DNA of 37,133 nucleotides from NCBI GenBank assembly GCA_020354065.1, contig CP070640.1, positions 425,964 through 463,096 on the forward strand. The letters are read 5' to 3'. A program made the position numbers and the translations under genes. The DNA is from Candidatus Bathyarchaeota archaeon. GTDB taxonomy: Archaea > Thermoproteota > Bathyarchaeia > TCS64. Below, one piece after another: positions 1 to 37,133 of this stretch. A model generated the notes under the pieces. It did not search any database. It was not told where the DNA came from and saw only the letters and a program-made list of their open reading frames with translations. The number at the start of each line of letters is the position of its first letter. The first letter of the stretch is position 1.

Positions 1-63
1 GAGAAGAAGAACCTTCGTCGAATGCTCCATATGTTTTATGAACTTGTATCCCTATCCGGATGA
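1..63 (+). CDS. possible C-terminal tail of an upstream gene (partial)
   Basis: Frame 1 is open from the window edge to a TGA at 61-63 and would encode a basic 20-residue tail ending MFYELVSLSG. Frame 2 is also open, to a TAA at 82-84, so the choice of frame is a guess. No function can be assigned from so short a stretch. Confidence 0.25.
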   Translation, partial: EKKNLRRMLHMFYELVSLSG

Positions 64-72
64 CACATTCTT

Positions 73-87
73 CGAAAAAGGTTAATA
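73..87 (+). promoter_or_regulatory. putative BRE/TATA promoter of the kor operon
   Basis: A purine-rich BRE-like cgaaaaa (73-79) is followed by ggttaata (80-87). An archaeal start site about 25 nt downstream would lie near 110, leaving a leader of about 50 nt before korD, whose start has a Shine-Dalgarno-like gggagggg at 146-153. Inference from motif and spacing only. Confidence 0.4.
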
Positions 88-120
88 CCTTGCTGTAAAG
101 AGATGCCTGAGAATTATTGA

Positions 121-168
121 ATGTCGGAGAAAGATACTGAGGCATGGGAGGGGTTGTGGTATGAGTAA
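121..168 (+). other. possible 15-codon upstream ORF overlapping korD start
   Basis: An ATG at 121 opens a 15-codon frame that ends with TAA at 166-168, a few bases inside korD and in a different frame. It begins about 10 nt after the predicted transcription start. It could couple translation of the operon to re-initiation at 161, or be chance. There is no other evidence that it is translated. Confidence 0.15.
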
Positions 169-391
169 GAGTAGATTCGAGCCCGTGATATCGGCTGATG
201 CGTGCAAGGGATGCCTCATCTGTGTCAACGTTTGCGGTAAGAAAGGGTGCGGGGTCTTGGAGGAGTCAGATGAGAGGACCCCGATGGGAGGAGTGCTCCC
301 CACCGTAGATGGTGAGTGCATCGGTTGCAGATGGTGCGAGCGGGTCTGCCCTGATTTCGCGATATCCATCGAGGAGGCGGAGGCATGCTGA
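161..391 (+). CDS. korD: 2-oxoacid:ferredoxin oxidoreductase, delta (ferredoxin) subunit
   Basis: A 76-residue 2x[4Fe-4S] ferredoxin. Cluster-binding cysteines are C15, C18, C21, C25 and C53, C56, C59, C63, the last followed by Pro. In this enzyme family the delta subunit passes electrons from the thiamine-diphosphate site to a soluble ferredoxin. The start is supported by gggagggg 8 nt upstream. It overlaps the alpha-subunit gene by 7 nt and is the first gene of a four-gene operon in the order D-A-B-C, the order seen in archaeal Kor/Vor enzymes. The spacing of the first motif (C25 followed by Gly, not Pro) is slightly unusual. Function is assigned mainly by context. Confidence 0.85.
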   Translation: MSKSRFEPVISADACKGCLICVNVCGKKGCGVLEESDERTPMGGVLPTVDGECIGCRWCERVCPDFAISIEEAEAC

Positions 392-1512
392 GACCAGGAC
401 GGCACCTCCTTCTGGGCAACGAAGCCTGCGCTGAGGGAGCGATCAGGGCTGGATGCCGCTTCTTCGCCGGGTATCCAATTACGCCAGCCAACGAGATCTC
501 CCACCGTATGGCCGCTGAGCTCCCAAGGGTTGGGGGGTATTTCTTGCAGATGGAGGATGAGATCGCCTCCATAGCAGCGGTGATAGGGGCCTCCTGGGCG
601 GGAGCGAAGGCCATGACCGCCACCTCCGGGCCCGGCTACAGCCTGATGCAGGAGAACATAGGATACGCCCACATGACGGAGACCCCATGCGTGGTTGTGA
701 ACGTACAGAGGAGCGGCCCTTCCACGGGCCAGGCCACCCTCCCCTCCCAGCAGGACATCTACCAGGCGAAGTACGGGGCCCACGGGGACTACGAGGTCCT
801 CGCCCTCTCGCCCTGGTCAGTACAAGAGATGTTCGACCTGACTTTGAGGGCCTTCAACCTCGCAGAAAAGTTTAGGACCCCGGTGATGCTCATGACTGAC
901 GGATTGATCGGCCACATTAAGGAGAAGATCGTGATACCCGAGGAGGTTGAGACGACAGAGCGTAGGAAACCCGCCGGTGAGGCGTGCACTCCCTTCGGGA
1001 CCGACGACCCCTGCTTGGTGCCGGAGATGCCGAGGTTTGGCGACGGTTATAAACTACTCGTGACGGGCTCCGCCCACAGGCCTACAGGGGTGAGGGATTA
1101 TACTCCGATGTATCACCAGATGAAGGTAAACAGGATCCGGGAGAAGATCATGATAGCGATAGATGAGGTCTCCGATGTCGTAAAGACGGAGCTGGATGAC
1201 GCAGAGGTGGTTGTCATCTCCTTCGGGGCATCGGCACGCCCCAGCTACGGCGCGGTTAAAAAGGCCAGGAAAGATGGCATAAAAGCTGGGCTGTTCAGGC
1301 TAAGGACGCTCTGGCCTTTCCCCGAGAAGCTTGTCTCAGATCTAGTCGATGATGCCAAAACCGTCTTGGTCGTAGAGATGAACGTGGGGAAGCTGGCGAA
1401 AGAGGTGGAGAGGGTGGCCTGCGGTCGCTCCAAAGTTGCCTCTGTGGCCAAAATCGGCGGCGTCCTCCCAACGGTTGAGGAGATCTACGGGTCGATAAGG
1501 AGGTTTGCATGA
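385..1512 (+). CDS. korA: 2-oxoacid:ferredoxin oxidoreductase, alpha subunit
   Basis: 375 residues, the usual length for KorA/VorA. The N-terminal pyrimidine-type domain has the family hallmark FFAGYPITPANEI near residues 28-40 and an SGPGYSLM segment near 80; the C-terminal third is the transketolase-C-like domain. With KorB it forms the thiamine-diphosphate active site that oxidatively decarboxylates a 2-oxo acid to acyl-CoA, reducing ferredoxin in the cytoplasm. The ATG overlaps korD (ATGCTGA), and the end overlaps the start of korB, so translation is coupled. The sequence resembles 2-oxoglutarate-type (Kor) subunits, but branched-chain 2-oxo acid (Vor) specificity cannot be excluded. Confidence 0.88.
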   Translation: MLRPGRHLLLGNEACAEGAIRAGCRFFAGYPITPANEISHRMAAELPRVGGYFLQMEDEIASIAAVIGASWAGAKAMTATSGPGYSLMQENIGYAHMTETPCVVVNVQRSGPSTGQATLPSQQDIYQAKYGAHGDYEVLALSPWSVQEMFDLTLRAFNLAEKFRTPVMLMTDGLIGHIKEKIVIPEEVETTERRKPAGEACTPFGTDDPCLVPEMPRFGDGYKLLVTGSAHRPTGVRDYTPMYHQMKVNRIREKIMIAIDEVSDVVKTELDDAEVVVISFGASARPSYGAVKKARKDGIKAGLFRLRTLWPFPEKLVSDLVDDAKTVLVVEMNVGKLAKEVERVACGRSKVASVAKIGGVLPTVEEIYGSIRRFA

Positions 1513-2543
1513 TGCCGGCGAAACCCCTCAGCTACTACCGTGACAAGTATATTCGGAACCAGCCCTCCGCTTTCTGCGTGGGGTGCGGCAACGGCACGAT
1601 ACTCAACTGCTTCACGAGAGCAGTCGACGATCTCGAAATCCCCCCAGAGAAGATTCTCTGCGTCTCGGGCATCGGCTGCTCGGCCTGGATCCCGAGCCCA
1701 AACTTCAACGGAGACACTCTCCACACCACCCATGGGAGGGCGCTGGCTTTCGCCACCGGGGCCAAGGCCTTCAACAGCGACCTCACGACCGTGGTGTTCA
1801 CCGGGGACGGAGACGGGGCCGGTATCGGTGGCAACCACCTAATCCACGCAGCCAGGAGGAACATAGACATCACCACGATCCTCGTGAACAACCTGAGCTA
1901 TGCCATGACAGGGGGTCAGATCGCTCCCACAACGCATCGGGGGGAGAGGACCGTTACCTCGCCCTACGGCAACCCCGAGAACCCCTTCGACATGACCAGG
2001 CTTGCCGCAGCCGCCGGGGCCACTTACGTGGCTAGATGGACCACCTGGCACGTACTGGAGCTCACACGGAGCATCAAGGAGGCCCTCCAGCACCCTGGCT
2101 TCGCTTTCATCGAGGTGCTCAGCCAGTGCCCCATCCAGCAGAGGCGGATGTTCGGCATGCAGGACCCAATCCACAGACTCCCCAACAGGATACTGGAGAT
2201 GTTCGAGGAGAGCACCTACATAAGGAAGAGACCGGAGCCCATGGGTTACAGATACGCCGTTCCCAAAGAGTTCCCTGATAAGGCTTTCGAGAAGATCAAC
2301 GAGGCCCTGAGAAGATACGAAGCAAGCACCAGGATAGTGGACCACATGGAGCTGGGCAGAGTTGTCAAGATAGAGGCCGAGGAGGATGAGGATGTCTGGG
2401 GGGCGCTAGCCAATCTTGAGGCTGTGGAGAGGATTTCTGGTCCCTTGGAGGGGAAGATAGAGCTTGGATTGTTCGTGAAGGAGGAGCGCCCAGAGTTCAC
2501 GGACACTCTGAGGCGCATTATCCGGGATTCTGGGGGGCGTTGA
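1509..2543 (+). CDS. korB: 2-oxoacid:ferredoxin oxidoreductase, beta subunit (ThDP-binding)
   Basis: 344 residues. The ThDP pyrophosphate-binding module is visible as GDGDGAGIGGNH near residue 100 followed by the Asn-rich NNLSYAMTGGQ segment; an N-terminal CVGCGNG motif around residue 22 is typical of the beta subunits of this family. It binds ThDP and Mg2+ and makes the catalytic site together with KorA. The start ATG overlaps the korA stop codon (ATGATG) and has aaggagg at 1498-1503. The C-terminal stretch after about residue 250 is longer than in minimal KorB proteins of about 280-290 residues and has an acidic Glu/Asp-rich patch near residue 290; its role is not known. Confidence 0.88.
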   Translation: MMPAKPLSYYRDKYIRNQPSAFCVGCGNGTILNCFTRAVDDLEIPPEKILCVSGIGCSAWIPSPNFNGDTLHTTHGRALAFATGAKAFNSDLTTVVFTGDGDGAGIGGNHLIHAARRNIDITTILVNNLSYAMTGGQIAPTTHRGERTVTSPYGNPENPFDMTRLAAAAGATYVARWTTWHVLELTRSIKEALQHPGFAFIEVLSQCPIQQRRMFGMQDPIHRLPNRILEMFEESTYIRKRPEPMGYRYAVPKEFPDKAFEKINEALRRYEASTRIVDHMELGRVVKIEAEEDEDVWGALANLEAVERISGPLEGKIELGLFVKEERPEFTDTLRRIIRDSGGR

Positions 2544-2544
2544 G

Positions 2545-3105
2545 ATGGAGAAGAGTATTCTGATCTCGGGTACTGGCGGCCAGGGGATCGTAGCCGCCGG
2601 CGAGTTCCTCTCAGAAGCACTCTTCACGGCGGGTTATGAGGTGATTAATATTAGGAGCTATGGCTCTGAGGCCCGTGGCGGGAGCTGCAGGTCCGAAGTC
2701 CTCGTCTCCGACTCCGAGATATACGATCTGAGCCTCGGGGAGGTTGACATCCTCATAGTGCTCTCAGTCCCGGCCTTCAGGAGGTATCAGGACCGCGCCA
2801 AGGCAGGTGGGTTTGTGTTGGTAGACTCGGAGGTCATCGAGAAGTATGATGGTGAAATAAGGGAGGATATCGAACTTGTACAGGTAAGGGCCGGGGAGAT
2901 AGCGCTGGGATTGGGTAACTCCATAGTCGCTAACATGGTGTTGCTTGGGGCGCTGGCCAAGCGCTCGGCTCTCATCAAGTTGGATAATCTGAAGGACGCT
3001 GTAAGGACAAGGATGAGGCCATCAATGCAGGAGATAAACCTCAGGGCGCTGGACGCAGGTTACGCCAGGGTCAGAGGCGCTCAAACCAGGGTTGAAATGC
3101 CTTGA
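2545..3105 (+). CDS. korC: 2-oxoacid:ferredoxin oxidoreductase, gamma subunit
   Basis: 186 residues, full length for the gamma subunit. The N-terminal SGTGGQGIVAAGEFL and the RSYGSEARGGSCRSEV segment near residue 37 are characteristic of the POR gamma/KorC domain. It completes the alpha-beta-gamma-delta enzyme with the three genes upstream. Its start follows the korB stop by one base and its own stop overlaps the TTG start of the next gene, so the Nudix gene downstream is probably on the same transcript. Confidence 0.88.
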   Translation: MEKSILISGTGGQGIVAAGEFLSEALFTAGYEVINIRSYGSEARGGSCRSEVLVSDSEIYDLSLGEVDILIVLSVPAFRRYQDRAKAGGFVLVDSEVIEKYDGEIREDIELVQVRAGEIALGLGNSIVANMVLLGALAKRSALIKLDNLKDAVRTRMRPSMQEINLRALDAGYARVRGAQTRVEMP

Positions 3106-3539
3106 GGCGCGAGTACCCCGATTCTCCGGTAGCCAGCGTGGGGGCCGTGATCTTTTGCGGTGAGGACGTCCTGCTAGTCCGGCGGAGAAACGAGCCATCG
3201 AAGGACCTGTGGGGCCTCCCCGGCGGTGTCGTGAAGCTGGGTGAGAGGGTTGAGGATGCAATCGTCCGGGAAGTAGAGGAGGAGACTAACATCCTAGTCA
3301 AGCCCCTGCGCCTCTTGGCGGTGTTAGACAACATTAGGAGGGACGATGATGGGCAGATACGATTCCACTACATCCTTACCGAGTTCCGGTGTGCCGTTGT
3401 TGAGGGGGAGCTCAGGGCATCGACCAACGCCAGCGACGCCAGGTGGATTGCGGTGACAGACCTGGACTTATTAAAGATGAGCAGGATGGCCAGGGGGTTG
3501 ATAATGAGAGTCGCTGAGGAGGAGGGCATTCTCAGGTGA
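3102..3539 (+). CDS. Nudix hydrolase
   Basis: 145 residues starting with TTG that overlaps the korC stop. The Nudix box is present from about residue 40: GGVVKLGERVEDAI followed by REVEEETN. The REVEEE core that binds the divalent metal is intact; the Gly that usually follows is replaced by Asn. Family members hydrolyse nucleoside diphosphates linked to another moiety (NTP, NDP-sugar, ADP-ribose, NADH); the substrate cannot be read from the sequence. Translational coupling to korC puts it in the kor operon. A second, different Nudix gene follows 41 nt downstream. Confidence 0.82.
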   Translation: MRREYPDSPVASVGAVIFCGEDVLLVRRRNEPSKDLWGLPGGVVKLGERVEDAIVREVEEETNILVKPLRLLAVLDNIRRDDDGQIRFHYILTEFRCAVVEGELRASTNASDARWIAVTDLDLLKMSRMARGLIMRVAEEEGILR

Positions 3540-3580
3540 GACGCCAAAGACATTTCTCTGTGTAAGCTTGTGTCTACTTA

Positions 3581-4003
3581 ATGAAGCCCTTCGTTGACAC
3601 CGTCGCCTTCATAGTGCACAGGGATGGTCGCATACTCGTAGAGAAGAGGAAGAGCACCAAGGAGACGGATCCCGGAAAGATCGCCATACCTGGTGGGCAC
3701 GTGGAAGACGGCGAGTCCCTTGAACAAGCATGCGCGAGGGAGTTGAAAGAAGAGCTGGGCTTGGAGTGCAACGAATTCAGGTTCATCACGAAGTTTCTCC
3801 ACTACACTGGTGTCGAGGATCAGATGATCCATTTCTACTCCTGCGAGGGGTGGAGGGGCGAGGCCGCGTCCATGGAGGCCGAGGATGTCATCTGGGTCAG
3901 CCTCGAAGACATCGGGCTGTTGGATTTCGACGTCGACAGGAAGGCCACCGCTGAGTACATCAGGAAACAGTGGCTAAAGGAGCGAAATGACTCCATCGGC
4001 TAG
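3581..4003 (+). CDS. Nudix hydrolase
   Basis: 140 residues. It carries a complete Nudix box, GGHVEDGESLEQACARELKE then ELGL, around residues 38-61, with every consensus residue present. It is not a close copy of the preceding Nudix protein, so the pair looks like two independent family members and not a recent tandem duplication. No clear Shine-Dalgarno site precedes the ATG. Housecleaning of oxidised or non-canonical nucleotides is a common role, but the substrate is not determinable here. Confidence 0.83.
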   Translation: MKPFVDTVAFIVHRDGRILVEKRKSTKETDPGKIAIPGGHVEDGESLEQACARELKEELGLECNEFRFITKFLHYTGVEDQMIHFYSCEGWRGEAASMEAEDVIWVSLEDIGLLDFDVDRKATAEYIRKQWLKERNDSIG

Positions 4004-4012
4004 GTTTTTAAT
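4004..4012 (+). promoter_or_regulatory. TATA box for hydantoinase operon
   Basis: gtttttaat is centred about 28 nt upstream of the GTG start of hyuA with no ribosome-binding site between, as expected for a leaderless archaeal transcript. It helps to fix the GTG at 4036 as the start. Confidence 0.5.
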
Positions 4013-4035
4013 CCTAATGGCCCGATGGTAGGGTT

Positions 4036-6135
4036 GTGGAGGGAAGGCGGCTGTTCAGGGTTAGCGTCGATGTGGGCGGGACCTTCACCGACCTCGTGGC
4101 GTTGAGGGAGGAGGACGGGGTCCTCATCAACATCAAGGTGCCCTCTGTCCCGAGAAACCCAGAGTGGGGCGTGATCGACGCATTGAATAAGTTCCTTGAG
4201 GGACGGAGCCCTGGCTCAGTCGGGATGGTAGGCCACGCTACCACAATCGCCACTAACGCCCTCTTCGGTCAGATCGACCTTGAGCTCCCGGAGACAGCAT
4301 TCATAACCACGAAGGGCTTTCGAGACGTGATAGAGATAGGCCGGCAGAGGAGGGCTGAGGTGTACAACCTCTTCTTCCAGCGCCCCCCGATGCTGGTGAG
4401 CAGAAGGCACAGGTACGAGGTAGAGGAGCGGATCGACGCCGATGGGAGCGTCCTAGCTTCACTCAACAGAGAGGATGTAGTCGAGGCACTGGATGACATT
4501 AAGAGGGAGGGGATAGATGCTCTCGCCGTCGGGTTCCTCAACTCCTATCGTAACACGGCTCATGAAGACGAGGTGGTCGGGATGATCAGGGAACGGATGC
4601 CGGGCGTCCACTGCACCGCCTCAAGCCGAGTCTCAAGCGAGTACCGGGAGTATGAGCGTTTCAGCACAGCCGTGGTGAACGCGGCTCTGATTCCAATCAT
4701 CAACACCTACCTCTCAAAGCTAGCCTTAGACATGAAGGAGTTGGGCGTAGCTGCGCCCCTCTATGTCATGCAGTCGAACGGGGGGATGGCGATGGCTGAG
4801 GTGGTCTCGGAGAGGCCGGCGACAATCGTGGAGTCGGGCCCGGCGTCTGGCGTGATAGCCGCCGCCTGGCTCGGGGAGCTCATGGGGAGGAGGGAGGTCA
4901 TCAGCTTCGACATGGGGGGTACCACGGCCAAGGCCGGCACCGTGAGGGGGAGGATCCCCGAGGTGGTCCACGAGTACGAGGTAGCTGGGAAGATCCACAT
5001 GGGCCGCCTCCTCAAGGGGAGCGGCTACCCGGTCAGGTTCCCCTTCATCGACCTCGCAGAGTGTAGCGCCGGCGGGGGAACAATTGCCTGGGCTGATGAT
5101 GCAGGAGCCCTCAACCTGGGACCCGTGAGCGCCGGTGCGGATCCTGGACCTGCCTGCTATAGCAGAGAGGGGGAGGAGCCCACCATCACAGATGCCAACC
5201 TTCTCCTCGGGAGGATGAACCCCGTGAGCCTCCTGGGAGGCGGGATGCCTATCTACGCACATCTGGCCGAACGAGCTGTGAGTCGTCTCGGCGACGCCCT
5301 CGGTATGGACGCCGCAGGGACGGCTGCTAGCGTCGTGAGGATCGCCAACTCCATGATGTCTAAGATCCTCCGCATCGTCTCTGTGGAGAGAGGCTTTGAC
5401 CCTAGGAACTTCACCCTGGTGGCCTTCGGCGGCGCAGGGCCCATGCACGCCTGCCCTCTCGCGGAGGAGCTCGAGATCCCCGAGATCCTGGTTCCCCCAA
5501 ATCCCGGGATGTTCTCGGCCCTCGGGCTGCTCGCCGCAGACCTTTTCCACGATCATTCGAGAGCCCTGGTCAGGAAGGTTGACGAGGTTGACCCCGTTGA
5601 GGTGGTTGTCCTTTTCGATGAGATGGAGGCAGAGGGGAGGAAGACCCTGCTGGCAGAGGGAGTCAAGCTCGACTCGATGCTAATCAAAAGGCAGCTGGAC
5701 CTCAGGTACCTCGGTCAGTCATATGAGTTGACCGTTGATGTGCACGGGGTTTTCGACTCCGATGTATTGTTACAGGCGGTCGAGGCCTTCCACGGGAAGC
5801 ACAGGGAGATATACGGCTACGCAGCGGAGGACGAAACCGTTGAGTTGGTGACAGTACGGTTGAGGGCGGTGGGGTTGAGCCCCAAACCATCTTTGGAGGT
5901 GAGAGCAACCGTTGAAGGAGAACCAGGCGCCAAGGAGGTGCGCCCCGCCTACTTTGAGGGGCCCGATTCATGGATTGAGACGCCAATATATGATAGAGAG
6001 ACACTGGGCGAAGGGGTGGTTCTCGGAGGCCCCGTCATAATCGAGCAGTACGACGCGACAACCGTGGCGTATCCGGGCTGGGAGGTGGAGGTGGGCATGT
6101 ATGGAAACCTGCTACTGAGGAGGAGACGGCAATGA
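4036..6135 (+). CDS. hyuA: hydantoinase/oxoprolinase family protein, subunit A
   Basis: 699 residues, GTG start set by the upstream TATA box. The N-terminal VDVGGTFTD phosphate-binding motif (about residue 11) and the [12 protein letters not shown] motif near residue 293 belong to the actin-like ATPase fold of HyuA/OplA proteins; a [14 protein letters not shown] segment near 477 is also typical. Family members use ATP to open or carboxylate cyclic amides and ketones (N-methylhydantoin, 5-oxoproline, acetone/acetophenone). The stop overlaps the ATG of hyuB (ATGA), so the two subunits are made together. Substrate is not resolvable; 5-oxoproline or hydantoins from peptide and nucleobase breakdown would fit the neighbourhood. 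Confidence 0.9.
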
Positions 6136-7859
6136 GCCTCGACGCCACAACCATCGAGGTGATAAAGGGAGCCCTAATCTACGCCGCCGAGGAGATGGGG
6201 GTAGCTCTCCGGAAATCGGCCTACTCCCCCAACATCAAGGAGCGGATGGACCACAGCTGCGCCCTGTTCGATCACCAACAGAGGCTCGTGGCCCAGGCGG
6301 AGCACATCCCCGTCCACCTCGGCTCCATGGCTCTCGCCGTCAGGGAGGGGCTGAGGCTCTATGAGGGGACATTGGGGGCGGGGGACATGCTCCTCCTGAA
6401 TGACCCCTACATAAGCGGAACCCACCTCCCAGACCTGACCCTCATCGCCCCCGTATTCCATGAAGGGAGACTTATCGGCTACGCCGCTAACAAGGCCCAC
6501 CACACAGACGTAGGAGGAAGAGCCCCTGGCAGCATCGCGGGGGACGCATCAGAGCTCTACCAGGAGGGCCTCATCATACCCCCCGTGAAGTTCGTGCGAG
6601 GAGGCGAGGTCGACTCTGAGATAGCCGCCCTGATCAGGAGTAACGTTAGGACACCGGATGTGCAGATGGGTGACCTCAGGGCGCAGATCGCAGCGAACAA
6701 CACCGGCATCAGGAGGCTCAGGGAGCTAATCGAGGAGCATGGGGTGGAGACCGTCCAGGCCGCGATGGAGGCGGTGATGGACTACTCGGAGAGGAGGATG
6801 CGCGCCGAGATCGCGGCGATGCCCGATGGCGTCTACGAGGCGGAGGACTGGATGGAGGACACGGGAACAGGAGACGAGCCGGTGAAGATCAAGGTTAGGG
6901 TGACCATAGACGGGGAGGAGATCGGCTTCGACTATTCAGGCACCGCCCCCCAGGTGGACGGTCCCGTGAACGCCCCTCTCGGGGTGACCCTTGCCGGGGT
7001 CTTCTACACGCTCATCTCGATAACCGACCCCACCATACCCGTGAACGACGGGTGCTTCCGCCCCATCAGCCTTCACGTACCAGAGGGGTGCATGATGAAC
7101 CCCAGGAGGCCTGCCCCTGTGGCCGGGGGGAACGTGGAGACCAGCCAGAGGAACGTGGACACTCTACTGAGGGCCTTAGCGGAGGCTGTCCCTGAGAAGG
7201 TACCGGCGGCCAGCCAGGGGACGATGAACAACATCTCCATCGGGGGTGTCATGGAGGATGGGGCCTCATGGACCTTCTATGAGACTATTGCAGGTGGGAG
7301 CGGGGGGAGGCCGGACTCTGACGGCGTGGATGGGGTCCACGTCCACATGACCAACACGATGAACACCCCCATCGAGGCACTGGAGGCCTACCTCCCCCTC
7401 CGATTCGAGTCCTATCGGCTCAGAAAGGACAGCGGAGGGCCGGGGAGGTGGAGGGGGGGATGCGGAGTCGAGAGGAGCTGGACCCTCACCTCGTCGAAGG
7501 GAATCCTCTCCATCCTAGCTGAGAGGACGAGAATCCCGCCATGGGGCCTCAGGGGGGGATCTCCCGGCGCTCTGGGCGAGTACGTCCTGAGGCGGGGGGA
7601 CGGGAGCGAGATCAAGCTTCCCTCGAAGTGTACGGTCCCCCTTGGAAGAGGAGATGCTCTGATCATCAGGACGCCGGGTGGCGGCGGGTACGGCCATCCC
7701 TTGAACCGCCCTCCGGGACGAGTTCTGGAGGATGTCAAGGATGGCCTGGTGAGCCTTGAAGCCGCTGAGAGGGACTACGGAGTTGTGATAGATCCCCTTG
7801 GGCTTCGGGTTTCACTGGAAGCGACTGAAAGCCTGAGGAAGAAACTCAGTACCGAATAG
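6132..7859 (+). CDS. hyuB: hydantoinase/oxoprolinase family protein, subunit B
   Basis: 575 residues, typical for HyuB. Recognisable segments include HSCALFDHQQRLVAQAEHIP near residue 36, LNDPYISGTHLPDL near 95, HHTDVGG near 123 and the C-terminal GPGRWRGGCGVER near 440, with TPGGGGYG near the end. It pairs with HyuA; in this family both subunits are required for the ATP-dependent reaction. The 4-nt overlap with hyuA implies coupled translation in a two-gene operon. The downstream hypC has its own TATA box, so the operon probably ends here. Confidence 0.9.
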   Translation: MSLDATTIEVIKGALIYAAEEMGVALRKSAYSPNIKERMDHSCALFDHQQRLVAQAEHIPVHLGSMALAVREGLRLYEGTLGAGDMLLLNDPYISGTHLPDLTLIAPVFHEGRLIGYAANKAHHTDVGGRAPGSIAGDASELYQEGLIIPPVKFVRGGEVDSEIAALIRSNVRTPDVQMGDLRAQIAANNTGIRRLRELIEEHGVETVQAAMEAVMDYSERRMRAEIAAMPDGVYEAEDWMEDTGTGDEPVKIKVRVTIDGEEIGFDYSGTAPQVDGPVNAPLGVTLAGVFYTLISITDPTIPVNDGCFRPISLHVPEGCMMNPRRPAPVAGGNVETSQRNVDTLLRALAEAVPEKVPAASQGTMNNISIGGVMEDGASWTFYETIAGGSGGRPDSDGVDGVHVHMTNTMNTPIEALEAYLPLRFESYRLRKDSGGPGRWRGGCGVERSWTLTSSKGILSILAERTRIPPWGLRGGSPGALGEYVLRRGDGSEIKLPSKCTVPLGRGDALIIRTPGGGGYGHPLNRPPGRVLEDVKDGLVSLEAAERDYGVVIDPLGLRVSLEATESLRKKLSTE

Positions 7860-7898
7860 GGTCCAGGAAAAGGATTGTAGGGGATAGACCTCAAGAAA

Positions 7899-7907
7899 AG
7901 ATATAAG
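7899..7907 (+). promoter_or_regulatory. TATA box for hypC
   Basis: agatataag centred about 28 nt before the ATG at 7932, preceded by purine-rich caagaaa that could be a BRE. Spacing indicates a leaderless or nearly leaderless message. Confidence 0.5.
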
Positions 7908-7931
7908 CCATCCTTCACGAAGACTGGATGC

Positions 7932-8165
7932 ATGTGTCTTGCCATCCCCGGGCTCGTCGAGGAGGTCGAGGGGAGGAGAGCCCTCGTCGATTTTGGCGGC
8001 GTCAGGCGAGAGGTAATGCTCGACCTGATGGAGGAGGGCAGCGTGAAGCCCGGGACATATGTCATCGTCCACACCGGCTACGTGATCCAGATCCTCGACA
8101 AGGAGGAGGCCGAGAGATCCCTGGAAGCCTGGAGGGAGATCGTGGAGAAGATGGACCAGTTCTGA
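7932..8165 (+). CDS. hypC: hydrogenase maturation chaperone HypC/HybG family
   Basis: 77 residues. The N-terminal MCLAIPG is the HypC signature; Cys2 is the residue that binds the Fe(CN)2CO precursor and the hydrogenase large subunit. The rest follows the HypC beta-barrel pattern (VDFGGVRREV, GTYVIVHTGYVIQ). An overlapping ATG four bases upstream (7928) is out of frame and would lose the conserved Cys2, so 7932 is the start. No other hyp or hydrogenase genes are in the window, so this is a detached copy; the partners must be elsewhere in the genome. Confidence 0.9.
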   Translation: MCLAIPGLVEEVEGRRALVDFGGVRREVMLDLMEEGSVKPGTYVIVHTGYVIQILDKEEAERSLEAWREIVEKMDQF

Positions 8166-8255
8166 ATATACGAACTTCCTAGAGTCTGATCCTTTCCGCG
8201 GGGTGCTTGCCGCACAAACCCTAAATCTCGGCTCGGGCAGTCTAATTCGGAGCTC

Positions 8256-8777
8256 ATGGTCGATCTTTGGCGGGACTTCCCTCCCGGTCCGAATCCCCCT
8301 GACGAGGTCTACGTCGTTATAGAGATGAACAGGGGCAGCCGGAACAAGTACGAGTATGACGCTCGTCGAGGGGTCTTCAGGCTGGACCGGGTGCTCTACA
8401 CCTATTTTCCCTGCGACTACGGCTTCATCCCCCAGACCCTTGACGACGACGGGGACCCCTTGGACGCCGCCCTCCTCATCAACGAGCCGACCTTCACGGG
8501 CTGCGTCGCCCTGGCAAGGCCGGTGGCCAACATAAAGATGGTGGACGAGGGAGCTCTGGACGACAAGATAGTGACCGTCTCCACGACCGATCCTTTCTAC
8601 CGGCACATAAAATCCCTGGAGGACATCCCAGCCTCCCTCATCAGGGAGCTCACCTACTTCTTCGAGAACTACAAGAGGGCCGAGGGAAAAAAGACCAAGG
8701 TGGAGCGTTGGGACGACGCCGATGAGGCGAAGAAGATCATCGAGTGGGCCAGGGACTACTACATCAAGAACGAGTAG
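8256..8777 (+). CDS. ppa: inorganic pyrophosphatase (family I)
   Basis: 173 residues, normal for archaeal family I enzymes. It shows the active-site pattern KYEYD near residue 30, CDYGFIPQT near residue 52, and the metal-binding DDDGDPLDA motif around residue 62. It hydrolyses pyrophosphate to two phosphates in the cytoplasm, pulling biosynthetic reactions forward. The ATG at 8256 is preceded by an AT-rich ctaaatc about 31 nt upstream and no clear Shine-Dalgarno site. It stands alone between hypC and the cupin gene, on the same strand. Confidence 0.93.
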   Translation: MVDLWRDFPPGPNPPDEVYVVIEMNRGSRNKYEYDARRGVFRLDRVLYTYFPCDYGFIPQTLDDDGDPLDAALLINEPTFTGCVALARPVANIKMVDEGALDDKIVTVSTTDPFYRHIKSLEDIPASLIRELTYFFENYKRAEGKKTKVERWDDADEAKKIIEWARDYYIKNE

Positions 8778-8844
8778 AGAAGAATCCTTTAGTTGAGTGT
8801 CTCCGAAAGTGTTTTAGAGGGTCGAAACATCCTGAGGGTTAGCC

Positions 8845-9273
8845 ATGACACTTGAATTCGTGCTGGACATCCAGAGATGGGGCGGGGGGGAGCCAACCGC
8901 CGTTGGCGAGGGCTACAGCTGGATCTACGAGGGGAAGTACTACTCGGTCCTCTACACCAGGGGCGGCATGTTCAGGGGGAACCACATCCACCCCAACAAC
9001 CAGCACACCCTCCTGCTGAAGGGAAGGGGGAAGTACGTTTTCCGCGTGAATGGGAAGAACGTCGATTATCCTCTAGAGGAAGGGAAAATACTGGATGTCC
9101 CGGCTGGTGTGCCCCACATCCTGCTGCCCGAGGAGGACTGCCTGTCCGTTGAGTGGTGGGACGGGATGTTTGAGGCGGAGGAGTTCGACTTCCCCGAGTT
9201 CACGGCGGAGATAAATGAGCGAATTGAAGAGTTCGACCGCAAGGCCGCTGAGCTCAAGAAAGAAAAGCAGTAA
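8845..9273 (+). CDS. cupin-domain protein
   Basis: 142 residues. Cupin motif 1 is seen around residues 47-66 as GNHIHPNNQHTLLLKGRGKY, and motif 2 around 77-91 as LEEGKILDVPAGVPH, giving His residues suitable for a single metal site. One beta-barrel domain fills most of the protein, followed by an acidic and basic helical tail. Members range from isomerases and dioxygenases to sugar-binding sensors, so no reaction is proposed. Possible promoter gttttagag lies about 31 nt upstream of the ATG. Confidence 0.75.
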   Translation: MTLEFVLDIQRWGGGEPTAVGEGYSWIYEGKYYSVLYTRGGMFRGNHIHPNNQHTLLLKGRGKYVFRVNGKNVDYPLEEGKILDVPAGVPHILLPEEDCLSVEWWDGMFEAEEFDFPEFTAEINERIEEFDRKAAELKKEKQ

Positions 9274-9341
9274 CGCTTCTGAGCGCTCTTTTTGCACATT
9301 CTCATCAGCGGAGTATTTCATCTCATGTTCATGGCGAGTAA

Positions 9342-9376
9342 ACCTACTAGTAGGTAATTTTTTCATATTTTTTCAC
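9342..9376 (+). terminator. 14-bp palindrome followed by T tracts, probable terminator region of the cupin gene
   Basis: acctactagtaggt (9342-9355) is a perfect palindrome and is followed by two T6 tracts through 9376. A short stem plus T-runs fits termination of the cupin transcript; T-runs alone can terminate archaeal RNA polymerase. The palindrome could instead be an operator ahead of the next gene, whose TATA box starts 50 nt further on. Confidence 0.4.
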
Positions 9377-9424
9377 AGCAGAAACGCTTCAAGATTAATT
9401 CGCAGCCATCCGGGTCAGAGTGAA

Positions 9425-9434
9425 GATTTTATTC
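9425..9434 (+). promoter_or_regulatory. TATA box for tRNA methyltransferase gene
   Basis: gattttattc has its ttttatt core centred 28 nt before the ATG at 9458. This supports the internal start at 9458 against much longer readings of the same frame that overlap the cupin gene. Confidence 0.5.
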
Positions 9435-9457
9435 TCGCAGCCTCATCTAGGCATGGG

Positions 9458-10246
9458 ATGGAAACGATAGGAGAAGGCGACGACGTCCTCCTCTACCTTG
9501 ACAAGAAGAGAACATACCTGGTCAGGGTCGAGGCCGGCAAGCAGTTCCACACCCACAAGGGCTACGTCGAGTTGGGAGACCTCATCGGGAAGCCTTACGG
9601 CTCGCCCCTGGTGAGCAGCCTCGCCGTGAGGTTCCACGCCCTGAAGCCTCTGGTCAGGGACAGGATCCTGAAGACGGACAGGCGGACCCAGATACTCTAC
9701 GAGAAAGACATCGGCTATCTCATGTTGCAGCTGGGGGTGGGCTCGGGCAACAGGGTCGTGGAGGCAGGGACGGGGAGCGGGGCCCTCACCATAGCGCTCG
9801 CGGATGCGGTGAGGCCTGACGGAATGGTATACTCCTACGAGATCAACCCCAGTTTCCAGAATGTGGCCTCGGGCAACGTCGAGAGAGCAGGGCTCATGCA
9901 GTACGTTGAGCTCAAGGAGGGAGACGTGACAACTGGGATCGATGAGGAGGATGTGGACGCCGTCGTCCTGGACATGGCTACTCCCTGGAAGGTCGTCGAC
10001 CACGCTCACGCGGCTCTGACGGGGGGAGGGGTTTTCGTCTCCTTCAGCCCCACAATCGAGCAGGTGATGAAGACTGTCTCTGCCATCAAGGGGCTTCCCT
10101 TCGTGGATGTGGAGACCGTCGAGCTGATCCTGAGGAAGATCACGGTCGCCGAGAACAAGACCCGCCCCCAGACACAGATGCTGGGCCACTCCGGATACAT
10201 CACGACGGCGAGAAAGGTGCTAGGATTAACTAATCTCGCTTTGTGA
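9458..10246 (+). CDS. trmI: tRNA (adenine-N1)-methyltransferase, TrmI family
   Basis: 262 residues from ATG 9458. The frame is open further upstream into the cupin gene, but homologues begin with the short N-terminal domain seen here (GDDVLLYLDKKRTYLV), and a TATA box sits at leaderless distance, so the short start is chosen. SAM-binding motif I is VVEAGTGSGALTIALA near residue 102, and AVVLDMATPWKVVD near 168 matches the motif IV region. The family methylates N1 of A58, and in archaea A57/A58, in the T-loop of tRNAs, stabilising their fold. It appears to be transcribed alone, convergent with the acetyltransferase gene. Confidence 0.88.
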   Translation: METIGEGDDVLLYLDKKRTYLVRVEAGKQFHTHKGYVELGDLIGKPYGSPLVSSLAVRFHALKPLVRDRILKTDRRTQILYEKDIGYLMLQLGVGSGNRVVEAGTGSGALTIALADAVRPDGMVYSYEINPSFQNVASGNVERAGLMQYVELKEGDVTTGIDEEDVDAVVLDMATPWKVVDHAHAALTGGGVFVSFSPTIEQVMKTVSAIKGLPFVDVETVELILRKITVAENKTRPQTQMLGHSGYITTARKVLGLTNLAL

Positions 10247-10267
10247 AGGATTATGAGTCCTTTCACC

Positions 10268-11062
10268 CTAGCGGCGTAGTGCCTCCTCCACCTCTCGTCT
10301 GAAAGATTCTTTCTCCGTCCAGAAGCTCTTGATCTCTGTGGCGTTGACTATGAGCTGCTTGCTACCGCGTTTTATGAATTTATCTGGCTCCTCCCAGCTG
10401 TTGATCAACTTGATGGGGAGATCAGGGTCGATGTTTCTGAGGTAATCTTTCACCTGGACGGCGAAGGGGTATCCCCACTCACACACGGGCTCGTAGAACA
10501 TGAAGGCTCTACCTCTGTCCTCAGGCAAAGGGTCGTATTCTGTTGTAGCCCTTGGACGATACGCCTTTCTTACCTCGAAATAGACCTCGTCTTCCCCCTG
10601 CAGGAATCCGTGCTTCGAGTAGAACTCACCAAGTGGAAGACCCACCCCGGTTGTGTAGGGCCTGGCGACGACGAAGCTACAGGTCTTCCCGCTTAGGATT
10701 TTAAGACCGGAATCGCATTCCGCTAGGAACTTACCCATGAGGGCTTTTCCTGCGCCCCTACCCCTGGCTTCGGAGAAGGGGTTGTAGGCGCAGTGGAGGG
10801 CAACAACGCCCTCACGAGGATCGGCAATGCTGGGCGCAAGCTCCTCGGGGAAGTACAGGATCTGTGCCACAGGCCTATCGTTGAGGTACGCTATCTTTGT
10901 GCAGGGACCATGCTTTTCCAGTGTGTCGATGAGCCACCTTGTCTTAAGCGCGATGCCTTTTATCTGGAGAGGATCGTCAAGCCGGTCATAGGAGCAGACA
11001 TTGAACACATCGTCGAGATTATTCTCTGTGAGATCCTCTATCCGCAGCATGTGGACATCCAC
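10268..11062 (-). CDS. GNAT acetyltransferase with YoaP-like C-terminal domain
   Basis: 264 residues with a GTG start; an ATG four codons in (11050) is an equally good candidate. The N-terminal two thirds is a GNAT fold with the acetyl-CoA pyrophosphate-binding segment ARGRGAGKALMG near residue 98. The C-terminal part (about 185-264, with GYPFAVQVKDYLRNI and IVNATEIKSFW) resembles the YoaP-like domain found behind GNAT domains in uncharacterised proteins. The acyl acceptor is unknown. It is convergent with trmI (stops 21 nt apart) and divergent from the DedA-type gene. Confidence 0.72.
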   Translation of the reverse strand: MDVHMLRIEDLTENNLDDVFNVCSYDRLDDPLQIKGIALKTRWLIDTLEKHGPCTKIAYLNDRPVAQILYFPEELAPSIADPREGVVALHCAYNPFSEARGRGAGKALMGKFLAECDSGLKILSGKTCSFVVARPYTTGVGLPLGEFYSKHGFLQGEDEVYFEVRKAYRPRATTEYDPLPEDRGRAFMFYEPVCEWGYPFAVQVKDYLRNIDPDLPIKLINSWEEPDKFIKRGSKQLIVNATEIKSFWTEKESFRREVEEALRR

Positions 11063-11179
11063 CTCGGGGTATGATCGGCTGGTTGATTAGTGTATCGTCA
11101 TCAGAGAGCGAGGTGAACAGCCTAAATATGGGTCCGGTTATGATATCTAAGTCAACTACTTCTGCGGGGTTGAGCTCTG

Positions 11180-11776
11180 TTGGACATCTGGGGCTGGATG
11201 GGAAACCTGGTTCAGAACTACGGCTACGCCGGCGCGTTTCTCATCTCCATATTCGGCAACTTCACCATATTCTTCCCCGTCCCCTTCACCATCACCATCT
11301 ACGCCTTCGGGGCGACACTCAACCCCTTCTTACTGGGCCTTGTCTGCGGAGTAGGCTCGACGATCGGGGAGTTCTCAGCGTATCTCGTGGGAAGGGGCGG
11401 ACGCAAGGTGATCGAGGGGAGGTACGAGAAGAGATTCGAGAGCGCTAAGCTCCTCATCCAGAGGTATGGGATGGCCATCATCTTCATCTTCGCCCTGCTA
11501 CCACTGCCTGACGACCTCATCCTGATCCCCCTCGGGGTCCTCAGATACGACCTGAAGAAGGCTATGACTGCAGCCTTCCTGGGCAAGTTCGCAATGTGCA
11601 CCATCGTGGCCTACGCCGGCCTGTTCAGCTACACTATAGTCCGTGACCTCTTCGAGTCAGGAGGTATGATTGGGGGCATCGCCTCGGTAATCCTTCTGGT
11701 AGTCATCCTCGTAGCCATGATGAGGATAGACTGGACCAAATTCATCGAGCCCAAGAAATCCGAGGATGAAGAGTGA
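11180..11776 (+). CDS. DedA/SNARE-associated (VTT-domain) membrane protein
   Basis: 198 residues, TTG start at 11180; ATG at 11198 is an alternative. Several hydrophobic segments are visible (about residues 16-55, 97-118, 125-148, 160-182). The VTT/DedA core is recognisable in FGNFTIFFPVPFTITIYAFG and in the central EFSAYLVGRGGRKVIEG followed by a re-entrant-type segment and PLPDDLILIPLG. DedA proteins are phospholipid or flippase-like membrane proteins needed for envelope homeostasis in bacteria; the archaeal role is unclear. Its TGA abuts the TCA (stop) of the opposite adenine methylase gene with no spacer. Confidence 0.78.
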   Translation: MDIWGWMGNLVQNYGYAGAFLISIFGNFTIFFPVPFTITIYAFGATLNPFLLGLVCGVGSTIGEFSAYLVGRGGRKVIEGRYEKRFESAKLLIQRYGMAIIFIFALLPLPDDLILIPLGVLRYDLKKAMTAAFLGKFAMCTIVAYAGLFSYTIVRDLFESGGMIGGIASVILLVVILVAMMRIDWTKFIEPKKSEDEE

Positions 11777-12589
11777 TCAGCGGTTGTTGGTGATGAGCAG
11801 GTCGTAGCCGGAGGAACGGCTTGAGACCTTACTGCTGATCATCCGCCTGGTTCTGAGGGATTGGAAATGGAACCCCTCGCCCTCGTAGAGCCCCCTCACG
11901 GCCTCGGTGTCTGAGTTGCTGAGGACGAATAGGACGTTCCTACTATCCAACTCGATGCAGACATCCCTGAGGCGCTCCTGGTCGCCCATGTCGAAGCCCT
12001 TGGTAGCATAGTCTGTGAAGTTGGCGGTCTCGCTAGCCGGATGGTAGGGGGGATCGAGGTAGCAGATGTCCCCTTCATCGGCAACATCCAAGATGTAGTC
12101 GAATCCCCCGCAACGGATATCCACGTTCCGCAGAAGCCTGCTCGCCCTTCGAATGCTCCTAGGGTGCACTATTACAGGGTCTTCGTATCTCCCGAAGGGG
12201 ACGTTGAACTCTCCCTTGGAGTTGACCCTGTACAAGCCGTTGTATGCCGTTTTGTTCAGGTAGAGGAGGAGTGCGGCATACTCGACATCGGATAGCCCCC
12301 GAGAGTTGAACAGGTCCCGGCGCATGTAGTACTCTTTCTCGTCGTACCGGTACCGGGAGGCCTCCTCGATGAGCCCCTCTGAATCATCCCTCACGACCCT
12401 GTAGAAGTTCATGAGTCGGGGGTTTATGTCGTTGATCGAGCCCATTTGCGGTGTAGTGTGGAAGAATACTGCGCCCCCACCGAAGAAGGGCTCGTGGTAT
12501 CTCCTCTCTGTGTAGTCCTGTGGGAATAGGTCTATGATACTCTTTACGAGCGCCCTCTTTCCGCCAGCCCATTTGAGGAGGGGCCTCAA
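11777..12589 (-). CDS. D12-class N6-adenine DNA methyltransferase (Dam-like)
   Basis: 270 residues, TTG start. N-terminal PLLKWAGGKRAL and EPFFGGGAVFF form the SAM-binding motifs in the order typical of alpha-class (D12) methylases; the catalytic DPPYHP motif is near residue 178. Such enzymes methylate adenine, commonly in GATC or related sites. No restriction endonuclease gene adjoins it, so it is an orphan or solitary methylase in this window. The upstream TATA-like ctttatacc at 12620-12628 suggests it is transcribed on its own. Specificity is not determinable here. Confidence 0.88.
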   Translation of the reverse strand: MRPLLKWAGGKRALVKSIIDLFPQDYTERRYHEPFFGGGAVFFHTTPQMGSINDINPRLMNFYRVVRDDSEGLIEEASRYRYDEKEYYMRRDLFNSRGLSDVEYAALLLYLNKTAYNGLYRVNSKGEFNVPFGRYEDPVIVHPRSIRRASRLLRNVDIRCGGFDYILDVADEGDICYLDPPYHPASETANFTDYATKGFDMGDQERLRDVCIELDSRNVLFVLSNSDTEAVRGLYEGEGFHFQSLRTRRMISSKVSSRSSGYDLLITNNR

Positions 12590-12629
12590 TTTTAATTCGG
12601 GAATAGATGGGAGGTTAGCGGTATAAAGG

Positions 12630-13715
12630 TTAGAGGGCTGTGAAGCCCTCCACCGTCTCCTTGTCGAGCCTCTTGATGAGCTCGATGAGGAGGAGTACGG
12701 CGTTCTCTGTATCCTTCAAGCTCAGGTACCCGACGTGGCTGTGGATGTGCCTCGTGGGGACGCTGATGACCACTGCGGGGCAGCCCACCCTGTTGATGTG
12801 GATTTTACCAGCGTCGGTCCCGCCCGAGATCAGGCTGAGCTGGATGGGTATCTGGGCCTGTTTCGCTACCTTGATGACGAACTCCTTGAAGGGCTGGTTG
12901 GGGATCAGGCTCCTGTCCCAGGTCAGGAGTCCCGGTCCCTGGCCCATCTTGGTGGGGGCCTCGTGGGGCTTGATGCCTGGGACGTCCCCTGCTATGTCCA
13001 CCTCGAGGGCGATGCCCACATCGGGGTCGATGAGATGGGCGATTGTCTGGGCGCCCCTTAAGCCGACCTCCTCCTGGACTGTGCAGGCCCCGTAGATGGT
13101 GTTCGGATGTTTGATGTTCTGCTCCTTGATCCGCCTCATGGCCTCCATGAAGACAAATGCCCCGATCCGGTCGTCGAAGGCCTTCCCCATGGCAACCTTC
13201 CCGTCCTGGACTATCTTGAAGGGACTCCAAGGGACGACGGGATCGCCGATCTTGGCCCCAGACTCCTCAGCCTCCTCCTTGCTGGTGGCACCGATGTCGA
13301 TGAACATCTTCTCTCTCTCCACCACCTTCTTCCTCTCCTCAGCGGGTAGTATGTGAGGGGGTTTAGATGCTATAACCCCATCCACATGACCCTTATCGGT
13401 CCGGATGACCCCCCTCTGGCCAAGCAGCACCTGGCTCCACCATCCCCCCCAGGTGTTGAAGGAGAGAAAGCCCTCCTCCGAGACGGAGGAGACGATAAAA
13501 CCGACCTCGTCTGTGTGCCCCGCCAGGAGCACCCTGGGCCTCTCCGACTCTCCCTTGGCCATGAAGGTTATGGTGCCCAACTTGTCCACCAGCACCTCTT
13601 CGGAATAGGGCTCCATGTACTCCTTGCAGAGAGCGTTGATCTCCCTCTCGAAGCCCGAGGGGCCGAAGGCCTCCATCATCCTCCTCATCAGATCTATTGA
13701 CTTCTCGTCAAGCAT
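12630..13715 (-). CDS. M42 family metallo-aminopeptidase
   Basis: 361 residues, full length for M42 (FrvX/TET-type) peptidases. Metal ligands and catalytic residues can be placed: His in AGHTDEVG (about 66), Asp in KAFDDRIG (about 182), catalytic Glu pair in QEEVGLRG (about 216), and the C-terminal His in PTRHIHS (about 325). These enzymes form large tetrahedral assemblies in archaea and trim peptides from the N-terminus in the cytoplasm. Together with the amino-acid catabolic genes in the window it fits growth on peptides. Endoglucanase labels sometimes attached to this family are not supported. Confidence 0.9.
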   Translation of the reverse strand: MLDEKSIDLMRRMMEAFGPSGFEREINALCKEYMEPYSEEVLVDKLGTITFMAKGESERPRVLLAGHTDEVGFIVSSVSEEGFLSFNTWGGWWSQVLLGQRGVIRTDKGHVDGVIASKPPHILPAEERKKVVEREKMFIDIGATSKEEAEESGAKIGDPVVPWSPFKIVQDGKVAMGKAFDDRIGAFVFMEAMRRIKEQNIKHPNTIYGACTVQEEVGLRGAQTIAHLIDPDVGIALEVDIAGDVPGIKPHEAPTKMGQGPGLLTWDRSLIPNQPFKEFVIKVAKQAQIPIQLSLISGGTDAGKIHINRVGCPAVVISVPTRHIHSHVGYLSLKDTENAVLLLIELIKRLDKETVEGFTAL

Positions 13716-13779
13716 GACAGATCGAAGTATAGGATGCTTCAGCAGAATTTAGGATTATCCCATAAGATTTTCTTGAAGG

Positions 13780-13810
13780 TGACGCCAAGAGAGTGATTTG
13801 AATCCACGCG
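13780..13810 (-). repeat. decayed copy of the tRNA-Ser 3' end
   Basis: Aligned without gaps to the 3' end of the tRNA-Ser gene (14884-14914), 23 of 31 positions match, including ends tg/cacgcg and the T-loop core. It has the same orientation as the tRNA. The position, downstream of the tRNA 3' end and beyond the HAD gene, is where the far attachment site of a tRNA-integrated element would lie. See the matching entry at 14727. Confidence 0.45.
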
Positions 13811-13895
13811 TTTCCAAATGTCACATACTCATCGTTGTGTTAGTTATTGTTGAGACAAAGTTAAATGAGAACATACAGTAGTGTAGGTCTGGATA

Positions 13896-14582
13896 GTGCT
13901 GATAATGAGAGTTAAAGCAGTTACATTCGATGATTTCAACACTCTTCGCTATTCGGTCGGGGAAAGAGAGGACATAATCTATCCAATATTAGAAGCGCTG
14001 ATTAGACAAGGATTAAATTTCGATAATCAGGAATTCCTTGAACGCTATTTCAGAGCGGATAAAGACTATCGCAGAAGGCTGAAGGAAACCCACCGTGAAT
14101 CGCTACTCGATGAGATAGTGTCAAGCATCTTAGTGGCCTGTAGCCTTAAACTTGGAACCATTAAAAGAGCGGTCAAAGAAGCCGTGGACCAAGGTTTATT
14201 GACGAGAGAATACCGATGGTTCCCGTACACAAAGAGGACCCTAAAAACGTTACGGGAGAAGAGTTACAAACTCGGGCTTATCTCGAACACCCATTGGCGG
14301 ATACCTGAGGGATTGAGGGAGGAGTTCGAGAGACTCTTCGATGTTGTCACGCTGTCCTACGAGCACGGCCTTGCGAAGCCACATCCGTCGATCTTCGTGG
14401 CTACTTTGAGCGAGCTTAGAGTAGATGCTGGTGACTGCCTTCATGTTGGGGACGATCCGATCGCTGATATTCGCGGAGCCAAGGATGTAGGAATGAAGAC
14501 CGCTTTTATACAGAGGGGAAGGATGAAGACGGATGCGGGTATAACTATAAAAAGGTTAGATGAGTTGGAGAAGTATCTTTAA
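13896..14582 (+). CDS. HAD-superfamily hydrolase
   Basis: 228 residues from GTG 13896; ATG 13905 (three codons in) is an alternative. HAD motif I is FDDFNTL, with the nucleophile Asp and a Phe at the +2 position as in the haloacid-dehalogenase-like branch (compare FDxYGTL). Motif II is LISNT near residue 126, motif III Lys in LAKPHPSIF near 157, motif IV GDDPIADIRGA near 186. Likely a phosphatase or dehalogenase-type hydrolase of unknown substrate. The gene is visibly AT-richer than its neighbours, especially in its first half, and lies between the tRNA-Ser 3' end and its degenerate repeat, so it may have been acquired. Confidence 0.82.
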   Translation: MLIMRVKAVTFDDFNTLRYSVGEREDIIYPILEALIRQGLNFDNQEFLERYFRADKDYRRRLKETHRESLLDEIVSSILVACSLKLGTIKRAVKEAVDQGLLTREYRWFPYTKRTLKTLREKSYKLGLISNTHWRIPEGLREEFERLFDVVTLSYEHGLAKPHPSIFVATLSELRVDAGDCLHVGDDPIADIRGAKDVGMKTAFIQRGRMKTDAGITIKRLDELEKYL

Positions 14583-14726
14583 AAAACTCATGATAAATCC
14601 CCGTTTGCAGATGTTTAGCTATCAGGCCCTCATCGCGCATACTTAACACACACGTGCGCGCCCTCTCCAAGCCGGAGATTCAAGCCTAGAGGATTTTACC
14701 CTGCAATCAGTACAAGTCATCGCGAA

Positions 14727-14742
14727 GGCGCCAGGGGTGGGA
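14727..14742 (-). repeat. second partial copy of the tRNA-Ser 3' end
   Basis: 16 nt matching 14885-14900 of the tRNA-Ser gene at 15 positions (ggcgcc, one mismatch, ggggtggga), same orientation, 158 nt away. It covers part of the CCA end, discriminator and acceptor/T-stem strand. The rest of 14583-14883 shows no convincing gene on either strand. Confidence 0.45.
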
Positions 14743-14883
14743 CCGACAAACAAATAATCACGACTATCATTCTCGAAAAGCACGGAAGTGTGAACCCTAC
14801 AATCCATCGACCAAAGACATTCACAAGGAACAATGAAAAACCTGAAAACCTTATGACAAGCTACTGACGCGCGACAAGAACAA

Positions 14884-14970
14884 TGGCGCCGGGGGTGGGA
14901 TTCGAACCCACGCGACCCGAAGGTCACAGACTTAGCAGGCCTGCTCCTTACCAGGCTAGGAAACCCCGGC
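14884..14970 (-). tRNA. tRNA-Ser (anticodon GCU)
   Basis: The reverse strand folds as a complete class II tRNA: acceptor stem GCCGGGG/CCCCGGC, D-arm with the GG pair, anticodon stem CAGGC/GTCTG around loop CTGCTAA giving anticodon GCT, a long variable arm GACC-TTCG-GGTC, T-arm GTGGG-TTCGAAT-CCCAC, discriminator G and an encoded CCA (14884-14886). Long variable arm plus GCU anticodon identify the serine tRNA that reads AGC/AGU. No intron is seen in the anticodon loop. Confidence 0.95.
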
Positions 14971-15009
14971 CCACAAACCCTAGCAATCTCATAATGCACT
15001 AAGCCAAGG

Positions 15010-15024
15010 CTTTAAGGCTTTTCG
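15010..15024 (-). promoter_or_regulatory. putative promoter of tRNA-Ser
   Basis: On the minus strand cgaaaag (BRE-like, 15018-15024) precedes a cttaaag core (15010-15016). A start about 26 nt downstream gives a 5' leader of about 16 nt before the mature tRNA, a normal arrangement for archaeal tRNA genes. Confidence 0.4.
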
Positions 15025-15090
15025 AGCACACATACAAAATTTGTAGAATTATCAACAAAGCCTAAACGCCTAAGCCAGTCGTATCATCTT

Positions 15091-15195
15091 CTCGCACCCC
15101 AGCCCACTTGCACTGCGAGCCTTGACAGCCACTATATTCCCCGAGGTGAAAAAACCGTACCTCGCCCACGCGTTGCTAGACGCGAACCTATAGGT
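15091..15195. other. cluster of perfect stem-loops, possible structured RNA
   Basis: Within about 105 nt without a gene there are three consecutive perfect inverted repeats: ctcgca/tgcgag (15091-15119, 17-nt loop), cgaggt/acctcg (15142-15164, 11-nt loop) and cgcgt/acgcg (15169-15184, 6-nt loop), then a 10-bp palindrome acctataggt (15186-15195). A further cttcag/ctgaag lies near 15224-15236. No match to RNase P RNA, SRP RNA or tRNA landmarks was recognised on either strand. Strand is unknown. The remainder of 14971-15339 shows no gene. Confidence 0.3.
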
Positions 15196-15339
15196 CTTTG
15201 ACTAGGTGAAAAGGCCATGAAACTTCAGTCTGAAGATATTCTTCCCCAGAGAAAAGATGACTACCCTCAAAATAGATCCGAAGTTTTCAGTTCAACTCTC
15301 TGAGAATTAAGGTCGATAAAAGCTGGGTCCTCACATCAC

Positions 15340-15447
15340 CTAGAAGGTGAAGTTGCTGACCAGATCCATGAACACCTTGGTGATGAAGCTCATCGTCAGG
15401 TATACTGATGCCGCAGAGAGGAAGTATCCCAAGATTCTACGCTTCAT
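15340..15447 (-). CDS. 35-residue membrane mini-protein
   Basis: ATG at 15447 opens a 35-codon frame with a basic start (MKRRILGYF) followed by a hydrophobic stretch that could make one transmembrane helix, ending VSNFTF before TAG. gggtga lies 5-10 nt before the start as a Shine-Dalgarno site, and a TATA-like cttatagc about 45 nt upstream leaves a short leader. N-terminal positive charges followed by a membrane helix suggest the C-terminus faces outside. Function is unknown. It lies convergent to nothing and is divergent from the propeller/hydrolase gene. Confidence 0.5.
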   Translation of the reverse strand: MKRRILGYFLSAASVYLTMSFITKVFMDLVSNFTF

Positions 15448-15531
15448 CTTTTTCACCCGTTTCTAGACTATTACGGAACAGACTTCAGCTATAAGGCTTC
15501 TCTAACGAAATAAGCAAGAATAACCCTTCTT

Positions 15532-15558
15532 TTGGGAAATATACCCGTTTTTTCCCAA
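15532..15558. promoter_or_regulatory. 8-bp inverted repeat enclosing a TATA-like sequence
   Basis: ttgggaaa (15532-15539) and tttcccaa (15551-15558) are perfect complements around an 11-nt spacer that reads tatacccgttt. The site sits between the divergent mini-protein gene and the propeller/hydrolase gene. An operator overlapping a promoter is one reading; a short terminator hairpin with T-run is another. Confidence 0.3.
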
Positions 15559-15706
15559 TATCAGCAGACGCTTCCGGATATGGGAAAGCCCCGGATAGCA
15601 ATACATGATGGCAAACTACGAATTGATCCCAGGTCCATCACACATATAACTCAGGAAAATCGACAATGACCGTTCAGGGGACCCGAAGACGGCGAAAATC
15701 AAGAAT

Positions 15707-17677
15707 TTGATGATGATAGCGATTTTCCTCCTCATAGGTGTAGTTGCTGTTAATATCCTCAGCCCAAAAACATCTCCCGACGGAACGGGGGATGAAGGCA
15801 ACCATCAAGAAGCCCCCACCCAAGAAGAACAAGTTGAACAATCTGACCAGGGCCCGGCATTGGATCGGGAGAGCTCGATCCCTGAGGATGCGCTGAAAAT
15901 GACCCCCGATATCGACCCGTACACCCCAATTCTCCACTCCTACATGTGGAAGGAGCCCATCCCGATGCCCTACCCTATAAACACGGCTGGCGCAGAGGAC
16001 TCCCCCTTCATAACGCCCTGCGGTGACTCATTCTACTTCTTCTTCACGCCGGACCCGAACGCCCCCCTGGAAGAGCAGCTCTTGGACGGGGTCACAGGAA
16101 TCTACCAAGCCAGGAGATCAGCCGAGGGCTGGGAAGAACCCAGCAAGGTTGCCCTCAGCGACGGCCTGTCCCTTGACGGCTGTCCCTACGTTGGGGATGG
16201 GGAGATCTGGTTCTGCTCTGCGAGAAGTGGCAACTACAAGGGAGTTGATTTCTGGGTAGCCCAGATCCAGGACGGGGAGGTCACGGAGATCAGGAATGCA
16301 GGAGAGAGGCTGAACACCGAGATAGAGGTCGGGGAGCTCCACGTCACCTCGGATGGAGCCGAGATCTACTTCCACTCCGACATGCCTGGGGGCAAGGGGG
16401 ATCGGGACATCTGGGTCACTAGGATGGTGGACGGGGAGTGGCAGGATCCAGAGAACGTCGAGGCCGTGAACTCCGAGGCCAGCGACTCCCTCCCCTTCGT
16501 GACTCTTGACGGTGAGGAGCTCTGGCTCACCAAGTGGTACATGGGCTACCCCGCAGTGTATCGATCCAAGAGGATCGGGGGCGAGTGGTCCACCCCGGAG
16601 CTAATCATCTCCCAGTTCGCCGCTGAGCCGACCCTCGACGCAGAGGGTAACATCTACTTCGCCCACCACTTCATCCAAGAGGGCGTGATGCTCGAGGCCG
16701 ACATCTACGTGGCCTACGCGAGGAGCCAAGTCGATCCATTGGACAAGCCAGATGTACCGGCGAGGGGGTACCTCATGGGAGTCCTCCCCATCCCGGCAGG
16801 AGAACAAACCTTCGAGGAGTCTTACTCCTCGGCCTCCCAGTTCGCTGAGCTCGTCCCGATATGGGGGCGACCGACACCGTTCTATGAGCTAGCTGGAGAG
16901 CTCGCGGGGAGCTGGGGAGAGACTTTCCTCGAGGGCTACACTCGTGGAAACGGAATGCCCCCCCTAGTCCACATTAGCTTCATGGGGCCGAACATGACCC
17001 TCTCCACCCCTCCCGGATTGGAGGATGCCACCCTGAGCGATCCAGAATGGAGGAGGGCCTACATCAACGCCATCCTCAACGTGCTCGAGGCCTCCAAGCC
17101 CCTCTACCTCTCACTGGGGAACGAGGTGAACAGGTGGCACGAGATTTACGGCTTGGATCCCCAGAACGGGTTCCAGCACTATGTCAGCCTCTACGAGGAG
17201 GCCTACGACGCCGTTAAAGCCCTCTCCCCTGAGACCTTTGTCTTCTGCACATTCGCCAGAGAGATTGTGAGCGAGAACCGGGAAGCCGACCTCGGCTTCC
17301 TCGAGATGTTCAACCTCGAGAAGCTGGACCTCCTCGTGATCACCAGCTACCCTCACTCCCTCCGGGGCGTGAACAGTCCCGATGACATCCCGGACGACTA
17401 CTACACGGAAGTAGCCGACCATCTTCCAGGGAAGCCCTTCGGCTTCAGCGAGGTCGCCTGGCCATCCAAAGAGGACTTCGGAGGAGAACAGGGACAAGCA
17501 GAATTCCTGACCCAGCTTGTCGGTCGTCTGACAGAGCAACAGGAGCTCGACCTAAGGCTGCTATCCTGGAGCTGGCTGGCGGACCTAACTGAAGATGATC
17601 ATATAGGGCTCATCGGAAGAGATGGGACGGAAAAATCAGCATTCACGGTATGGAACGCCTTGTTCTCAGAGGGATAG
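15707..17677 (+). CDS. membrane-anchored beta-propeller and GH-A-like TIM-barrel fusion protein
   Basis: 656 residues from TTG 15707 (ATGs follow at 15710 and 15713). An N-terminal hydrophobic helix (about 2-19) is followed by an acidic, Gln/Glu/Asp-rich linker to about residue 65. Residues about 90-345 contain five PD40/TolB-like blades, for example SDGAEIYFHSDMPGG and RDIWVTRMVDGEW. Residues about 365-656 look like a clan GH-A glycoside hydrolase barrel: LSLGNEVNRW supplies a candidate acid/base Glu473 and FGFSEVAWPS a candidate nucleophile Glu582, about 110 residues apart. The protein is probably outside the cell, tethered by the N-terminus, and may bind and cleave a polysaccharide. The frame is open upstream of 15707 (KIKN precedes the helix), and an ATG at 15666 is out of frame, so the true start is uncertain. 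Confidence 0.72.
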   Translation: MMMIAIFLLIGVVAVNILSPKTSPDGTGDEGNHQEAPTQEEQVEQSDQGPALDRESSIPEDALKMTPDIDPYTPILHSYMWKEPIPMPYPINTAGAEDSPFITPCGDSFYFFFTPDPNAPLEEQLLDGVTGIYQARRSAEGWEEPSKVALSDGLSLDGCPYVGDGEIWFCSARSGNYKGVDFWVAQIQDGEVTEIRNAGERLNTEIEVGELHVTSDGAEIYFHSDMPGGKGDRDIWVTRMVDGEWQDPENVEAVNSEASDSLPFVTLDGEELWLTKWYMGYPAVYRSKRIGGEWSTPELIISQFAAEPTLDAEGNIYFAHHFIQEGVMLEADIYVAYARSQVDPLDKPDVPARGYLMGVLPIPAGEQTFEESYSSASQFAELVPIWGRPTPFYELAGELAGSWGETFLEGYTRGNGMPPLVHISFMGPNMTLSTPPGLEDATLSDPEWRRAYINAILNVLEASKPLYLSLGNEVNRWHEIYGLDPQNGFQHYVSLYEEAYDAVKALSPETFVFCTFAREIVSENREADLGFLEMFNLEKLDLLVITSYPHSLRGVNSPDDIPDDYYTEVADHLPGKPFGFSEVAWPSKEDFGGEQGQAEFLTQLVGRLTEQQELDLRLLSWSWLADLTEDDHIGLIGRDGTEKSAFTVWNALFSEG

Positions 17678-17803
17678 TAATATTTGACACTATCGAATCT
17701 TTCGACCAACCTTCCTTTGACGCCTGTAGACATCGACCTGGCTTGGAGTAGGACCCTCCCACTAAAAAGACATCATCTTTCGGGGTAAGAAAAAGAGAAA
17801 GGA

Positions 17804-18553
17804 TTACAGTTCGAGAAGCCTCTCTAGATTGCCAGTGGTAGACCTTCCCACATCTCCTTTTGCCATTCCCTTAAGCTCGGCTATCTTCTGCGCGACAAAG
17901 ATGACTCCAGTGGGATCGCCGGAGTCTGTCTCGGTGAGCAGAAACTCTAGAGGAGTCTGGCGGATGACCTCGTAAAGGTCCCGGTTCTCTCTCTCCAGAG
18001 ATCTCTTCCCGATGGAGAGGAATACCCCCATCTCTGTGCACCTCCTCGCATAGGCTGGATCCTTGCTGAAGCCGTGTATCGCGGCGCCGACCTCAAGTAT
18101 CCCCTCCTCATCGAGAATGTCTAGGACCTCCTCGCCCGGGGTACGATCGTGCACTAGAACAGGTAACCCCAGCTCCTTCGCCAGCTTCATCTGTTTTTTG
18201 AGGGCGGTCTTCTGGATCTCGGGGTCCACATACTCCTTAGTGTGCTCCCACTCAGGGGTTCTCCTGCCTACGTAGTCGAGGCCGATCTCGCTCACGGCGA
18301 CGACATCGGGATGAGCAGCCAGCTCCCGCAGCTTGCTTAAAGCTTCAGGAGAGAAGGTGTCGGCTCGCCAGGGGTGGATGCCCACACATGCCTTCACGAT
18401 TCCGATTTTTTCTGCGGTCTTGACCGCTTCATCGGAGGAGGGCAGATCAATACCGGCCGTCAGCACGAGTTCCACCCCAGCCTTCTCAGCCTCCTCCATC
18501 GCCTCTCGGCTCAAGCTCCTCAGGTGACAGTGGCTATCCGAGTACAACCTCAT
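17804..18553 (-). CDS. TatD family metal-dependent hydrolase
   Basis: 249 residues. Metal-binding motifs are in order: DSHCHL (about residue 6-11), Glu in VSEIGLDYVG (about 93), His in LVHDRT (about 133), His in AIHGFS (about 159) and Asp in LTETDSGDP (about 209). The family has a TIM-barrel with a two-metal site and includes 3'-5' DNases and other phosphoesterases; archaeal members of this length are mostly uncharacterised. It is transcribed away from the membrane mini-protein at 18796 and convergent with the propeller/hydrolase gene. Confidence 0.85.
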   Translation of the reverse strand: MRLYSDSHCHLRSLSREAMEEAEKAGVELVLTAGIDLPSSDEAVKTAEKIGIVKACVGIHPWRADTFSPEALSKLRELAAHPDVVAVSEIGLDYVGRRTPEWEHTKEYVDPEIQKTALKKQMKLAKELGLPVLVHDRTPGEEVLDILDEEGILEVGAAIHGFSKDPAYARRCTEMGVFLSIGKRSLERENRDLYEVIRQTPLEFLLTETDSGDPTGVIFVAQKIAELKGMAKGDVGRSTTGNLERLLEL

Positions 18554-18795
18554 CCAAGCCTGCTATCCTCAAGGTATAAGAAAATATTTACGCGCAGACG
18601 CCTGGAAAAACGAGTGAGAGTCATTCTCTATTCATTCTTTCCTCCCAAAACTCACATACCAGGCAGCCATCGACCTTCCTTGCCATCCTAAACTTGACTG
18701 AAGCCGCCTCATTATCTAGGATTTTTAAACCGAATATCGGTCCTCTTCCTTAGGGTTTATATCTCGGCGTTGTGGAAGTGCATAATTGAAACCTG

Positions 18796-18930
18796 ATGGA
18801 GATCGGTGACCCTATTCGTCTGATTCTCATCGTGGGCGCCAACATTTTTGGAGTCTACGCCCTCTACAAGATCCTTCAGGCCTCATACTGGTTCCTGAAG
18901 CGCAGATCGTCTGACGAAGAGTTTGATTGA
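18796..18930 (+). CDS. 44-residue membrane mini-protein
   Basis: ATG 18796 to TGA 18928-18930. After MEIGDPIRL comes a hydrophobic stretch (about residues 8-23, LILIVGANIFGVYALY) that can span the membrane, then KILQASYWFLKRRSS and an acidic tail DEEFD. A tttatat box at 18755-18761 would place transcription start about 10 nt before the ATG. Positive residues after the helix suggest a cytoplasmic C-terminus. Function unknown. The sequences on either side (18554-18795 and 18931-19106) hold no convincing gene. Confidence 0.5.
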   Translation: MEIGDPIRLILIVGANIFGVYALYKILQASYWFLKRRSSDEEFD

Positions 18931-19106
18931 TCGGAGAGCATTTCTTTTTTCACGTTTTCTTCCTGGATATTTTAAGGGATTCAATTCTGAGATTGGAATC
19001 TACTGCTACAAAGAAACTTCCTCTCGACCATGAACGGTCGTTAGCTCATTTTGCCCCATAATGTTGAGATAATTTTCGATGTTATCTCTATTCTTACCTG
19101 GGATAA

Positions 19107-19154
19107 GGATAAATATCCGTTTCCTCGACCGTAAATAGACACGTTCTGGAGGAG
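19107..19154 (+). promoter_or_regulatory. promoter and ribosome-binding site of the HpcH/HpaI aldolase gene
   Basis: ggataaatatcc (19107-19118) contains a TATA core inside a short inverted repeat (ggat/atcc). A start about 26 nt later leaves a leader of about 20 nt that carries ggaggag (19148-19154), 5 nt before the ATG. This is one of the few leadered genes in the window. Confidence 0.5.
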
Positions 19155-19159
19155 TCAAA

Positions 19160-19909
19160 ATGAGGAACGAGCTCAAGAGAAGGCTAAAGAGAGGAGAGCA
19201 GGTCTACGGCACCTGGATCACCCTGGAAAGCCCCATGGCTGCGGAGATGATGTCAACCCTGGGGTTCGACTACTTCGTCTTCGACACAGAGCACAGCCCC
19301 CTCGGCATCTACCAGGCCCAGACCCTGATGCAGGCGATGCGAGGTGATACGACCACGCCCATAGTGAGGGCCTGGTGGAATGACATCGTAGCCATAAAGA
19401 GGGCTCTCGACATCGGGGCCTACGGCGTCGTCGTCCCCTGGGTGAACAACAGGGAGCAGGCGGAGCTGGCTGTCAAGGCCACAAGATACGCTCCCAAAGG
19501 ATTAAGGGGGTGCGGCCCAAGGCGGGCCTCGATGTTCGATCCCGACTATTATCAGACAGTGGACGAGGAGATCCTCGTGATATGCCAGATTGAGACGGAG
19601 GAGGCTGTGGAGAATATCGATGACATCGTATCGGTGGAGGGCGTGGACGTGAGCTACATAGGCCCCGCAGACCTCTCGGCCTCCTACGGACACCTGGGGA
19701 ACCAGTCGCATCCAAATGTGCAGGAGGCCATCGACAGAGTCTACGACGCCACGAAGGCGGCTGGGAAAGCCGCTGGCATTCACATGGGCTCAGGCAAGAC
19801 CATCGAGGAACGGATAAAGAAGGGGTACAATCTCATCACCATCGGTAACGACCTCACCTACCTGAAAAAAGGCGTGTTGGAGCAGAGGAAGAGACTGGGG
19901 TTGGACTAA
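19160..19909 (+). CDS. HpcH/HpaI aldolase/citrate lyase family protein
   Basis: 249 residues, full length for the family. Characteristic segments are FVFDTEHSPLGIYQ (metal and substrate region, about 41-54), TPIVRAWWND, GAYGVVVPWVNN near residue 91, CQIETEEAVEN near 140 and YIGPADLSASYG near 169. Members such as HpaI (2,4-dihydroxyhept-2-ene-1,7-dioate aldolase) cleave or make 3-hydroxy/4-hydroxy-2-oxo acids to pyruvate plus an aldehyde using a divalent metal. The aromatic-degradation partners of HpaI are absent, so a sugar-acid or general 2-oxo acid aldolase is more likely. It is convergent with the GMP synthase gene. Confidence 0.83.
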   Translation: MRNELKRRLKRGEQVYGTWITLESPMAAEMMSTLGFDYFVFDTEHSPLGIYQAQTLMQAMRGDTTTPIVRAWWNDIVAIKRALDIGAYGVVVPWVNNREQAELAVKATRYAPKGLRGCGPRRASMFDPDYYQTVDEEILVICQIETEEAVENIDDIVSVEGVDVSYIGPADLSASYGHLGNQSHPNVQEAIDRVYDATKAAGKAAGIHMGSGKTIEERIKKGYNLITIGNDLTYLKKGVLEQRKRLGLD

Positions 19910-19927
19910 CCCGCATAACCCATTTTA

Positions 19928-21121
19928 TTACTCGAACTCGACAGTGGCCGGCGGCTTTGGCGTGATGTCGTAGTAGACCTTGATCACCTTGGGGCAGCTG
20001 CTCAGTATCTCTTTGGCCGCGATCCTGAGCGTCTTCCAAGGTATCTGGGAGATCTCGGCGGTGAGGAAATCCCTGGTCTCTACAGCCCTCATCGAGATGT
20101 AGTACCCCTCGTCGTCCCCTCTCTCAGCTACCAGGTAGAGCATCCGCGAAATTTCGGGGTGATCAGACTGGACCGTGTGCCTCATTCCTTCCAAGGCCTC
20201 GTAACTCAACTCCAAGGATTTACCTTCACCGTTCTTGATCTCCATCGCAGCAACGAGGCCATAGGTCCTTTTCCCCTCGACCATCCCCGTGGCTTTCTCG
20301 GAAAGATACTCTGCTGCGACCTGGGTCTCCTCGATTCCAATGGCTTCGGCCACCTCCTTTACAAGTGCTTGGGGCACATCCATCGTCCTCCCGCTCATGA
20401 TAGCCGTGAAGTACTGGGCTGGCTTCAGCTCAGCGAATGCGTCCTCAACCACCGCTGTGGCTGCCTTCAGCTGTTCAAGCTTGTCCTGTGTTAAAGCACC
20501 CACCACCCTCACGGATAGCCCTGGGCCCGGGAAGGGCTGCCTCTCAGAAACCTCGCTTGAGGCGCCGAGATACCTTGCCACCTCCCTCACCTGATACTTG
20601 TAGAGGGATGCGACGGGCTCGACAACCCTGTAACCGAACCTCTCGACCGGGTCTATCCCGATCTGCTCCAGGATGTTGTGCTGGGTCTTGATGCCCCCCT
20701 TCGTCTCATCGATGTCGGCCTTTATCGTCCCTTGGACGAGGTAGCCGCACCCCTCCCTCCGAGCCGCGTCGCTCAGTGTCTTATAGAAGGTCTCTCTGAA
20801 GGCCTTCCGCTTGTCTTCAGCGTCGATTAATATGTCTAGGGCGTCCATGAAGCGTGTACGCTCGTCCAGCACCTTCACCGGGAGGTTCAAGGGTGAGGCT
20901 GAGAGCAATTGCTTCACCTTCTCGGGCTCCCCGATACGCATGAAGTTGTCGTCGATGAAAACGCAGACAAGGTTATCTCCGATGGCCAGGTGTGTGAGGA
21001 CCGCGGAGACCGTGCTGTCCACACCTCCGGAGACCGCTATCAGAGCTCTCTCGTCACCGAGTGCTTCTCTGATCGCCTCAACCTGCTTATCGACGAAGGC
21101 TTTGACATCAATACCCGACAT
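19928..21121 (-). CDS. guaA: GMP synthase, ATP-pyrophosphatase (B) subunit
   Basis: 397 residues. The PP-loop SGGVDS is at 31-36, the XMP/ATP region includes QGTIKADIDE (130-139) and RQPFPGPGLS (194-203), and the C-terminal dimerisation domain ends DITPKPPATVEFE. It aminates XMP to GMP with ammonia delivered by a separate glutaminase subunit, the split arrangement usual in archaea; that partner is not in the window. Typical B subunits have about 305-310 residues. The excess lies in two places, about 245-282 and about 297-340, around the GKRTYG motif. Leader is short, with aagga 4-8 nt before the ATG. Confidence 0.87.
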   Translation of the reverse strand: MSGIDVKAFVDKQVEAIREALGDERALIAVSGGVDSTVSAVLTHLAIGDNLVCVFIDDNFMRIGEPEKVKQLLSASPLNLPVKVLDERTRFMDALDILIDAEDKRKAFRETFYKTLSDAARREGCGYLVQGTIKADIDETKGGIKTQHNILEQIGIDPVERFGYRVVEPVASLYKYQVREVARYLGASSEVSERQPFPGPGLSVRVVGALTQDKLEQLKAATAVVEDAFAELKPAQYFTAIMSGRTMDVPQALVKEVAEAIGIEETQVAAEYLSEKATGMVEGKRTYGLVAAMEIKNGEGKSLELSYEALEGMRHTVQSDHPEISRMLYLVAERGDDEGYYISMRAVETRDFLTAEISQIPWKTLRIAAKEILSSCPKVIKVYYDITPKPPATVEFE

Positions 21122-21229
21122 AATCCTTTCAGAGCCTATGAATCATGTTCTTCATAATAAACTTGTACTCGTTCATCTCAACCTGAACAACGGCTGATAG
21201 AATGTTACTCTGCTTCTTCGGGGGAAGAA

Positions 21230-21236
21230 TATAAAT
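21230..21236 (+). promoter_or_regulatory. TATA box for D-aminoacylase
   Basis: tataaat centred 29 nt before the GTG at 21262 and 32 nt before the ATG at 21265; no ribosome-binding site, so the message is leaderless or nearly so. Confidence 0.5.
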
Positions 21237-21261
21237 CTCCTTCCATCACCATCTCCGTTCA

Positions 21262-22905
21262 GTGATGCACTTGGTTTATGATCTAATAATCAGGGACGGA
21301 AGGATCATAGATGGGGCGGGCAACCCCTGGTACAAGGGGAATGTCGCAGTCTCCAGAGGGAGGATAGAGGCCATCGGGAAGCTGGACGGGGCCGAGGCAA
21401 AGATGATCATAGACGCAAGGGGGCTCGTGGTCGCCCCCGGATTCATCGATGCGCACAGCCACTCCGACTCCTCCACTCTCATCTACCGCCAGATGGAGAG
21501 CACCGTCATGCAGGGGATTACGACCGTCGTAGCGGGGCAGTGCGGCTCGAGCATCGCCCCCGTCAACCCTGATCTCGTAGAGGAGATGGAGAAGAGATGG
21601 GCTGATTGGCTGCCCCCTGAGATCGAGTTCAAGATCACGTGGACAACCTTCGACGAGTATCTCAATGAGGGGGAGAAGGATGGCCTGGGAGCGAATATCG
21701 CCCACCTCGTCGGCCATGGAGCAGTGAGGATCGCCAGCATGGGTTACGAGGCAAGAGAACCAACCCAGTCGGAGCTGGAGCACATGCGGGAGCTCGTTAG
21801 GGAGGCCATGGAGGCCGGGGCATACGGCCTGAGCTCAGGCCTCATCTACCCTCCCGGTATCTTCGCAGAGACAAACGAGCTAATAGAGCTCGCTAAGGTT
21901 GCCGCCAAGTACGGCGGTGTATACGATTCCCACATCAGGGACGAGGGGTTGAACCTATTGAGGTCTGTTGAGGAGGCGATAACCATCGGTGAGAAAGCAG
22001 GCCTCCCGGTGCAGATCAGCCATCACAAGGCCTCCAACAAGGAGGTCTGGGGCAAGAGCGCCGACACTCTGGCCATGATCGACGAGGCGAGGAATCGGGG
22101 TGTGGACGTCACGGTGGACCAGTACCCCTACAGGGCTGGTGCCACCTCCTTGGTGACCCTGCTGCCACCTTGGGCCCACGATGGAGGCAGGGAGAAGCTG
22201 CTGGAGCGTCTGAATGATCCCGAGTTGAGGGAGAAGATCAAATCGGACATCGAGGAGGGTATCCCGGGATGGGAGAACTTCGCTGGGGACCTCGGCTGGG
22301 AGAAAATCTACGTGACCAGCGTCAAGACAGACGAGAACAAGCCAGTGGAGGGGAAGAACCTCGCCGAGATCAACGAGATGCGAGGGGACCCGGATGTATT
22401 CACGAGCCTCTTTAACCTGCTCCTGGAGGAGGATGGGGCCGCGGGGATGGTCATATTCTCCATGGACGAGGGCGACATACGGAGGATCATGAGTAGCCCC
22501 TACCATATGGTTGGTACCGATGCGGGCAGCACCGCCCCCACAGGCTTCATGAGGCGTGGGAAGCCCCACCCGAGGCACTACGGGACCTATCCAAAGATTC
22601 TCGGCAGGTATGTCAGGGAGGAGGGGGTCCTCTCCATTGAGCAGGCGGTGAGGAAGATGACCTCGATGCCCGCCCAGAGGTTCGGGATCCTCGACAGGGG
22701 CGTCCTGAGGCCCGGGATGTGGGCGGACATCACCATCTTCAACCCTGACACCGTTATCGACAGGGCGACCTACCAGGACCCCCACCAGTTCCCGGAAGGC
22801 ATCGAATACGTTATCGTCAACGGACAGATCACAGTAGACAGCGGCAAATACACTCAAGCCCTGGCTGGAAGGATCCTGCGGAAGAGAAGACAGAAGAAGA
22901 GTTAG
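21262..22905 (+). CDS. N-acyl-D-amino-acid deacylase (D-aminoacylase) family
   Basis: 547 residues from GTG 21262 (ATG is the next codon). It is an amidohydrolase-superfamily protein: the metal-binding HSHSD is at about 65-69 after APGFID, followed by the family-specific GQCGSSIAPV near 93, YDSHIRDEG near 222, and QISHHKASN near 252; a catalytic Asp lies in GTDAGSTAPTG near 419. The beta-sandwich part is formed by both termini. Family members remove acyl groups from N-acyl-D-amino acids. With the aspartate racemase and hydantoinase genes in the window, use of D-amino acids is plausible. Dihydroorotase- or hydantoinase-type alternatives fit the motifs less well. Confidence 0.85.
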   Translation: MMHLVYDLIIRDGRIIDGAGNPWYKGNVAVSRGRIEAIGKLDGAEAKMIIDARGLVVAPGFIDAHSHSDSSTLIYRQMESTVMQGITTVVAGQCGSSIAPVNPDLVEEMEKRWADWLPPEIEFKITWTTFDEYLNEGEKDGLGANIAHLVGHGAVRIASMGYEAREPTQSELEHMRELVREAMEAGAYGLSSGLIYPPGIFAETNELIELAKVAAKYGGVYDSHIRDEGLNLLRSVEEAITIGEKAGLPVQISHHKASNKEVWGKSADTLAMIDEARNRGVDVTVDQYPYRAGATSLVTLLPPWAHDGGREKLLERLNDPELREKIKSDIEEGIPGWENFAGDLGWEKIYVTSVKTDENKPVEGKNLAEINEMRGDPDVFTSLFNLLLEEDGAAGMVIFSMDEGDIRRIMSSPYHMVGTDAGSTAPTGFMRRGKPHPRHYGTYPKILGRYVREEGVLSIEQAVRKMTSMPAQRFGILDRGVLRPGMWADITIFNPDTVIDRATYQDPHQFPEGIEYVIVNGQITVDSGKYTQALAGRILRKRRQKKS

Positions 22906-22951
22906 TCATCCTAACTCCTCATTTTTACCCGGACTGGTTTACACACAATAG

Positions 22952-23992
22952 TTAATCGAGATTGATCTCCAAGCCAAGCTCCTCTGCTAGCTCCAAGATG
23001 CTGCTCCAAGTCTCTTCTGGGAGAGGTATGCCCTCGCTGAGGCGTCTATCTTTCGTCTCCCACTCAGGCTCCCCAGGGTAGAGAACCCGCTTACCAGGCT
23101 CAGGCGGTACCCTCCTCACCTGGCGGAGGATCTCATCGGTCTGCAGCTTGAAGTCGTTCAGCCTAATGAATGCATCAGGATCTAAGGCTATTGCGAATAC
23201 GCCGTTGGTTGACGGGGGTTCTTTTTTTGGGTCGAGGCCCGTTCTCGACCCGGTCAGGATGGCGCCGAGGAGCTCGTTTAATAGCTGGAGGCAGTAACCT
23301 TTGTACTCACCAAAGGGGAGGAGCCAGCCCCCTTGCTTGATGGCCCAGGGGTCGTCGGTTACTTTGCCGTCTCTATCCCTGGTCCAGTGGGTCGGGATCT
23401 TCTCCGCCTTCGATCTGGCGATGGTGATCTTGCCCTCCGCCACCACCGATGTGGCGTAGTCGATGAGGAAGGGTCTGACCTCTCCCGTGGGGACGGCGGC
23501 GCTGAAGGGGTTTGTGCCGAATACTTTTCCGGTCCCGTTGAAGACGGTAACAGCCGGGTGACCGACGTTGACGAACATCATCGCCACGACTCCTTTTTCA
23601 GCCGCCCAGTTAGTGTAGTAGCCCACGCGTCCGATATGGTTGCAGTTGAAGGCCCCGACGGCGCTGACGGCGTTCTTCATCGCCTTCTCCACGGCTGTTT
23701 CGACGACTTTCAAGGCCGTAATCTGCCCGGGGGCCCAGCGACCGTCCAGAAGGGCGGTGGAGGCGGTCTCCTTTACGATCTTGGGTTCTGCCTTTGGGTC
23801 TATGTGTCCCTCTCTTATCCGTTCCGAGTATCTTGGGATGTAGAACACTCCGTGGGAGTCGTGGCCCGTCAGACTCGCCTCGACCAGGGTCTCCGCGATG
23901 AACTCGGCCTTCTCCCTGGATAGCCCCTGTGCTGAGAATATTCCTGTTCCAAGTCTCAGTAGTTTGTCGGCGGGAACGAGGATCATGGACAT
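22952..23992 (-). CDS. malate/L-lactate dehydrogenase family (LDH2/MDG2) oxidoreductase
   Basis: 346 residues. The fold-specific motifs are GHDSHGV near residue 44, AFNCNHIGRVGYY near 112, and FGTNPFSAAVPT near 158; these belong to the NAD(P)-dependent type-2 malate/lactate/ureidoglycolate/sulfolactate dehydrogenases, which lack a Rossmann fold. The substrate is a small 2-hydroxy acid, not identifiable further. A TATA-like ctttataatcc lies about 22 nt upstream of the ATG. The gene follows the threonine aldolase gene by 42 nt on the same strand, so the products of one may feed the other, but this is inference. Confidence 0.87.
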   Translation of the reverse strand: MSMILVPADKLLRLGTGIFSAQGLSREKAEFIAETLVEASLTGHDSHGVFYIPRYSERIREGHIDPKAEPKIVKETASTALLDGRWAPGQITALKVVETAVEKAMKNAVSAVGAFNCNHIGRVGYYTNWAAEKGVVAMMFVNVGHPAVTVFNGTGKVFGTNPFSAAVPTGEVRPFLIDYATSVVAEGKITIARSKAEKIPTHWTRDRDGKVTDDPWAIKQGGWLLPFGEYKGYCLQLLNELLGAILTGSRTGLDPKKEPPSTNGVFAIALDPDAFIRLNDFKLQTDEILRQVRRVPPEPGKRVLYPGEPEWETKDRRLSEGIPLPEETWSSILELAEELGLEINLD

Positions 23993-24034
23993 AGAAGAGA
24001 GATCAAGGATTATAAAGGTGTAAGGAATGAGACT

Positions 24035-25072
24035 CTAAATCCTAGAGACGAGATCGGTGATCCCCTCGAGGAAGGCTTCGATGTCCTCTCCCTCGATGCC
24101 GTAGTGGGTCACGAGCCTTATCACAGGCGTGTAGCCCCTGCTTTTCCAGCCGAGCTTCGCGCACGCCTCAACCCACTCCCTGCCTGTCCAGCCAAGGCCC
24201 GAGACATCGATGTAGACCATGTTGGTCATCACGGGGTACAAGATCTTGATGCCTTTTATCCGTCCCAATCCATCGGTCAGGAGCTTGGCGTTGGCGTGGT
24301 CGTCCGCGAGCCTGTCCACCATCCTTTTAAGGGCCACGATTCCTGGGGCTGCGATGATGCCCGCCTGGCGCATCCCTCCGCCCAGCATCTTCCGGTACTT
24401 TCTGGCCTTCTTGATGAGCTCCTCGGTCCCTACGACCATGGAGCCCACAGGCGCCGAGAGCCCCTTGGACAGGCAGAACTGCACAGTGTCCCCGTACTGG
24501 GCAAGCTCATTCACCTCGACGCCGAGGGCGACGGCTGCGTTGAAGATGCGGGCGCCGTCGATGTGGACTCCGAGGTCGTGCTCCTTTGCTGCCTCCCAGT
24601 CAGCTTTCATCTGCTCCACTGTCAGGGGGATCCCTCCGGCTGTGTTGTGGGTGTTCTCGACGCACACGAGGCTTGTCCTGGCGTGGTGGATGTTGGAGCC
24701 CCTCACGGACGCTCTGATGTCCTCGGGCCTTATCCACCCCAGCTCGCCCTCAACGGTCCTCGACATCAAGGCGCCTATGACTGCCAAGCCTCCCACCTCG
24801 TTTAGGTAGATATGGCTACGCCTCTCTAGGATGATCTCGTCGCCCCTGCTAGTCTGGGCAAGGACCGAGACCGTGTTCCCCTGGGTGCCACTAGTGACGA
24901 AGAGCCCAGCCTCTTTCCCCAGCATCCTCGCGGCGAGGGCCTCAAGCTCGTTCACGGTCGGATCTTCGCCGAAGACGTCATCCCCCACCACGGCGTTGTA
25001 GATAGCCTCCCTCATCTCGGGGGTCGGCCTAGTCACGGTGTCGCTCCTGAAGTCGAGGTTCTTCTCAACCAT
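24035..25072 (-). CDS. ltaE: low-specificity L-threonine aldolase
   Basis: 345 residues, full length. Typical N-terminal FRSDTVTRPTPEMREA, GDDVFGEDPTVNELE, the PLP-contacting THNTAGG (about 141) and IDGARIFNA (about 171), and the Schiff-base Lys203 in LSKGLSAPVGS. It splits threonine and related beta-hydroxy amino acids to glycine and an aldehyde with pyridoxal phosphate. It is 46 nt downstream of the metallo-hydrolase gene and 42 nt upstream of the dehydrogenase gene, all on the minus strand, so the three may form one transcription unit. Confidence 0.9.
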   Translation of the reverse strand: MVEKNLDFRSDTVTRPTPEMREAIYNAVVGDDVFGEDPTVNELEALAARMLGKEAGLFVTSGTQGNTVSVLAQTSRGDEIILERRSHIYLNEVGGLAVIGALMSRTVEGELGWIRPEDIRASVRGSNIHHARTSLVCVENTHNTAGGIPLTVEQMKADWEAAKEHDLGVHIDGARIFNAAVALGVEVNELAQYGDTVQFCLSKGLSAPVGSMVVGTEELIKKARKYRKMLGGGMRQAGIIAAPGIVALKRMVDRLADDHANAKLLTDGLGRIKGIKILYPVMTNMVYIDVSGLGWTGREWVEACAKLGWKSRGYTPVIRLVTHYGIEGEDIEAFLEGITDLVSRI

Positions 25073-25118
25073 TCCGATTGGCCTTCTCTAGAATGGGTGA
25101 GAAGGTTACTTATTATGT

Positions 25119-25775
25119 TTAGGCGAGGAGGGACGCGTTGTGATAGGCACGCCGTATGTGGTCGTCTGCATCGTTGAAGACGGGGCTGCCATGGCCCGGG
25201 AGTATGACCTCGACATCCATCTCCGAGAGCTTCCGCAGGGATTCTATGATGGCGCGCAGACTGCCCGTATCCCCGTCAAAACTACCGAAGTATCCGTCAG
25301 GGAAGACCGTATCACCTGAGAAGAGGATCTTCTCGTCCTCGTTGTACAGGCATATGCTCCCCCCTGTGTGTCCTGGGGTCCAGATGACCTTCAGTGGCCA
25401 GAGCTCAGTCTCGATGATGTCGCCATCCTCGACCTTCACCAGTTGGGGGTCGATACGGGAGGCAATGTATTTCGTGTCAAAGGTGTGCACAAAGACCCTT
25501 GGGTCTGCTTTCTCAAGGATGATGAAGGCACCCATCGCGTGATCGTGGTGGGCGTGGGTCAGAACAACTCCTTTCACCTTGTTAGGGGGCACCCCGAGCT
25601 CCTCAAGTTGAGGCCAGACGGAGTTGACACGGTTTCCAACTCCCGTGTCGACAACGACAGCGGCCTCACGGCCGATCACGTAGATGTTGCTGCATAGACC
25701 CTCTCCAACGACGAGGCTTACGCCTCTAAGCCTTTCTGAATAATCACCAAGAGAATAGATCCGGGGCAATACCAA
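25119..25775 (-). CDS. metallo-beta-lactamase-fold hydrolase
   Basis: 218 residues with a TTG start. The MBL signature THAHHDHAMG is near residue 74, a further ligand His in WTPGHTGGS near 135, Asp in FSGDTVFP near 154, and the last His in LPGHGSP near 196, so a complete two-metal site is present. Glyoxalase-II-like thioesterases and many other hydrolases share this pattern; no specific substrate is suggested. The TATA-like gattttaatta about 29 nt upstream supports the TTG start as a leaderless one. It may head a unit with the threonine aldolase and dehydrogenase genes. Confidence 0.82.
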   Translation of the reverse strand: MVLPRIYSLGDYSERLRGVSLVVGEGLCSNIYVIGREAAVVVDTGVGNRVNSVWPQLEELGVPPNKVKGVVLTHAHHDHAMGAFIILEKADPRVFVHTFDTKYIASRIDPQLVKVEDGDIIETELWPLKVIWTPGHTGGSICLYNEDEKILFSGDTVFPDGYFGSFDGDTGSLRAIIESLRKLSEMDVEVILPGHGSPVFNDADDHIRRAYHNASLLA

Positions 25776-25801
25776 TCGACAACTCGATTTACTCTACCTA
25801 A

Positions 25802-26026
25802 TTAAAATCCTTCCAAAGCAACTTCAATTGCTAACTCAATCCCTTTACAATGTGGTTTACCTTCTGATATTCGTAGAAAAATAAGGAAAATTAATTTTCC
25901 ATAGAGCTTCTCCAGCCCTGCGATTTCGCCTTCTATGAGATCTCCCTTCACCAAATCCTCATACCCTGGTAACCGTACATAATCTTCAGATTGCAGTCGT
26001 AGATGTCCAACAGCCCGATCCCACAT
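25802..26026 (-). CDS. hypothetical protein, 74 residues
   Basis: An ATG frame of 74 codons that begins one base after the stop of a 29-residue hydrophobic ORF, which suggests coupled translation. The product has a charged N-terminal half (LPGYEDLVKGDLIEGEIAG) and a hydrophobic patch LIFLIFL. No domain is recognised. Its codon use is more AT-rich than the neighbours, and it could be a shortened relic. Confidence 0.35.
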   Translation of the reverse strand: MWDRAVGHLRLQSEDYVRLPGYEDLVKGDLIEGEIAGLEKLYGKLIFLIFLRISEGKPHCKGIELAIEVALEGF

Positions 26027-26027
26027 C

Positions 26028-26117
26028 CTAGTTACTGCGCGCGATTATGCCGAGGCCCTGTAACGCGAGACCAAGAAGGAGGATGTGAGGTGAGGTTGCC
26101 ACAGCCAACACTCCCAT
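26028..26117 (-). CDS. 29-residue hydrophobic mini-protein
   Basis: ATG 26117 to TAG 26028-26030 encodes a peptide starting MGVLAVATSPHILLLGLA and ending with a positively charged IIARSN; nearly the whole length could form a single transmembrane helix. A TATA-like cattatg after gaaaa lies about 23 nt upstream, near leaderless spacing. The next gene starts one base after the stop. Function unknown; a chance frame is possible. Confidence 0.35.
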   Translation of the reverse strand: MGVLAVATSPHILLLGLALQGLGIIARSN

Positions 26118-26156
26118 AGTGAAAAAGGAAACTAGTCATAATGTTTTCTAACGGGG

Positions 26157-26822
26157 TCAAAAGGCCCAGAGGGCTGCCTTGCCCAGGTACTCGTTGACCT
26201 CCCACTCCCTCACCGAGGCGTTGTCCACATCAAGGGCGTAGATGGAGTGTAGCCTGGCGTTCTTTATCTCGTCCAAAGTCACAGGGGGATCTGTGTAGTA
26301 GAGGTCGCAGAGCTTCTTGATTGCGTGTATCTCTTCATTGGTCCTGAACCTCGGTGGCTTGGTGAGGGCCGGAGGGATCTGCATGATGTAGTAGGGCGGG
26401 GTGGCGAGGATGAACTTGTTCGCGAAGCTGCTGTACCGGGTTATCTTGCTGGCGACGCGGGCCCTGAGGTAGGTGAGGGGGTCGAGGGCGTTCTTCGGGG
26501 AGACGAAGCCTGTCTCGACCTCGACGATGGCTGTGCCGTAGCCCTTTGTTGCGTAGATGTCGCAGGAGAGCTCGCCGATGTCGTGCTCGAGCTCCACCTC
26601 GAAGCCGTTCAGTATCAGGTGCTTGGCGCAGATGAGCTCCATCACGGAGTGGTTGATCTTCGCCTGGTTGATCTTGTAGAGGCCTAGGAGCTTTTCCCTG
26701 AGAGCCAGCATCTGAGAGTGACCAGCGTCGTCCAACTCTGGCCTCATCTTACCGAGGACGGCGTCTAGATCCTCCCTGAAATGATTCAGCACCAGTACAT
26801 CTCGCCTGACTTGATACTCCAT
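26157..26822 (-). CDS. PD-(D/E)XK-nuclease-like hypothetical protein
   Basis: 221 residues from ATG 26822; an in-frame ATG at 26846 would add eight residues but overlaps a TATA-like gatatataac (26834-26844), so the shorter start is preferred. After a helical N-terminal region, the segment about 70-110 (HLILNGFEVELEHDIG then SCDIYATKGYGTAIVEVETG) has the core of a restriction-endonuclease-like fold: Glu, Asp in CDIY, and EVE in place of the usual ExK. Such Glu-for-Lys variants are known in the superfamily. The role is unknown; DNA repair or nucleic-acid processing is a guess. It is divergent from the CMD-family gene. Confidence 0.6.
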   Translation of the reverse strand: MEYQVRRDVLVLNHFREDLDAVLGKMRPELDDAGHSQMLALREKLLGLYKINQAKINHSVMELICAKHLILNGFEVELEHDIGELSCDIYATKGYGTAIVEVETGFVSPKNALDPLTYLRARVASKITRYSSFANKFILATPPYYIMQIPPALTKPPRFRTNEEIHAIKKLCDLYYTDPPVTLDEIKNARLHSIYALDVDNASVREWEVNEYLGKAALWAF

Positions 26823-26905
26823 TGAAATCCGCCTGATATATAACATGTAAGGTGAATCGAATCCACATGATTGGCCAAATTTCCGGCGTCGTGGGCACCC
26901 ATCTC

Positions 26906-26915
26906 AAATATATAC
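26906..26915 (+). promoter_or_regulatory. TATA box for the CMD-family gene
   Basis: aaatatatac centred 29 nt upstream of GTG 26940. An aggtgg at 26938-26943 could serve the in-frame ATG at 26949 instead. Confidence 0.45.
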
Positions 26916-26939
26916 TGATCTAGCAGAGAGTCTTTCCAG

Positions 26940-27260
26940 GTGGAATCTATGAGAGAGAAAAGTCCGTGGGAGATATTCATGGAAGAGTGCCCAGGTGTCG
27001 CGAACGCCTTCATCGAGCTTTCCAAGGAGGTGAACATCGGACGAGCCCTCGACGAGAAGACCAGAAACCTGATCCTCGTAGGAATTTTCTCGTCCACAAG
27101 GGACCCTGTCGCCCTCCGCCACTTCGTTTCGGAAGCCTTTAAAGCCGGGGCTACAAAACAGGAGATCGAAGCTGCCGCCCTCCTACCATTCAGCGTCGGG
27201 GTCTCCTCGGCCGAGATGAGTATACCCATCATAGTCGAGGCGGTAAAAAGCAAGCCTTGA
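26940..27260 (+). CDS. carboxymuconolactone decarboxylase (CMD/AhpD-like) family protein
   Basis: 106 residues from GTG 26940 (ATG at 26949 gives 103). A single all-helical CMD domain is seen, with LDEKTRNLILVGIFSSTRD near residues 36-54 and the AGATKQEIEAAAL segment near 73. The CxxC of AhpD-type peroxidase reductases is absent: the only cysteine is in EECPGV near residue 15. It therefore resembles CMD proteins without disulfide chemistry; the reaction is unknown. It is convergent with the HAD hydrolase gene, 17 nt apart. Confidence 0.75.
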   Translation: MESMREKSPWEIFMEECPGVANAFIELSKEVNIGRALDEKTRNLILVGIFSSTRDPVALRHFVSEAFKAGATKQEIEAAALLPFSVGVSSAEMSIPIIVEAVKSKP

Positions 27261-27277
27261 AAGAACTAAATTCCCTA

Positions 27278-27994
27278 TCAGTTTTCATGAGGAACAGGAA
27301 AACCCTTGTCCTCGGTGATCTTGTCCAGTAATTCGGGCAGCTCGCAGATGTTGGATATGGCGTAACCAGCCCAGGGTTTCTCGTCTGGCGTCTTTATCCA
27401 AATGGGCAATATCCCGGTGTTCAACGCCCCCTCCATGTCAGCTTCCACGCTATCACCCACATGGACAGCCTCTCGAGGATCGACATCGAGCCTCCCTAGG
27501 ACGTACTCGAAGATCTCTGGATTCGGTTTCCTCACGCCTAGATCCCGGGAGCAAACAACAACTTCGAAAAGGCTCACCAGGCCAGTCTTCTCTAGAAGCT
27601 CCCTCGGCTGATCGCTCATCGTGTTGGATATGAGCGCCAGTTTGAATCGCTCAGCCAGAGCGCTGAGTACAGCCTCTGTGCATGGGTAGAAGATTGAGAC
27701 GAAGTGCTTCTTAAAGAGGCTGTGGATCATCCCCAGAGTGTCATCGTCGGGGTAGATGCCCAAACTCTTGAGAGCGGAGCCATACACCTCCTCAAACGTT
27801 CTCTCTCGGCCCCTTGCCCTTACCCTAGCTAACTCCTCCAGAGAGACGCTTATGGCTCTCCTCATCCTCCTGAGTTCTACGGAATGACCTAACCCTTTCA
27901 GCAGCCCATGCATCGCAACATGGTACTCGTGCCAGTCGATCTGGCCGGAGGCCAGCGTTCCGCCGAAGTCGAGGATGACAGCCCTGATGACCAT
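27278..27994 (-). CDS. HAD-superfamily hydrolase
   Basis: 238 residues. HAD motifs: I in VILDFGGTLASG (nucleophile Asp near residue 9, second Asp replaced by Gly as in some subfamilies), II in LALISNT near 118, III Lys in VRKPNPEIFEY near 153, and IV in HVGDSVEADMEGA near 178. A helical cap follows motif I. Phosphatase or related activity on an unknown small molecule. It is unlike the HAD protein at 13896 in composition and motif I, so the two are not recent copies. A TATA-like ataaatatg lies about 33 nt upstream. Confidence 0.83.
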   Translation of the reverse strand: MVIRAVILDFGGTLASGQIDWHEYHVAMHGLLKGLGHSVELRRMRRAISVSLEELARVRARGRERTFEEVYGSALKSLGIYPDDDTLGMIHSLFKKHFVSIFYPCTEAVLSALAERFKLALISNTMSDQPRELLEKTGLVSLFEVVVCSRDLGVRKPNPEIFEYVLGRLDVDPREAVHVGDSVEADMEGALNTGILPIWIKTPDEKPWAGYAISNICELPELLDKITEDKGFPVPHEN

Positions 27995-28074
27995 CGGGGA
28001 ACATTGGATGCACCCAGTATATCATATTTATTCGGTTAGAATATCACAGCTCAGTTGACAGTGGATGCCCCTCC

Positions 28075-28083
28075 CTTTTTTAA
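28075..28083 (+). promoter_or_regulatory. TATA box for the GIY-YIG gene
   Basis: ttttttaac centred 27 nt upstream of ATG 28106; no ribosome-binding site in between. Confidence 0.5.
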
Positions 28084-28105
28084 CATCCCACAAATACGTT
28101 GAATC

Positions 28106-28531
28106 ATGACCTCCAAGGGCGCTTACTGCCTGTGCATCGATAATAGCGAAGACCTTTTCGTTGATGTAGGAGCCTTGGGCCGGATGGAATTCCCACGCGG
28201 TCACTATGTCTACGTGGGTTCGGCCTTGAACGGCCTCGACGCGAGGATCAGGAGGCACCTGGACACCAGCAAGGGCTCATACAGTGCAATCCACTGGCAC
28301 GTCGATTACTTGCTCAAGGAGCGGGCTGTTAATATCGAGGCGGTTTACATAAAGCTCACAGAAGAGAGAATGGAGTGCGCTTTGGCGGAGTCAGTGTCCG
28401 AGAAGGGTATCCCCGTGCCCGGGTTCGGGTGCAGCGACTGCAGGTGCGTAAGTCATCTCTTCAGGGTTGAGGGCTGCGATCTCGCCCGGCTGGAGCTGGA
28501 AGAAAGGCCTTTATCCGATTTCTTCCTTTAA
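28106..28531 (+). CDS. GIY-YIG domain protein, DUF123 type
   Basis: 141 residues. The DUF123 version of the GIY-YIG fold is recognisable: GAYCLCI at 5-11, PRGHYVYVGSALNGLDARI at about 30-48 with the RRHL that follows, and HWHVDYLL at about 63-70. It has a Cys-rich C-terminal segment, GFGCSDCRCVSHLF. DUF123 proteins occur mainly in archaea, alone or fused to endonuclease III, and may act in DNA repair, but the biochemical role is not established. Leaderless-type promoter. Confidence 0.82.
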   Translation: MTSKGAYCLCIDNSEDLFVDVGALGRMEFPRGHYVYVGSALNGLDARIRRHLDTSKGSYSAIHWHVDYLLKERAVNIEAVYIKLTEERMECALAESVSEKGIPVPGFGCSDCRCVSHLFRVEGCDLARLELEERPLSDFFL

Positions 28532-28572
28532 ACAATGACCAGATTTTTCATAGAGAATAAGAAATTCGAAAC

Positions 28573-29061
28573 TTAGAGCTCTGGGTCCCACCTGTATAGG
28601 TAGATCGTGTGGCTCCGGTAGCCCTCCTTGAACTTCACGTTTCTCTCCTGATCCCAGCCAGGGATGGAGAAATCGTGGGTCACCACCCTCGCCCCCGGCT
28701 TCAGCTCCGCCTCGAGCTTCGGCTTCACCTTCTCGTTCGCCCCTGTCGTGAGGTACATCGTGACCAAATCAGCGGGGCTCAGATCAAGGTCGAATATGTT
28801 TCCCTGCAAGATCTGAACCCTGTCATCAAGTTTAAGGGCCCTAGCCTTCCTCCGAGCCTCCAAGACCAGGCGCTTGTTCAGGTCCACGCCGATCCCGAAG
28901 GCGCCGAACTCCTCAGCCGCCATGATCACGATCCTGCCGTCCCCGCAGCCGAGGTCGTAGACCTTCTCGTCCGGCTTCAGCCCTGCGTACTCCAGCATCT
29001 TCCGCACAACCTCTACGGGAGAGGCGACGAAGGGAGCTATGGAGTTTCTACTAAAGAGCAA
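28573..29061 (-). CDS. class I SAM methyltransferase, aKMT-like protein-lysine methyltransferase
   Basis: 162 residues, TTG start. The SAM motif I is VYDLGCGDGRIVI near residue 34, followed by GVDLNKRLV (motif II acid), ILQGNIFDLDL and LVTMYLTTGANEKVKPKLE. The C-terminal HTIYLYRW and the VTHDFSIPGW segment closely resemble the small crenarchaeal lysine methyltransferase aKMT, which methylates many proteins including chromatin proteins. Assignment to that family rests on remembered sequence similarity; other small Rossmann methyltransferases remain possible. It is convergent with the GIY-YIG gene. Confidence 0.72.
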   Translation of the reverse strand: MLFSRNSIAPFVASPVEVVRKMLEYAGLKPDEKVYDLGCGDGRIVIMAAEEFGAFGIGVDLNKRLVLEARRKARALKLDDRVQILQGNIFDLDLSPADLVTMYLTTGANEKVKPKLEAELKPGARVVTHDFSIPGWDQERNVKFKEGYRSHTIYLYRWDPEL

Positions 29062-29206
29062 TGAGTCAAACCTTGGGGGATTTTACTTTCTTTGTTATTC
29101 CAGCCATGCGCACAATAAAAAGTATGTGCAAAAGCCTGATGCCAGTGAACCTTCAGAATGTCTTATCGGTGTTCTCAAAGGTCACGAAGATCGTTTTATC
29201 CTTGCA

Positions 29207-29429
29207 ATGAACAAGCATAGATCCTTCTCCGAGTTGCCTCCGAAGACGGAGCTATCGGAGGCCAAGAGCAGGGACCTGAAAAAGGCAGGGGTTCAATTTC
29301 GTGGGCACCATGATCAGCTACTCCTTCATGCAAGCAGTAGGGCTTGTCAACTACCACCTGGTTCACTGCCTCAGATATGAAGAGCTCTTGATGCTCAGTG
29401 AACTCTCCAGTCCATTATGGAACTTTTAA
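29207..29429 (+). pseudogene. tag: frameshifted, truncated DNA-3-methyladenine glycosylase I (tag) remnant
   Basis: The frame from 29207 reads RSFSELPPKTELSEAKSRDL then KKAG; past the GGGG run at 29288-29291 the homology continues in the +1 frame as FNFVGTMISYSFMQAVGLVN then YHLVHCLRY, to a TAA at 29427-29429. Removing one G from the run restores continuity. The joined product matches the C-terminal part of Tag (ALKKRGFKFVG and FMQACGLVNDH in the E. coli protein, from memory). The N-terminal two thirds is missing, so the gene is a relic even if the frameshift were a sequencing error. Confidence 0.72.
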
Positions 29430-29461
29430 TTGAGACTTTCCATTTTGTGAACATGGCTACC

Positions 29462-29773
29462 TCAGGTCATTACCGCCAGACCCGCCTTCCTTCTCCTCGG
29501 TTTAACGATGTTGTTGCCTTGGACCAGCCTTATACCTGGGCGGAACCTCTCTGCGTATCTAATCGCTTCCTCGGAGAACCTGCTGAAGGTCCTGATCTCC
29601 TTGACGCCCTTCCTGGCCGCTCTCATCACGTCTTCCTTGTTCCATTCAAGGTACCAGCAGCGATACCCGAGGAAAGGTGGTTTCAGGCAATATTCACCCA
29701 CCCTTCTCCGGGCACAATAGAGCCTTCTCTCAAAAGGGGATAGAATACAGCTCCCGCTCCTCCCTCCTGCCAT
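29462..29773 (-). CDS. hypothetical protein, possible nuclease-type (Mrr-like) C-terminal fragment
   Basis: 103 residues from ATG 29773. The stretch EIRTFSRFSEEAIRYAERFR followed by PGIRLVQGNNIV resembles the end of Mrr-type restriction-endonuclease-like domains, in which an RF..EA..YA motif precedes a GI.LVDG-type strand. The catalytic part is not visible, and the N-terminal half has Arg/Cys-rich sequence without a recognised domain. A TATA-like actataaaacc lies at 29851-29861, with an inverted repeat between it and the start. It adjoins the tag relic and may be decayed as well. Confidence 0.35.
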   Translation of the reverse strand: MAGGRSGSCILSPFERRLYCARRRVGEYCLKPPFLGYRCWYLEWNKEDVMRAARKGVKEIRTFSRFSEEAIRYAERFRPGIRLVQGNNIVKPRRRKAGLAVMT

Positions 29774-29782
29774 GAGTCGAAG

Positions 29783-29846
29783 TTCTACGGATCAGATATC
29801 TGCTTTATGGGGCCCAAGAAAATACTCTCGAAGCCGATCCGTAGAA
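29783..29846. repeat. 11-bp perfect inverted repeat with 42-nt spacer
   Basis: ttctacggatc (29783-29793) and gatccgtagaa (29836-29846) are exact reverse complements. They lie between the TATA-like box at 29851-29861 and the start codon at 29773 of the minus-strand ORF. An operator pair, an RNA hairpin in the leader or a relic of a small mobile element are possible. Confidence 0.5.
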
Positions 29847-29851
29847 AGGTT

Positions 29852-30241
29852 TTATAGTAAAGGTAGGATGTCAGTAAACTCTTCCCCGGAACACCTGCTA
29901 CATGTTCCTTCTCCGGCTCCTCCACCGCTTCTCTTGCAGTTCTTCCTGGATGTGTTCTGCTCGAACTTGTCCAACTCCTCGTCTTCCTCCGTGTTACCCT
30001 CCTCGTCTTCTCTCGTTCTTTCCCGAACCGACTTAGCCTCGCCGATGATGTTGCTCAGATCCTCGATTAAACCATCAATGAGATGGGTGATTTCTGTGAG
30101 GTCAGTCGATACCTCCTGCTCCCACTCTCCCCCCAGCTCCGCCGAGTCCGCGCTGAGCACCTCAGACATCTCCATAGAGATGCGCAAGTTTTCCATTAAC
30201 TTCTCCAGGTTCTTGATCAGGGCGTCGCTTTCCATCGACAT
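29852..30241 (-). CDS. hypothetical acidic coiled-coil protein
   Basis: 129 residues from ATG 30241; the frame extends upstream to an ATG at 30346 but that part (Arg/Phe-rich, with a run of Cys and Pro) looks non-coding. Residues about 1-70 are helical and heptad-like (ALIKNLEKLMENL, DGLIEDLSNIIGEA), then comes an acidic stretch REDEEGNTEEDEELDKFE and a C-terminal region with three cysteines (NCKRSG, CSRCSG). The Cys pair could bind a metal. A gagg element lies about 11 nt before the ATG. No family is recognised. Confidence 0.45.
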   Translation of the reverse strand: MSMESDALIKNLEKLMENLRISMEMSEVLSADSAELGGEWEQEVSTDLTEITHLIDGLIEDLSNIIGEAKSVRERTREDEEGNTEEDEELDKFEQNTSRKNCKRSGGGAGEGTCSRCSGEEFTDILPLL

Positions 30242-30439
30242 AGGCAAACCTCGACAGGGAGAAAAACGAGTACCGGCGTCTCCTCCGATTATTGCCTTGA
30301 AAACGTCGTGATAAAAACGTTCAGACCTGCCTTCCGGAAAAAACACGGTTTCAACTTACACAAATCGAATTGATTCTTAGAGTCTAGGATAAGCTCTTCC
30401 TGGATTCTCATACCGATCCCCTGTAAAAGACTCAGGGTT

Positions 30440-31294
30440 TCACCTGTACTGGAGGCTCCTCTTCCTCTCCTCCTGTTTGTACCCCTTTATTTCGGAGCCG
30501 TCCGCCCTCCTCATTCCCATCTTCCTCGCCAGCTCGGCGTAGCTCTCGGACATTTTGTACTCTGGAGTCATAGAGAAACCCGTGGGGTACGAGCCTGTTC
30601 CTTCCTGTTCAAGGCCGTGAGCCAACCTTCCTATCTGATCCCTTGGAACAGTGAATATCATCTCGTCGTCCTGGGCTCCTGCACGCTCGCGATCGCCCCT
30701 GCAGGGAACCGATACCTGGCACTTGTTCTTTATTAGGGAGGGAACCACAGCGTAGATGCATGCGGAGTGCCCGCCGAGCACGGTGGTGATGTCCCGCCCG
30801 TCCTCATAGGCGATGGCCAGTAACAGGCGTAGCAGCTGAGCCGAGTTGCAGTATATCACAGCTACGTTGGGTTCGAAGTTGGCGGTCGAGAGGGGCGCAG
30901 ACACCACACCCACATACCTACCAGTCTCAACCGTTGGGAACTCCCGAGCCCAGTTGGCCCCCGCCTTAAGGGAGGCCACACCACTAGGATATCGGTTATG
31001 TCCGTCCAAGAACAATCTTGGTGTCTCAGCCAGGCCGAAGCCGATCACAGGTTCAGGGCACCACATGTCTTCGAAGAGCTGGGCCACGGTCTCCCCGTAC
31101 TTCCTAGATAGGGCGAAGCATTGGCAGGTGGACATGCACTTGCCATATTCCACTGTCGGCCTCTTGGCTCCCGTCGGAATGTCCTCCCTTTTCCTGAGCA
31201 GCTTAACCGCCAATGGATGGCTTGTTGGCTTGATCTGCGTCTCGATGCGTCTAGCATGGTCGTTGAATTCGGTCATCGTGTTGTCATAAACCAT
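30440..31294 (-). CDS. DUF169 family protein
   Basis: 284 residues from ATG 31294; ATG 31276 is an alternative. The sequence has the conserved DUF169 features: HPLAVKLLRKREDIP near residue 26, CMSTCQCFALSRKYGE with its cysteines near 53, CPEPVIGFGLAETP near 79, and SALIYC-type segment AVIYCNSAQLLRLLLA near 145, followed by GGHSACIYAVV. The family is widespread in anaerobic bacteria and archaea and has no established function; conserved cysteines suggest metal or redox chemistry. It is divergent from the PurF-like gene. Confidence 0.75.
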   Translation of the reverse strand: MVYDNTMTEFNDHARRIETQIKPTSHPLAVKLLRKREDIPTGAKRPTVEYGKCMSTCQCFALSRKYGETVAQLFEDMWCPEPVIGFGLAETPRLFLDGHNRYPSGVASLKAGANWAREFPTVETGRYVGVVSAPLSTANFEPNVAVIYCNSAQLLRLLLAIAYEDGRDITTVLGGHSACIYAVVPSLIKNKCQVSVPCRGDRERAGAQDDEMIFTVPRDQIGRLAHGLEQEGTGSYPTGFSMTPEYKMSESYAELARKMGMRRADGSEIKGYKQEERKRSLQYR

Positions 31295-31412
31295 TGTAAT
31301 GAACTATGTTAAAGAATATCCTCGAAGAGGGGGTCATTCGGTGTCAAATCTGGCCATATTGAAGGTGGTTGGTTTCAGCACCCTCAATAGGTTATTCTGG
31401 TCACTGTCGGCT

Positions 31413-31424
31413 AGTTTTTTATTT
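31413..31424 (+). promoter_or_regulatory. TATA box that fixes the PurF-like start
   Basis: agttttttattt is centred 27-28 nt upstream of ATG 31446, the usual leaderless spacing in this window. An in-frame TTG at 31437 would be only about 19 nt away, and in-frame starts further upstream lack homology. Confidence 0.5.
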
Positions 31425-31445
31425 GAACAAGGATCATTGTGCTAT

Positions 31446-32828
31446 ATGGAGGGCGTAATAGGAGTCTACTCAAAGGAGGATGCCGCCCGGAAGGCGTTGT
31501 ACACTCTCTATGGCGTGCAGCACCGGGGTCAGGAGAGTGCAGGCGTATCTGCGGCCGGGGATCACTCCCTCCGGACATGGAAGGGGAAAGGCCTCGTCTC
31601 CAACGTTTTTGACGAGAGATACCGGTCTTTCACGCATCCGGACGACTACATCGTGATCGGGTGTGCCTCCGGCGAGGACGCAAACAACCTCGAACTGCCC
31701 CCGATTGAATTCAGCTCGGGACGCTACGATTTCTCAATAGCCCTCGACGGGAATGTCCCTGAAAAAGGAGCCAGACCCGACGAGGAGGTCCTGGGGAGAC
31801 TCATCGAAGAGAAGCTAGCCCGGAGCGAAGACATAGAATCAGCCCTGGCTCAGACAATGAAAGGGCTTGCAGACTCGTATTACTCCCTGGTCATGGCGGT
31901 ACTCGATAAAGAGACGGGAAGAAGCGAGCTTGTGGCTGCGAGGGACAGGTACGGCATCAGACCGCTGTACATTGCACACAACGTTGATGATCTGTTCATC
32001 GCCTCGGAGTCGGCTCCCATCGATGTCCTCGAGGGCCTGGGTTTCGCTTTCGACACGAGGCGGGATTTCGTCCCTGGAGCCATCATACGGTGGGACGGGG
32101 AGGGATTGAGTGAGACCCAGGTCTTGGAACCTAAACAGGCGCACTGCGTGTTCGAGTGGGTCTATTTTGGAAGACCGGACTCCGTCATCGAGGGGAGAAC
32201 GGTTCACTCGGTCAGGAAGAGGCTGGGCCACGCCCTAGTGGAGACCCACTCCCTGAGAAAACTTTACGACCTGACGCAGGGTCGAAAAGGGGAGATGGTC
32301 CTTATACCTGTCCCTGATTCAGGCAGATCCGTATGCACAGGAGTCTCTGAGACCCTCGGAGTGGCCTCGGACGAAGGGGTCATCAAGAACGCCTATCTAG
32401 GCAGGACCTACATAATCGACGACCCGAACTTCAGGAAGATAGCCTCGGATCTGAAACACAACATCATCAGGGAGACTGTGAGAGGGAAGAAGGTGGTGAT
32501 CACGGACGACAGTATTGTGAGGGGGACTGTTAGCGAGTCTATAGCTCAGAACCTACTCATGGCTGGGGCAGCGGAGGTCGACTTCCTCGTGAGCTTTGGT
32601 CCCATCTTCTACCCCTGCCTCTCAGACCGCAAGGACAAGACCCTAGCGGCCTCCCGTTACAAGGGGAAGAGCCTGACTGAGGTCGGGGATCTCGTGGCCT
32701 CTAACCTTCCATCTATCAACAACGTGAGGTACAACTCGCCCGAGAACGTGGTCGAGGCGATAGGGCTTCCGAGAGACCATCTCTGCATCCAATGCATGAG
32801 CGGGGAGAAACCCTTTGAAGAGAAATAA
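31446..32828 (+). CDS. amidophosphoribosyltransferase (PurF) homologue lacking the glutaminase nucleophile
   Basis: 460 residues from ATG 31446. The phosphoribosyltransferase half is intact: FEWVYFGRPDSVIEGRTVHS near 237, PVPDSGRS near 295 and the PRPP motif VVITDDSIVRGT at 350-361. Four cysteines matching the iron-sulfur ligands of B. subtilis-type PurF are present (C234, C391, C447, C450). The N-terminal glutaminase domain keeps the QHRGQESAGV segment, but the catalytic Cys1 of CGIxG is replaced: the protein starts MEGVIGV, and the expected Arg-Tyr and Asn-Gly of the glutamine site are not found (GCASGEDANN, ALDGN). It may use free ammonia or another amine, take ammonia from a partner, or be regulatory. 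Confidence 0.8.
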   Translation: MEGVIGVYSKEDAARKALYTLYGVQHRGQESAGVSAAGDHSLRTWKGKGLVSNVFDERYRSFTHPDDYIVIGCASGEDANNLELPPIEFSSGRYDFSIALDGNVPEKGARPDEEVLGRLIEEKLARSEDIESALAQTMKGLADSYYSLVMAVLDKETGRSELVAARDRYGIRPLYIAHNVDDLFIASESAPIDVLEGLGFAFDTRRDFVPGAIIRWDGEGLSETQVLEPKQAHCVFEWVYFGRPDSVIEGRTVHSVRKRLGHALVETHSLRKLYDLTQGRKGEMVLIPVPDSGRSVCTGVSETLGVASDEGVIKNAYLGRTYIIDDPNFRKIASDLKHNIIRETVRGKKVVITDDSIVRGTVSESIAQNLLMAGAAEVDFLVSFGPIFYPCLSDRKDKTLAASRYKGKSLTEVGDLVASNLPSINNVRYNSPENVVEAIGLPRDHLCIQCMSGEKPFEEK

Positions 32829-32939
32829 AGCGTAAGACCGTAGCTATTCCGACCCGCTCCGCCTCAAGCAGCCGCTCAAGCATTAACAAGAAGTCCTAAG
32901 TATCCCCAATCCAACCTATCAGAAAGTGGAGGGACGTCC

Positions 32940-33653
32940 ATGGAGGAGAAGATCATCGGGATTCTCGGGGGCATGGGACCGGAAGCCACTGCAGACCTGT
33001 TCTACAAGATCATCAGGGCCACCCCCGTCGAGAAGGATCAGGATCACATCAGGACGATCATATACAGCAACCCCAAGGTCCCGGACAGGACGCCAGCCGT
33101 CCTCGGGACCGGGGAGAACCCCGTGCCGGAGATGCTCATGGCGGGGAAGAGGCTGGAGGAGGCGGGTGCGGACTTCCTCATCATCCCGTGCAACACCGCC
33201 CACCACTTCATCGATGAGCTGAGGGAGAGCTTGAGGGTCTCTGTCCTCCACATGATCGAGATGACCGCGGAAATGGTGAGGCGGGAGTTCCCGGAGGTCG
33301 AAAAAGCCGGGCTGATCGCCACCGACGGTACGGTGGATAGCCGGATCTACGAGAGATTCTTCTCAAAGTCGGGAATCAACATCCGGGTCCCGGATGAAGC
33401 CCTGCAGCGGAGGACAATGGAGGCAATATATGAGCATATAAAGAGGGGGGAGCTAAGGGAGGGGCGGAGGATCGTCTTGGAGGTAGCTGAGAGCCTGATG
33501 GGGAGGGGAGCGGAGATGGTGATCTGTGGTTGCACGGAGGTCTCCCTGGTCTTGAAGGATGGAGACATCGCGGTGCCGGTTGTCGATCCGATGCAGGTCC
33601 TGGCAGAGAAGGCCGTGGGCATAGCCCTCGGCAGTTTGGAGCTGCCTGCGTAG
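32940..33653 (+). CDS. aspartate/glutamate racemase family protein
   Basis: 237 residues. Start with IIGILGGMGPEATADLFYKI, the family N-terminal signature. The two catalytic cysteines are in IPCNTAHH near residue 83 and ICGCTEVSL near 195. The cofactor-independent family interconverts L- and D-aspartate (or glutamate), and relatives include amino-acid racemases of broader use. ggaggg 8-13 nt before the ATG is a good ribosome-binding site. D-aspartate or D-glutamate turnover would fit with the D-aminoacylase elsewhere in the window, but the substrate is not proven. Confidence 0.87.
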   Translation: MEEKIIGILGGMGPEATADLFYKIIRATPVEKDQDHIRTIIYSNPKVPDRTPAVLGTGENPVPEMLMAGKRLEEAGADFLIIPCNTAHHFIDELRESLRVSVLHMIEMTAEMVRREFPEVEKAGLIATDGTVDSRIYERFFSKSGINIRVPDEALQRRTMEAIYEHIKRGELREGRRIVLEVAESLMGRGAEMVICGCTEVSLVLKDGDIAVPVVDPMQVLAEKAVGIALGSLELPA

Positions 33654-33692
33654 CCGTGGGGCTGAGAACCCGATCTGTTCGAGGCTGACGGG

Positions 33693-33980
33693 TCATCGCA
33701 TTTTTGCATATTTATTATTTATATGCCCTGGTCTCTGCGGAGCCAGGGGTTCTAGGAGTAATTGGCTGAGGCGAATCTCGTACCCGCTCGAGGGGTCGAG
33801 GCCTCTGAACTCTTTGAAGGCGTCGGGGGCCATCACCTCGAACTCCGTCTCGATGACCAGCCATCCGGAGTTCGGGAACCTCAAATCCTCAATTGTCACC
33901 TCTCTGAACTGGAGGACATACCTGCCCTCCTCTCGGCAGACATCTAGGGTGATCACCCTCTCCTCATCATCTAGGTTCAT
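33693..33980 (-). CDS. hypothetical protein, N-terminus uncertain
   Basis: 95 residues from ATG 33980, with gaggt 8-12 nt upstream. The frame is open and coding-like for at least 20 more codons upstream (ending QYRISYHLEVDP just before the ATG) and stays open to about 34211, yet contains no ATG, GTG or TTG there. The visible product is beta-rich and acidic (ERVITLDVCREEGRYVLQF, SGWLVIETEFEVMAPDA). A frameshift in the upstream part, or a rare start codon, could explain it. No domain is recognised. Confidence 0.45.
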   Translation of the reverse strand: MNLDDEERVITLDVCREEGRYVLQFREVTIEDLRFPNSGWLVIETEFEVMAPDAFKEFRGLDPSSGYEIRLSQLLLEPLAPQRPGHINNKYAKMR

Positions 33981-34282
33981 GGGGTCAACCTCGAGATGAT
34001 ATGAGATCCTGTACTGACCCGTACGCGCCGGAGCAGTGTCAACAGGATCTGGCTGAAATGTATGGCGAAAAAGCCCCCGTTCACGTTTAAATAGAGTTCC
34101 AGGGGGTAGAAGAAAAGCCTCCGTTCGAGGATGGTTGAGTGGAACATCTGGTTGAAGATGCCCCGCGCGTGTGGCATATGTTACATCTGAATAAGAAATG
34201 ACGTGACAATTTTATTTTTACAGAAAGAAATTACCACGACGGAGGTTAAATTCAGAAGCTTCTTCCACTCCTCTCCGGGTGG

Positions 34283-34329
34283 TTTTATATTTAAAGTATT
34301 TAAATAGCGGTTCTTGAGCTTATATACTG
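34283..34329 (+). promoter_or_regulatory. multiple TATA-like boxes ahead of the tbp cluster
   Basis: Three AT-rich boxes lie within 47 nt: ttttatat (34283-34290), tatttaaatag (34297-34307) and cttatatactg (34319-34329). The middle one, about 34 nt before ATG 34336, is nearest to leaderless spacing. The third lies too close to the start for this gene and may be used as a repressor site or an internal promoter. The preceding 34191-34282 shows no gene. Confidence 0.4.
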
Positions 34330-34335
34330 AAAGCT

Positions 34336-34662
34336 ATGAAGTTTGTACATCTCAAATCGTTGAGGGACCTAGTGCTGTTAGTAGCTTCGTCTCCGACGAT
34401 GAACGTTATCCAGCACCTTAAAAACGGGGGCACTCATCTCTACTTCATCATAGGCGGAACCCTGAGCGAGATCTTTCTCTACTTCGTCAAGCAGGACACA
34501 CCTGTCGAGGGGGGCTTCATCACCTACAACACCTTTACGGGGGAGATCGGCTACAGCGACAAGCTCATTCACGAGCCGAGCCAGAACTCCTTCCCCGTTG
34601 TGGAGATTGAGAACCAGGATCTGCTCCCCGAGGAGCTGCTGAACAAGGTGAACAAACTGTAA
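34336..34662 (+). CDS. hypothetical protein upstream of tbp
   Basis: 108 residues. No known domain is recognised. The sequence is moderately hydrophobic with segments HLYFIIGGTLSEIFLYFV (about 34-51) and GGFITYNTFTGEIGYSDKLI (about 59-78), and looks like a small folded alpha/beta protein, not a membrane protein. It begins a same-strand run with tbp (33 nt gap) and the TFE-beta-like gene, so it may be part of the transcription machinery or simply share the promoter. Confidence 0.65.
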   Translation: MKFVHLKSLRDLVLLVASSPTMNVIQHLKNGGTHLYFIIGGTLSEIFLYFVKQDTPVEGGFITYNTFTGEIGYSDKLIHEPSQNSFPVVEIENQDLLPEELLNKVNKL

Positions 34663-34695
34663 GCCGAGTATGATAATCTTTAGTAGGTGTGTTGA

Positions 34696-35256
34696 GTGTC
34701 CGAGAAGCAGATCGATATCAGCATCGAGAACGTTGTCGCCTCAGCTTCCCTTGACCAGAAGATCGACCTGTTGGCCATCATGAAGGTTTTCCGGAATGTG
34801 GAGTACAGGCCTAAACAGTTTCCAGGTCTTGTCTTCAGGCTCAAGAGGCCGAAGACGGCGACCCTGATCTTCGGATCAGGGAAGATGGTCTGCACGGGTG
34901 CGAAGTCGGAGAAGATGGCCCGGAGCGCCGTGAAGAAGGTGGTGAGGGAGCTCAAGAACAATGGGATCATCATCCTGGGCAAGCCGACCATCGTCATCCA
35001 GAACATCGTCGCGTCTGCGAACCTCCATGGGAAGATCGATTTGGAGATGGCTGCGGACATCATGGAGAACGTGATGTACGAGCCGGAGCAGTTCCCTGGC
35101 CTCATCTACAGGATGGGTACCCCCAAGGTCGTCATGCTCCTCTTCGCCAGCGGCAAGCTGGTCTGTACAGGAGCCAAGCATGAGGACATGGTCAGGGAGG
35201 CCGTCTACAAGCTCCACGGCATCCTAGAGGAAGACGAGCTCATCTACTACGAATAA
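34696..35256 (+). CDS. tbp: TATA-box binding protein
   Basis: 186 residues, GTG start with aggtg upstream. Two imperfect direct repeats, as in all TBPs: residues about 13-90 (VVASASLDQKIDL, FPGLVFRLKRPKTATLIFGS, GKMVCTGAK) and about 104-180 (IVASANLHGKIDL, FPGLIYRMGTPKVVMLLFAS, GKLVCTGAK). It recognises the TATA box and recruits TFB and RNA polymerase. An acidic C-terminal tail EEDELIYYE is typical of archaeal TBPs. The gene is followed after 20 nt by the TFE-beta-like gene. Confidence 0.96.
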   Translation: MSEKQIDISIENVVASASLDQKIDLLAIMKVFRNVEYRPKQFPGLVFRLKRPKTATLIFGSGKMVCTGAKSEKMARSAVKKVVRELKNNGIIILGKPTIVIQNIVASANLHGKIDLEMAADIMENVMYEPEQFPGLIYRMGTPKVVMLLFASGKLVCTGAKHEDMVREAVYKLHGILEEDELIYYE

Positions 35257-35276
35257 CCTCTCTCTGGGGTAGAGAA

Positions 35277-35639
35277 GTGCCTAGGAAGAACGAGCTGGAG
35301 CGGAAAGCCCTTCAGATCATCCTTGAGGCGGGAGAGGACGGCATCCTCCAGAGCGAGATGTGGAAGAAGCTGGGGGTCACCAGCAGGGAGGGTTCGAGGC
35401 TCGCCCTCAAGTTCGAGGAGAAGGGAGCGGTTGTAAGGGAAAGGGTGCTCCACAAGGGGCGTTGGACCTACAAGCTCTTCTCCCAGACGAAGCTTGTGAG
35501 CCTCGAATCGATACGCGACTGCCCCTGCATAGTCTGCGAGGGATTGGACAAATGCTTCTCCGGCGGGCAGATCTCCCCCATACACTGTCAACAGCTGACT
35601 CTGTGGATGGATCCGAGCCTAGCCGACTCTATCGAATAG
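35277..35639 (+). CDS. TFE-beta/hRPC39-like transcription factor
   Basis: 120 residues with a GTG start. The N-terminal winged-helix (about 1-70: LQSEMWKKLGVTSREGSRLA, FEEKGAVVRERVLHKGRWTY) precedes a cysteine motif C84-x2-C87-x5-C93-x10-C104 (CIVCEGLDKC, then ISPIHC and LTLW). This order and the GG.ISP..C pattern match the 4Fe-4S domain of archaeal TFE-beta and human RPC39. In Sulfolobus TFE-beta partners TFE-alpha in the initiation factor that stabilises open complexes. Placed 20 nt after tbp, it is very likely cotranscribed. C82 is an extra cysteine. Gene symbol left blank because the TFE-alpha partner is not in view. Confidence 0.78.
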   Translation: MPRKNELERKALQIILEAGEDGILQSEMWKKLGVTSREGSRLALKFEEKGAVVRERVLHKGRWTYKLFSQTKLVSLESIRDCPCIVCEGLDKCFSGGQISPIHCQQLTLWMDPSLADSIE

Positions 35640-35664
35640 CATGCCATTCATAACGTGATGGGAC

Positions 35665-36660
35665 TTGGAAGGCTGGAAGGAATATCTGAAGTACATTGTA
35701 TTCTTCGTTGTCCTAGCTGCGATAGCCCTGGGCGGCCTACAAGTCCTGAAGACCACGTTGAAGACTAGATATCCCGTGATGGTGGTCGTTTCTGAGAGCA
35801 TGATCCCAACATTGGGCGTCGGAGATTTCATCATAGTGGGTCAGATCCAAGATTTCTCCGAGATCGTCGCAGAGCCCGCGCCAATAGGTGACATCTTCGT
35901 CTATCGGAGGACTGGTTCCTCTGACGAGTACATCGTTCACAGGGCTATCGAGAAGGAGTTGTTAGATGATGAGTGGCAGTTCGTGACGAAGGGAGACAAC
36001 AATATCGGTGAAGACTGGCCTCCTATTAAGGAGTCGAGGGTCATGGGGAAGGTGGTCGGTAGAGTCCCAGTGATTGGATATTTCCCTCTATTTATCAAGA
36101 CCTCCCTAGGTTTCGTTCTGGTGGCTCTCATCATGGTCCTTGTTTTCTTCGCAGATCACATCATGCCAGAGAAGAGGCTGGAGAAGACCGGGGGCAGATT
36201 TCCCTGGCTGTCTGTCGCACCGTTCGTTGTCACGCCCATCGTTTTCGCCCTGTTCTTCACAGTCACTGACACCCGTCTCGAATACGAGCTGATCGCCTTG
36301 GCTGCATGGTATCTGGGTTGTGTGATCGCGCCCCTTGCATTTGACGACGACGATATGGGCCTCATGTTCTGGCTGTATCACTTCGTGTTGACCATGCTCC
36401 CCCTGGGCTGTGACATTGTGTGGCGGTTGACGGGCATAACCCCAAGCGAGTGGTGGTATGTCGAGGGAAGCACGGTCCCCATCACATGGCTCCTGCAGCG
36501 GGAGACCCCCATGTTCTACGAGGCCTTCGGGAGGTTGGTGATGCTGCTCTTACCCGGATGCGCCATCTTCCTGCTCCTCATCGCAGCGAAGAGATGGGGG
36601 ATACAACCGATGACTAACTTGAGCAGGAGAATGAGGGGCTCCAAAGAAAACGATTATTAG
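35665..36660 (+). CDS. signal peptidase I (S26B type) with multi-TM C-terminal extension
   Basis: 331 residues, TTG start. After an N-terminal membrane helix (about 10-26), the catalytic residues of archaeal/ER signal peptidases are seen: Ser45 in SESMIPTL, His92 in EYIVHRAIEK, and Asp111 in TKGDNN; the bacterial Lys is replaced by His. The enzyme cleaves signal peptides of exported proteins on the outer membrane face. Typical archaeal enzymes have about 180-220 residues; here about 170 further residues carry several hydrophobic segments (about 148-168, 182-202, 210-228, 230-253, 288-314) of unknown role. It lies 25 nt after the TFE-beta-like gene. Confidence 0.85.
   Translation: MEGWKEYLKYIVFFVVLAAIALGGLQVLKTTLKTRYPVMVVVSESMIPTLGVGDFIIVGQIQDFSEIVAEPAPIGDIFVYRRTGSSDEYIVHRAIEKELLDDEWQFVTKGDNNIGEDWPPIKESRVMGKVVGRVPVIGYFPLFIKTSLGFVLVALIMVLVFFADHIMPEKRLEKTGGRFPWLSVAPFVVTPIVFALFFTVTDTRLEYELIALAAWYLGCVIAPLAFDDDDMGLMFWLYHFVLTMLPLGCDIVWRLTGITPSEWWYVEGSTVPITWLLQRETPMFYEAFGRLVMLLLPGCAIFLLLIAAKRWGIQPMTNLSRRMRGSKENDY
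36652..36660 (+). promoter_or_regulatory. TATA-like box for the HdrC-like gene
   Basis: gattattag is centred about 26 nt before the TTG at 36682 and overlaps the end of the signal peptidase gene. Spacing suggests a leaderless start at TTG 36682. Confidence 0.35.
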
Positions 36661-36681
36661 AATTCACCGTCCCTCTGGTCT

Positions 36682-37133
36682 TTGATCGCTTTGATAATAC
36701 GGGCGGACTACCGGGCCGAGGACGACTCCCTTATGCTGAAGGAGGCTTCTGAGATCTGCCTAAAATGCGGCGTGTGTTGCGTTGTAAAGGGGCATTCCTG
36801 TCACGTCCAGTTTGAGGAGCAATTCACACCAAAAGAAACGTATGTTTATGACTGCCTAAGCGCCGAGACACCGGTTGAGAACCCCAATATTTGGTTATGC
36901 GTTTCCTGCCACAAGTGTGAGGAGTTGTGCCCATATGAGGTCTCGCCTATCAGTTTCATCGAGGCGATCAAAGCTAAAGCCTTCGAGGAGAGACAAGCTC
37001 ACCCGGTCATCCAAAGCGAAGTGAGCAACATCCTCTTGACAGGGTACGCTTTTCCGTTGACGAGCGCCTCCCAGAGGCAGAGGCAGCAACTTGGCCTCGA
37101 TCCTCCAGACACATCCTCGGCTGAAGAACTGCG
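36682..37133 (+). CDS. HdrC-like iron-sulfur protein (partial, runs off the end)
   Basis: Open from TTG 36682 (other starts: TTG 36691, ATG 36733) to the window end, 150 codons visible. Two cysteine clusters: the first reads CLKCGVCC then a cysteine seven residues on (C26, C29, C32, C33, C40), the second is CVSCHKCEELCP (C73, C76, C79, C83), a canonical CxxCxxCxxxCP. An RAxYRAEDDS-like N-terminus and a long helix after the second cluster resemble heterodisulfide reductase subunit C. The first motif lacks the usual CxxCxxCxxxCP, so this may be a divergent electron-transfer module. In Hdr complexes this subunit passes electrons to HdrB; no HdrA or HdrB is in view. Confidence 0.65.
   Translation, partial: MIALIIRADYRAEDDSLMLKEASEICLKCGVCCVVKGHSCHVQFEEQFTPKETYVYDCLSAETPVENPNIWLCVSCHKCEELCPYEVSPISFIEAIKAKAFEERQAHPVIQSEVSNILLTGYAFPLTSASQRQRQQLGLDPPDTSSAEEL

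Follow-up and report, generated by a model that had tools for sequence, protein, structure and literature searches.

PurF (EC 2.4.2.14) is a textbook example of a channelled amidotransferase. In the Crenarchaeota, a homologue that lacks the N-terminal cysteine, PurF', is encoded near a Cys-bearing PurF; it has been proposed to use ammonia, and Brown et al. (2011) left the question of this Cys-less protein open (PMC3261824). PurF' is hard to test because of the active PurF nearby. In Methanocorpusculum labreanum, the PurF-like copy Mlab_0150 has Ser in place of the active-site Cys and was described as the product of a recent duplication, next to an intact PurF, in a single species (PMC3261824). 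For E. coli PurF with Cys1 replaced, glutamine activity was nil and ammonia was still used (Mei and Zalkin 1989, as cited in PMC3261824), a property on which the preliminary description of the present gene had drawn, in agreement with that citation. In the open-access literature we found no characterised case of a natural ammonia-only PurF, and nothing on PurF' or on purine synthesis in Bathyarchaeota that comes closer than PMC3261824; later work may exist.

The gene described here lies in a 37,133-nucleotide stretch of DNA from a Candidatus Bathyarchaeota archaeon (hereafter the window), whose genome consists of one 1.50 Mb contig and is ~77% complete. It occupies positions 31446..32828 on the + strand and encodes a protein of 460 residues, with a degenerate N-terminal Ntn-glutaminase domain followed by a type I phosphoribosyltransferase (PRTase) domain. 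The closest sequence matches in the PDB are the PurF proteins of B. subtilis (1ao0, E 4.8e-46), Arabidopsis and E. coli. Among NCBIfam models, TIGR01134 (purF) matches best, with a score of 222 bits against a cut-off of 350 bits. Cys-competent PurF neighbours score 294-297 bits, likewise under 350, so the TIGR01134 score was of no use as a discriminator. An AlphaFold model built from 31 aligned sequences has a mean pLDDT of 89.8 and a pTM of 0.90, while a version with 13 sequences gave a pLDDT of 74. The top 17 PDB structure matches of the model are all PurF (TM 0.77-0.81 by query length), the best being B. subtilis PurF (1gph, TM 0.81). The protein is predicted from this match to adopt the PurF fold over its whole length, at only 25-29% identity to PurF structures in the structural alignments.

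We searched 120 relatives and obtained 13 further Cys-less sequences, 57-69% identical over the query, of which one is a partial gene. An extra Cys-less fragment of 72 residues (78% identical) is present in genome G003. All of the Cys-less relatives of the window type fall within one Bathyarchaeota family, and in a scan of GTDB genomes the clade was met in Bathyarchaeota records only. The next relatives in that scan are ~30% identical and carry the Cys wherever the start is readable. Residues were scored in the 13 full-length clade members, the window protein included, and promoters were compared in 14 sequences.

The window protein starts MEGVIGV. Its residue 3 pairs with mature residue 2 of 1ao0, so that Glu2 (codon at 31449..31451) stands in the place of the catalytic Cys1 in the alignment with PurF. 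The N-termini of the clade read M-[EQK]-G-V, with Gln in nine, Lys in three and Glu in one of the full-length members at the Cys1 position; a catalytic N-terminal Cys is absent from all 13. The remainder of the glutamine site is altered as well. In the window protein the GHVRYAT motif with its glutamine-binding Arg is cut to G----CASG by a four-residue deletion, and in the alignment with B. subtilis PurF the HNG motif has become DG and SDTE is absent. The oxyanion-hole Asn-Gly is replaced by Asp101-Gly102 (31746..31751), with Asp in 13/13. Across the clade, the Arg of VRYAT is kept in 0/13, the Asn in 0/13 and the Asp of SDTE in 1/13. The same four positions in 48 PurF rows hold Cys in 47 (the one other row being incomplete there), Arg in 47, Asn in 48 and Asp in 47. 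The preliminary description had read the gene as a PurF homologue with a dead glutaminase, missing its glutamine-binding residues, and an intact transferase. This reading holds across the whole clade, and the prospect that the other members might be glutaminase-competent is not borne out by their Cys1 position.

The transferase half is nearly complete. The PRPP-binding loop, VVITDDSIVRGT (32493..32528), contains the invariant DDSIVRGT, and the PRPP flexible loop reads KNAYLGRT (32385..32408) where the canonical sequence is KNRYVGRT. K305, N306, Y308, G310, R311, T312 and K328 (B. subtilis numbering) are present in 13/13, as is DDSIVRGT, and the sole clade-wide departure in the flexible loop is Arg307 to Ala. 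The four cysteines of the Fe-S type of PurF are all present and invariant, namely Cys234 (32145..32147), Cys391 (32616..32618), and Cys447 and Cys450 in the motif CIQC (32784..32795). The retention of the PRPP motif and the iron-sulfur cysteines, noted at the outset for the single protein, is thus a property of the clade.

Both halves of the Cys-less PurF are under purifying selection. Among close pairs with estimable dS, dN/dS is 0.08-0.12 for the N-half and 0.03-0.08 for the C-half; mean pairwise identity in the clade is 55% and 72%, respectively. Some of the glutaminase-domain sequence is kept, the HRGQE motif (31521..31535) being invariant. The earlier proposal that selection acts on the transferase half is therefore too narrow. 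Since the N-domain is constrained, we take it to have a remaining use (in fold, oligomer, channel or regulation) and not to be decaying. A pseudogene was ruled out by dN/dS values well below 1 and by the 14 sequences that share the type.

We considered whether a wrong start or a sequencing error masks a catalytic Cys. Wrongly annotated starts have hidden the Cys of archaeal purF genes in the past (PMC3261824), and the preliminary description had pointed to an in-frame TTG at 31437 (MCYMEGV). This codon exists (31437..31445 before the ATG) and would place a Cys three residues upstream, but as a start it is rejected: it is not conserved in relatives, in four of which a stop closes the frame two or three codons 5' of the Met, and it lies between the ATG and a predicted TATA box. 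All 14 sequences carry this TATA-like box, TTTTTAT (31416..31422, + strand), 24-30 nt before the ATG, between flanks that have diverged. The seven columns hold 9.9 bits of information; the highest value among 1000 shuffles, in which relatedness is not modelled, is 4.1. Archaeal transcription starts ~26 nt downstream of the TATA box. The box at -30..-24 thus indicates that the mRNA begins at or beside the ATG, being leaderless or near-leaderless. With thirteen separate genomes in agreement and the pocket Arg, Asn and Asp lost as well, the chance that the missing Cys is an artefact is close to nil.

To place the clade in the PurF family, a tree was calculated from the transferase half, with the decayed domain left out. 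In this PRTase-only tree of 91 sequences, the window clade (100/100) falls on the PurF side, and the 30 PurF' rows form one clade (100/100) with the window clade outside. Forcing the window clade and PurF' together gave a p-AU of 0.023 (0.031 for the full-length set), a moderate rejection. PurF' is widespread in Thermoproteota and is also found in Bathyarchaeota families f7, f12 and f19. Its rows have Thr for the Asn of KNRY in 29/30 and Gly for the Arg in 28/30, and mostly read DDSVVRG. Membership of the window clade in PurF' is hence moderately rejected by the tree, the p-AU and the loop residues. An origin by recent duplication of the Cys-competent PurF of this family was likewise set aside, the one-clade test being rejected (p 7e-7). 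The best explanation of these alignments and trees is that the window clade arose on the PurF side and would have lost its glutaminase separately from the Crenarchaeal PurF'. The oxyanion Asn is replaced by Asp in 25/30 PurF' rows, as in 13/13 of the window clade; if the tree is right, this looks like a parallel change in both clades. A tree of the Cys-less copies had been proposed in the preliminary description, to see whether they form a clade with conserved neighbours. They do form one clade (100/100), but the neighbours are conserved at genus level only.

To survey the PurF types across the family (f1), 27 genomes were searched with a protein search and a profile search built from the Cys-competent form. 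Nine genomes yielded only the Cys-less PurF (G000, G001, G003, G004, G006, G012, G013, G024 and G025), seven only the Cys-competent form (G002, G005 in pieces, G009, G010, G014, G018 and G020), and six both types (G011, G015, G019, G021, G022 and G023). Neither type was found in five draft genomes of the 27. Most genomes are draft bins, so some of the only-copy calls could be assembly gaps. The search for a second canonical purF, advised at the outset, found none in the ~77% complete window genome, where the other hits were GlmS and one weak partial match; eight relatives are likewise Cys-less only. In no relative whose neighbourhood was read does the Cys-less gene adjoin another PurF, and G011 carries both types on one contig, ~20 kb apart. 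The Cys-competent form is a sequence variant in its own right, exemplified by L046 5228-6688 (-) and also seen in L041-L050, with NHRGHQSHG for QHRGQESAG and RHRYVTQRAFI in the flexible loop. Relatives of this NHRGH PurF stand in tandem with PurF' in other Thermoproteota (L097, L098, L100-L103).

The Cys-competent purF has left traces where it is missing. In the intact genomes examined, it stands directly beside purC in a pur cluster of the order purS-purL-purQ-purE-purF-purC (purS named from sequence only). Relics remain beside purC in three of the genomes with only the Cys-less form: ~34 N-terminal residues, frameshifted, in G001; 31 N-terminal residues in G003; and 75 C-terminal residues with a stop in G013. 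In G019, a frameshift and a stop interrupt the Cys-competent purF. These relic and broken loci lie at L073 9234-9120, L075 10796-10704, L078 5701-5925 and L091 508-1937. No purF trace was seen in the purE-purC interval of G006 and G025. A carbon-nitrogen hydrolase of the nitrilase family (L074 10273-11217, +) occupies this interval, the purF site in relatives, in G006. Four genera show losses of the Cys-competent purF, and in three of them another genome retains it; we infer about four losses from this pattern. The gene is lost or broken in 10/15 genomes with the Cys-less gene versus 0/7 without it (Fisher p 0.005), a test that ignores relatedness and leaves out the five genomes with neither gene, which bring p to 0.26 if counted as losses. 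Five genomes retain an intact second PurF in addition to the Cys-less gene, indicating that the latter is not always a replacement.

Other parts of purine synthesis are present alongside the Cys-less gene. Matches to purD, purL, purM and purC were found in G001, G006, G013 and G025, and the window genome has purD, purL, purQ and purE together with a purM candidate; purC was not found in this incomplete, ~77% complete contig. In the genomes checked, GlmS keeps its Cys and PurQ keeps its triad. The loss of glutaminase is thus specific to PurF, and glutamine is used elsewhere. An Amt ammonium transporter was found in 3/27 genomes, all of one genus and all holding both PurF types with the glutamine-dependent one intact. 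This pattern is suggestive of a fit with ammonia-rich habitats.

The neighbourhood of the Cys-less gene varies. In G024 and G025 it comes after purL-purQ, in the same orientation; in G022 it comes after purQ, and in G004 and G019 an amino-acid kinase precedes it. The window gene is not adjacent to purine genes: a divergent DUF169 gene lies upstream, and a gene of the Asp/Glu/cysteate racemase family (32940..33653, +) follows it, as in G006 and G012 only. The product of this following gene passes the NCBIfam cut-off for cysteate racemase (CuyB), with 252.7 versus 190 bits. We found no operon partner conserved across the clade, and neighbours are shared at genus level only. Elsewhere in the window are a 397-residue PP-loop protein (19931-21121, -) like the C-terminal part of GMP synthase, without a glutaminase domain and under the family cut-off (268 versus 339 bits); a member of the malate/lactate/sulfolactate dehydrogenase family (22955-23992, -), under the family cut-offs; a gene pair (4036-7859, +) like the subunits of caprolactamase or acetophenone carboxylase (hydantoinase type), well under cut-offs; and a tRNA-Ser (GCT) at 14884-14970 (-).

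Taken together, these comparisons suggest that the window protein is probably a PurF without glutaminase that converts PRPP and free ammonia (as NH3) to 5-phosphoribosylamine, the first step of de novo purine synthesis, and that it has probably replaced the glutamine-dependent PurF in several lineages. The catalytic activity, the use of ammonia as nitrogen donor and the role in purine synthesis are all inferred. The transferase half would join PRPP and NH3, and phosphoribosylamine would be handed to PurD. The former glutaminase domain would stay as a structural part, and the Cys-less enzyme would supplant the glutamine-dependent PurF encoded in the pur cluster, whose gene would then be lost. 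With the transferase half intact and no other PurF found, PRPP plus NH3 is the simplest mechanism. The ammonia-dependent reading was among those offered by the preliminary description, and it is favoured by the loss and the relics of the Cys-competent purF and by the adjacency to purQ or purL-purQ in three relatives. Against it stand the Ala for the Arg of KNRY in all clade members, the position of the window gene away from purine genes, and the formation of phosphoribosylamine by other routes in purF mutants, for example of Salmonella, as reported in PMC3485032.

The same phosphoribosylamine role might instead be served by ammonia from a separate docking glutaminase, such as PurQ or another amidotransferase subunit. 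The purQ gene directly upstream in G022, G024 and G025, the intact PurQ triad, the carbon-nitrogen hydrolase in the purE-purC interval of G006, and a constrained ex-glutaminase domain that could be a docking surface all speak for such a partner. We nevertheless regard it as unlikely: purQ lies next to the Cys-less gene in a single genus, the clade has no partner in common, and PurQ, which has PurL to supply in any case, is just as present in genomes that retain the Cys-competent PurF. Somewhat less probable still is a PurF-like subunit that is catalytically idle or regulatory, a role that PurF' may have, with phosphoribosylamine arising by another route or purines being salvaged. PurF' itself is a precedent, a Cys-less homologue long kept beside an active PurF (PMC3261824), and the Salmonella mutants noted above show a PurF-independent source of phosphoribosylamine (PMC3485032). 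However, the transferase residues lost by PurF' are kept in 13/13, purD, purL, purM and purC are kept, and nine genomes have no PurF left to regulate. We give even less credence to a PRPP transferase with another nitrogen donor, an amino acid or amine, or with a role outside purine synthesis. The racemase-family gene on the 3' side in the window, G006 and G012 and the amino-acid kinase on the 5' side in G004 and G019 would suit such a donor, but neighbours vary by genus, and a link to purine synthesis is indicated both by purQ lying next to the gene in three genomes and by the disappearance of the standard PurF.

A broader claim may be put at slightly better than even odds: that a natural ammonia-only PurF displaced the glutamine enzyme several times in one archaeal family, leaving fossils beside purC and making entry into purine synthesis dependent on ammonia, and that Thermoproteota lost the PurF glutaminase on two or more occasions, each accompanied by Asn to Asp at the oxyanion position. 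If true, the nitrogen source of purine synthesis would be tied to ammonia-rich habitats, and this would account for annotation that misses or mislabels the PurF step. As the Cys-less protein is the only PurF found in nine genomes and has a near-complete transferase site, its activity is open to a simple assay.

In comparison with known systems, the window protein shares with PurF (EC 2.4.2.14; B. subtilis 1gph/1ao0, E. coli 1ecf) its whole-length homology, predicted fold, PRPP and flexible loops and HRGQ motif, and with the B. subtilis type the four Fe-S cysteines. It differs from PurF in lacking the Cys nucleophile and the glutamine-binding Arg and Asp, in the oxyanion Asn to Asp change and in the four-residue glutamine-loop deletion. 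The same PurF function is expected of the family's own NHRGH PurF beside purC in the pur cluster, which, unlike the window clade, keeps C1, Arg, Asn and Asp and forms a separate clade. With PurF', the window clade has in common the absence of the N-terminal Cys and, mostly, the same oxyanion Asp; it keeps KNxYxGRT and DDSIVRGT, whereas PurF' has lost the KN-Y flexible loop, and its gene stands alone whereas PurF' sits beside a Cys-bearing PurF. Mlab_0150 is likewise a PurF-like protein with the active-site Cys replaced, but it is confined to one species, whereas the window type is a family-wide clade and often the only PurF found. Finally, the window clade resembles the engineered E. coli Cys1 mutants in having no glutaminase. 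In those mutants the loss was made in the laboratory, whereas in the window clade it is natural, conserved and extends over several residues.
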